Source: Citrus sinensis
Lineage: Eukaryota > Streptophyta > Magnoliopsida > Sapindales > Rutaceae
NCBI RefSeq assembly: GCF_022201045.2
Contig: NC_068558.1
Location: 3,749,501-3,813,500 of the forward strand
Length of the DNA: 64,000 nt
Direction of reading: 5' to 3'
Part shown: piece by piece, positions 1 through 64,000 of the stretch
Numbering within the stretch: the first letter of the stretch is position 1
Layout: every line of letters begins with the position of its first letter
The notes under the pieces: generated by a model
Told to the model about the DNA's origin: nothing
The model's input: only the letters and a program-made list of their open reading frames with translations
Databases searched by the model: none
Program-made: the position numbers and the translations under genes

Positions 1-11
1 ATTTCTTGTAG

Positions 12-623
12 GACATGTTTGCTGGTGGAACGGATACCACTTACACTGCTCTAGAATGGGCACTGACAGAGCTTATAAAGCATAGCAAAACTATGAAAAA
101 GGTGCAGGAAGAGGTGAGACGGATTGCTGGAAGCAAATCTTACATTAATGAAGATCATATAGAGAAAATGTTTTACCTCAAGGCAGTGATAAAGGAGACT
201 TTACGACTACACCCTCCAGTTCCATTGCTGCTTCCGCGACAAGCAACAAAAGATGTCCAGGTAGGAGGCTACAACATTCCTGCCAAATCCAGAGTTATTA
301 TCAATGCGTGGGCAATAGGGAGAGATCCTGCTTCATGGGAAGAACCAGAGAAATTTAAACCTGAGAGGTTCCTGGACAACTGTTCAAGTTTCAAAGGGAA
401 TGATTTTCATTTCATTCCTTTCGGAGCTGGTAGAAGGGGGTGTCCTGGAGCTACATTTGCTATTGCAATTGTTGAGCTTGTATTGTCAAACCTATTGTAC
501 AAGTTTGATTGGGCGTTGCCAGATGAACAAAGAGAGGAGGACTTGGATGTCGATGAATCAAATGGTATAACCATTCACAGGAAGTTCCCGCTTGTAGTTG
601 TTGCGACTCCTCATCGTTTCTAG
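12..623 (+). CDS. Cytochrome P450, CYP71 family, last exon only (5' part outside window)
   Basis: This is the C-terminal exon of a microsomal haem-thiolate monooxygenase. A TAG acceptor at 9-11 is followed by GAC ATG, the usual phase-0 junction of CYP71-clan genes just before helix I. The 203 residues carry the oxygen-binding motif AGGTDTT-like (MFAGGTDTT), the K-helix ExxR within KETLRLHPP, the PERF motif (KPERFL), and the haem loop PFGAGRRGCPG with the cysteine codon at 441-443. It ends at TAG 621-623. Nothing is broken in the visible part. Substrate cannot be read from sequence; the family mostly oxidises specialised metabolites such as terpenoids, phenolics or indoles. It is the first of four CYP71 genes in 22 kb, so the locus is a P450 cluster. 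The subfamily is not assigned. Confidence 0.93.
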   Translation, partial: DMFAGGTDTTYTALEWALTELIKHSKTMKKVQEEVRRIAGSKSYINEDHIEKMFYLKAVIKETLRLHPPVPLLLPRQATKDVQVGGYNIPAKSRVIINAWAIGRDPASWEEPEKFKPERFLDNCSSFKGNDFHFIPFGAGRRGCPGATFAIAIVELVLSNLLYKFDWALPDEQREEDLDVDESNGITIHRKFPLVVVATPHRF

Positions 624-1918
624 AGCCAAAGGGATAATGAAATGTCTGTAAAAATCTATCTTAAAATATTTGGTGAATGGTTATACCATTTGAGGTGTTT
701 CTACCCTTTTCTTCACTAAATAATTTATAAATAAGAGCTTCGTTAACCTTTTTTGTCTAGAATGTGCTTTGAGTTTTAAAAATGGAACGCGTGCTTTTAA
801 AGAGTCTTACAATTTACATGCTAGATTTAGACATCATTCTTGGAACTTGGTGTGTGTTTTCGAAATTACTTGTTTACCATTAAGATAAATTAATGCTGAG
901 GAAGCTCCACCAAAATTGACAAGGATAGCTCCATTATGGTCTATCACAAGCCGGGATGGTGATCTCTTGTCATTATGCAAACAAGATTAGGCATCCGATA
1001 ATGACATTTCCGCATGCAGGCCGGGATGGTGATCACTTGTCATTATGCAAACAAGGTTAGGCATCCGACAATGACATTTCCGCAAGCAGGACACGTAAAA
1101 CCTGCAACTTGAAAAAGTTTTTGAGGAATACAAACCACGGAAACTCCTATTGACTATCATTCACACATCTTATCCTATAACAATGCAGCTAGATCTAACT
1201 GATATTGATAAAGTGTTAAGTTTCTACAATAAATGGTATTGAACTGTAAAATTAAAAAAACACTTCCACTATCAAGAGAATCCCAGACCAAGAACTTTGT
1301 TTTTTTATAAACAAATATTAAGACATTGAAAATTGAAAAAAGAAACTTTTTATTTCCTTAACTCAGGATATGAGCTTTTGTTAAAGCTTCCTCTTTTCTC
1401 TTTTCTTGATTTGATACATAATCGGCCCCACTAACCATTGAAGCAAATGTCTCTATTTAGAACAAGTGAGCCACCGCTTCTTACAAGCTTCATCATGCCA
1501 TGTTTCTATTGCTTTTAGGCGGCCATTTGATGAATCAACGCCTATCCTTAATTTGCCACCTCATGCATACATAATTGAGCAGGTTTCTATCATTTAGTCA
1601 AGCTTCTTTAGCTTAGCATGTGATGACTACATTTGGCTTTGATTCGATGTATTTCATTGATACGCATCACATCTTAACAAACTTGTAGCAGCCGCCGTAA
1701 TTTTTTAAATATTCCGTTGGGTTTATTCTGTTTATTTCATGTTCATAGTCCAAGCATATGATCATTCACCAATAGACTAGAGATTGGATGCTACTATGTA
1801 TAGCAGTGGATTGAGTTGAAAAACGTGAATAAAGAAGTTGACAGCCTAGCTAGATCCTATAGTATAGATCAGAGAATATGGAAAAACTTAGAAAGATACA
1901 CTGGTGGGAGATTAATCA
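624..1918. other. Intergenic spacer between two CYP71 genes
   Basis: There is no coding sequence here. It holds the 3' untranslated region of the left P450, the 70-bp tandem duplication listed separately, and the upstream region of the next P450. Confidence 0.7.
951..1090. repeat. 70-bp imperfect direct tandem duplication
   Basis: Two head-to-tail copies, 951-1020 and 1021-1090, both start with CCGGGATGGT. I count four mismatches in 70 positions. The duplication lies about 0.9 kb upstream of the P450 at 1997 and is richer in GC than its surroundings. Its function is unknown. Confidence 0.9.
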
Positions 1919-1924
1919 TATAAA
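1919..1924 (+). promoter_or_regulatory. Candidate TATA box of the CYP71 gene at 1997
   Basis: TATAAA lies 73 bp upstream of the ATG at 1997, a spacing that leaves a short leader. It is identified by position and sequence only. Confidence 0.45.
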
Positions 1925-1996
1925 TGAAGTGGCTACCTTTAATAAATGAATAATGATTTGCACCAAAAGGTAGAAACCTGTTAAGAGAAAACTCTG

Positions 1997-3689
1997 ATGG
2001 CTTTCCATCAATGGCTTGAGGAAGGGTTCAAACCTTCCATGGTCTTTGCAGCTCTTTTTCTGTTGCTGCTGCTTAAGTTTATCTTAAAGGAGAATTCAAG
2101 AAAAAGAAAGCTTAATCTCCCCCCAAGCCCTTCAAAGCTTCCAGTCATCGGTAACCTTCACCAGCTTGGTAAAATGCCCCACATCTCTCTCTGCCGTTTG
2201 GCAGAGAAGTTTGGTCCAATCTGTTACTTGCAACTCGGTGAAGTTCCTACAGTAGTGGTTTCTTCGGCTAAAATGGCAAAGGAAGTGATGAAGACCCATG
2301 ATCTTGCACTTGCAAGCCGCCCTCAGATTTTTTCAGCCAAACACCTCTTTTATGACTGCACTGATGTTGTGTTCTCCCCTTATGGTGCTTACTGGAGGCA
2401 TATACGAAAAATTTGCATGCTTGAGCTACTGAGTGCCAAACGAGTCCAATCTTTTAGCTTTGTTAGAGAAGAAGAAGTAGCTCGTCTGGTTCGTCGAGTA
2501 GAAGAGTGTTATCCTAATACCACCAATCTAACTAAGACTCTTGGACTGTATGCAAATGATGTTCTTTGCAGGGTTGCACTTGGGAGGGATTTCTCGGGGG
2601 CAGGGGAGTACGATCAGTATGGTTTCCAGAAGATGCTCGAGGAGTATCAAGCATTACTAGGCGGTTTTAGTATTGGAGATTTCTTCCCTTCCATGGAGTT
2701 TCTTCACAGCTTAACCGGCATGAAATCAAGGCTCCAAAAAACCTTTCGACGCTTTGATCAGCTTTTCGACAAGGTAATAAAAGAACATCTCAATACCGAT
2801 AGAGAAACGGAAAAGCAGGACCTTGTCGATGTTTTACTAGATATACAGAAGAGTGAATCAGCTGAAATGCCTCTCACCATGGACAACGTCAAAGCCATCA
2901 TCTTGGTCAGTGAAAACTTCTTTATTTGCGGCTGCTTTGCTTTAACCCCTTTTAGCTTAAAAAATGAACAGATGTCTAAATGTATAAAACGTGCAATTTT
3001 TGACTTATCATCTCCACAGAAACTGAAACGGGAAAGTGGCTATGTAAATGTTGCAGGACATGTTTGCTGCAGGAACAGATACAACCTTCATAACTCTCGA
3101 TTGGGGGATGACAGAGCTCATCATGAACCCCCGTGTCCTTGGAAAAGCTCAAGCTGAAGTTCGAAGGATTCTTGGAGACAGAAGAGCTGTACTAGAAAGT
3201 GACCTGCCTCAGCTGCACTACATGAAAGCTGTCGTCAAAGAGATATTTCGATTGCACCCTCCTGCTCCTGTCCTAGTCCCAAGGGAATCCATGGAGGAAG
3301 TTACCATTGATGGGTATAATATCTCAACCAAAACACGATTTTTTGTAAATGCCTGGGCAATAGGGAGGGACCCAGAATCATGGGAAAATCCTGAAGCCTT
3401 TGAGCCAGAAAGATTTATGGGTAGCACAATCGACTTCAAAGGGCAGGATTTCGAGCTTGTACCGTTTGGTTCCGGTAGAAGAAGCTGTCCAGCTATTGCA
3501 TTTGGAGCGGCAACTGTTGAGCTAGCTCTAGCTCAGCTGCTCCACAGCTTTGATTGGGAGCTTCCCCCTGGTATTGAAGCTAAAGATTTAGATATGAATG
3601 AAGCTTTTGGCATCACTATGCACAGGACAGCTGATCTGATTGTTGTAGCCAAGCCTCACTTTCCCCAAGAAAATTCACCACCGAGCTAG
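1997..3689 (+). CDS. Cytochrome P450, CYP71 family, complete
   Basis: This is a membrane-anchored endoplasmic-reticulum monooxygenase of 513 residues. Exon 1 is 1997-2905 (303 codons) and exon 2 is 3057-3689; the single phase-0 intron 2906-3056 has GT..AG borders and sits at the conserved CYP71 position before DMFAAGTDTT. Residues about 15-35 are hydrophobic (the anchor), followed by basic residues and a proline-rich hinge (PPSPSKLPVIGNLHQL). Exon 2 holds AAGTDTT, the ExxR motif in KEIFRLHPP, EPERFM, and the haem loop PFGSGRRSCPA with Cys447. The last position of the haem consensus is Ala rather than Gly; this is known in some relatives (CYP83, from memory), so it is not proof of inactivity. 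The ATG gives the anchor at the expected distance. Substrate is unknown. Confidence 0.93.
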
Positions 3690-4621
3690 GTCAATATTTT
3701 CCCTCTTGTCATATGAATTCATTTTGCTTCCCTGCATGTAATCAGCAGAAAAGAAGAGAGAGTAAAGGTTAAAAGGAAAATAAAAGAGTCTAATGGGGTT
3801 TGCCAAGAGAGCTCGAACTGGATTTTGGTTTACTCGTCTAACACTGACAGCAGGTCAAACCAACCCAACATATGGCGAAGACAATGAATAATATACGTGA
3901 TATAAGATGGTTGCATAGGATGAGCATGAAATTTTTGAAACTCGTAATTTGGCTATAAGTGTTTGTCTTGAGTGTACGATATATAGTTTTGAAGCTTGCA
4001 ACAAATGAACCAAAACTCCAAATTATTATGACTGTTCTGCCCTATGATCCAGTTAGAATTCTATTTGTTTCTTAATTGTTTTGCAATATTAAGTTATTTT
4101 TTATTTTTTTTATTGCTTTTAGTATTTTATTCTTTTGTTTAGTTATCACATTTGAATTCTGTTTATTTTATTTTTTCATTTCAATTAAGAAAATTTTATT
4201 ATAAAATAATATTTTAGTTTCACTTATTTTAATAAATTCACAATATTTAAAATTTAATAAAAATCCCAAAATCCTAGTTATGATTATTCAAACTTATCAA
4301 TAATATTTTTATTATTTAAAATTTTTGTTTCTATTAGTTTATCAATTTTTTTACTATTCCGCATAACAATGCACAAAGCAAACCTCCAGGTGGGTTGACT
4401 GAACCCAATTCGTACCAACGGGGTATTATCCGCTTTGCATTATCTTCCACCAGACAAAAGGATAATTGTTTCTTGATTCATTCGTTCAAAACTTTGCTAA
4501 GTTGCCGGTGCACGATAGTTACACACCCATACTACATATGGACAAGCAATTTTAAGGTTATAAGAAATTATATTTAAAAAAGATGTAGGCATTGGAATTC
4601 ACAGAACACTTTTTTTTTTTA
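3690..4621. other. AT-rich intergenic DNA
   Basis: This stretch follows the P450 and precedes a foldback element. I see no gene. The short open frame at 4395-4577 has no recognisable features. Confidence 0.6.
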
Positions 4622-4783
4622 ATGTTATATAATTATCTAACATACATGATTACGTAGGAGCCGTTGGATTTTATTCAACGGTTGTGGAAATAACATAATT
4701 TTATTATTTTATATTTTCACAACTGTTGGATAAAAATCCAACGACCGCTACATAATCATGTATGTTACATGATCATGTAACAT
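4622..4783. mobile_element. Foldback MITE, about 162 bp
   Basis: The element is almost entirely an inverted repeat. The arm from 4622 (ATGTTATATAATTATC then AACATACATGATTA) is mirrored by the arm ending at 4783. About 70 bp pair on each side, with scattered mismatches, around a roughly 20-bp AT loop near 4692-4712. It has no coding capacity. I could not fix a target-site duplication, so its superfamily is open. Confidence 0.8.
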
Positions 4784-5146
4784 AACAACCTCCTTCACAC
4801 AAACACACATAGCTATGCAGTAGCAATCTCAAATTCTATTTAACTGGTTAAGCAAATTTCCTTTGCAGCCAAGCTTGCTTTAACAAATTACAACGAGGCA
4901 ATCGCTGCTCAACTAACTCATTACAGCACATGAAAGAAAATCACAACGCGGATGAAAAGCATAAAAAACACACGATAAGGAAATGATTCTATAGCTGAAA
5001 TTCGCGAATGTCATTAGCTTTGTGAAGTACTCTAGCTTCAAAATTGGGATCCTCCACAAATCGCTGGTCACTTTGAGGTCAAGCATAACCGAGACTTTTG
5101 TCTCTCACACGTCTAAATCGACTGCTTCAAGTGCAGCCACTTAATC

Positions 5147-8100
5147 TCAGTGAGATCTTATATCCTGGATATAACGGCCCACTTGCTGAGCTCCAATAAT
5201 CAAGGCATCAGCAGCCAGAAATACTCCGACCTGTTTCCAAAACAGATGGATATTAGTCTCACTCAGATAACTAATAAATTTAAGGCTAAACAACAGACTA
5301 TTTTACTAAGAATCTAAGACAACAACTTCATAATTACCAGACGCGCAGAGTATAGTAATCGATAACCCCAACCTTCTCTGGCAGCTTGAGCTCTTTGTTG
5401 ATCGGTCCAACTGAAAACAAAATAAATGCGCAAAGAGTACACTTTAATAAATCATAAATTTTTAACATCATCAGGACTAGTATATTTATTACCTCAGCTG
5501 GCACGTTTTATTAGACTGGTATTTGTTGCAGATGGTAAAGACGCTTCAAGCAAACAATTTTTTAAGTACTGAAAAAGTATTTTAGGAGTAGGCCCTAAGA
5601 AAATCCATTGAATCATGAAAAGATTTGTGATCTATCACCAAGAAGACCAGTCCAGGCATTAAGTCAGAGCACGTTTAGCAATGTTCTAACAATTACAACA
5701 TTAAATGGCATTTACAGGATTTATTTTCCATCCATTTCAGCAAGACACAAGAAACTGCAGTAGATAGAATGATATCATCTGCTAACTAATTTTCGCACAA
5801 ACTTAGCACTTGGTGACAGTGAGAATTATTGAATCCTTAATTCCACTCTCTTGCATGTTAAAGGAATGTTGCAGATGTACAATAAATTATCAGAAAAGAG
5901 TTTTAGAAATTATAAAATTATCTTTGAATATTCTCTAGATGAATGAAAGAAGAAGTGGAATATTACTGGAAGTCTCCAGCCTGAATATTATCAGAGCTTA
6001 ACTGGGTGTTTAGGCCTTCAGGTTGAATGCAATCAAGACAAGTGCCAAGGGATTTCATAAACAGGAGATGTTTTTCAGATTCTCTTTCTATAGCAGTAAA
6101 ACTGCATTCAGATTCTCTTTCTCTTGCAGTAAAACTGCACAAGGTATTCCTTCTTAATATCTATAAAATTCACTCCTCAATATCTTTTATAATTTCCAAT
6201 ATATTCCACCAATTTCTCAAATTTCCCACATATAAACCGTCCATAGCATGGATTATGACATATGTCATTTTCGAAAAAGAAGTACTTGGATATGAAATGT
6301 GAAGAAACGGGTAACAAAGCTGAGATGTGTACCCAAGGAACTCGGAAAGCCCTCCAATTCCAGCAAACTTCAAAGGCTGAGGACCTTCTCTGACAAGATC
6401 CTAATCCAAAATACATTCAGACTAGATTAAAAAAAAATTCATCCTATTGGAGCAAAATGAAAGAATGAAAAGAAGAAGTCAGTACCAAACGAAATATGAA
6501 CACAAAATAAAAGGAAATCTGGAATTAAAAATTAGAAACATGTATACCTCTTCTTCAGCAGCCTCTAAACCCCCTTGAACCCAGAAGAGGTTTCTGTATC
6601 CAGCATTGTAAAGTAGCTCACAAGCAGCAAGAGACCTTTTAGAGAACTATTGTTAGTGAAGAATTTGCATGAACAAGTGTGCACTGAGGCACAGATTAAA
6701 ATTGATTGATCTTAAGTGCCAATAAGTTCATCTAAAGATTCACCTCAATCCTTTCTGGCATGCAACAATCAGGTCAGTATCTTTTGGGAGTTTCTCCTCA
6801 ACTTTTGATAAGAATTGCCTATAAAAAAGAAGAAAGAGAAACAATAACCATGAAACATAACGTTTACGCTTAAATAGATGCATGGACCCAAAAAATTGAG
6901 AACTTCAAAAGTAATTTAAACATACTTATTGTAAGATAATGTGGGGACACCACTCCACCAACCTCCTACACAATGATAATTCAATTTAAGAAGAAACATC
7001 CACAAAGTTAGGAATCACTAGTTTCAGTGTTTTCACTCCGTTGGCCAGTAATACCATGAAGGGCATAAGATTTAATTACGCTAATACAGAAATAGATGCA
7101 ACTAAAGTATAAGACAGCATGATATGATACCCATTACAAAATTGGTGACCTTTGGGGGAAGAGATCCGGCATCAAATGTGTCATCAATATCAAAGATAGG
7201 AATCCAGATTGAGCCTTTAATCCAACCCTTTAAAACATAGAAAAAAAGATTAAGAAAACTTGATGATGATGACAAAGAAAATAGACATCAACAACGCCGT
7301 GGACAGTAAAAAAAATGTTCCAACAAATGAGGGAAAAGAGAGAAGCATAAGTATCGAAAAATTCTAATGACAGCATCCAACTAAGGACTAGCCTTATTTG
7401 ACACAATAAAATATTTGAAATCAATCAACTTAACTAACATACGATTATGGCTCTTTTAAGCTGGAAAATTAATGGAAATTACAAGCATATCATGAAAATC
7501 ATTACTACCACCAGCATAAACTACTGCAAAATGGGAGAAACCCATCTACATAACATTGTAGAAAAAGAAATAATTTTCACCTTTTTGCGCTCAGTAGATG
7601 GACGAACGTCAAGCAAGGTTTTGCTAGAGAGTTGAACTGCATAACCGGCTTCCCTTGGTGTAAGAACTTTTACTTTTCCGTCCCTGATCTACAAACACAA
7701 AACAGTTGAAACTACTAAATTAAGAGCTTCAAGATCAAGAGCATTATGTAAAAGAAGCTGAGGCAATGTCATCAGTATAATTGTCCAATAAACATAGTTG
7801 ATATGTGTATTTTAGCGATTACCATATCGTAGTGCAATAATTTCATATAAACTTTATATTATCAGATTAGACAAGTAACATCACCATTTGAAATTTACTT
7901 TAGAAAAACAAAAAAGTGTGATTCTAATACATGAATCACTAAAAGGCAACGAAATTTTATTCCACAGAACAAGATTAATAGCCCCTCACTGACAATAATT
8001 AACAAGGGGGAAAATTTTTCATTTCATTAAATAAATCGGAATACCAGAGCGTCCCATCTCTTCTTTGCAGCAGCCATATCTCTCATTTGCTTCAGCTCAT

Positions 8101-8470
8101 ACTCTTCTCCACCAGCTTGCATCCGAATACCACCCAAATTCTTTAAAAAGAAAAACATAGAAAAGAAACAGAAGACAACCAATCTCAATTTTCTTTCTCC
8201 CCATTTTCCTTGGTTTTCTCGAGGAACGAACAGAGACAGTAAGAAAAGAGAACAAAGAAAATAATGAGAACCCATTAATCAGAACAGCCAATAAATGGAA
8301 TATGTGCGTACAAAAGAAGGAGCAATGTAATATGGCGTAAGTCTGAGAGAAGCTGGCTTTGAAGAGTTCAAGTAACGAGCTTTAGCCAACAGTTTGTTGC
8401 TCTGTTCTTTGTGAAAACTTGCACGCGAACTCGTAAAAGAATTCAGACAAGGGAGTGCCAGAGATTCCAT
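5147..8470 (-). CDS. STR11: Rhodanese-like domain protein, chloroplastic (STR11-type)
   Basis: This is a single-domain sulfurtransferase-like protein predicted for the chloroplast. Ten exons (minus strand): 8470-8312, 8140-8045, 7688-7581, 7227-7131, 6965-6926, 6818-6744, 6635-6548, 6400-6333, 5410-5338, 5230-5147. All junctions are GT..AG and keep frame, giving 295 residues; I recall Arabidopsis STR11 (At4g24750) at about 292. The first 55 residues are Ser/Ala/Lys-rich and resemble a transit peptide. The rhodanese domain starts near residue 95 (LTPREAGYAV, LLDVRPS). The active-site loop ACQKGLRS keeps the cysteine (Cys187), and the end of the domain is FAGIGGLSEFLG. The last exon is hydrophobic (VGVFLAADALIIGAQQVG) and could be a membrane helix. 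Its substrate is unknown. Gene order with the CP31-type gene at 58.8 kb recalls Arabidopsis chromosome 4. Confidence 0.93.
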
Positions 8471-9183
8471 TTTTAAGCTTCTGAGATTGAGAATTGAAGT
8501 CTCAGGCTCTAAGCTTCGAAATTGCCTGTGCTCTGTTCTTACTTCTTACCTTTTTTTCTTTTTTCCTTTTTTTTTTTTTTTGAGATAAGTATGTCGTTCT
8601 TTTGTTACTAGTTTTGATAATGTTTTGTACTTCTTTTCTTACTGGTTTTGATAATTTTTTATAGAGTATTTTTTTGCTTTAACAAAATGACAAAACCTGA
8701 AAAGAAAGAAATTTATCTGGATTACCTTTGGACTTGGGTGTTCCTTGGTGCTATTCGCAAGAGTATGGGATTATCTTAAAGGAAAACAAAAAAATAAAGA
8801 AAAAATATTGAAATCATTACATAAACATTATATTATATATAGTATGCGATCAATTAGTTGAATCATTTGCAGACCCTTTTTTTAAAAGAAAGATAAATAT
8901 TTTTTCTCAAGGATTATTATATTTTCATTATGGTAAGTATTACGACAAAACAATTCATTGCGCAAATTATTGAAAGGAAACATTCACTACATGAGTTTTT
9001 TTTTTTTTAAATTACCATTCACTATATTTTCATTACTCTTATTAATTGATCTGTTAATTAACTTATAAAATATTAATTTTATCCTTACTGAATAACTCCT
9101 AAAATGAAAAGAAAATAGTATAAATTAATATTATATAAATTTATAATTTTGTCCTACTATTAGTGTGAAACAATATCATTGCC
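8471..9183. other. 5' flank of the STR11 gene and AT-rich spacer
   Basis: The minus-strand promoter and leader of the rhodanese gene should lie just right of 8470. There is a T-run at 8568-8580, the rest is AT-rich, and no gene is visible. Confidence 0.55.
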
Positions 9184-9304
9184 GTTTAAATGGAGAAGCT
9201 ATTTGAACCCATTTAAATACTCAATAAACCCAATTTCTCATGACATCCATCAACAAAATTTTAATTTTATAATTTTTCTTTAAGCACCCATCTGAATTCC
9301 TAAA

Positions 9305-9861
9305 GAGTACTGCTATTTACCCTGAATTTGCACCCTGAATTTGTGCCCCGAAAAACAAAACGCACCGTTTGGTTTTCCCTCTCCACACGTGTTACTTCAT
9401 TTGCTTTCCACTTAACTTTCACTTTTGTTTTCACTTTTCCTTTTCCACTTAGCCCCGAAAAGGTAAACACGAATGTGACCACAGCTCCTATTTTCTTCAG
9501 ACCTTCCATTTTCCACTTAGCCTTGAAAAGGTAAACACAAACGGGACCACGGCTCCGATTTTCTTCAGACCATGGCTCCGATTTCCACTTAGCCTCGAAA
9601 AGGTAAACAAAAACGGGTTTTTCACTAGTACTTCAATGAACTCCGCTTAAATCTTCAGACCTTCCCAAAAAAGCAAAGCGAAGGAAATAAGTGCTGCACA
9701 ACTAGAACGCAACAAATAAAATAAGTGTTGCATGTTGACTGTCCTTCCCTCTTACATAAAGCAACTGAAGAAACACGTGCTTCAAAAGCAAATGGCAATC
9801 AAATTACCAAACGGTGCGTTTTGTCTTTCGGGGTGCAAATTCAGGGTAAATAGCTTTTTAC
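9305..9861. mobile_element. Mutator-like MITE inserted in the outer element, 557 bp
   Basis: The terminal inverted repeats share GCTATTTACCCTGAATTT and more (left from 9312, right ending 9854); the outermost 7 bp are less similar. A perfect 9-bp direct repeat, ATTCCTAAA, lies at 9296-9304 and 9862-9870. A 9-bp duplication is typical of Mutator-like elements. The interior contains two and a half tandem units of 68-72 bp. It appears non-coding: the open frames at 9300-9534 lie in the repeat arm. Confidence 0.8.
9441..9620. repeat. Tandem units of 68-72 bp inside the MITE
   Basis: Units starting at about 9441, 9509 and 9581 each begin TTTCCACTTAGCC and continue GAAAAGGTAAACA; the third is partial. 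It is internal structure of the mobile element. Confidence 0.75.
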
Positions 9862-10980
9862 ATTCCTAAAATATCCTATTCACATATATGTCTTCACCAA
9901 TATTAGTGAACATCAAAGAATATCATGTCTTTTCCAAACTAATTTAGATCTGTAAACTTAACAAGTGATTCTTCCAAAATTATTACTTTTAGAAATAATA
10001 TAATTTTATTCATTATAAAGATTGTAATGGGGCAAGCTTCATAATTTTGATTTGGGAAGAGACTTTTGGAGGCTGCGCATAAATGAATTCAGGATTACCC
10101 TCTGCAAAGAGCAATCAAATTGCCACTTAAATTTTGATCATAATTTGTTAATTTGATGCAACTTCTTCCCCTCCTTTTTTTCCAAATCTATTAAGGATTT
10201 AAAATTCATGAAACTTGAAAAATAGCGTTGTTACTGGTTCAACAACAATTGAGATTTCATTTTGCATATGTTTCATTATAAGAAATGTTAAAATATCTTC
10301 CCTAAGTAATTCACAATGAGAAATGTTTTGTTTTGTCAACATTATCTTCCAACAAGTGTAAAAATAATTTCATATGTATTTAACAGAGGAATTTATAAAT
10401 TTAGATCATGAAGAGACTAAGGGTTTATAAGTAAATTTATTTAAGGGTATATTTGTAATATAAAATTTTGTAGAAAAAATGGGTGCCAAAAGTATTTATT
10501 GGGTTCAAATAGCCTCACCCCCATTTAAATTTATAATAATAATAAAATGAAAATATTGGCCCTCCAATTGATCTATCACACGATTAATTGTAAATTAATG
10601 GATGCATAGTAAATTACCATTTTAAAAAAGTTAATATAGTGATGTGTTACTTTTCAATAATTTATGTAGTGATTTGTTATTTTGCAATATTTGCCATAGT
10701 AAAACGATAATAACCCTAAAATTTAATTACAAATTTAGGTTTCATTTGATGAAAGTACAATTTAGTCTATATGAGATTATCATTAGACTAATGGCAATGA
10801 TCGAAATATATCAAATTGTTATTTTTAAAACGTTAAACGTAAAGAAGCGTTACTTTTAATAATTCATATAGTAATTTATTATTTGACAATATTTGACATA
10901 ATAAAGGATAATCATTTTCTTAAAAGTCACGTCATGTGATTATTTATTGAAGAAATAATGAAAACTCTTTTTCACTTGTG

Positions 10981-11335
10981 AGAGATGGCAATTTTTCCCG
11001 ATGGGATGGGATTGGGGCATATTTTTGTCCCATAAAAAAATTTAGGGCCGGGATTGAGACATTTTTTTATCACAATTACATAGCGGGACGGGAGTGGGAT
11101 TGACAAATTCTGTACCATCCCGTCTCATTACCGATTAAGAATGAAAATTTTTTTAATTGGGATGGGATCCCGCAGGATCCCATCTCTTTTGGGACAGGAT
11201 TAGGACATATTTTTGTCCCAAAAAAATATATAGGGACGGGATTGGGACGTTTTTTCATCCCATTTGCATATACAGGATGGGACTGGGATTGGTAAATCTC
11301 ATCCCATCCCGTCCCATTGCCAACCCTTAGCTTCG
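10981..11335. mobile_element. MITE-like repeat rich in GGGATGGGAT motifs
   Basis: The ends are inverted: GATGGCAATTTTTCCCGATG near 10984 pairs with the complement of the segment ending near 11326 (CCCGTCCCATTGCCAAC). Inside, two diverged halves (about 10997-11130 and 11155-11320) both run GGGATGGGAT, then ATATTTTTGTCCCA, then GGGACGGGATTGGGAC-like sequence. The minus-strand open frame at 11076-11345 is this repeat read as protein and is not a gene. Confidence 0.7.
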
Positions 11336-11369
11336 TCTTTTTCAAGTCATTTTCGTTTTTTTTTCTTAA

Positions 11370-11811
11370 GGGTTAATTTTGGCCTGCCCCTAAATGTTTT
11401 AATATTTTCCACCGTGCCTCCAAATGTTTCAACAATTTTCACCCCGCATCCAATCCGTTAATTTGACCGTTTATTCTAATGGTCAAAGGGTAACTTTGGA
11501 AGCTCATGCCCTAAGTATTATTTGATGATAATAAATTAAATTTATTTGATAAGTTAATTGATGGAATTATTGTGTAATTTGACCGTTAAGAATTTTTAAT
11601 ATGAATATCAATTATTGGATTAACATTTTATGTCATTTACTTTTTCTCCAATTCAAATAAGGGGCATTTATGACATTTATTTATATTTCAAACAGCTCAG
11701 TTAAAAATAACGGTCAAATTAACGGAAATAGGTACGGGGTGGAAATTGTTGAAATATTTAAGGGCGCGGTGAAAAATATCGAAACATTTAGGGATTAAGC
11801 GGAAATAACCA
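11370..11811. mobile_element. Mutator-like MITE with 9-bp target duplication, 442 bp
   Basis: Long terminal inverted repeats of about 100 bp run from 11370 (GGGTTAATTTTGGC) and mirror the end at 11811. The inner parts of both arms share AATTTGACCGTTA and CCCTAAATGTTT. The perfect 9-bp direct repeat TTTTCTTAA lies at 11361-11369 and 11812-11820. No open frame is present. This boundary definition is the cleanest in the window. Confidence 0.88.
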
Positions 11812-12663
11812 TTTTCTTAAATAATAATTATTATTTAGTTTGTCCAATACAAGTTCTTTTTAATAATAATAACAACGACAACAACAACACACAACAATTT
11901 ATAGTTTCCTTATAAGTTTCTTGAAACATTTTTTATTCATATCAAGTTATAGACGGAGTAAATTATGTATGTTTCTTGTGAGTATCTGTTTTTCAATTGG
12001 CAAAAATGTACGATCTGTTCTAACATTGATAGCCTTAGTATTAACAGGAAGTAAAAATAAATGTTAATAATGTATATAGAGAAAGATGAAAGGAGCTGAT
12101 TGTAAGAAACTATATTTGAGAGAGAAAATGAATTCTGTTTTTGAATTCATGATGATTTAATTGCATTAGATCATAAAAGAATTATTAAAAAAAAAAAGAT
12201 TCGGTGGCCATTTATAGTAAGCTATTAAGGCAGTTATTTATGATAAAGTTATTAAAACTTTGTTTAATATAGTTTTTCAAATAGAGCTCACTTAATTATA
12301 ACTTTTATTATCATAACTATTATAAGTAGAGTTTTCATAAAAAAAAATTATTGTTTGGTTATAAATGAAAGTTTTTATTAAAAATTAAAAATTAATTTAA
12401 GAGGCAAGTTTTTAAAGTTATATTATCAAATAAATTAAATAAGATTGTCAAATAAATAAAAAATATGTTAAAACATTTTAACATTTCAAAAAAACTCTTA
12501 AACATGCATTCGTAAAAACTCAAAGTTTGAAATTTTAATAGTAGAGATAGTAGAGGTAAATAACTCATTTAATCTTCAAAAACTCTATTTAAAAAAATAA
12601 CTACAAAAATTTTAAAAAGAGCTTATAAGATTAAATAAGTACTTATGGCAATTAAATAAACCA

Positions 12664-12750
12664 TACCAAATAAGCACTAAGATAATTAGCAATACCAATC
12701 AAGCACTAAGACAATCAGCAATATCAAACAGGCACTAAAACAATCAATAT
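12664..12750. repeat. Short tandem repeat, 29-bp unit, nearly three copies
   Basis: Successive units start near 12664, 12693 and 12722, each with the core GCACTAAGA(C/T)AAT(C/T)AGCAAT or a close variant. Confidence 0.8.
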
Positions 12751-13139
12751 GAAGGCTTCTAATGGAGGAGAAAAACTTGTGAGATTGTCCACTATCTCAT
12801 ATTGCAGAAATTTTATAATACTTATGTATGAGATACCATGCCAACCATATCATAAATAAATGATGTGATGACATGTATGCATTTATTTTGAAAAATTACA
12901 TGCAAATGATAGTTATATAAAATTAAACTACACATGTCATTCATACATTAATTAATTATATTATCTCTAATAGTTACTCCTTCTACTAAGGTGATAAAGA
13001 CATCAAAGAGCCATAGATCCTACCATTGATTTTATTGACTTTTCAAAATATTAAATTTTGTGGACCTAATGTAAGATCTACTAAGGGTTCCAAATTAACA
13101 CTTACTACTCCCATACGACAAAGACAAAGGTTCTGATTA

Positions 13140-13390
13140 GGATTGAAGTTCTATTTTATAACTACAACTGCTGTAAAAAAAAATCGTAGTTATGAAACAA
13201 AATTTAATTATACGTAGTAAATATAAATTTTAAATAATAATTTTGATAAAATTATTAAATATATAATATATTTTTTATTATATAAGTAAAAAATCATATT
13301 AATATATCTTTCAACCTATAGCAGCTAGTATTTACCAAGCATTTTAATACTATATATTTTAAGTTATAACTGAACAATCTCAATTTCAAA
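13140..13390. repeat. Dispersed AT-rich repeat, copy 1
   Basis: This matches the segment at 33107-33367 in the same orientation. Shared blocks include AGTAAATATAA(A/T)TTTTAAATAATAA, TTACCAA(G/A)CA(C/T)TTTA and TCAATTTCAAAC/TCAATCTCAAAC. It is probably an old non-autonomous transposon. Its ends are not defined. Confidence 0.6.
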
Positions 13391-13551
13391 CGCACCGACA
13401 AACGCATCGATGGTGACTCAAGATGGTGGATAGACCCACATAGATTTTTCTCTCAATATGCAGATAAGTCACGCACCGACAAACGTATCGACAGTGGCTC
13501 AAGGTGATGGATAGACCCACGCAGATTTTTCTCTCAATATGCAGATAAGTT
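13391..13551. repeat. 81-bp direct tandem duplication
   Basis: The two copies start at 13391 and 13472 with CGCACCGACAAACG, and both contain GGATAGACCCAC and TTTTTCTCTCAATATGCAG. The minus-strand open frame across 13386-13733 contains the duplication and shows no known domain. Confidence 0.85.
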
Positions 13552-13968
13552 GCAAGTGATTTTACTGATTTTGGTGGATAGCCATCGATTACGGAACACG
13601 CTAAATACAATGGCAACATTTTTATTACTATTATTTTCACTGAGACAATGACATTTACTCTGATCAACAATGGAATGCTTTTCTTTTTTAATAAAACAAA
13701 GAAAAAATTCAGATCACACCAACATATAATCATTTTTTTTTCTTTTTTAATAATAATGTGTTACAATTCAAAGTTTACTAATACTTATGGCTAAAAATTG
13801 ATATGTATATATATATTCATATTGGAATATATCTACACACAAATACTAGAAGAATATACTTTCCATACATTTGTGAGAGATATACCAAGTCCACAAGATG
13901 GGGCACCGGAAACTGATTCATTGCCAACTAGGCTCAGTGCAGTCATGATGAACTAAGCATCACATTTC

Positions 13969-13974
13969 TATATA
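13969..13974 (+). promoter_or_regulatory. Candidate TATA box of the CYP71 gene at 14054
   Basis: TATATA sits 80 bp before the ATG, a spacing similar to that of the first complete P450. It is identified by position only. Confidence 0.4.
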
Positions 13975-14053
13975 TACATAATAATCAAATCTTTCTCATA
14001 CCATCAATCGATTCACTATCTAAATTCCTCATCTGCTCTGAAGCAACATCAAA

Positions 14054-16896
14054 ATGACTTCTCAATTTTTCTTGATGCTCGTAGTAATTACAAGCACATC
14101 ATTTGTGTTCATGCTATTTATCAAGCTGCAGGAAAAGACGAGAGTTCGAGCAAAGAGGCTCCCTCCTGGTCCTTGGAAGCTCCCTGTTTTAGGAAATCTG
14201 CACCAACTTAACGGGGACTCACCCCATGTGTCCCTGCAACACCTTTCAAATGATTATGGACCACTCATGTTCTTGCAGCTTGGCTCTGTTCCCACTTTAG
14301 TAATTTCCTCAGCTGATGTTGCCAGAGAAATCTTCAGAACCCATGATCTCATTTTTTCAGGAAGGCCTCGATCATATGCTGCAAAAAAGTTCAGTTATAA
14401 CTTCAACAATATATCACTCGCACCCTATGGTGAGCACTGGAGGGCGGTCAGGAAGATTGTAATAATGGAAATATTGAGTTCAAAGAGGGTCCAATCATTT
14501 CAGGCAGTGAGATATGAAGAGGTGATGCTTATGCTTCAATTTATAGCTCAATCATTAACAAAGCCAATTGATCTAAGCAGATTGACACTTCTGCTATCCA
14601 ATAACATTGTATGCCGTGTTGCATTTGGTCAAAAGTCTGACAGCGGAGAATATAATGGCAGAAGCAGATTTGATGAATTGCTGCATCAAGCACAGGCCTT
14701 GTTAGGCAAATCTAGTATGGCAGACTTTCTTCCTTGGATGGGGTGGCTTAACATGTTTAATGGTGTTAAAGCAAGCATAGAGAAGACTTTCAGAGAAATT
14801 GACAACTTCTTTGATGAAGAAATACAGCATCATCTTGATCCTAGAAGGCCTAAACCCGAACATGAAGATCTGGTCGATGTACTTCTCCAAATTCATAGGG
14901 ACGCGGATGCAACCCTGAACTTTAAACAAATTAAGGGTGTCCTCATGGTATGTGTGTCTGTGTATATATATATATGTTATGTACTCAATAGTCAGTACAT
15001 ATATGCAGTCTTCTAGATCTTTATTAATTTCATCATTAATTATTTACTCCTCTTTAATTAAAACCTGAAACTGATAAGGGAAGAACAATTGTTAGGACAT
15101 ATTTGTTGCGGGGACCGATACATCTTCGGCCACGCTGGTTTGGACAATGGCCGAGCTTATCAGAAATCCATCCGTGATGAGAAGAGCACAAAATGAAGTA
15201 AGGTAGCGTTTATTTTTTTGGATTGGAGTGGAAATTCTGAGGAGTAGGAATCCTAAGATTGGGAGTGTGGAGTGGGAGTGAGAGTAGATTGTTTACTTAC
15301 ACTAGAATGGAAGCATGGAATGGAGATCAGAATCCAATTTATGTGTTTACTTTATCTTGGATTGAGAGTAAATAGTTTTAAATTACAATTTTATCTTTAT
15401 TTAAAGAATTATAGTTTTTAATTACAAAGTTAATAAAAATATATATTTAATGAATAAAAATTTATTTTATTATATTTGTAAATTTATAATAATTATTAAT
15501 ATTCTTAATTATGTACATCACAATTTTTTATTAATTTTAATTTTAATTATATAAATTAAAAATTATTGATAAGGGCAATATAAATGAAACATTTTTACTA
15601 TTAATATAGTACGAAATTAATATTTTCTTAGAATAAACTATTTATTAGTATTAATTATTAATATTAAATAAATATATTACTATTATTTTTAAATAAATAT
15701 AATAATATTATATTTTCAAATAAAGATGGTATATAGTAATCTTATTAATTCTCTATTAATATAATAATATTATTTTTAAGTAATTTAAACTTAGAATCAA
15801 ATCAAATTATTATTTAGGTAAATATAATAATATTATTTAAATATTTATTAAATATAATTATTGTAAATTTAATAAAAGGAGGGTAAATATAAAATGAAAA
15901 ATTATTTTATTTAATATAATTATATTAAATAATAATATAATATTATTTAGTACAAAATTAATATTTTCTTATAATAAATTATTTATTATTATTAATTATT
16001 AATAAATAAATATAATAATATTATATTTTCAAATGAAGATAGCATATAGTAATATTTATTAATTCTCTATTAATCTAATAATATTATTTTAAAAAAATTT
16101 TAACTTAGAATCAATGTAAATTATTATTTAGTTAAATATAATAATATTATTCAAATAAATATAATATTATTTATTATATTTTATTAAATATAAAATATTA
16201 AATTAAATAAGAAAAATGGTAGAAATGAGAGAGGTGGGAGTGGATTCCCACTCCCACTTCTCACTCCAAAAATGAGTGGAGTTCACGGAGTGGGATTCCC
16301 AATTCTTCTCCAAATTGATGAAGTAAACACTGGAGTAGGAGGAATCCACACTTCCCACTCCTACTCCAGCAAGTAAACGCAGCCTAAGAGGAGTCGTCAA
16401 GGGAAAAGAGGCGGTGGAGGAAAGCGATCTCTCCGAACTGATGTACCTCAAGATGGTTGTAAAGGAAGCACTGAGACTTCATCCACCAGCGCCGTTGCTA
16501 GTCCCTAGAGAAACTACTGAGGATTGCAGGATAGGAGAATACGAAATTCCTTCAGGGACAAGGGTGCTTATTAATGCAAAAGCCATAGCAACAGACCCTG
16601 AGTATTGGGAACATCCATTTGAGTTTCGACCTGAAAGATTCTTGAATAGCTCAATCGATTTCAAGGGACAAAACTATGAGTTGATACCATTTGGAGTAGG
16701 CAGGAGGGCATGTCCCGGAATTAATTTTGCCATCCCATTAATTGAGCTTGCACTCGCAAGTCTGTTGTACAGTTTCGACTGGGAGTTGCCACCAGGGATG
16801 AGAATTGAAGATTTTGATATGGAAGAAGCGCCCGGGATAACAATGCACAAGAAAACTCTTCTTTTCCTGATGGCCACAGCCTACACATCGACATGA
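14054..16896 (+). CDS. CYP71-family P450 with a transposon in exon 2, possibly spliced out
   Basis: Exon 1 is 14054-14947 (298 codons, signal-anchor then [17 protein letters not shown]); the phase-0 intron ends at 15095. Exon 2 starts at 15096 ([11 protein letters not shown]) and is interrupted at 15202 by an element ending at 16384. Coding sequence resumes and ends at 16896 with ExxR (KEALRLHPP), RPERFL and the haem loop [11 protein letters not shown]. If the GT at 15203-15204 and the AG at 16381-16382 are used, coding pieces 15096-15202 and 16383-16896 join in frame. The result is 504 residues with Cys444, normal for CYP71, and the only change is two added residues (Ser-Leu). Read unspliced, the gene is knocked out. 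There are no other stops or frameshifts, unlike its relative at 20998. Function is presumed specialised-metabolite oxidation. Confidence 0.75.
15202..16384. mobile_element. PIF/Harbinger-like non-autonomous element, copy 1 (1183 bp)
   Basis: The ends are inverted, GGTAGCGTTTATTT on the left and the complement GGCTGCGTTTACTT on the right, flanked by TAA at 15199-15201 and 16385-16387. A 3-bp TAA/TTA target duplication is the signature of PIF/Harbinger. Subterminal zones carry many GGAGTGGGAGTG-type motifs; the middle is about 85 percent AT by eye. No transposase frame is present. Comparison with the empty site in the paralogue near 22080 confirms the insertion point. Confidence 0.9.
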
Positions 16897-17039
16897 TCAT
16901 CAAATCAAACAACAAATAAGTCTGTCGTGATCAAATCAAAACGGGAAAAACGTTTAACGTCTTTAATTGATTCTTTATACTGTTTTGGTGTACGATGGAA
17001 TGTATCAGTAGGAAGAGCCTCAATTGATAATAAATTTTC
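16897..17039. other. 3' flank of CYP71 gene
   Basis: This is non-coding sequence after the stop, presumably the 3' untranslated region. Confidence 0.5.
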
Positions 17040-17660
17040 CTAATTATTTGTTGTACGACGTGTTGTGTGCGAAATGCGGAATGAAGGGCACCAAATAATC
17101 ATAGAAAAATAAAGAATACAAAATTTTATGCAGTTCAGTAATTATACCGACGTCCACGGAAATAAAAGAAAATAATTGTATTACTAATCATTATTATAGT
17201 ACAATATTTGAGTTAAGAAATTTCATTTTTCAAAACTCAAATTCACCTAGTACTTTCACACACACTTGAAAGTAAAAAAACCTATCAAATACACACACTC
17301 TCCAATTGCTCACATTCTTAACAATTTTTCACTTCAATTGTTGCTCTTAATTTTTTAGATGATTTCAATGAACGATTGTTCCTCTATTTATAGTTGAACC
17401 TTATCATTCATGTCAGTAAAAAGTCTTGAGCACCTTTCAAATTTTTAAGGTTCGGTGCCAACTTTTCAAGTTTTGCATGTTTAACCACATGTATATGTCT
17501 ATTTCCAAGCTTTGGTGCTCATTTTTAAACACGTTTTGGCCAATTTTATCAAGCCTTTATCATAAAACTTTTCTTTGTCAAAAAAACTTGGTTTAACTTT
17601 CACACCCCGGTTAAATTTCTGATAAATTACAAGTTTAATTTCTCACGACATTTTATTGAT
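17040..17660 (-). mobile_element. Solo LTR-like sequence, Copia type, minus orientation
   Basis: On the minus strand the block ends with the motif CCGTGGACGTCGGTATAATT followed by GAACTGCATAAAATTTTGT, a pattern I associate with the U5 end of plant Copia LTRs. Upstream of it on that strand lies a TATA-like CTATAAATAG (complement of 17383-17392). No gag or pol is nearby, so it is a solo LTR or remnant. The outer limits are approximate. Confidence 0.55.
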
Positions 17661-20100
17661 ATTAATTATATTATTAGTGATAGCTTAATCACGTTCCATT
17701 ACGAAATTGCAAAGGATCTCTTCTGCCGTTCTGCCTCCGCACATTTTATTTTATTGCTGCTGCTTCTTTTTCTTCACAATAACATTCTCCACGAAGAGGT
17801 GAGCATTAATTTTGGCCCACATGGTGGTGGAACCGTTGGAGCTTTTGTTTCTTTCCAGAAATAAGATTACGTTTGGGAGCTTTCGTTTTCATCTACTGAT
17901 AGGATAGAATAAAATTTAGTTAAAAATTAATAGGATTATAAATTCTTATTTTTATATGAATTTATATGGGATAAAATTAAATGAAGAATTTGTGTTCTTT
18001 TTATCACTATTTTATTTTTCATTAACCTACTATTGGAATAAAAATTAAACACAGAAGTTAATTTCATAATTTTTTTACTTGTAATTTTATTTCATATAGA
18101 ATATCAAAACTTTATTCATTAATTTATTTAAAATTAAAATAAATAATTATTAATATAATTTAAAAATATTATATTATTTAAATAGCTATTTGACTTTGTT
18201 AAATTAAATTAACATAGTCCTTTCTAATATCACATTATAATCTAATTTAATCTTAAGAGTTAATCAAATTTAATTCTACCTTCCAAATGTAGGCTAAGAG
18301 TGTTTGGCTGCTGTGCTTCCTTTTCTGTCCTATCCAAATTATTTGGATATCAATCAATGATCGAGTTGGCAATCTGTCGTCTTTTGTTCTGGAAAACCTG
18401 AAAGAAAGATTAATTAATAATTTAAACAGCTGTTAACACTCACGGCAACAGGCTTCGTATCCTCAACAGAAATAGAAAATCCTAATTTCAACTTTTTATT
18501 ATTTTATTTTGGTTTTAGATCCCTAATTTATGATATTTATATATGTGGTTACTGCATGAAAATTTGATATGAAAAATAAAAATTCGGAATCCAACGAATA
18601 AGGGAAATTATATATTAATAACATAACATTGTAAGTTAGTAAGAAGAAACCCAAAGATTTTGGGATTTTTATTACTAAATTCGCTCGAATGGATCTCTAT
18701 TTAAAATAATCTTGTATAATAAATAATATTAAACTTATTCCATTTATATAAGAATTTCTATATGATATTGTATGAATTTTTGCCGTATTGATAATGTAGT
18801 CGTTATTGACCCTTGAATTTAAATGTGTTAATTTTTACAATTGATTTAATTTAGTGGATAAATAACTAATTACTTAACAATTAATAGATAATATTCAAAT
18901 TCATGGATACAATTATATTTTTTGTAATTCCATAAATATTTTCTAAATCCCCAGCAAAATTAAAAATTAAATATGCAAATATATAAATTAGTCTAGATGT
19001 GTAAATAACAAATATGGATTATTAAATCTTCAACAACACATGTTAATTTAGACCCCTTTTTTCATTTATAGTTGGGACAATACGAGTTTAAATTCTTAGT
19101 TTTATTCTTTGTCTTTTTTTTTTTTTAAATTACTCATTGACAAATATTGAGTTGAATTCATTGTTGCAATATTTATTAATCTAGTAAACTTTTTGTTGAA
19201 AATGAGATAATAATAAGAAGATAAACTAAGATTGAATTGTGTTAATATTAAAATACTAAATTTTACAAGGAAATATAAAACTATTAATAGACTGTACTTA
19301 TTTCTTTTTATTGTTTAATCATTAAAAAATATTTAACAGATTTAGTAATTAGTAAATTTAATTTTTTAATAATTAAAATTAAAATATTATCCTAACTAAC
19401 TTTTAATTTTATGAATTGTTGATTAAATCTAATGATAAATATTTACACCACTATCGATGCTGTAATTTTTATAACAACATCATAGAGTGACCCTTTATAT
19501 AAAAATTATTTTTGCAACCCTTTATTCCCAATTTTCTTGAATTATAATTATACTTTGAATTATTGACTTTGTTGGTGAATAAATGTGGTGTTTAACTGTA
19601 AATATTTCGTTGTATTCTGACTTCAAGTTCTTGTGTTAAAGGTTACAATTTTCATGTTCCCCATTAAAACTCGTCCAAGTTTTTGGTCCAGTTTATTTAG
19701 TATCTAGCTCTAAAATCTGATAGTTGTTCTTTATTTGCTTGGAGTTGAATGCCAAATTTTGATCAAGTATATGCTCATCCACACAATAAACTTTCAGACA
19801 TTCTCTATTTGAATGGCTGCAACGGACGTTTCATGGTATAAGGTTTAATATGTCAAATTCCGTTGCCCACACCACACTAGGACTTGGTGGATGATGATGT
19901 GATGTTGATCAAATTCCCGATTTATCAAGAAGGTTGAGATCCATCGACCACTGTGTGACAGCATGTCTATTATGCAATGAGCAGCCGCCTATATTGAGTG
20001 ATTGAGTGAATGATCCATAAACATGTTGCCGCAAGTTATAAAAAAAAAGGAATTATATCTGCACCACCTTTTCTTTTGTCGTACGAATGTTGAACCACTA
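17661..20100. other. Long AT-rich intergenic stretch
   Basis: I see no gene, no long open frame with a recognisable domain and no clear repeat boundaries. It is strongly AT-rich, with many short homopolymer runs. Confidence 0.55.
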
Positions 20101-20110
20101 CAAAATTTTA

Positions 20111-20738
20111 ATGTGTATATTGCATCAATTTTATTTTTAAATTTGTATCAATCAACCATTTTAATACTAAAAGATAGTCATTTTATCTCTAAATGAATTA
20201 AAAGACTATTTAATTTTATAAATTTTTAAAAAATAAAAAAACTATAACTATAAGAATATTCCTGAGTTTAATAAAAGAAATAAATCTTAAATCTAATATG
20301 TTAATTTTTTATAACTATACTTTCATTTAAAAATTATCATACTAATTTTTTATAACCATAATTTCATTTATTTTGTATGGGGAAGTTTCTTAATGTTATT
20401 TATAGGGAAGTTTACAATAATTATATGGAGTTTTTTTCTTCATGTTAATTTTTTTGTAAACTTCATTATATTTAATTTAATTACAAAAATTAAATAAAAT
20501 TATAATTACAAGATGTTATTTTTTTATAATTATAATTTCATTAAAAATTATCATCTTAGATTTTGAGATTTATTTATTTTATTGAATTTAGGGATATTCT
20601 TATAATTATAGTTTTTTTTTTCAAAAATTTATAGGATAAAATAGTCTTTTAATTCATTTAGAGGTAAAATAGTTATTTTTAATGTTAAAATAGTTGATTG
20701 ATACAAGTTTAAAAATAAAGGTGGTGCAAAATACATAT
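20111..20738. mobile_element. Mutator-like element with long inverted repeats, 628 bp
   Basis: The inverted arms are about 250 bp each. The left block after 20111 contains TTGTATCAATCAACCATTTTAA and CTCTAAATGAATTAAAAGAC; the complement appears on the right up to 20738. A perfect 10-bp direct repeat, CAAAATTTTA, flanks it at 20101-20110 and 20739-20748. A duplication of 9-10 bp fits Mutator-like elements. It is non-coding and sits about 260 bp upstream of the P450 pseudogene start. Confidence 0.82.
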
Positions 20739-20997
20739 CAAAATTTTATAATAATTAGATGTACATATAATAAAATAAAAATAGTGTCGAAAAAATTTCC
20801 GTATAAAAAATGATCAGGATAACAAGGAGAGGCTGACAGCCATTTTGTTGGCTATTTTCGTAAATGACACAATTATCAAACAACTGTTTCATTTGCTGCC
20901 ACACTTGAAAAACCAGCAGCAGTGAGCAGCGGCACCGTTTCAACACTTTCTTCTCACTACAGAGTACATGCTACAGACTAAAGAGTGCAACTGCGCT

Positions 20998-22592
20998 ATG
21001 ATTTCTCAATTTTTCTTCCTTCTCTTGTTAATTACAACCTCATCATTTGTGTTAATATTATTGATCAAGCAGAAAACTAGTAAAGCTCAAGCAACCAGGC
21101 TCCCTCCTGGTCCTTGGAAGCTCCCACTTATAGGAAATCTGCACCAACTTACCGGGGACTCACCCCATGTATCGCTGCAAAAACTTTCAAACGAATACGG
21201 ACCCCTCGTGTTCTTGCAACTTGGCTCACTCCCTACTCTAGTGATTTCCTCAGCTGACGTTGCCAGAGACATCTTCAGAACCCATGATCTTATTTTTTCA
21301 GGTAGGCCAGAGTTATATGCTGCTAAAATCTTCAGTTACAACTGCAGTAACATAACTTTTGCCCCATATGGCGAGTACTGGAGAGGGATCAGGAAGATAG
21401 CAATCTTGGTATTACTTGGTTCAAAGAGAGTCCAATCATTCCAGGCAATGAGAAATGAAGAAGTGGCGGATATGATTAAGATCATAGCTCGATCATCAGC
21501 AGAACCGACTGATCTCAGCAGATTGATATTTCTGCTAGCAAATAACATCATATGCCGTGTCACCTTCGGTAGAAAATACGACAGCGGAGCGGATACTGGG
21601 ACAACTAGGTTTGATGTCTTGATGCGGGAAATGCAGGCCGTAGTGGCGGAGTCCAGTATTGCAGATTTTTTTCCCTGGATAGGATGGCTTGACAAGTTTA
21701 ATGGCCGAGAAGCAAGAGTAATGAAGATTTTCAGAGAACTTGACAGATTTTATGATGAAGAAATATTACAGCAACACCTTGACCCTAGAAGGCCTAAACC
21801 TGAACACGAAGATCTTGTCGATGTACTTGTTCGAATCAAAAGGATTCAAGTCAAGCGGTAGCCGTAAGCAATGAACAAATCAAGAGCCTCCTCACGGCAT
21901 GCTCGATATATGCTAGTTCTTTTATTACTGATCCTAACTGTCTTTTGTTAACCATTTTAAAGCATACATTTCTATTAGGACATATTTGTTGCGGGGACCG
22001 ATACATATTCGGCCACGTTGGTTTGGACAATGACCGAGCTTATCAGAAATCCATCCGTGATGAGAAGGGCACAAAATGAAGTAAGAGGAGTCGTTAAGGG
22101 AAGAGAGGTGGTGGAAGAAAGCGATCTCTCCGAACTGATGTACCTTAAGTTAGTTGTAAAGGAAGCACTAAGACTTCATCCACCAGCGCCGTTGCTAGTC
22201 CCCAGAGAAACTACCGAGGATTGCAGGGTAGGAGAATACGAAATTCCTTCTGGGACAAGGGTACTTTTAATGCAAAGGCGATAGCAACAGACCCTGAGCA
22301 CTGGGAACATTCCGTTTGAGTTTCGACCCGAAAGGTTCTTGAATAGCTCAATCGATTTGAAGGGAAACAACTTTGTGTTGATACCATTTGGAGTAGGCAG
22401 GAGGGGATGTCCTGGAATGAATTTTGCCATGCCATTAAGTGAGCTTGCCCTTGCGAATTTACTGCATCGTTTTGATTGGAAATTGCCACCAGGGATCAGA
22501 ATTGAAGATTGGATATGGAAGAAGCGCCTGGGATGACAATGCACAAGAAAACTCCTCTTTGCCTAGTCTCTACACCTGCCATTCGTTTTTAA
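20998..22592 (+). pseudogene. CYP71-family P450 pseudogene, paralogue of the gene at 14054
   Basis: Exon 1 begins MISQFFFLLLLITTSS, aligned with [16 protein letters not shown] of the neighbour; an ATG at 20968 would add ten residues. The damage is clear. One base is lost near 21844, giving a stop at 21859-21861. The expected donor reads GC at 21897-21898 instead of GT. One base is lost near 22266, giving a stop at about 22282. One base is gained near 22310 and one lost near 22508. The helix I motif, ExxR and the haem loop (GRRGCPG) are still readable in pieces. It marks the empty site for the transposon in the neighbour. Four indels in one gene argue for real decay rather than sequencing error. 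Confidence 0.9.
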
Positions 22593-23800
22593 AAACATTA
22601 GATAGACAGCAGCATTGCTTATGTATTGAACATATTTTTCTGTTATTGTCAGTGTTACTACTTGTTTTTACCACTTCCCCTGTTTAATTTGAAAGTTGAG
22701 GCCCCTTTTTGTAACCCTTAAATACTGTTTCTCTTTTTTAATGATTGAGCCCCAGCCTGCTAGTTATAATTTAGTTGCAATTTAACCCACCATTGTCTTG
22801 CACTTGTTTGTACCCATTAAGGCCACTTTTTTTTTTTTAAAGTAAAAAATAATAATTAAAGTATGGTTAGTATTCTTATCAAAATCCATATCTGCGATCT
22901 TTTTAGGATATGTAATCTGGTCCCTTTTTGTAGAAATTGGACGTAGCAAAAAATACAGTGAAAAAAGAAAACAAAAGCAATAATAGAGTAATAGACCAAG
23001 TGAACCGCAATCCGTATTCGGTCAACATGTTTATCATTTTCTGTGTATGTATATGTATTTGTTCGCTGGAAATGATAATAAAATAGAATCAGTAACTGCT
23101 GGAATCTTAAGCGACTTTAATAAATTTTGAGTTGCTTTCAACTCGAACGACAATAATGTCTATCTAAACTATTCATTCCACTACCAATCATTTTGCCTAT
23201 ATTTATATATGATCCATATATACATATTTCATTTCAAAGAAACACGAAAATGACGGCAAACGAGATACTATCAAATGAGAGATAGAGATAATACTACATA
23301 TTTTATTGTAAAAAGAAAAGGATGTTCATTTATATTTATTATCATAAGTTTTATTTAAGATTGAACATATATATCTTAAAAATTACAGTATTAAAATATT
23401 TAATAAATATTAATGACTGTAATTTAAAAATTAATTTAATTTAATTTATCATTAATAAAATAAAAAATTTATAATATCTTAACTCTTTTTTTTTAAAAAA
23501 AAAAATATGTTCACTACTGTAGAGAGTATGGTTACAAAAGGAGATTTTAATTTTTAAGGAGAAACAAAAATTGAAAAAATTGGAAAATCGGTTGAATGGA
23601 TTGAGCTTGAGAGGCGTGGGGTTCGGTAGATGCCCTAGCAAGTTGAGTGGAGAGTACGGGCGTCACAATCAAGAGAGACAAATTATCGGATTATTTATTA
23701 TCTTTAAGAAAGCTAAAAAAATGAGGGAAAGTTCCAAGAAACGAGCGACAGCAGCAGTAACTCCCCAAAGTCACTTTTACTTTGCAACTACTTTTCACCA
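22593..23800. other. Spacer and upstream region of the RGLG gene
   Basis: AT-rich up to about 23530, then less so. The frame at 23571-23894 runs into the RGLG leader and is probably not a protein gene. The RGLG promoter should lie in the right half. Confidence 0.5.
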
Positions 23801-23945
23801 TTACAAATACAATACTGTCAATACAGCACAAGGACTCATCCGCCATCTGAATTCTGAACTGACGACACCAACTTCACCGCCATCTTCTTCTTAAGCCAAG
23901 CACAAGAATTGAAGATGTTGCTGAAACTGAACAGTTTTTGCTAAG

Positions 23946-24692
23946 GTATGCTAAACCAATCATTCCTGTACGGTTATTATCAAATGCTTTCTCTCAGATT
24001 TTCACTTTATGTTTCTTTGTTGCTAAATTTAGTACTAGACAAAATTGGTTGCTGGGTCTGCGAATGCTGGTGAAGATCTGACCTTTTTTGCAGTCTTGAG
24101 TGATTTTGCATTGAAGGGCTTGCTCTTTTTTTTTTTTTTTTTGGGTTGGGACTTTGGGACTATTTTCCCTAGTTCATTTTCAATTTTAATCTTATTTGTT
24201 CTACTATGACTTTTGGAAATTATGTATTTGTGGGAGAAAAATTCCAAACTTTATCTGTTGTTCTTAATGACACCTAGACTTTACAAAGTTTTGACTGGCT
24301 TTTAAAATTTTTGGATAATTATGGAATTAAAGATGCATTTTCATATTGTGGTCACGCTTCAAGTCTTTGATTTCTTTCTTTTTCCAAATTGTCATTGTTT
24401 TTCTTGTTGGCCGCACATTTTTGGATATTTGCAATATAAAATATATATTCCTAAGCATCTAATTGGATTTTTCCAATTTGGTGAATAGTGCATGGAAAAA
24501 TTTAGAAAAATTTCCAGTTAACGGCACACGATGGAGTACTTTCAGTTAGTTCAGTTGTCACTAATTGTGCTTTATCTTTATCATTGCGAGTTCTCTTTTG
24601 GTCAACTTGGGTTCAGAACGTTGAATTTGCTTAAGGTCTTTACAGTTATGGTCAATTCACTTAGTTTTTTTCATATTGGTTGGATGTTGCAG
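23946..24692 (+). other. Intron in the 5' leader of the RGLG gene
   Basis: A donor at 23946 (CTAAG then GTATGC) and an acceptor TTGCAG ending at 24692 bracket a 747-bp T-rich segment before the first coding exon. Leader introns of this kind often raise expression in plants. It is inferred from splice signals only. Confidence 0.6.
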
Positions 24693-24715
24693 AATATCTG
24701 TTGGTTATAGAGTTG

Positions 24716-27618
24716 ATGGGTGGGATAATTTCAAAACGGGAAAGTTCTCGGCAGCCTTCATTTGGGTCTAGTTCATATTCATGGAATCATCACAATTATC
24801 CGCAGCAGCCACCATATGGTCAACCAAGTCAAGAGTATGCCCCACAACAGTATTATGCCACTCCATCTCAAAGCTACAGTGGTCGGGCCCCAGAGTCGAC
24901 GAGGAAGCTGGAGAGGAAGTACTCCAAGATAGATGATAACTATCATAGCCTGGAGCAGGTATGGTTATATTCTAATTTTCTCAGTAAAGTAGTATAGTTC
25001 CTGGTATCAGCAGCATGCACAGCTTCCACAAAATATGCAGAAAATGCTCTTTAGGAGGATGTGTTTTAAGCACTCACTTGATTGAGAGTTGTGTACTACC
25101 ATTTCAGACATTAAAGTTGTTTCAAGGTACTAAACATCAACAAAGTATGAAGGGATTTTGTTGTTCTTCTTTCATCTTCAATATGTTTTGGCTTACTGTT
25201 TTTCAAGAAGATTGTATTACTGATGGACTTCATGGATTCCCTAACTTATCATGTCGTTGTTCCTGGAAAATGAAATATATATACTGTTTGCTGATGGCAG
25301 TTTATCATTGGTAGTGCTTTCACTTTTTCTTTTCTTCAACCAAATTCACAACGTTGAATTTGTCTTCACCTGCAGGTTACAGATGCTTTGGCACGTGCTG
25401 GGCTAGAGTCATCAAATCTCATTGTTGGTATTGATTTCACAAAGAGCAATGAGTGGACTGGTTGGACCTTGTCTGGATTCATATTATAAGTACTTTTTTC
25501 CACATTATCAGGAAATATTACTAACCTGGTCTGTTAATAGGTGCAAGATCATTTCAGCGGAGAAGTCTACATCACATTGGTGATGATCAGAATCCCTACG
25601 AACAAGCAATATCAATTATTGGAAAAACATTGTCTTCCTTTGATGAGGATAACTTAATTCCATGTTTTGGTTTTGGAGATGGTATTCCTCCCCCCCACCC
25701 CCCTTATTTAAGTGCTTTTGCTTCGACTTGTTATGTTATGGCTAGTTGGTAGTTTGTTTTAAAATCTATTCTATGAATTGGCAGCTTCAACACATGATCA
25801 AGAAGTGTTCAGTTTTTATCCGGACGAAAAGTTTTGTAATGGATTTGAAGAAGTGTTGAGACGATATAGAGAATTGGTCCCTCACCTACGACTTGCAGGT
25901 TGCAATTTGATTCAATTCCTTCCGTTTTCTTCCTGCTTTTGTTCTCTTTATGATTTTTTATTCAATTTTTTTTTGCCTTTTGGGTGTTTCCTTTGTTCTT
26001 TACAGGACCAACATCTTTTGCCCCCATTATTGAAATGGCCATCACTATTGTTGAGCACAGTGGGGGCCAGTACCATGTCTTAGTGATAATAGCTGATGGG
26101 CAGGTACAGCGTCTCTGTTCTATGATCCTTAATTATGGTTGAAAAACTATAATCTACTGTCATGAGCTTTACAACTGAGGCATTTTTCTTAGTTTAAAAA
26201 CTGATATGATTTGAGGTTTCCGATTTTGAGTATCAGGCAAAACATAGTTCTACTACGAGCAAGGAAAGTAGATGTTTAAAGTTTGTAAATTTGTTTCAAT
26301 GACATTCTAAATGGAATAATGAACGAAAAACTTGGATGAATTCATTGTCACTAAATACCCATTAGTTTGTGCTGCGTAGTTATAATTGTTAGAGAGAGTT
26401 TTTGAAAATGTAAATTTTTTTGCTGCTGGGTATAAAAGTGCAATTACATCCAGCTTCCTGGCTCTTCTTTCAACTTCAAACTCTTTATGCTATAACTGAA
26501 ACCGTGGGTTGGCAGGTGACCAGAAGTGTTGATACTGAGCATGGCCAATTAAGCTCACAGGAAAAGAAAACTGTTGAAGCAATTGTTAAAGCGAGGTGAA
26601 TGTCCAGTTTGCATTCTTCTATGGTGATCCTTTTCTTTCCAAATCCCTTTCCAACATGTTTGTTGTTTTCCAGTGAGTACCCCTTGTCGATTATATTAGT
26701 TGGGGTAGGAGATGGGCCATGGGACATGATGAGGGAATTTGATGATAACATTCCTGCTCGAGCATTTGATAATTTTCAGGTAAGTATATCCTGGTAGCAT
26801 GAGATTTGATATTTTCTGCGATTCTACCGCTTGTATCTTTGCCTTAGTTGAGAAATCCTTGTTACTTTCCCTTCTGTAGTTTGTAAATTTTACAGAAATT
26901 ATGTCAAAGAATGTTGACCGATCCAGAAAAGAAGCTGAATTTGCTCTCGCAGCCTTAATGGAGATACCTTCTCAGTACAAAGCCGCACTAGAATTTAATA
27001 TATTGGGGTAATGGTTTCACTATTCTATCACTCATGATGTTTTTCCTACTGTCTCCAAGGGCTAATTTCACTGCTATTTGTTTGATTTTTTCATATCAAT
27101 CAGTGCTCAAAGAGGGAAGGCTGTTGACAGGGTCTCCCTACCCCCTCCTCAGTATGGTGCAGCTTCTCAAAACACTCCAAAAACTTCACGGTCAAGTAGC
27201 TTTCGTCCAAGTGCTCCTGCAGGTCATGAAAGAGTTGTTGGCACAGCTCCACCTGCTAGTTCTACTTCTGATAATCATGTACTTTCATTCTTCCCTTATA
27301 TTACCAATAATCAATCATTTTATCTGACAGAAAATTGAATATCTTAAATCTATTAAAGTGTTAAATAGTATCTTGAACCTTTCTTAATGTATTTCTGATA
27401 GGTTTGTCCTATATGCCTTACCGATCCAAAGGATATGGCCTTTGGTTGTGGTCATCAGGTAAAATAGTTGTGCATTCCTTAGCGTTCTTATTGAAGAATA
27501 GTGGCTACCGTGTGCTTATGAATCTATTAATTTGCAGACTTGCTGTGGGTGTGGACAAGATCTAGATTTATGCCCCATTTGCCGGAGCTTCATCCAAACC
27601 AGAATAAAACTCTACTAA
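24716..27618 (+). CDS. RGLG: RGLG-type RING E3 ubiquitin ligase (VWA/copine domain plus RING)
   Basis: This is a RING-domain ligase that transfers ubiquitin; the Arabidopsis RGLG family acts at the plasma membrane in hormone, drought and apical-dominance signalling. Coding exons: 24716-24958, 25376-25460, 25541-25681, 25785-25898, 26006-26103, 26516-26595, 26674-26779, 26880-27007, 27104-27278, 27402-27458, 27538-27618. All splice in frame to 435 residues. MGG at the start is an N-myristoylation signal and favours this ATG over the upstream one at 24680. Residues 20-65 are Gln/Pro/Ser/Tyr-rich. The copine/VWA domain follows ([40 protein letters not shown]). A Ser/Pro linker leads to the C-terminal RING ([19 protein letters not shown], then CCGCG and CPICR). 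Nothing is broken. Confidence 0.94.
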
Positions 27619-28613
27619 ATGGCATCTTCTTGTCTGTATTTTTTTTTATAATGCTGTTGACTTATTCAGAGACTGTAAGTTATTACCAAGTCCCTTTGGC
27701 TGGGGATCTTGCTGTTGGATGACTGGGTGCCGTATCAGATATTCATGTATCCCATGGCTCCGCAGATAGAGGTACCCATCATGATGTGTGTATAGTTCTG
27801 GTTGTTGCTTCTTTATGAGAATGTTCTTGATTCATCGTCTATTAATTTGATGAGCCATACAAAGTAATAGCATTTAGTGGCCACACAATAGCTGTGTCTG
27901 CATCGTTGGCAACATAATCTTTGTTGACCATCATGTTAGTTAATTGTAAATGTAATTATCACTCTCTTTCAGTTTGCCTTTAAAATTTTCCAATCATGAT
28001 CATTCTTCTTCAGCCGGGTCAAAATAGAGAAACGTGATGGCTGGCCGTGTTGATTTGGAGTTGAAGTTTTGAATATCAATTCACTACTGATTCTGAACTG
28101 ACCAAGAATTAGAATGTGATGGCATAAGACAAAATCATGTCACTTCTTGATGTTAATTATTTATCCGACACCAGCACGTACCAAACTTTTGAAGCTTAGT
28201 AGCTTGCTTTGTTTGCATTTACAATCGAGTATTGTCTGTCTGTGGAGTTGGAAGAGCAACGTGCTGCAAAGAATCTTTGGGATGTCGGACATGTCCCGGT
28301 ACTTTCGTTTGCCATCAGCCAAGAAACATATGCATAAAGCCATAAACTCGTAAATTGCTTAGAATGGATGGATTGATCTTCGCTGAACAAGTGGGGCACT
28401 AATCTTACACGTAAAGCTTCAAGCTGCATCAACTCAGCTCACAAGAAGATCCATTTGCGGATATATTTACTGCATTTTAGGATTAACACGTCCGTTGAAT
28501 GCATGGTTTTCTGATCCGCTTGAACCAAATATGAGCGTCTAAATAAAAAAGAATCCACTTACCTCACCAGTCTCTTAACTCACAGCACAATTATTTCTTT
28601 CTCATTCTCAAAA
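27619..28613. other. RGLG 3' region and spacer
   Basis: It contains the RGLG 3' untranslated region and unannotated sequence. The short frames at 28147-28432 overlap on both strands and show no domain. Confidence 0.5.
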
Positions 28614-31540
28614 ATGCCGGGCAAGGAACGCTTGCGTTTTCTTATCAAATTCACGGCCACCGCCTTCTTATTATCTCTGCATTCGGTTTACTCTCTGCGA
28701 GTTTAAGGGAATCTCCAAATGGACAAAGGAAAATGGCAGCTCCTTCTCAACAACACCGGTGTTGTAGCCATGCATATGGCATTAACTCACCTCAACACTG
28801 TCATAATGTTTGATCAAGCGGGTGTCGGCCAATCGGGATACAGGCTACGTCACCGATTCAATGGAACAAGCCTAGTGTCTTCGAAGACTGGTCTTGTTAT
28901 GCACATTTTGTCGAGTACAACATTTTAGGCAACAAAATTAGGCCTCTAAGGTTTGACACCGATTCATGGTGCTCCTCGGGTTCTTTCTTGAGCAATGGGA
29001 CACTTCTACAAAGTGGTGGACATGGCATCACGCAGGATAAGATATTTCAGGCCCTGTGAAAATGGCCACTACAATTGGAAACAGTTAAAATGGTTACTGT
29101 CTGATGCTCGCTGGTATGCTTCGAATCAAATATTGCCTGCCGCGAATGATCGGGTGATCCTTGTAGGCGGAAGAGGGTCATTCATTTACGAATTTGTGCC
29201 TAAGCTGTCATCTAGCTCTAGCGACAAGTCTTTTCTCTTTCATTCTTGCAACGTACTTATGAAAGGAATGCTAGTGGAAACAACCTCTATCCCTTCACCT
29301 TTTCTCGGATGGCAATTTGTTCATTTTTGCCAATCGGGATTCAATCCTTTTCAATTACAAACGCAACAAGGTGGTCAAGACCTTTCCTTGAATTTCAGGG
29401 TATGGATCAAGAAACTGCCCAAGCTCAGGCTCATCGGTACTTCTCTGTTTAGACCACTCAAACAATTTTAGGAAAGTGAAAGTCATGGTGTGTGGAGGTG
29501 CAGCCGCAGGGGCTTACAGAGTTGCAGCACAAGGGAGATTCTTGAAAGGACTAAGCTCTTGTGGGACAATGGTGCTCACTCGAAACAAACACGTTTGGAA
29601 AATGGAACACATGCCAGAGCCCCGTCTCTTAAATAACATGTTGATTCTCCCAACTGGCCATATCCTGATCATCAACGGTGCTAAACGAGGTAGTGCTGGA
29701 TGGAACAATGCTGCTAGCCTGTCTTTCCGACCATACCTCTACAAGCCAAGGAAAACATTAGGCAAGGTTTTCAGTTCTAGCCTCCACAAAAATAGCTAAA
29801 TTGTATCACTCATCTGCTATATTTTTACCTGACGGTAGGGTCTTATGTTGTGTTTATTTTCTGGAGTGGGAGTGAAGAGTGTGGATTTTTCACTCCAGTG
29901 TTTACTTCAACTAATTAAGGAAGGATTGGGAATCCCACTCCGTGGGCCCCACTCATTTTTGGAGTGGGGAGTGGGAGTGGGACTCCTATGGGGAGAGGTG
30001 GGAGTGCGATCCCTTTTCTATCTTTTTTTTAATTTAATTTAATTTAATTTGATTTAATATTTTATATTTAATAAAATAAATAATATTATATTTATTTAAA
30101 TATTATTATTATATTTAACTAAATAATAATTTGCATTGATTATAGTTAAAATTACTTAAAAATAATATTATTATATTAATAGAGAATTAATAAATATTAC
30201 TATATGCTATCTTTATTTAATAATATAATATTATTATATTTATTTTAAAAATAATAGTACTTTATTTATTTAATATTAATAATTAATAATAATAAATAGT
30301 TTATTCTAAGAAAATATTAATTTTGTACTAAATAATATTATATTAATAAATAATAAATTTAATATAATTATATTAAATAAAATAAAGTTTCATTTTATAT
30401 TTACCCTTCTTTTTATTAAATTTACTATAATTATATTTAATAAATATTTAAATAATATTATTATATTTAACTAAATAATAATTGGGTTTGATTCTAAGTT
30501 TAATTTACTTAAAAATAATATTATTATATTAATAGAGAATTAATAATATTATTATATACCATCTTTATTTGAAAATATAATATTATTATATTTATTTAAA
30601 AATTATAGTATTATATTTATTTAATATTAATAATTAATACTAATAAATAGTTTATTCTAAGAAAATATTAATTTCAACTATGTTAATAGTAAAAATATTT
30701 CATTTATATTGCCCTTATCAACAATTTTTAATTTATATAATTAAAATTAAAATTAATAAAAATTGTGATGGTCATAATTAAGAATATTAATTATTATTAT
30801 AAATTTACAAATATAATAAAATAAATATTTATTCATTAAATATATTTTTATTAACTTTGTAATTAAAAATTATTATTCTTTAAATAAGGATAAAATTCTA
30901 ATTTGAAACTATTTACTCCCAATCTAAGACAAAGTAAACACATAAATTGGATTCTGATCTTCATTCCATGCTTCAATTCTAGTGCAAGTAAACAACTTAC
31001 TCTCAATCCCGCTCCACACTCCCAATTATAGGATTCATACTCCTCAGGATTTCTACTACAATCCAAAAAGTAAACGCTACCTTAATTGTTGGTGGTAATC
31101 CTAACTATAGGTATACTTTCAGCAACGTGGCCTACCCAACTGAACTAAGGCTACAAGGACTTGTCCTCCATTATATGGATAGGCGACACCATAACCTAAG
31201 GCCACTTAACGTGTCAATAAACTGTTACAGCAGCTTGAATAGTGGTGTTAAGTACGGAGGAGAGTTTAGTGTTGACTTTTGGCTAGAAAGGAGGTCAAGC
31301 AATTATGTTGAGTTCACTGCATATGAACCTCCATTCACAACGCACTCTGTTTCGATGAATCAAAGGATGTTTAGGCCGAGGTGTGAGGGCTCAAAGTGAA
31401 TGAGTGAGTGCGGTTTTGGAGGCCCCTTCTTCTTCTAATGTTGCACCTCCTGGTTATTACATGCTAAGTGTTGTCAATTGGGGTATTCCCAGCGTATCTC
31501 AGTAGGTTAGGTTCTTGCAAGCCCGAGTCATTGTCCCTTT
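28614..31540 (+). pseudogene. Glyoxal-oxidase-like (galactose-oxidase family) pseudogene, split by a transposon
   Basis: The intact family encodes secreted copper-radical aldehyde oxidases with a signal peptide and kelch-like propeller. Here the ATG at 28614 opens a signal-like segment that hits a stop after 30 codons. Recognisable blocks follow in shifting frames: LLNNTGVVAMHMALTH (28740s), IRPLRFDTDSWCSSGSF, RRIRYFRPCENG, DARWYASNQILPA, VMVCGGAAAGAY, EPRLLNNMLILPTGH and INGAKRGSAGWNNA. After DGRVL the gene is cut at 29846 by a 1236-bp element and resumes at 31082 with IVGGNPNYRYTF, ELRLQGLVLHYMD and FTTHSVSMNQRMF. A TAG at 31503-31505 stands where relatives have Trp before VRF. Several frameshifts plus the insertion make it non-functional. 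Confidence 0.9.
29846..31081. mobile_element. PIF/Harbinger-like element, copy 2 (1236 bp), opposite orientation
   Basis: It is flanked by TTA at 29843-29845 and 31082-31084. The right end is AAGTAAACGCTACC, the complement of copy 1's left end, so this copy is inverted relative to copy 1. It has the same GGAGTGGGAGTG-type subterminal zones and the same AT-rich core blocks as copy 1. It interrupts the glyoxal-oxidase-like pseudogene between codons for Val-Leu and Ile-Val. No transposase is present. Confidence 0.9.
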
Positions 31541-32280
31541 TAAGTATAGTTTTCATTTCCTCATATAGTTATTGATAATAAAGAATATTTTGTATTTTAA
31601 TTATACATTATAATGTAGATGACTAAGCAATTAATCGATTTTTATTGTACTATCTTTCTATATGGTCGCGTTAAATTAATGAACGCAGCACTTGTGATCA
31701 CTTTGCATCATCAAGACAGAATTTAGCAATTAAAATTCTGAGAAGTTCAAGCATGGAAGGAATCTTTATTTTTAATTAACTACTTGTTTGGTGTAATGGT
31801 TTGACCTATTTAATGGTCATAAATATTTATTTTAATTTCATAATTTTTGTTGTTTTTTTTAAAGTAAAGTTTTTAAAAATTAAATATGTATTTTGTCCCT
31901 ATTAACAAAAAAAACTTAAATTTTAGGTTTTTGACAATTTCATTCATTTATTTCATAACATAACTTTTAAAAATACATTTAAATTCCGTGTTAAGTTGAT
32001 TTTTTTGCTAACCTTTTAGGAATATACATTGGGTAGTTATTAAATAAAAATATAAAATTAATTAAATCTTATATATTGTTATACATACACATATGGTAAA
32101 ATATTATGAAGAGTTGAGTATAAATCAACTCAACCTTGAATCTAAATATTTTGAAAATTTATTTATTAATATTTTAACAATTTCTAATAAAAACTTTATT
32201 AACAACTAAATAATTAATTTTTTTAAAAATAAAAACTCTATTATTAAAAATTTTACTTAAATAAATTTTATTTAAAAATG
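31541..32280. other. AT-rich spacer
   Basis: I see nothing in it beyond A/T runs. Confidence 0.5.
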
Positions 32281-32289
32281 TATACTAAA

Positions 32290-32840
32290 CGGAGGGACCG
32301 ATATGATGATTGGTTTAGGTAGGGCGGCCGGCCTACTACGGGCACCTGTAGGGATTAGTGCGTGAGACCGCGATCCACAAAAGCATGGGACTCACCCTTT
32401 ACTTGGGAATAAAGAGGGGAAACATAGCATGTCACAAGAGCGAGGCGAGTAGGGCCTACTGCGAGAGGGACGCCTCGCGGGCGTAAGTTTTGGTGTTAAG
32501 TAGTTGACATACGTCCACTTAATCATAAATAACACATCAGAGTCGGTGACGGGGACCCAATAGGCAATAGCTAGGGAGAAACTAGACCCGACAATTTTTG
32601 TTGCCCTTGTGGTACCACATTGACAGTTGCCATTACTCAGTAATCGGGTCATCAGCTACCACTTAAAGCATTTATGGCTGTTTCTAGCTCAATTGAATTT
32701 TCCGAATAGATCTACGATATTCATCACTCAAATAAGTTGCAAAGGTGATTCAATACAGATAGTTGCAACTAAATATATGAAAAACTATTGGACTGCTTTT
32801 GTTCCAAGGAGTTGTCGGCTAGGATTATGCAGCACTTAAA
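32290..32840. other. GC-richer island of unknown origin
   Basis: The base composition departs sharply from the flanks, with segments such as GGGCGGCCGGCCTACTACGG. Frames at 32392-32652 (minus) and 32627-32839 (plus) show no domain I know. It could be a remnant of a retroelement or an inserted foreign or organellar fragment. I cannot tell which. Confidence 0.4.
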
Positions 32841-33106
32841 TTGTGCCGAACGCATTACTCATAAATAAACTACATAAAAGGTCAATATATAATATTTTTT
32901 CCAAACGTTTTCGTTAATAATTCACTTCATCAAACACTCGCGCTGCTGGACATGATCTTTGAATCCATTTCTACAAATAGTAAATAAATCATCAGTAAAT
33001 TATTAAAATACCCATGCACTTATTATTGATAAACGTAACAGTGCTCGAATGCATACAATGTAATAGAAATTAGATCAACATGCTTTCAATGGTATTATGA
33101 CCTTAT

Positions 33107-33367
33107 TTGATATTGAGGTACTGTAGTTTTTATGTTGGAGCTGCTATATAAAAAATTTGTAATTATGTAATAAAAACTGATAGTATGTAGTAAATATAAT
33201 TTTTAAATAATAATTTTTATAAAATTGGTAAATATATAACAAATTTTTCATCATACAAGTACAAAATTAAATTAACATAGTTTTTAAATTACAGCAACTA
33301 GTGTTTACCAAACACTTTAGTACTATAACTTAGGTTATAGCTTTCGAACCTCAATCTCAAACAGACC
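33107..33367. repeat. Dispersed AT-rich repeat, copy 2
   Basis: Same family and orientation as 13140-13390, sharing TTTACCAAACACTTTA-like and AATCTCAAAC-like blocks. Confidence 0.6.
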
Positions 33368-33404
33368 TTATATAATATACAAATTTATTAAGATTTTATT
33401 TTAT

Positions 33405-33590
33405 ATTAAGGTATTGTACCTTTTAAGTTACAACTGTTTTGAAAAATGTATAATAAATATAATATTTAAATAATAATTAACTAATATAGTAAATTATTAT
33501 AAGTCTTTTCATTATATAAGTTCAAATCCGTTTAGTTTCCAAATCACAAAAGTAAGTGTTACCAAACACTTGAGTGACCAAATGAGATGT
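33405..33590. repeat. Dispersed AT-rich repeat, copy 3 (diverged)
   Basis: It repeats the order of copy 2: GGTATTGTACCTTTTAAGTT, then AATAAATATAATATTTAAATAATAA, then GTTACCAAACACTTGAGTGA. It lies only 40 bp from copy 2. Confidence 0.5.
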
Positions 33591-33980
33591 AAGACAAGCG
33601 CTGGCATTTTCTATACATTTACTTGAAACTAGGTTTTTTATTCTATTTCGTTTGCCACATACCGTTACCTAACAATTCAGCTCCCTGGGTTACCTTTAAT
33701 ACGTCCAACTAGTTTCGGTAACTTTTTCATGCATTTTCATTTGAAATTAAACAAAAAAATGTATTATTGTAATTATTATAAGACTATATATCCACATCTC
33801 GTGAAGATAACCTAAAAGCAAATCACCACTGCTTCCTACAAGCGTCGGCGTGTGTCTTTTTGTGTGTGTGTGTGTAAAGATATATTATGCTCTCTTTAAT
33901 ATATGTATGGTTGATATAAAAACTCTGTTTAATATATATATGTATGGTTGATATAACAAGCACAAATTAATGCCTCAGAA

Positions 33981-34331
33981 ATGGCTTCAGTTTCCAAGTT
34001 CTCATATCAAAGACTGAGATATGATTATGGATGGTTGTTTGGTCAAGAAGCTGAAGAAACGGCTTTCGGAAAGAAAAGGAAGTCATCGAGGTTTCGGAAG
34101 TTTACAGTTAGGAGGCGACCGAAGCTTCGGATTCCAGGCTTGAGAAGGTTCTTGAAAAAGAGAATAAGGTTCTTCTCTAAAGTTAAAGTTTCATGGAAAA
34201 GGGCTATCAAGAGATTGAAGAATGGTCAAGTTCATTTAAATGATCTTTTTGGTGGAAATTATCTTCTTATGCAAGTCAACGTCCCTACTTCTCTCAGTCT
34301 CAGCTGTGGACAAAGAGCTTTCGTGCCGTAG
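33981..34331 (+). CDS. Small basic plant protein, function unknown
   Basis: This is a single open frame of 116 residues starting MASVSKFSYQRLRYDYGW. Residues 30-80 are extremely rich in Arg and Lys (KKRKSSRFRKFTVRRRPKLR and RFLKKRIRFFSKVKVSWKRA). That suggests nucleic-acid binding, a nuclear or organellar location, or membrane association. There is no signal peptide or membrane helix. I have an impression that short basic proteins with an SKFSYQRL start occur widely in plants, but I cannot name the family. Upstream, a TATATATATG stretch lies about 40 bp before the ATG, and a duplicated TGTATGGTTGATATAA sits at 33905 and 33943. Codon use looks natural and the frame is isolated, so I accept it as a gene. 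Confidence 0.65.
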   Translation: MASVSKFSYQRLRYDYGWLFGQEAEETAFGKKRKSSRFRKFTVRRRPKLRIPGLRRFLKKRIRFFSKVKVSWKRAIKRLKNGQVHLNDLFGGNYLLMQVNVPTSLSLSCGQRAFVP

Positions 34332-35340
34332 AGCTACTCTCCCGGAAAAAAATTGCTTCTAATCAATCTTCATCCTAGCTAGTTAATTGAATTTACATCA
34401 ATTTTACTATACATGTGGTATGTATCTTTTTATATCACTATCTGTAGATCAGTTTACAAACATATTCACGCACACACGCGCACACATTCATGAATCATTA
34501 AGAACCACAGCTTGAATGTTGTTGGGGAATTAACTAAATTTGTATAATTGTATTTATTGTATATGCCATTTCTTTCCTATTAAATGATGTTATATTTAAT
34601 ATATCTGTCTTTCAGGTTTTTTTTTTTTTCGCTTTCTTTTCCCCTTAAACTAGTAAAACAAATGGAAGATAAGAGCCAGGCATACATAGATATGAATTAA
34701 CTTTGCATTTATTGCTTTGCTGCGGCGTTAATTGAGGGATATATATTTGCATTTGTTTGCTAAGTTTTTCGGAATGTCATAGAATTTGCTACTGCATCTT
34801 CCAGAGCATTCGCTCTCCTGGCTTAATCAAATCCAAAGAAGGAATTTCCAAATAGACAATTCGTTGTTTGTTTACTGCCTCGTCAAGTTTTTACTCCCGA
34901 AAATTGTATGTTGGTCGTTTGTTTGAAATTCTTAGTCATAAAAGTCACGTCGGCAATAGGTATGGAAAGAGGAAGTCCTGTCGTTTCTTGGTAGACGACA
35001 TGTACCGTCCCGTTCGAATGGAAATCATAAGTAACTGGACTGGGTGTATCTTCAGAGCGCAGAAATAGCCTGCACAGCAGAGAATTAACATGTATTACAT
35101 TTGATTGATTAATGCTTCTTATGAGTTGAAGCGAATGAAAAAGGAGAAGTTTTTCTATAGTAACTAATTAAGACTCTTTCGTTCGGAAGATAGTATTTGA
35201 CTCTAAAATTTTATCATATTTGTTGGTGACTTGTTGAATTTTCACGATGTACTATTAGATGTGGCCTAGGACGATTGTTACTCGTTTTGCATATCACAAA
35301 CAAATTCTATATTGTGAATTCAAAAATTATTCCTTTAAAA
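34332..35340. other. Intergenic spacer
   Basis: It holds the 3' region of the small basic protein gene and non-coding DNA. The frame at 34868-35068 has no recognisable features. Confidence 0.5.
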
Positions 35341-35520
35341 AAAAAAACTAGAGTAATTTTGCATTGCGCTATTGGAAGCAAAAGATTAGAGTTCGAACCC
35401 TACTCTGTAGGCGCAGAAAAAATTGAGTTATCATGAGGTCAAATAATAAAAAATAAAACTCATTTAATCCAAAATCATCATTTTTGTTCTGGTACAAGGG
35501 GAGCCTAGATCGCGGCTAGG

Positions 35521-36055
35521 CTAAACAAAACGAGCAAAAGCCGTCCCTAGTCCATCATTGAACAAAACAGAATGCACTCCCATGGGGGGAGAATGAAAAA
35601 TATGGCACCCGAGTGGGAGATTGAGAGCCATTCCGGCAAGGAAGTCGGCAGCACAATTCGCTCTCGATACACATGCTTCACTGATATTTGACAATCTCTG
35701 TTTAGTAGATCTTTAATGCCCCATAACAAAGATGAAATACCACTACGGTTTGCTTCGGAAGAATTCAGGAGTTGCGTGACCCCCAAATTATCCACCTCAA
35801 CTTGCAGTAAGCGAAAACCACGCTCCCAAGCAATTTTTAAACCTTGGTACAGCCCCCACAACTGAGCTTCCATAATGGAACAACTACCCAAATTCATGCT
35901 GAAACCACAAACCCATTCCCCACAATAGTTCCTTACTAAGCCGCCAGCGCTTGCCAAGCCCGAACTCTTCAACGCTCCATCAGTGTTGAGCTTGAGAACT
36001 GGCCATCTTGGTGGTTGCCAGTAAATCCATCTCTCTGTTTTTGGGGTTCTTTGAA
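35521..36055 (-). pseudogene. Retroelement RNase H-domain fragment
   Basis: The minus-strand translation gives KLNTDGALKSSG, then GLVRNYCGEWVCGFSMNLG, then EAQLWGLYQGLKIAWERGF, then LLQVEVDNLG. This is the RVT_3-type RNase H found at the end of plant non-LTR retrotransposons and related domesticated proteins; catalytic acidic residues D, E and D are visible. A one-base shift near 35665 separates it from the tail ANCAADFLAGMALNLP, which ends at the TAG at 35521-35523. It is a decayed fragment, and no reverse transcriptase lies upstream of it. Confidence 0.75.
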
Positions 36056-36263
36056 TGATGCAGTGTGTGATATATATTTATTTACGTATATTACATGACT
36101 TGAAATACAAACTATGAATCACGCGCACTTTCCTTATCAAAGTTCCAAACATGGTGGAGCTTATTAATCATCATTGCACATCAATGATCAAATACGTACT
36201 TGGAGACATACAATTCAACTCATAACATCTATTTTATATAAAAAGCTTACATAAATTAATTGT

Positions 36264-36865
36264 TCAAACGTCCGTAAAAAAACTATAGTGATGGATATCC
36301 TTAATGACAAACCGGACAGCAGCCACTGTAGTTGCTACGGTGACCAATGAAAAAAGAAGGACGTTGAACCAATGCCATGCTTTCTTCTTTACCCTAGCGG
36401 TATTTGCCTTAACCTACGACAGAGAAAAAGAAACCAGGCCATGATATATTATTTGTCATTTATTGTTTCATTAGTTATTAGTACTGAATGTAGCATGTCA
36501 TCTATTGCATGCTTACCTTGATGAAAACCATGCTTGGAAATACAAAGGTAATAGGGATAAGTGCAAATGATCCTATCAAGTTCACAAAATCCCCAATGAA
36601 AGGAAAAGCTGCTGCTACAAATATATTAAAGGCGAAAAGAAACCCTCTTAGGAAAAATCTTCTTTTGATGTTTTCTCTAGAAAACATGCTCTCTTCCAGC
36701 TTGAGGAACTTTGTATCAAGTGTCTCGTGAATTGGCGAAATAAACACCTATATTTGTTCGTTGTTAAAAATTTTGATCCGACAATGAAGATGTTAATTAA
36801 CTCAAGGTTTGCATTAATTATATGTTATTAATTAATGAATTAAGTAATTAAAACAAGGTATGAAG

Positions 36866-36908
<43 letters not shown>

Positions 36909-39135
36909 TCTTACTTGCTGGCAGACCATAGATTGTAGGAACACTGAAGAATTAATAAAGACCTTGACCCATTTTACGCAACTTATTTGTTCAGGGAGGT
37001 ACACGGATGCAGTGGAGCCATAAGCCCAATATCCAACGATAGGGATGCCATAATAAAATAAGAGTCCCACAGTGAACTGCACGTACAAGGCTTTCCTCAT
37101 GTTCTTGACAACTGGCTGGCGCAGAGTTGACTGCATACATTTAATTCTTCGTTAGTCGATTGATTCATGTCATTTGGAATTTGAATTGAATTTGTTAATA
37201 AACAAGAATTAATGAGTCTAAATCATTAACCTGCATCTCTGGAAGCAAACAAGGGGCGTTGGCTACAACAGCGGCAGAGATGGCACCCAAGGCATTGAAT
37301 ACCTTGTCGGTTTTGCTTCCTTTAAGCTCATAATTTCTGTGTTTATTAGACTTACCTTCAAACGGAAATAGAAAATGTTTTACAAATTTACAGCATAGTC
37401 TAGTTGGTCATCTATTGATAGATATGTATCGATCAAGTGATTTCACCCCCACACACACAGCAGCCCCCCCCCCCCCCCCACACCCAAAGAAAAAAAGAAA
37501 GAAAGTACCTACCGTTGTTAACTAGGACGAACAGAAGGATGAATATGTAAGTAAATGTGACGAAGAAAGACACGACCAGCCACCATCTCATTGCTGACAT
37601 CGTTGGAATAAAGCATGCAAATGTGAAGAAGGCCACTCCAGCTATTACAATGCAAATTTGTAGCCTCAGGGGAGAGTCACTGAATTCTGAACTGATTCCC
37701 TGTATACAGCCAAACTACATACCCCGATTATGCATGCATGAGGCAGTTGGCTTTCATGTATAATTTGCTGAGTGAATTCTCCTTTAGGTATCGCGCAGTA
37801 ATTAGTTTTGGATTTTCAAAATTAACCAAAACTGTGTTTGCCGTTAATTCTAAACTGTAGGATTTAATAAAAGCACAATATTCTAACTCAAATTCAAAAG
37901 TTAGTTCTCAAGTTTACGGCGCGTTTAGTATTGGTTTTTATTCTTCATTTTTTTAATTTACGAAAAAATAATTGTTTAGTTGCAGCAATTGCTGTTGCAT
38001 TTTTGCTTCCATTGGAAGCAAGATGAACATAATTGCTTTCTGAACTTATCAAAGAAAAGTTGGAAACAATGATTTCACGTTTCCAACGTATCACATCTTA
38101 ACTCGTCCCCATGGCTAAGAGAGAGGGATAAAATCATAAATTACTCAAATTTATTTACACACTCAAATTAAAGTAAAAAAAATTTGGGTCGTTAAAAATA
38201 GTTACTACTCCACACACCAATTACACATACTTCTCTCTATTTTTCTGTTCAGATTCTAATTTTTACTTAGAATAAAAACTACTAATTCTTATTCTATAAA
38301 AATAAATTCAAGTACTTCATTTGAAAAACAATATCAACTGTACCCTTATATTCTTAACTCAAAAACTCTTCTCAATCAATGTTGGATATTCTCTCCTTAA
38401 CATATGCAAGTAACTTTTTAAAATATAAAAATTGAGTAATTAGTTCAAATTATAGGGATTGAAGAAACATTAACCCATGATTTGCCATACCTTGAGTGAT
38501 CGCGCTGCTAGGAGGATGAAACCTATGTTAGCCACAACAAGCGTCAAATATTGCAAAACCCACGTGACATAATACATTTGTCTTCCTGGAAAAAAGAGTG
38601 ACAGTAAGAAATTAATGTTATCCCTTTCGGTCTGATGATGTCAAGTACTATAAATTTGACAAACTTTAAATTAATTAATTAGTACCATAATGATATCCCA
38701 TAAGATTTCGGTATCTGATGAACCTTTGGCCATTAATGAAGTGAAATGCCGACAAGAGCCATTGAGTATAGGCCGTGTAAAGCGCTATAAGAAACATGCA
38801 CAATATCCCCCATCTCCAGCCTAACGGCACCAATATAAGATTTGAGTAACTTAGTATGTATCCGCTGTTGAAGGAGATCACCAGCATCAACCCCATTTGT
38901 TGCCATAAATCTGCAAAGGATCAAAAATCAAGGAACGTTCACATAACCCTGCTCAAGAATTTCTTCCTTCTAAAACATCTTTAAATAAACCAATGATAAC
39001 AAATTGTAGATAACGATAATGCAGACCTTGGCCAACGGTATGAGCTGAAGCGTCTCCAGAATCTTGGTTTTGACATTCATCTCTTTTGCCTGCAGCTTCA
39101 ATGCTCAAAGCAGCTATGTTATTTGTTTCTTCCAT
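36264..39135 (-). CDS. Proline-transporter-like amino acid permease (AAAP family), copy A
   Basis: This is a multi-pass plasma-membrane permease for proline, betaine or related amino compounds, judged by family. Eight exons (minus): 39135-39027, 38910-38686, 38585-38491, 37699-37513, 37355-37231, 37130-36915, 36747-36517, 36413-36264. All splice in frame to 445 residues, the normal length. A hydrophilic N-terminus of about 40 residues is followed by the ProT-like segment LWQQMGLMLVISFNSGYILS. Then come FIRYRNLMGYHYG, RQPVVKNMRKALYVQFTVG, GYWAYGS, ETLDTK, AFPFIGDF and the C-terminal KAWHWFNVL. About ten hydrophobic segments are visible. The sequence matches plant ProT proteins more than lysine/histidine transporters; true substrate is unproven. 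A long (TA)n(GA)n run sits in intron 6. Confidence 0.9.
36866..36907. repeat. (TA)n(GA)n microsatellite in intron 6 of transporter A
   Basis: About eight TA units are followed by thirteen GA units, ending eight bases from the minus-strand splice donor. Confidence 0.9.
37464..37479. repeat. Poly-C run in intron 4 of transporter A
   Basis: Sixteen or so consecutive C on the plus strand, about 35 bp from the exon 4 donor. Its length is likely to vary between assemblies. Confidence 0.85.
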
Positions 39136-39570
39136 GGTTGGTTTACAAAATTAAAACTTCAAAAGCGAGCAGCCGGGATTGGGATTTGGAAGGCCTATTA
39201 ACAAATATGGACAAGGTTAGTTAATATTCCCAACTCTAGAGGAGCAGCTAAATAATATATATCTCGGTATATAAACGTGTATAGCAATAGAATATTTGTC
39301 TTTTATTTTATTACTTTTGTAGCAGTTGGGCAACTTGCACCGACTGCTGAGTAATAATTTATTCCCCTTAATAAGTGAGAAAGTTTTCATACTGCTACTG
39401 ACTGCTATCAGCTGAAGAAGGCATAATTTTGTCCTCAATTTTTTTTTACATATTTAGTATACTTATTACTAAAATTAATTTCTCTTCATAGGTTTTGTTC
39501 GCCTTCAATGATTAGATATTTTAGTCATGGACTGTGAATAAGCAGAATAGAAATTTATTATAATCTCCTA
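39136..39570. other. Upstream region of transporter A
   Basis: On the minus strand a TATATA motif lies around 39265-39272, about 130 bp before the start codon, and may be the core promoter. I see nothing else. Confidence 0.4.
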
Positions 39571-39579
39571 CTGATCATT

Positions 39580-40210
39580 GATGAAACCTCTGCAAGCAGT
39601 CGTCAGTTCATTTGGGAAAATTATATTGGACATTAAAGGTTCTCAAAACCTTAGATGCTAGATATAAAATACTTCAAGATTAAAGGATTGATAGAACATG
39701 GAGGTGTCATATTCCAAAAGGCACCAAACCATATCACGTGTCCATCTTGTCAAATAAAAAAAGTTTTTCCAGGAAAATAACACCTAAGCTATTTCGGGGT
39801 TAACACCAATCTATTCTGGGTGAATAACACTTAAGGAAAAATTCTTCCGGAGCTTATAAAAATGGTAAGAGGGGGGAATTAGTTCCGCAATCCATTAGTC
39901 TAAAGAAATCACACCCAAAGATCATACAAGTAAGGAAACACACAAGGCCGGAATGTCCTTAGATTGAGGGTTCAAAGCAAAACCTTAAATCCACATCACC
40001 CATCACCTATAAATAGAGACTCATCTCTAAGAGAAAGGGGGTCTTTGGCCTTTAAAAATCATTGTTCATACTTAGAGAGAGAAAACTCATTTTCTTCATT
40101 TTTTTTCTTTATTTAATCTTGATCAAACACTAACTTGGACGTCGGAGTACCTTTTTCAGGTACTCACCCCTCCGGAATCGAGACCAACGATCGTGATAAA
40201 GTTCTCCACA
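39580..40210 (+). mobile_element. LTR-like sequence, Ty3/Gypsy type, plus orientation
   Basis: A TATA box TATAAATA lies at 40008-40015. About 120 bp downstream is the block CACTAACTTGGACGTCGGAG, then TTTTTCAGGTACTCACCCCT, a pattern common in the R-U5 part of plant Gypsy LTRs. It ends near TTCTCCACA at 40209. No internal coding region follows, so it is a solo or truncated LTR. The left end is approximate. Confidence 0.6.
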
Positions 40211-40870
40211 AACTACAAATATATGTGAAGGTACAAAATTACAGCCCTTTTAGAACAATATCTGATTCCTCTGATTGAACTAGAAGAAACTTGAAATTTT
40301 ATTGAATCCTTGTTGATTTGACTTGAATGTGTTCCCACAAGAAGCACTCTGACACTAAGTGAGTGTTTGATTTTCGAAGATTTAATGAAGAATAAAATTT
40401 CGCTTAACTCAATTTTTGGGAATTTGGTCATGATCTTTTGGCTCCTATTTATAGAGAAGAGATGAGTGAATAGCTGAAAAATATATTTCAAATCTGAATC
40501 CTCGCCGTCCGTCTTCTTATCTTTTTGTCCATTAGATCTAATAATTTTTTTTTATCTGTATTCGAATCCTCAGCACGTGGTTTCATTAGTAACCAAGTGT
40601 TGCAACTTATAAATTTTTCTAGATTATTTATTGTTCATTTTCTCTGGGTTTATCATGTGAGTCATCTGGTGAATATTAACCTTTAAAATGGGGTCAATTA
40701 TTAATAATATCTAGCGTTGATCTCAAATTTAGAATTAAAGTAGATTGCGACTATATCGATTTAATTTTAATCCAGGACCACCATATGATATATCAATTAA
40801 TTCAACTAATTTTTAATAGACAGGTAGTACGGTGTAAGTCACTATATTTTTGTGGCACTCACAAACATAT
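40211..40870 (-). mobile_element. Second LTR-like sequence, minus orientation, abutting the first
   Basis: Read on the minus strand it has CTATAAATAG (complement of 40444-40453), followed by a short T/A-rich transcribed-like region and GAGTGCTTCTTGTGGGAAC. This resembles an LTR promoter and R region. The limits and class are uncertain. Confidence 0.4.
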
Positions 40871-41234
40871 ATGACTTTTGTTTTGCCTTGTTTTGTTTTG
40901 TTTTTTTGGTCTAATCATTGTCCCTTCCCAGCATAATTTTGAACTCACCAGAAAATCCTCATATTGAATCAAAGAACCGCACGACAGCATCGATTTAAAA
41001 TTTCTTAATTAATGTCACTTTTATTAACGCATTTTGAAAAGAGAACAAAACAATAGATACTATAATCTGTGTCAATTCATCACCAAATCTCGAGCTAATT
41101 TTGCATCATTATTCCTACTTTAAATTTTCAATCAGTTGTATAAATTTAGCCTTAGTGCACATCAATCATATATATTTCATAATTTGTGGTACATATAACT
41201 TAACTTACAATGTTGACATATATATATATATTCA

Positions 41235-41737
41235 TTACGCATCAGCGAAAAAACTATAGTCTTGAATATGCTTAACAACAATCCTGACAGCAGCAACTGT
41301 AGTTGCTATTGTAACCAAAGTAAAAAACAGAATGTTGAACCAATGCCATGCCTTCTTCTGTATTGTAGATGCCTTTGCCTTAGCCTGCAACAAACAAAAA
41401 ATATATATTTAGTTACTTGAATTTTTTTTTTTCTCTGACTTGTTTAATTAGGAGTGCGTAGAGAGAGAGAGAGAGAGAGAGAGAGAGCAAGTATACTAGT
41501 TAATTACCTTAATGAAGACCATGCTCGGAAAGACGAAGGTTAGAGGAATGAGCGAAAATGATCCTATCACGTTGATAAAATCCCCAAGGAAAGGAAAAGC
41601 TGCAGCTACAAATATATTTGCTGTGAAAATAACCCCTCGTACGAAAAATCTTCGTTTGATGTTTTCTCGAGAAAACATGCTCTCTTCCAGCACTAGGAGC
41701 TTTGTGTCAAGGGTCTCGTAAACTGGCGAAATAAACA

Positions 41738-41790
<53 letters not shown>

Positions 41791-44078
41791 TCGTTATTAG
41801 TGTTTACATATATATATGTTGATCCGAAAGAGCATTAAGTTATATATGAAAGACATGGTCAATCTTACATGTTGGGAGACTAGAGACTGCAGGAACACTG
41901 CGGCATTAACAAAGACCTTGATCCATTTAGCGCCACCTATCTGTTCGGGGAGGTACACGGATACACTGGAGCCGTAAGCCCAGTATCCTATGATAGTGAC
42001 GCCATAATAGAACAAGAGCCCCACTGTGTACTGTGAATACAAGGCTTTCCTCATGTTCATGACAGCAGGCTGGCGCAGAGTCGACTGCGTTTAATTAAAT
42101 TTGGTCTGTCAGTTAATTAGATTTTGTATACAAATCGATTGTTGATAAACATCGCTGATTCTTAGTTAATTAATTAACCTGCATCTCCGGAATCATGCCA
42201 GCGGCGTTGGCAACGATGATCGCTGACATGGCACCGATAGCGTTGTATATCTTGTCGGTTTTGCTTCCTTGAATCTCGTAATCTCTACTTTTATTGGATG
42301 TGCCTTCAAAACCCAAATTTTTACAATTTATTAGTTCTAGTTGGTAGTCATGTGATACGTTTTTTCAGTGAATATTTACTTAATTTCAAAGTTTCAATTC
42401 CAAAATGGAAAAAGATTCCTCTTTCTTCTTAGCAAGATTCCAATAAGTCATTGCTGATTAATAAATGCGAGGGTCCAGTAATAAATGCTTAACTTTATAC
42501 TATTGGTATAAAATTTATGAAAACTTAAAAAGAAATCATGCACAATCAATAAAATTTAAATTTCAGACCAAACAACAAAACAACCAACCGTCAAAGTCGC
42601 TTTCTTTTCTTTAAAATTGGACAATCTTCAATCTCAGTAGATAGATGCTGTCATGCTGTCATTTTATTGCACATAAATGCTATGACTATTTTTTTGCCTT
42701 AATTAATTTTGAATTACTGTTTACGAAATAATACTTTTTAAAATATTCTTATTTTTGTTTAAAAAATTAAAAGAAATAGGGATACTTTTGGGGGGAAAAA
42801 AAGTTTGTCTTCTTAACAAAAGTGGAGAATAAATTGAGATTTATAATTATTTAAGGGTATTCTAAAAATTATCATTTCACTAGATCCTTTTTATAAAAAA
42901 AAAAAAATTATTAAGCCTCACTCTCGCTCAGAAATTTATATAATTAAGAAAAAAGAAATTTTCTCATTTAAAAATTCTATGAAGTATGATTCATGCATAA
43001 ATTGAACTTGGATTAAAAATAAAAATAAAAATAATAATAATAATAAATACCTACCGTCTCTAACAAGGATCACAAGAAGGATGAGTACGTAAGTAAATGT
43101 GATGATGAAAGACACGGCCAGCCACCTTCGAATAGCTGACATCGTTGGAACAAGATTGGCAAAAATGAAGAAGGCCAGTCCGGAGATTAAAATATAAATT
43201 TGTAGCCTCACGGGAGAGTCACTGGATACCATGTTGATTTCCTGTGCGCAAGCAAATCAGTATCCCTTATCTCTTGATCATTAATTTTATTCGTGCATAA
43301 GGCAGCTGGCTTTCAGTTTCAGATATAATTGGTCATACGTACCTTCAGTGATCTCGCCGCAAGTAGGATAAAGCCTATGTTGGCCACCAAAAGGGTCAAA
43401 TATTGTATGGCCCAAGTGTAATAATACATTTCTCTTCCTGGAGAAAAGATTAAGAAATTAACTTTAGTAGACGAACACGGAAGTAAGAATTAGTTAAATT
43501 TTCAATTATGTACCACCACGGTGGTGTAATATCTTTAAAATTGTTTTATGAAAGTTCAAATCCTGATTCCTAAATTTTGAAAAACAAAAATTAGTTAATT
43601 ACCGTAGAGATAGCCCATAAGGTCTCGGTATCTGATGAATCTTTTGCCATCAATGAAGTGAAATGCAGACAAGAGCCATTGAGAATAGAGGGAGTAAAAA
43701 GCCAAAAAGAACATGCACAAGATCCCCCATTTCCAACCCAACGGCACAAGTATAAGAATTGAGAAACTTAGTATGTAACCGCAGTTGAAGGTGATCACCA
43801 GCATGAATCCCATTTGTTGCCATGAATCTGCCAAAGAATATAATTCAAGGAACACCAAATTAAGCTCCTCGATCACTGAAGAAATTAAGTATTTTCCTGC
43901 TTCCAAAACATTTCTTAAAAAAATCTATATATGATCAGAAACTGTAAAGAAAGGAACAATAATACAGACCGTGGCCAACGGTGTGTGCTGAAGTGGCGCC
44001 AGATTCTTGATTTTGAGATCCCTTTGTTTGGCCTTCTTCGATGCTTAAAGCAGCAGCTTCGTTGTTTGTTCCTTCCAT
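41235..44078 (-). CDS. Proline-transporter-like amino acid permease (AAAP family), copy B
   Basis: This is the tandem paralogue of the gene at 36264-39135. Exons (minus): 44078-43970, 43827-43603, 43437-43343, 43241-43055, 42303-42179, 42084-41869, 41738-41508, 41384-41235. Every exon has exactly the same length as its counterpart in copy A, again giving 445 residues with no frame damage. Landmarks are SWQQMGFMLVITFNCGYILS, FIRYRDLMGYLYG, RQPAVMNMRKALYSQYTVG, GYWAYGS, ETLDTK, AFPFLGDF and KAWHWFNIL. The N-terminal 36 residues and the loop encoded by exon 5 differ most. Both genes point the same way, with about 2.1 kb between them holding LTR remnants. Both are likely functional; a substrate or expression split is possible but not shown. 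Confidence 0.9.
41461..41487. repeat. (GA)n microsatellite in intron 7 of transporter B
   Basis: Thirteen or so GA units, close to the exon 7 donor. Confidence 0.9.
41740..41781. repeat. (AT)n microsatellite at the acceptor of exon 7, transporter B
   Basis: About twenty AT units directly abut the minus-strand acceptor (TATATAG) of exon 7. The intron therefore ends in alternating TA instead of a normal pyrimidine tract. Confidence 0.9.
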
Positions 44079-45880
44079 AATTGGTTTACAAATTTAGACC
44101 TCAAAAGCCAGCAGCCAGGGACTGGGAGGCCTTTTAACAAAAAATATGGACAACATTTATTGATAATAATTGTCACAATGTACGTCACTTCGCTTCGCAC
44201 AAACACCATACACGTGCCCCATATAATAATAATAGGGTAACAGGCCTTTAACATCACGATAACTTGCACGTACAGTCTGCAGAGTCAGTTTTAAAATAGC
44301 CCTTGAAGTCGGCAAGTATTTAATAATTCTCAACTTTTTACCACTTCTATAGCAATGATTAATAGTACCAGTTTTCTAATTTCTATTGAGCTAAACTAAT
44401 AGAATTAGTTAAGAATTGGTAGTCGAGCTCTTGTTTAATTTCTTCTAGGAAAAATATATGCTAACTTCTTATGTCAGCGTGTTAAATCCGGTCAGCCACC
44501 AGGAGACGTGCGAAGATCGTGAGAATTAGATTTCTCCCTGCTGGTCCAGGCTGTGCTTGTATACAAGCCATTGTCATTCAAAGCCGAACATGATGCATGT
44601 ATGCAGCTACAGTGCTGGATATGTCATTAACAAACTGAAAAATAATGAGATTTTTTTTAATAAGATAAGAGGATCAATTATTCAATTATATGAAAGAGTT
44701 GACCCAGCCCTAAAGATTGACTCTTCCACAATATTGTCAGTGCAATAATTTTTATTTTGCATGTGAAACGCATTAGCATTACATAAAATATAGTAATTAA
44801 CTTTAGGATTTGACAATTGAACGAAAACTGAAATCAACTGTCGTAGTGTTTTAATAGAGACTCAAGCTCTTATTTTTAACATTGTAAGTGCAAGTGTTAT
44901 TTTGCTGGGCCAAAGATTCATTGGTGCATTATGTATGAAATTTAAAGTTTGAAAGCGCATCATTGTTATAGATTAAAATATTATCACCTTTTTCATGCTT
45001 TGAGAGTGAGATTTCAACTAATGTATGTCTACCTCAACAGTCAGCTTAATTTTCAGCTCTCATCATTTGCAATAGTGATTATATAGAAATTGAGTAATGC
45101 TACATATACATAATTTGTTAGGATTACGTGCTCTTTAAAGTACATTTATTTATTATTTGTAATAAATACATTTTTTAATTAATAAATATTTGAGATATTT
45201 TTTAGAAATTTTAATTGCATAAGTATTTTAAATAAAATATGTTTAATCATATTATATGTATTGATGTAATCAACATATGAATTTACAAAATATATAAATA
45301 TAACATATCTTATAATTAAGTAAATTGAGTTCACAGTTGATAAATAGAGTTTGCACTCTATTTTTATGTTTACATTGTAGTGAGTTCATTAAATGATGTA
45401 TCTTAATCATATATGAATTTACTAACGTAGTTTGACTACATTAAACTAGATTACATATGAGATTTAATTAATCTTGAAATGACTGTCACACTTATAAAAT
45501 CTCATAGACATTGATTTTATTCCAATCCAAATCTTAAATTATTTATAGTTTCATGATTATGATTGTTGTCCATTTAAATTACTTATGGGTGCAACATATA
45601 TTTGTAGTCAAGATAACCTGGTTTCTTAGTGTGAGCAATTATGGGCAGTGAAATTATAAATTAAAAATACAGAATTTGTGCAACACCTTTCTTAATAGTT
45701 TTTGAAACTTAATTATAAATTTCTCTTGCCAAGTGTGTTAGCATAATTAGTATGTTGAAAACTATCATTATAGGAAATCAATAAGCGTCAAGGAACAAGA
45801 TGTAGTTAAATTGATTGGATAGTTAAAGCATCAATTTAATTTACGATGAGATACAAAAGGATTGTTCAGTAAAGAAATCA
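44079..45880. other. Upstream region of transporter B and AT-rich spacer
   Basis: No gene is recognised. The frame at 44557-44748 has no domain and unconvincing composition. Confidence 0.5.
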
Positions 45881-46640
45881 TGATGTATCTATTTATTGGA
45901 GCAGGAGTGGGGAGTGTAGAGTTCTTTGACTCTTTCATTTAACCTTTCCCTTTAAATATAACATAATTATATTTATTAAAATAAAATAAAATAATATTAC
46001 ATTTATTCAAAATAATAATTTACATTAATTCTAAGTTAAAAGTACTTTAAAATAATATTATTATATTCACAAAGAATTAATAATATTATTATATAATATT
46101 TTAATTTAAATTTATAATATTTTAATTTTTATTCAATTTTAATAATATTATATTTATTTAATATTAATAGTTAACAATAATAATAAATAGTTTACTCAAA
46201 TAAAATATTAATTTTTTTACTATATTATCGCTAATAATGTTTTATTTTTGCTGATTTTATAAATAATTTTTAATTTACATAATAAAAATTAAAATTAATA
46301 AAAAATTTATGATTTACATAATTAGGACTATTAATTATTATTATTAACTTATATGATTAAAATTAATTATGAAATAAATAGTTTATTTTAGAAATATGTT
46401 TTTGATGACTTTGTAATTAAAAACTACAATTCTTTGAAAAGGGTAAAACTATAATTTGAAACAATTTACTCCCGCTCTAAGATAAAGTAAACACATAAAT
46501 AAAATTATAATTCTCATTCCACACTTCTATTTCAATGTAAGTAAACAACTTGCTACCGCTACCACTCCCACTCCACACTCACAATCCCAAAATTTTCACT
46601 CCTTAGGATTTTCAGTTCAATCTAAAAAGTAAACGATACC
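45881..46640. mobile_element. PIF/Harbinger-like element, copy 3 (about 760 bp, shortened)
   Basis: The right end is AAGTAAACGATACC, very close to that of copy 2 and in the same orientation. The left end, near TGTATCTATTTATTGGAGCA, is degenerate. Shared subterminal blocks include GATAAAGTAAACACATAAAT and TTTCAATGTAAGTAAACAAC. The target duplication is unclear. It is an intergenic, older copy with part of the core missing. Confidence 0.8.
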
Positions 46641-49600
46641 TCAATATGACATAGGTTGAATTATTATTCAAAAACACTATCCTCGATAACATACAATTAT
46701 AGAGGTTAGTTCTAATTTTTTGGCGAAGTAAATTTTGAATTAAATAATCGAGTTAGTCTAGTTACAGTCCTAACTATTATAGCCACTATTTATGTATCCA
46801 AATAATCCCAAAGTTAACTCACATAATCGACTGCACCACTATCGAACGAATAACCAAGATAAGTAGTTTTTTAGGTCAAAATTATAAATATATTATTTGG
46901 TGGAAAGCTCCATTTGATATACTTGTATATAAGGGGCCTTGTGTTATTTTACAAGGTGGACCCATAACAAGCACACAATGTGCTACTTTTGCCATTATTT
47001 TATCTTTTAATTTAAATAAAAATATTAGATTTAATAGAATTAAAAATAGATAAAATAAAGAGCCTAAGGTTTCCACCGAAAATATATAAAGGCTTAGTTT
47101 TTCACAAAAGAGCAGATAAGACACAATATATAGAACAGAGAAAAATGAAGAAAAAAGAAAATTTTCTCTCTATCTTTGAAGAAAAAAGTTTTCTACTACT
47201 AATTATTTTTGTAGTGATAAAGACGCCCATATATTAATTGCATATCTAACTTGAATCATAATCTGAAAGACTGTTAGTAGTGAAGATAAATATTGATGAC
47301 TAGTTCTTGACTTGGGAGATATGAAAAAAATAAAGATACGATTTCTAAATTATGATAATTTTACATGTTATATGAAAATTACGGTCCATAATTTTCACTA
47401 CAAACGATTTCTAACCAACATAATTTACATCTTAAATTATGATTGTTTGGGATACAAGCAGTGTATTAGTATAAGTATAACATTATTGGTAAAGGCATTG
47501 AGTCTCAACTCATTTTGTTGATAGTAGCACAGTCATCTCATGTACGATTCACTTAGTGTGGTTTGAAGCCATTATCGTTGTGAATTGCAGGTTTATCATG
47601 ATATTTAACTCTTCGTAACCCACCATTGAATCTCAACTCTATTGTCGCAAAAAAAAAAAAAATGGAATAAATATAGTAACACTTGAAATATGGAATAATA
47701 AGAAAAGCTTGGAATACGCAATAAAAGATCTAGTTTGACATGTTGAAGGAATCGATGCACTGGAATCTGGATCATGTTGTTCTTAGTTGGTTGGCGCGGA
47801 GTTTGACTCCATAATTGTAGGAGATTTATTTATGTGATGCATGTGATTTTACATAACTAAAATTTTATAAGTGTCGCCCAATTAGGTGAGTGAGCACTCC
47901 TCTTTTACACGAATAATTATACAATCAAAAAACTATTTTTCAAGTGATGATTAATGCGCACATGAATCATGAAACCGCCCTGTCTTTTTTAAGCTGCAGC
48001 TGAATGGTGGTTGTGTTTCGAGACAAAAACAAGGCTGTCTAGCTCGCTATGGCTACCGGCTACCAGTCATTCATAGAAATGGTAGCTGCGTTTAAGAAAG
48101 AGAGAAGGATGTCTCCAGCTGGGCACTTCTCATTGCATGCATGCCATGATGTACAAAATAGGAGAAGCTTCTTGAACCCACCAGCTTCTTCCCACTTAAC
48201 TCAATTTCAATCAATTAGCCGGGAGTTCACTAGAAATGCAAGCTTCTCATTATTTGAAATTGTATAAATAAATACAATTAATTTGGGTGGTATGAGTATA
48301 ATTATTTCCTAAATTTTAAATACCATTTAGTCAATTGGAACATAAAATGCATTGGAACAAAAATACTACTATTTTTTTTTCTCGGACTTTAAAAAAAAAA
48401 AATGTTGAGGCAGAGGCATCAATCTTATAGAGAGCAAGAGAGTGAGTCAATCGCTATTTTATGCTACTGGCTGAAGCAAGCGTCTATTTTATATTTTTAT
48501 GAGAAAAAAATTATATATTTCAGACATATTAATTTATTTGAGCAGTGGGTTTTAACGTGGGACTCCCTCATAATCTGCAAGTCTTATCATAAGACTCACC
48601 CTGTCTATCATTCGCAGTGACATAGCCAAGAAATAGATCCCACGGAGGCAAAATTTTTTATCGATCTAAAATTTAAAAAAAAAAATTATGAAATATCAAA
48701 AGATTTACTAAAATATTTATGTATCATTATCTGATGCATTTACAATTGTCCACGTTGTGATTTCATTTTTTTTTTTACTAAAAAAAAGTTTTTTTTTTTT
48801 TTAGTGGGGCTTGGTCATACGCATATCCCTAGCCGATAGATTCTTGCCATCCCTATTCCCTAGTCGTAAGTTGTAAGTCGGCCCCGCCAAAAAAAAGAAA
48901 AAGAAAAGCTGAATCATTTTAATTATGCATTCATTCATGGTTCATGGACACTTTCAAGTCTCATAATTTTGTGAGTCAATCGTCATAGGAGGAAGTTGAA
49001 TTGAGGAGACAAGTTTGAATGTTGTATACAACTCGGCCCAATTACACTTGATTTTGGGCTAAAACTCATTCGGCTTTTTTTTTTTTTTTGTTTTTGAGTT
49101 GAACTATTGGCACCCCCCTATATCTGTTTTTAAAACTCGAATCCTAACAGAACCCCATTAAATAATTAAAATAGTTAGTTATTTTTATTTACACCCTTCA
49201 TTCCTTAAACACCTTTGCTTCCGTTTTCATCCTTTTTCTCTAATAGAACTCCTCATTTTGTTTGCTCCATTACGGGGGTGATATGGCGCTTTCTTCTTAA
49301 CGAATTCTATTTGTTAAGAGAAAAAAGATTAAAATTTAAAAACAAAACCTGCATTCTGGTATATATATGTTGCTTATTTTCAATCTATTTTTCCTACGTA
49401 CGGCTTAAATCCATGACTTTTTTTCTTGAGAAAAAAAAAAAAAGCTACTATGAGTAGTAATTTTCATTATTATTTTTTTATCTCTTACTATAATCACATA
49501 AAAGTGGGGAGGTACAAAGAAAATTACAAATTAATTTCATAAGCAGGACAATTTCATCATCATACATGATGTGTGTGTTCTTCGTTTTCTTTAGCCAATG

Positions 49601-50222
49601 AGTTATTTGTTGATATTCTCAAATTCATCTTATGCTCAAAAGTTTTTATGATTTTTTTTACTAATAAGGAACTAAATATTGGAGTGAAAAACTCATTGTG
49701 AAGTTGCTTATTTCCGTATTATTATTTTTCTGTGTTATACGTTTTGAGCTCTTGCAAAAAGGTAGGCAGCTGAAAACAGATTACTGCTGTACTTTTATGT
49801 AATTTCTGCTTTGATTAAAATGAAAGAAGTGGTTTTACGAGGAGTTTTGAAGTGTGGCAATAACTCTTTCATTTATTTACTTATATTTTGATAATATAAT
49901 TAATCGTATCATTGCATAAAATATTTATCTTCATTTGACATAATTATTAATTAGATTAATACGAATATAATCTATTTAATAATCGTACTAAATTTAACTA
50001 TCAATAAATTACGCTTTATCGGTTCTAGTATAAATCTTACTTGCACAAGATTGAACATATATTATGAATGAAGCATAAAAAATGACACGAAAATTCATCT
50101 GGCTGAGGCTTGGTTGATATGTATACATTTTGCCCCAATTTTTCTTTTTCCGTCCAGCGTTTTCCATTAAAGCAAAGTCTTCTCTGAATAAAATAAAATA
50201 CAATAAAGCAAATCCAAAACCA

Positions 50223-50256
<34 letters not shown>

Positions 50257-51650
50257 TTTGACTTGACCTTAACCTTAATCCTACTCACTTCCACCTCAGC
50301 TGGTCTGCAATCCGATCCGTTTGGAATAGTCTGGATTTATACTTTGCACGAATTAAATAAACAATTCAAAATGTAAAATGTCTTAAACCATTTGTGATTC
50401 ATTGATGGAATCCCGTTCTGGAAGGCGGAACCGATTAAAAATCTGCTGCTTGAAAGTTGAAACTATCTCTGGAAGACTGGAACTTTCCAAATTCTCTTCA
50501 ACTTCATTTTATTAATTAATTAAACTTTAGCCTAGCCTGCTGGATTGAATAAAGATAAATAAATAAAATGGTTTTTCAAATAAATATTTAAATTAATAAG
50601 TAAAAGAAAAAAAAATCTTGTACATTTTTAAATTACTAATCTTTTCTCATTCATTACTTGTCATTATGTTATTTACATATTTCCAACTAATTATGATATA
50701 TATGTATATATCATAAATTATTTACATCCGTCATTTTTCTCAATCTGAATCTTTTATTAAGCAATAAAGTTTAATAGAGTCAGCATTCAATATAATTTAA
50801 TAGTTTAGTAACGTATTTACAATGATTCTATCAAACCATTTGACTTAATATTGTTTGTATGAAAAATAAATAAATAAAAGTGCTCACGTGAGGAGACATA
50901 TAGTCCTTCTTGTAATAAAGACATCCTTAGTGACAAAGTCAATAAAATACAACAAAACACAAAATTTCAATATATTAAAATTTGTATTTTTTATTTTTTA
51001 TTAGTATCCTCACTTTGTTAAAGTGAAAATACCATTACCGGAAGATGATTACACACACATATATAATTATTTATTTTCTAATGAAGGTATGCTCACCTTA
51101 TTATAGTAATAATGTCACTTATATAAAAAAATAGAGATAAAAAATTATTTTTAAATTATAAAAATTTATGTTTTTTACACTTTAATAACGGATGTTGTTG
51201 AGGTTACCTTTGTTTAAAAAAGGAAACCATATATAGATATATATATATATATATAAGAACGTATAAGACCATAACGTCAAACTTCCCAAATAAAAAACAC
51301 CGTGAGTAGGTGCCTGGTAATATATATATATATATATATAATTTTATGTGGTTGAGATGAATTGTGTAAGTTACATTGAATGTAACTTAGCACTTGCCTA
51401 TATATATATATACACATACATACACACACATATATATGACTCATCTACTCGACCGGGTTAACTTTGATCGATAAGCATTCTTTTCCTTCTCTTTTTCTCA
51501 TTTCGATACACTTAAACGGTTCCACCATTTGTCAAACCAAAGGAGGCTTAATTCGTTTGTTTCGATCTTTAAAAGCTCCACCGGTGCATTGCATTGTTAA
51601 TTCTGCTGTTAGCGTAGATTAAAGTTCAAAGACAGATAAAGAGTCATAGT
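46641..51650. other. Gene-poor 5-kb stretch
   Basis: AT-rich, with several A or T runs and an AAT repeat at 50224-50254. Short TA repeats lie at about 51238-51254 and 51321-51340. Frames such as 48049-48267 and 49215-49457 show no domain. The right end should contain the promoter of the raffinose-synthase-like gene. Confidence 0.55.
50224..50254. repeat. (AAT)n microsatellite
   Basis: About ten AAT units. Confidence 0.9.
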
Positions 51651-51651
51651 G

Positions 51652-54600
51652 ATGACGGTTACTGCCAAGGCTACCATCAAAGATGGCTGCCTCATGGTCA
51701 GAGGCAACGTGGTGTTGACCGGAGTTCCTCAAAACGTCGTCGTTTCTCCTTCAAGTTTCATTGGTGCAACCTCAGCGGCACCTCCAAGCTCGCGCCATGT
51801 TTTTACGCTTGGAGTACTTCCTGAGTAAGTTCGAAAGTTTCTTCTTATTTTCCTTCGCTTATCAATTTCTTTATTCAGTTTCTGTGTGTGGGCATGCATG
51901 TTTATGATTAATCTTTGCTTTGCATGTGGAATGGATCGTGGCCACTGCAGTGGATACAGGTTCTTGTGTCTCTTCAGGTTCAAAATCTGGTGGATGATAC
52001 CGAGGGTTGGAAAATCTGCAAGTGAAGTTCCAATGGAGACCCAAATGCTTCTCTTGGAAGCAAGAGAAGACTCTCCCTTGGACGCTGATGCTGCTTCAGA
52101 TAACACTTTCTACATTCTTTTGTTGCCAGTCTTGGATGGACAATTCAGGGCAACTTTGCAAGGGATTCCCACTAACGACCTCCAGTTCTGCGTCGAGAGT
52201 GGTTAGTTAGTTGCCTATTCTATCAGTGTTCGATTACCATTTAATTCCAACTACATTTCAATTTTTTTTTTCTTTTTCCCTTTTAAATAATAGTTTGATT
52301 TGGATTCTTTTATTGTTTAAATCTTCAGGGGATGGCGGTGTCCAAACCTCTGAGGCATTTGAAGCAGTGTTCATTAATTCAGGGGACAATCCATTTGAGC
52401 TTATTAAAGATTCTATCAAGTATATATATGTGTACACTCTCCTGTTCAAGAATAGTTAATGTTATCCTTAGTAATTATCACAGACTGATTTCTCTTTTGT
52501 ATTATTTATTTTTGTAGAATATTGGAGAAGCACAAGGGTACTTTCAGTCACATTGAAAACAAGAAGGTATAGATTCATATCCTCAAAATTTCAGGCACTT
52601 GTTTATTTGGAATTTCATTCCAATTAATGGATTTTTATGCTTCAATTGATAGATCCCTCGACATTTAGACTGGTTTGGATGGTGCACGTGGGATGCATTC
52701 TATAAACAAGTCAATCCCCAAGGAATCAAAGAAGGCCTTCACAGGTATGATAAGAAACTCCTGTTTCGTTTTTCTGTAATTTTTCTAGCAAGGTACATGA
52801 TCATTCATTTATGTTCTGTTTGCTCAATAGTTTCTTGGAAGGTGGATGCTCACCCAGGTTTCTAGTCATTGATGATGGATGGCAAGAGACAATAAATGAA
52901 TTTTGCAAAGATGGTGAACCACTAATCAAAGGGACACAGTAAGTGTCTTCTTGTAATTATCAAAGTTTCATTGCAGTTTGAAGAAACCGTGATTATTGAT
53001 TTGTTAACCGTGCCTCTTTCTTCTTTTGTTAACATGTAGGTTTGCTATCAGATTGGTAGATATTAAAGAAAACTGTAAGTTTAACAGTTCGGGGTCTGAT
53101 AATTCATGCAATGACCTCCATGAGTTCATTGATGAAATTAAAGAGAAATATGGATTAAAGTAAGATTCCAAAATAAAATCTGAAATTGTTTCTTGAGAGA
53201 CTTGCAATCAGGTCTTACAGTACTTAATTTAACAATGGGGAATTTATCAATTAATGCAGATATGTCTACATGTGGCATGCTTTAGCTGGTTATTGGGGAG
53301 GAGTACTCCCGTCATCTGATATAATGAAAAAGTACAACCCAAAGCTTGCTTACCCTATTCAGTCTCCTGGAAACATTGGAAATCTTAGAGACATTGCAAT
53401 GGACAGCTTGGAGAAATATGGAGTTGGAATTATTGATCCGCAGAAAATCTTTGATTTTTACAATGATCTCCATAGCTACCTTGCAAACAGTGGGGTCGAT
53501 GGAGTTAAGGTAGATGTTCAGAGTTTGATGGAAACATTGGGTTCTGGGTATGGTGGACGAGTTTTGTTGACCAGACAATATCAGCAAGCACTTGAGCAAT
53601 CAGTTGCTTGGAACTTTAAAGACAATAACCTGATTTGCTGCATGAGTCACAACTCGTACTCACTATACAGGTCTGTTTTCTTCTAGAAACATTAATTACA
53701 AATATGGATTTTTTTTTTTTCCCAGAGCAAGAATATGTGATAATTTTCATTTGGAGTGATTGTTTATTGTCAGTTCAATGAAGAGTGCAGTTGCAAGAGC
53801 ATCTGAAGATTTCATGCCAGGAGAGCCAACATTTCAGACTTTGCATATCGCCTCTGTTGCTTTTAACAGTCTTTTACTAGGGGAGATTGTGGTGCCAGAT
53901 TGGGACATGTTTCAAGTAAGACATCTTCCCTTTCTACCCGAAGGTTTTCTTTTGGATCAGTGAACCTGCTTTATTTCAAGTAGAAAAACCTTCTAAGATC
54001 TCGTGAATGATACAAAAGATTAGGCATAACTAACAAAATGATCAGTACTAAGAAACAATCTATCGCAGACTTCTATATTTGTTAGAGGTTCCAGAACTTG
54101 TCCAAGCTTAATATATTTGATATACTATTGGCAGAAAGCTTTTCAAATGGCAGTGAAATCATCTTATATCTACAAGTCACAAAATCTAAGTATATTGCTT
54201 TCTTCATTTCAGAGCAAACATGAAACTGCAGAGTTTCATGCCACAGCCAGAGCATTGGGTGGTTGTGCCGTTTATGTAAGGTGAGCCATATTGGCTGATT
54301 ATTTATTTTACATGCATTTCACATTGTTGGGGGTCGGGGGGGGGGGGGGGGTAATTGAATGCTTTATTGCTGATAACAAATGAGTTGTAATTCTTTTGGA
54401 TCTTTACATACAATCACAGTGACAAGCCAGGGGTTCATGATTTTAAAATTCTCAAAAGGCTTGTGTTGCCTGATGGGTCTGTCCTAAGAGCCAGACATGC
54501 TGGACGTCCTACTCGGGATTGTTTATTTGAAGACCCTGTCATGGATGGAAAAAGGTAAATTTCAGGATAACATCATTCTCTAACTCCAATAATTGATTCT

Positions 54601-55395
54601 CTGTGTTTTCACTAAAATCATGATGTACAACAATTCTTTTGCAGTCTGTTGAAGATTTGGAATTTAAATAAATTATCTGGAGTCATTGGTGTGTTTAATT
54701 GCCAAGGAGCTGGAAGTTGGCCAATGAAAGAAGACATGCACCGCAAACCAGCTTCACCTTTATCCATTTCAGGCCATGTGTGTCCCCTTGATATTGAATT
54801 TCTTGAAAGGGTGGCAGGCGAAAACTGGAATGGAGATTGTGCAGTGTATGCCTTCAATTCAGGTGAATTTCAATCTCATCTTGGCCTCAATGACTAATTA
54901 AACAGATTTTCATATTAATTGGTATATCGTTTGTTTTGTAGGAGTTCTTACTAAATTGCCAAAGAAAGGAAATCTTGAAGTGTCCTTGGCCACTCTCAAA
55001 TGTGAAATATATACAATCTGTCCTATCAAGGTCAGTAAAGTAACAATGCTCTGATCTTGTTGATTCTTTTTGGTTCAAGTACACTGAAATTCACTTGAAT
55101 ATTGTCTGAACAGGTTCTTGGCCAGGATCTTTTATTTGCTCCAATAGGATTGCTTGATATGTACAACTCAGGAGGAGCTGTAGAATCTCTCGAATACATT
55201 ATGGATCTATCCAAATACGTAATTAAAATAAAAGGCAAAGGCTGTGGACGATTTGGAGCGTACTCGAGCACTAAACCAAAGTGTTGTATGGTTGACACGA
55301 AGGAAGAGGAATTCACCTACAACTCTGAAGATGGACTATTGACAATTAAACTTCCTGGTGAATGTACATTCAGAGATATTGAATTTGTTTATTGA
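51652..55395 (+). CDS. Raffinose-synthase-like protein (galactinol-sucrose galactosyltransferase / seed imbibition type, GH36)
   Basis: The family moves galactosyl units from galactinol to sucrose or hydrolyses alpha-galactosides, in the cytosol. Fourteen exons: 51652-51824, 51951-52201, 52329-52419, 52518-52566, 52653-52744, 52831-52938, 53040-53159, 53260-53670, 53774-53915, 54213-54280, 54420-54554, 54645-54862, 54942-55030, 55114-55395. All are in frame, giving 742 residues, typical or slightly short for the family. Family landmarks in order: [68 protein letters not shown] (probable nucleophile Asp380), [40 protein letters not shown] and [17 protein letters not shown]. Which of raffinose synthase or alkaline alpha-galactosidase it is cannot be settled by eye. 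A decayed tandem copy follows. Confidence 0.93.
54336..54351. repeat. Poly-G run in intron 10 of the GH36 gene
   Basis: Sixteen consecutive G, rare in this AT-rich sequence. The length is likely to be assembly-dependent. Confidence 0.85.
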
Positions 55396-55907
55396 GATAT
55401 TGAATTTGTTTTATTGTAATTAGATGATAATGAATGATTGATTCATTATGAAAGAGCAAAGGAGTCTGTCCACTGTTTCTTCATTTGTCCAATCGGGTGG
55501 GACTTGGGAAATGGGAACATTGGTGTGGCTGCTTAATGCCAGTTAAGCGGTTGATCTGTTTCCCAAATTTGATAAGGTATTAAGTGGGAAGAACATTGTC
55601 GTTTATACCAGAAAAGTGGATGCCTATTCTTTTCCAATATTGTCTGGAAGCCGGATAAGTACTTTTTAGACAGATGGGGAAGATCACTTGCATGCCAATC
55701 CCTACAGGCACGGGCGGTTTCATGGCCTTTTGCTGCGGGTCTAAGACCATGAAGGCCCCGCTGGATGCTTTTATTTCTATCTACACTTGCCACCCACTCC
55801 AGAGTTGGCAAAACATTCATCCCATCTTAGTAGCCACTTAAGGAAACACCTTCATTTTATTATGTAGTGGTATCCAAAGGAACCTCGGCTATAGAATAAA
55901 AGAAAAA
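55396..55907. other. Spacer between the GH36 gene and its pseudogene
   Basis: It contains the 3' untranslated region of the GH36 gene. I see no coding sequence. Confidence 0.5.
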
Positions 55908-58241
55908 TGGCAATCACCAGCACACCGTGCATCAAAGATAGCCGCCTTGCAGCGCGCGGCAAGGTTGTGTTTGACTCAAGTTCCTGATAATATCAGGTTA
56001 CACCAATAATCAATGGTTCAGCTTTCGTTGGAGCAAGTTCGATATTAAACACCAAAATTTGTCCAAGATTAGTTGGACAGGTTACTTTGTCTTAATTGTT
56101 ACTATAAAGACGGAGTTAACCGAAGCAACTAAAAAAATCATGTAATTTATACTCAAGAATAAGGGCTCCAACGATCATTAGGTGACGTTTTAAGGTTTTC
56201 ACTGCTTATTTTTGCAGGATATTAGAGCAGAAAAAATGTACTTTCCGCTGCAGAGAACAAGATGGTGCGATAACCGGAAATCTTTAATTCTTAAACGAAA
56301 CTTTTTTATCAAAGTAAAATTCCAAATATATTAATGTTTCAATACAGCTTCCCACATGGTAGATTGGTTTGGACGGAACACCTGGGATGCATCTTGTACT
56401 AGAGTTGATCCAGTAGGAATGGATGATGGGATCAAAGGTGATAGAAAAATGATCTAACTGTTTGAATGAGATTCTCTATCTTAAACATGATAAAAACAAA
56501 TGTATGACAAATTTATTATAATTGAATTTTACCATTTTTGAACCAAGGTAAGACTTCGTTGTATATGGATTCTCTCCCTAGAAATTCCGTGATCTTTGGT
56601 AGTGAGTAGACTAAATACATTTTTGCTCCATGTATTGATCCGTAGACTTGTATCTAGATTAGTCAATTTTCTTCTAAGTTCACAGGCTTGTGCTCAGCAG
56701 ACATACGCTTCGATCTCAGTGAGAATGTCGAAACCATCAAAAAGAAATATGGACCAAAGTAATGTTCTTGCTCTAGTCTCTTCTTACTTCCTAGAGAACT
56801 ATGTTAACCCTTACTGCATTCACTGAGATGGTCTTATGATTGACACCTGCAGATTGCAGATTGGCATATGCATGGCATGCTGTGCTTGGTTAGTGGGGAG
56901 GTGTACTTCCGTCATTTGAAACAATGAAAAAGTACGAACCAGAAATTGCAGATTTGGTTCATTCCCCTGGAAACATGAGAAATATTGTATGTCCTACCTT
57001 GAACAGCATGGAAAAATGGAGTTGAGATCATTGACCCCTCAAACATCTATGACTTTTACAACGATTATCATAGCTATCCTGTGAGTTGTGGTGTTGATGG
57101 AGTGAAAGTTGATGTCCAGAATGGGCAAGAAATGCTCGGTGCCACTACTCTAATAGAAAACTTCCAGGTTATAAAACCTGACTTCAGTTTCGCCTAATAA
57201 CTATTTATAATAAGCGTTTTGATTGATATCATTGAATACCTTATATCAACATTAGTTATCAAGTATAAATATGCTAGTTATCTTTTATAAATTATTTGTA
57301 GCATCCATAAATGTGTGTTTATTTCTTCGTTTTCAGAGTGATCATTATACTGCTGAATTTTATGCTGCAGCAAGAGCATTGGGTGGTTGCCATGTAATTG
57401 TCAGGTCAGGTGAGCCAGAGATGCATTTATATTAAGCTCTGATCAAGCTATGCAAAAAAGAAAATCTTTTTACTGATAATATTCCTTTAATATAATACTT
57501 GTCTTCCGGTGATGCACTACACAGCAACAATTTTAAAGTCATCACGAAACTAGTGTTGCCCAATGGCTCTATCCTAAGAGCTAGATACGCCGGCCAACTG
57601 ACCTACCCTTGACTGTTTGTTTAATGATCCAGTCACGGATAGAAATAGGTAATATGAATGATGCAATAGAAATTGAATTTGCTTCCACCTATAAAGAAGT
57701 TAACTAACTGCCTGTAACATTGCAATCTCCTGAAAATTTGGAACTTGAACAAATTATTGGGGATTGCAGGAGCCTTCAATTGCCAAAGGGGAGGATTTTG
57801 GCTTCCAATACAAGGTGCTATATATGAGCCACCCCAGTCCTCTGGACATTGATTCTGTAGAAGAGTTTCAAGGCGAAAACTTGAGGGGCAGATTGTGCAG
57901 TATATGCATTCAATTCAGGCAAGCTTTTAAACTTCTCCCAGAGGGGCTAGCAGACATTCAGTTTGCTCCAATTGGATTGGTTGACATGTACAACTCAGGA
58001 GGAGCACTAGAAGCTTTGAGCTGCATTAATGATTCATCTGGATGTACCATAAATGCTAAAGTATGAGGATATAGCCGTCTTGGAGCCCATTCCAATAATA
58101 ATTTAAAAAAAAAGAAAAAAAGAAAATCCTGTGCTGTGGACAGAAAAGTGGAGGAATTCTTAGACAATGCCCAAGACAGCCTACTTACATTCCAGCGCCA
58201 AGGTGAATGCAAGTCCAGAGAAGTTCAAATTGTTTATTGAA
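55908..58241 (+). pseudogene. Decayed tandem copy of the GH36 raffinose-synthase-like gene
   Basis: The ATG at 55908 gives MAITSTPCIKDSRLAARGKV, matching the start of the intact neighbour, and a stop follows soon after. Later blocks match neighbouring exons in order: MVDWFGRNTWDASC (56350s), the CHAVLG-like and GGVLPS-like segment near 56880, [17 protein letters not shown] (57085 on), TAEFYAAARALGGCHV near 57350, KLVLPNGSILRARYAG at 57550, and [18 protein letters not shown] near 57962. The exon carrying DDGWQ and most of exons 2 and 3 are missing. Frameshifts and stops are frequent, including TAG in place of Tyr-Trp near 56892. It shows that the ancestral locus was a tandem pair. Confidence 0.9.
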
Positions 58242-58630
58242 TTGCATGCATTATAGATCCTAGGACTCTGCATCGGTGTACTCCGGAACTTGCTCTTGAA
58301 GCAACATGAAATTGTCATTTTTTTACGCAGAAAGGATTCTGTGTGAAAACAAATCTTAATAAGTTTTTTTTCTTTTTAATGATTTTCCTTTTCATCTTGT
58401 TTTTGTTTTATCGTAAATCCAATCAATATGTTTGTTGTGTTACCTGAAATCTAGCTTGTTTAAACAAGAAGATTGATTAGGTACTTCAAAAATAAAAACA
58501 ACACTGAATAAAATTTTGGGCCTCTCAGAAAATATCAGCAATCCTGAAGCAATATTTTTTCAGTAGGCCCATAAAATTGTGAGGCCATTTAGGACCATAC
58601 ATAGACACAACACTTGTGCAACCGATTTAC
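58242..58630. other. Spacer, probable promoter of the CP31-type gene
   Basis: No coding sequence. The promoter of the downstream ribonucleoprotein gene should lie here. Confidence 0.45.
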
Positions 58631-58686
58631 CCTTTGCCTCTCTCTCTCTCTTGCTAAACCTCTCCTCTCCCAGTCCTCTCTCTCAC
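58631..58686 (+). promoter_or_regulatory. Pyrimidine-rich leader of the CP31-type gene
   Basis: A CT-rich tract (CCTCTCTCTCTCTCTTGC and CTCTCCTCTCCCAGTCC) lies 70-125 bp before the ATG. CT-rich leaders and Y-patches are common at plant transcription starts, notably in genes for plastid proteins. Confidence 0.5.
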
Positions 58687-58755
58687 CATTCTACCCCTTA
58701 TCCTTAGAGCTCTCCTCTGAACTCTGAAGTCTAAACCCTTTTCCTCTCTGTGAAA

Positions 58756-61187
58756 ATGTCTTCTTCAACAGCATCTGTATTGAAACCCTTATCATCGATG
58801 GCGGACTCTACTTCTCTACTTTCGCCGCCCTCTATCTTCGCCCGAAACCCATATTTCTCTATCCACCCCAGACCCAGACCTATCAAGCTTCACCTTTCAG
58901 ACTCCTCCTTATCTTCGAAAGGTTTCTCCTTTAAGCTAAAAAAAACTACCCATTTCTCTTCATTCACGACTTTCGTTGCCCAGACGTCGGACTGGGCCGA
59001 CCAAGAAGAAGACAAAGATAACACCACCATCACTCTTGAACAAGAACAAGAAGAGAATGGGGAAGAAGAACCTAATTGGGAAAATCAAGGAGCCGATGAA
59101 ACCGAAGGGAATTTATCTGATTGGGGGGAACCCGAAGGCGAAGACACAGTTGTTGAGGCTGGTGAAAGGCAGGAGGAGAGTGGTGAAGAGGGCGTTTTTG
59201 AGGAAGAGGAATTTGTGGAACCACCTGAGGATGCTAAGTTGTTTGTTGGGAACTTGCCCTATGATGTTGATAGTGAAAAGCTTGCTATGCTTTTTGAGAA
59301 GGCTGGAACTGTCGAGATTGCCGAGGTAAAGTTCCATTTTTTATTTGGTAATCAAGGTTTCCATATGTGGGTATGTGCTGTTTTTTATGTTTCTTTGTTG
59401 CAGGTTATTTACAACAGGGAGACTGATCGGAGTCGTGGCTTTGGGTTCGTGACAATGAGTACTGTTGAAGAAGCTGAAAAGGCTGTGGAAATGTTTCACA
59501 GATATGTAAGTTTGGGTTTCCTTGTTTAGTCCAAGTAGCACCTTTTGGCGTCAGTCAGTAATTTCTGCATGTCAAGATGTTAAATGAAGAAGGATTATGT
59601 ACTTCCATATTGTGTATTTTGGTTGTGCAATCTAGTTCAATGGAGTTAGCAAAATATTTTATTGAATGGGGGAAGCCCTTCTTGTTGAATATTAATACTT
59701 GTAGCAACTTCTGCCAATTATTTTACTCTCCTATCGTAAATGTGCTATGACATTAAAGTAAATCAAAAGGAAACCTTAGGGATTCTTCCCCTGGTTAATC
59801 ATTCCATGTTGTATATCTGTTGGACCAGTTAGCTGGATTTGCATGTGCATGATTGACTTAAAAACTGCTTTTTCATTTGATCTTAAATGTTCTCTCTTAT
59901 AGATTTGTCCTAGCTTTCTTCCTTTTAATTCTTTTGAAGATGTGTGTATTCCTTAACCGCAATGGACCTCCATTATTACTCTAGTTAATTTACCGTATGG
60001 TTAGAAAGGATATTTATTCTGCCATATATGTCTATTTTCAATTATGAGAAAAACAATTTAATGGTGATTATGTGCTACGTCCAATGTCTTACCTTGCATT
60101 CTGATTCTAGGTTTCTGCTTTTTTGGCAGCATTCTTGTACTTTTTTCACTATGGCTTCCATAATCTCACTCTTATAAAGGTCCTTTAATATTTTCTTCTA
60201 GTTCTGATTTGATATCAGTTAAAAAAAATATATATAAGAATTATCCATTTAACTTTTTGGTGCACATTTCGTTAGTTCTTAATTTTGAAATACGGTGATT
60301 ACTTGAGTTACCTGCAAATGCCCAATGTTCGACATTTTCTCCATATGGCTGCAATTCATGGTGTAAGAGGAGCTCTAAAGAGTAGGCTTGCTAAATATGC
60401 TTGTCGCAGAGTGAAAGCTCTGAAAAATGCTATAACCATTACCCTACTTGCTTCATACTAGTTTGGCACATAAAAGCTGAGACAAATTTTTATATCAATA
60501 TAGCAGTGACATACACTGGAAGATAAACTTGCTAATGTGACATTTTTTTTCCCCGTATACAATACTTAAGAAGTCTACTTGTGCCAGCATGCACTCACAC
60601 TCAAAGTAGAGTTACTTTGCTTACAAAGTTGCTTCTCTAATTTTAACAGGACATAGATGGAAGGCTTTTGACGGTAAATAAAGCTGCTCCAAGAGGAACA
60701 CAGCCTGAACGCGCGCCTCGTGTGTTTGAGCCTGGTTTTAGAATCTATGTGGGCAACCTGCCATGGGAAGTGGATAATGCTCGTCTAGAGCAAGTTTTTA
60801 GTGAGCATGGTAAGGTGGTGAATGCCCGGGTTGTTTATGACAGGGAGACTGGACGTTCACGAGGTTTTGGCTTTGTTACAATGTCTAGTGAGACTGAATT
60901 GAATGACGCAATTGCTGCTCTTGACGGACAGGTATTCCTCAGTTTGAATAAGTGATTCCAAAGTTCATTTTCTTTTGCAGTGTATGTGCAGGGACCAACA
61001 AATGAAAATGCTCATAACTGTATTCATTAAAGCTCATGTAATTGATATTGGAGGGAAAAAAAATGAAAGATACAATTTCTGGATTCTTGTTTGTTTATAA
61101 CCATATTTCTTGAATCTGCAGAATCTGGATGGGAGAGCAATCAGAGTAAATGTTGCAGAGGATAGACAAAGACGCAGTTCCTTTTGA
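58756..61187 (+). CDS. CP31A: Chloroplast ribonucleoprotein with two RRMs (CP31-type)
   Basis: This is a nucleus-encoded plastid RNA-binding protein; the CP31 family stabilises chloroplast mRNAs and supports RNA editing. Exons: 58756-59325, 59404-59505, 60650-60931, 61122-61187, in frame, 339 residues. The ATG at 58756 is used, as no ATG precedes it in frame. Residues 1-70 are Ser/Pro-rich with few acids, a transit peptide. Residues 75-155 are very acidic ([35 protein letters not shown]). RRM1 has RNP2 LFVGNL and RNP1 [11 protein letters not shown]2 has IYVGNL and RGFGFVTM; a short linker ([20 protein letters not shown]) joins them. The acidic N-terminal region plus twin RRMs is diagnostic of this family. 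Intron 2 is long (59506-60649). Confidence 0.95.
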
Positions 61188-62728
61188 CCGAACATGACAT
61201 GTCATAGATTCAAGGTCTGCTAGTGGTGGTCTCTATTTATTTTCTTCCCTCTTTCTCTGTCCTGGTTCACTATCTTTTTTTTTTTTTTTTTTTGAATGAG
61301 ATTTAGTTTCTGCCAGATAGTTTAATGGAAAATTTGCTTATGGAGTTGAAAGCTGAAATCACATCACTTTTGGTTTTTCAAAATTTGATTGGACAATGTA
61401 GGAAGACTTTGTAAATCATGATTTACTGATGCTATTTTTTACAGAGGTATTATTATCAGGGTTGATACTCTGCTAGAATTGTTCTTTAGTTATAGTTCCA
61501 CATCTCCCAAAAAAAAAATTAAAAAAATTGTATGATGTGAGACTTCCAGCTGACACCCATTTTGCTGTAGAGCTTTTGTAATCAGCTCTCTCCCAGGGGT
61601 ATTATCGCTGACTGCCTCTAATGTGCTCTTTGCCGGAAAATTTTGATCTTCCATTGGGATGACAATGTTGCTCAACGTCGCACTCTCATCCTCTTGCTGT
61701 CAGTGGGGCTTTTTCATTTTGCTTTTCACAGCTGCATTATATTACAATAGAAAGTAACAATAGTAATTGGCAAATATTTAGCCGCAGTTATATGACACTT
61801 CGTTTAGTTTAATTTTCATCGTTAATTAATTCGGCATCGGGACGGTGGTTCCATGTGGCATTCAGGCCAAGTCCGAGCAGAGGCTATTCTCACGACCGGA
61901 CTACCCGAGTTTGTTGAGCTGGGTCTCTGTATCAGTTCAGTCTTGTGTCAGTACAAATACCATTCAGCCTAGAAACCGGCTTTTATCTCACTTTTGCATG
62001 TAATTTTTCGAACGAACAAACACCCACACTTTTCTTTTCAACCCTTTCTTTTTCGACGACCATGGGTTGGCACTTAGCATCGGATTCCCTGCCTCAGATG
62101 AGCACCAAACTTCTGACAAATCGAGCCCTCCAGTTCTGTTTGGTTGGTTACAGTAGCTGTATTTACAGCAATCAAGTTGTTCGACTGCAGATACAGAAGA
62201 CTTTCTTCAATTTCGAAAATCCAGTATGGTTCCAGTCGGAAGAAAGAAAAAAGGAGACTAGTGTTGCCTGCTTTTCACACGCGGACATGATCCACGAGAT
62301 TATGATCTCATATGTAACGACATTGTGTAACATCAACTTTACTGCCTGCTAATAATAATGACTAATGCAATCGGCCATTTAGTCTTCACATATTATATGA
62401 ACTGCCCCTTATTCGTTGTTAGTCAACCAGCTTTAAACCGAATTGTTGGCATTTGAGCACCAGCGACTCCCACAACCACAAGATTGGACACAATGCGTAA
62501 GCATATACAGATTGGAGATGCACCGGTCTTGTGAATGGAAACTAAACAACCTTGCATAACTTGCTTATTATTTATATATATATACACACACACACATACA
62601 AGGAAATTTAGAGGAGAAAAAAAAAACCCACAATGATACTGGACTAGAGTGAGATTCTGTTCCACATTCCAACCTGGTCCTATAACCAAAAGCTTGCCAA
62701 CCATCTTCAAGTGAAAAAGAAATCAACC
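61188..62728. other. Convergent intergenic region
   Basis: It holds the 3' untranslated regions of the CP31-type gene and of the minus-strand methyltransferase. A T run lies at 61276-61294 and a (TA)n(CA)n run at about 62574-62596. The frame at 61945-62352 has no recognisable domain. Confidence 0.55.
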
Positions 62729-63644
62729 TCACCAGCCCCGCAACTGGGCATCCCGACTGGTAAGAGGGACGTAACGAACAGAGGTTTCACTCCAGACGCT
62801 AAGAGAGCCATCTTGGTTCTTGTCAACCACCTTCAAATCCTGGAATATATTACCAACTGGAATCACCATTCTGCCTCCGGGTTTCAACTGGTCAATAAGT
62901 GCCTGCGGAATTTCTGGGGCTGCTGCTCCGACATGTATTGCATCATAGGGAGCAAACTCTGGCCAACCTTTTCTTCCATCTATATTAATGACATAATGTA
63001 TAAGTTATCATGTCCAACAAGAAAATAAATTGATTAAGAGTAACCCAAAGCCAATGATTTCCATTTTACCAGTTAACTGAAAACAGAAAATTAAATCAAC
63101 TGCACCAGAATGTGTGGAAAAAAATAAATAAATAGAATTAACAAATAGTACGAATGCACACAGCTTTCTACTATGTATTTTCTCATTCAATTGAAGCACA
63201 ATTCCTTGGAGTGCTTTTACTGGATTGGTATATTTATCTCTTTGATAAGCCTCACAGAAGATAATATCATTAAGTTGAGAGCAGAACCAGGGATCTTATA
63301 TGTTCTTCGTACACAAGTCACAGAAATATTCATAGTGATTTGGTACAGTTTTAGGTTCCCTACTTGAGTATTCTATAGGCCGATTAGTAATGTTCCACTT
63401 CATAATTCTTTTTTTTTTTTCAATTTAAATAGTAGGTTCCTTACCAAACAAGGTAAATTGAGAATTGCTAAAGACATACCACCAACATGCACTGAGAGAG
63501 AACCTTCTTTCAGCAATGGAGCCGCTGCACTTTTTTCAATATTCTGGATTGATGAAGCCACCAACTCAGGAATGTGCTCGACACCCACAGCACGACCTTG
63601 TGGTCCAACCATCAAGGCAAAGCATGCTGTCAAATATCCAGTTC
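62729..63644 (-). CDS. PIMT: Protein-L-isoaspartate O-methyltransferase, 3' part (5' exons beyond the right edge)
   Basis: This enzyme transfers a methyl group from S-adenosylmethionine to isoaspartyl residues, starting repair of aged proteins; in plants it matters for seed longevity. Two exons are visible (minus): 63644-63480 and 62979-62729. The first encodes the SAM-binding motif [14 protein letters not shown], then [20 protein letters not shown] and GSLSVHVG. The second has [38 protein letters not shown] and the C-terminal [16 protein letters not shown], then TGA. The junction is phase 1 and in frame. The DVGS half of motif I and the N-terminal substrate region must lie in exons beyond 64000; I found none between 63645 and 64000, so the next intron is at least 350 bp long. 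It ends tail-to-tail with the CP31-type gene. Confidence 0.93.
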
Positions 63645-64000
63645 CTACAGAAATATACATGCAAGGACTTTCTCAGTCTTTCTTACACCACTACTGAAAA
63701 CTGCAAGGTAGTCCCATCACTCTTAACTGGCATGATATCCCAAGGATGCTTTAGCTAATTTGCAGGATTTATATATATGTATATTTTTAAAGAATGGCGC
63801 AAAATGATAGGCATGTAACCATTACCCATTGGTACCCACCCTAATCAAATCATCCACCAAGGTACTAAAGAACCATACATCCACACCAATTTTATACATT
63901 CAAAAAGGTTTTCATCATTATGATATAAAATTGCAGATACACAAAAGCAAGAAAGTTCATTAATAACAGATAGGAGCGCTTTAGAAGATACAATGAATGC

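Follow-up and report, generated by a model that had tools for sequence, protein, structure and literature searches.

The P450 gene under study occupies positions 14054-16896 (+) of the window, that is, of the whole stretch of 64,000 nucleotides of Citrus sinensis contig NC_068558.1 that was analysed. This gene is composed of two exons, each of which is matched by the Pfam family p450, and from its family features it is presumably of the CYP71 type. Exon 1 (14054-14947, +) displays an open frame of 298 codons (Pfam p450, E-value 2.4e-31) and is followed by a native intron GTATGT...TTAG (14948-15095, +), whose position is the same in the P450 paralogues. Exon 2 is divided into two parts by an inserted element. 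The 5' part (15096-15201, +) includes the target TAA and ends with the residues QNEV. The 3' part (16388-16896, +) extends to the stop codon, is matched by Pfam p450 with an E-value of 5.5e-51 from 16390 to 16893, and contains the ExxR, PERF and heme-binding motifs. Once the element is left aside, the native frame is open over 502 of 502 codons, in agreement with the original prediction that the rest of the gene carries neither stop nor frameshift, and the element is the only lesion. Among 83 highly conserved P450 positions, six deviate in this gene (range 0-11 in the 19 other non-redundant P450 sequences). The P450 paralogues show a length variation of one residue, located four residues downstream of the insertion site. 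The genome that was searched represents 299.7 Mb in 11 contigs, nine of which (25-52 Mb each) contain nearly all of it.

The inserted element (15202-16384, +) has a length of 1183 bp and is bordered by the target-site duplication TAA on the left (15199-15201, +) and on the right (16385-16387, +). It begins with GGTAGCG, which is the end located 5' in the gene, and terminates with CGCAGCC; the length and both ends had been correctly read in the original prediction. The AT-rich body that had been described is also found: its GC content is 0.183, whereas the exon parts have 0.416-0.472. The terminal inverted repeats, with a GG start and a CC end, are GGTAGCGTTTATT and GGCTGCGTTTACT; they are equal at 10 of 13 positions and are present, with variation, in many copies of the family. 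The target of Tourist elements is given as TWA (PMC12595863). The ends and the TWA duplications of the element, together with its high copy number, fit the Tourist/PIF-Harbinger group; a PIF/Harbinger-like element had been proposed. No stop-to-stop frame of 150 codons was detected within the element, and its sense strand contains 11 AATAAA hexamers. The size selection described for a survey of Citrus MITEs kept elements of at most 800 bp (PMC6466647), a size that the element exceeds, and a sequence of 1183 bp is more safely called a "MITE-like non-autonomous element".

Searching the genome with the element gave 1179 first-look candidates, 40 of which were scored (P450 copy included), and in each of these the main match covers 942 or more of the 1183 positions. 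The 29 bases of its 5' end have 219 matches in the genome with at most two mismatches, and the reversed control has 0. Thirty copies of the family were read with their flanks, the P450 copy included: 22 are bordered by the same TAA or TTA left and right, two display another identical triplet, five are mismatched as read and for one the 3' end was not found. An upstream TAA or TTA was observed in 66 of 80 further copies. The transposase family DDE_Tnp_4 (PF13359) is represented by 146 matches in the genome. A sister 5' end (ending GGATTGGATTGG) was identical over 29 bases in 52 copies genome-wide. Recent activity of this sister subfamily, which has a common terminal repeat, is suggested. A second copy of the family is present in the window itself (29846-31081, -), where it lies in antisense orientation within an exon of a glyoxal-oxidase (GLOX) gene that has decayed, with TTA at 29843-29845 and at 31082-31084. 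The homologous stretches of this GLOX gene are in different frames, as judged by eye and uncounted.

The closest paralogue of the P450 gene (75%; 20998-22574, +) is a pseudogene. It is uninterrupted at the place of the insertion, so that the empty target site GAAGTAAGAGGAGTC is seen directly. The four lesions attributed to it were all recovered: exon 1 contains an early stop close to its end, and exon 2 has three indels of one base each. Identity between positions 15154-15201 plus 16388-16739 and positions ~22030-22430 of the paralogue reaches 91-95% over ~400 bp, and identity in exon 1 is 78%. The pairwise dN/dS values between the P450 gene and the pseudogene are 0.35 for exon 1, 0.23 for exon 2, and 0.22 and 0.20 for the two parts of exon 2; these pairwise values of 0.20-0.35 combine the periods before and after the insertion inseparably. 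Over codons 1-150 of exon 2 the dS is 0.195, against 0.575 in exon 1. From these sequences, the region looks like one where gene conversion occurred in the past between the P450 gene and the paralogue. Since the paralogue does not contain the element in the converted stretch, the insertion is probably younger than the conversion event.

The P450 copy of the element differs from the nearest relative found at 57 of 1160 sites and by six indels. Twenty-eight of these 57 changes are derived in the P450 copy, and eight of the 28 are unique among the 30 copies. The terminal branch of the P450 copy obtained with FastTree (0.05) is longer than the raw distance between the two copies (57/1160) permits, so that the raw counts were used. 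On this basis the insertion could have any age up to about 2.4% divergence. The chance that an unselected frame remains free of lesions is comprised between 0.10 and 0.42 at 0.7% divergence, and between 0.001 and 0.08 at 2%, depending on the indel rate assumed. The clean frame could simply mean youth, and it is compatible with a young null allele; it would point to selection on the P450 gene only with an insertion near the old end of the age range. Relative to copy L002, C>T or G>A changes make up 20 of the 28 that are derived in the P450 copy, an excess that could stem from methylation and deamination. Nothing was concluded from this reading, as 214 of the 234 C/G sites of the consensus are in CHH context and the other copies are similar.

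The original prediction was that the element is removed from the transcript as an intron. Candidate splice sites were scored using models trained on P450 introns of this genome (27 donors, 38 acceptors), all at one homologous intron position; these models ignore enhancers, exonic bases and branch points. The sequences L032 (pseudogene), L038 (offset model), L044, L045 and L056 (no model), as well as duplicates, were left out of the training, as were those of the 40 fetched intron regions for which the script found no boundary; one of the 40, L064, had a wrong placement. The predicted donor AAG/GTAGCG (15203-15208, +; exon end 15202, phase 2) is average: its PWM score is at the 33rd percentile, and its U1 pairing (-6.5, 56th percentile) equals or exceeds that of 56% of the 27 true donors and of 97% of the background GTs. 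A competing donor GAA/GTAAGG (15198-15203, +; exon end 15197, phase 0) is located 5 nt upstream, with an intronic PWM score at the 85th percentile and a U1 pairing of -5.1 (41st percentile), so that the PWM and the U1 pairing disagree on the stronger of the two donors. This donor, the acceptor with exon start 16389 and the higher-scoring in-frame pair 15197/16339 are absent from the original prediction.

The acceptor side is weaker. The predicted acceptor ACGCAG/CC (16381-16382, +; exon start 16383) has a PWM score of 0.1, at the 3rd percentile of the 38 true acceptors. The pyrimidine tract that had been assigned to it ends at a CCAG, and both AG 16368-16369 and AG 16372-16373 are interposed between the tract and AG 16381-16382. 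The acceptor that directly follows the tract, CTCCTACTCCAG/CAAG (16368-16369, +; exon start 16370), has the top score between 16200 and 16440 (2.7, 8th percentile), and leads to a stop with donor 15203 as with donor 15198; neither 15202/16370 nor 15197/16370 is found among the 33 open donor/acceptor pairs. Two other acceptors are GGAGTAG/GAGG (16337-16338, +; exon start 16339), at the 8th percentile and devoid of pyrimidine tract, and TAAG/AGG (16387-16388, +; exon start 16389), which is formed by the duplication and a G of the host and scores -4.0. All the acceptors scored between 16200 and 16440 are at or below the 8th percentile of the 38 true P450 acceptors. The junction 15202/16383 is in frame, as had been calculated, and gives 504 residues with Ser-Leu added after Glu-Val, and the junction 15202/16389 would restore exactly the pre-insertion protein of 502 aa. 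The contrast in AU content between introns and exons is a feature used by plant splicing, and here the contrast between the element and the GC-richer exons is strong.

The in-frame junction was compared with a control of 400 random, partly overlapping draws of 1183 bp, taken on either strand from three stretches of the window and placed at the same insertion site. An open pair situated at most 12 nt from both ends, with a score at least equal to that of the predicted pair, was found in 74 of the 400 control inserts, and any open pair with a sum of at least 3.6 in 230 of them. A frame-keeping terminal junction is not rarer here than chance would give (74/400), and from these two controls the coincidence is mild and, alone, unremarkable. 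When the element is reversed, the terminal open pair scores 2.2, against 3.6 as inserted. The terminal scores of the other copies of the family were not used, these copies being cut at the BLAST boundaries.

Both ends could be placed in 29 of the 30 copies read (P450 copy included). The terminal GT is present in 21 of them, the terminal AG in 14, and both in 11. Since 11 copies combine the two, these dinucleotides are family traits that predate the insertion into the P450 gene, with no sign of later refinement at the locus. Splicing of a copy at its own ends, with the GT starting at the second base and the AG formed by the fourth and third bases from the end, would leave G, CC and the 3-nt duplication. 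This remainder of 6 nt would correspond to two codons in any phase, for insertions in the orientation of the P450 copy. At TAA targets it would contain no stop in either usable phase, and at TTA targets it would contain TAG in one of three phases. This putative two-codon rule is an interesting property of the ends.

In maize, alleles are known where exonic Ds and dSpm elements are removed as introns with their terminal sequences as splice sites; unlike the P450 element, these belong to the hAT and CACTA groups and their splicing was proven by cDNA. mPing is listed as a PIF/Harbinger element (PMC12595863). According to a review (PMC5056178), the rice mutant lcd-kmt1 carries mPingA1 in exon X of OsNRAMP5; the last 32 bp of this exon are replaced, the rest of the insert leaves with the native intron X, and the transporter is disrupted. 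OsNRAMP5 resembles the present locus in that a PIF/Harbinger MITE entered a coding exon, and there element sequence is removed by splicing. It differs in that both candidate sites of the P450 gene, which are predicted from the DNA, would be at the ends of the element. For exon 13 of Arabidopsis CMT1, the results on Evelknievel include three competing splice variants with 25% of events in frame, splice sites partly derived from the end of the element and the target duplication (by RT-PCR and sequencing), and a transcription through the element that depends on its silencing (PMC6238269). Evelknievel is, like the P450 element, an exonic transposon with sites at the element end and target duplication; unlike it, Evelknievel is a Copia-like retroelement whose splicing was seen in RNA. 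For ONSEN in Arabidopsis, PMC12112155 reports a case of full-length intronization in an exon as well as exonization that breaks the frame, and seven insertions showing partial exonization with disrupted frames. These are also exonic insertions, and differ from the P450 case as new insertions of an LTR retrotransposon documented by cDNA. It is established that plants splice out some of the transposons located in their exons, at times giving a mixture of products (PMC6238269, PMC12112155). Splicing of the P450 element would be a new example of a known phenomenon, with a Tourist-like element as an intron at its own ends.

As it stands, the locus represents a well-defined exonic insertion, and we consider, with a probability of roughly 0.6, that this insertion mainly disrupts the gene and at best allows leaky in-frame splicing. 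A non-autonomous Tourist/PIF-Harbinger-like element has inserted at a TAA target within exon 2, and the P450 gene was probably intact until then. Should the gene be transcribed, the bulk of its RNA would probably read into the element and meet an immediate stop (frame GAA GTA AGG TAG), be polyadenylated inside the element, or be spliced to 16370, the first acceptor with a pyrimidine tract, which also leads to a stop; in-frame splicing would account for a minor share at most. The outcome would probably be an allele that is null or strongly weakened and still too young for further decay. We infer this fate of the RNA and this loss of function from several observations. The acceptors are weak and the best of them (16370) results in a stop with either near donor. 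The same family of elements occurs in an exon of the decayed GLOX gene, and the closest paralogue is also dead. The 11 AATAAA hexamers are on the sense strand, the terminal GT and AG are shared with other copies of the family, and the in-frame coincidence is not rare among the controls. By analogy, the ONSEN exonizations with broken frames and the 25% of in-frame events at Evelknievel point in the same direction. Against disruption, the 502 codons are open and the deviation at six of 83 conserved positions is within the range of the other P450 sequences. If all 28 derived changes (28 of 1160 sites) postdated the insertion, a clean unselected frame would be rare (0.001-0.08 at 2%). The U1 pairing of donor 15203, which beats most background GTs, the strong AU contrast and the limited scope of the splice models also speak against it.

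An overlapping explanation, which we hold as tentative, is that the insertion is polymorphic or heterozygous and that an intact gene exists on the other haplotype or in related accessions and supplies the function. The otherwise clean frame is expected of a young insertion, and the insertion is known from one assembly.

A newborn intron, in which GTAGCG at 15203 is spliced to ACGCAG at 16382 (or to TAAG at 16388) and selection keeps a working P450, is unlikely. It would account for a frame that is kept with 504 or 502 residues, for a gene with no other lesion, and for a GC content of the element far from that of the exons. The U1 pairing of its donor at the 56th percentile, the variation in length of the paralogues four residues downstream, which indicates that small insertions are tolerated nearby, and the plant precedents of exonic transposon splicing are also in its favor. 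Opposed to it are the weak acceptor at 16383, preceded by an AG with a pyrimidine tract that leads to a stop, and the competing donor 5 nt upstream. In addition, 74 of 400 control inserts are equal or better at their ends, the terminal splice dinucleotides are a trait of the family, and an exon of the GLOX pseudogene in the window also contains one of its copies. By chance, an AT-rich insert can easily look like an intron that preserves the frame. The sequence neither demands splicing nor excludes it, and leaves a functional new intron under selection possible but unsupported. If true, it would represent a natural case where the empty site is visible in a paralogue, combined with a simple two-codon rule that may apply to the whole family.

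It is improbable that the P450 gene had lost its function by the time the element arrived, in the way the paralogue and the GLOX neighbour have: these two decayed genes in the same window would fit such a history, and the element as the only lesion and the retention of conserved sites speak against it. Still less probable is an intronization from donor 15198 (GAA/GTAAGG) to the acceptor GGAGTAG/GAGG, with exon start 16339 and 46 nt of the element exonized as coding sequence, since this pair (15197/16339), although top-scoring among the 33 open pairs (5.8 + 1.7), is equalled or surpassed by an open pair in 94 of 400 control inserts, uses an acceptor at the 8th percentile without pyrimidine tract, and adds 15 residues to the 502 (517 aa).

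Introners are reported from many eukaryotes, in many genes per genome, and none is reported from land plants (PMC9860276). Some introners derived from DNA transposons contain both splice sites and add few extra residues (12 bp in Aureococcus) (PMC9860276). The examined copies of the P450 element family differ from them in not having been found in intact exons. Both ends were placed in 28 copies besides that of the P450 gene; one of these is exonic (antisense, in the GLOX pseudogene) and no exonic insertion was recognised among the other 27, judged by the open length across the joined site alone. Three copies (L008, L018 and L029) have open joined flanks of 100-141 codons. The upstream flanks of 80 more copies contain 37 open stretches that extend to the element over 34 codons or more, and the ten of these that were scanned gave no Pfam match over the cut-off. 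In this partial survey of flanks, an introner family with many copies as introns in coding genes was unsupported. We regard it as highly improbable that the family is, in a land plant, a latent intron cassette that leaves the reading frame intact, with the P450 copy as the first one caught working. For copy L136 (G000:C4:15378026-15378294), the flank has no Pfam match and, by eye, presumably resembles part of a retroelement Gag protein.
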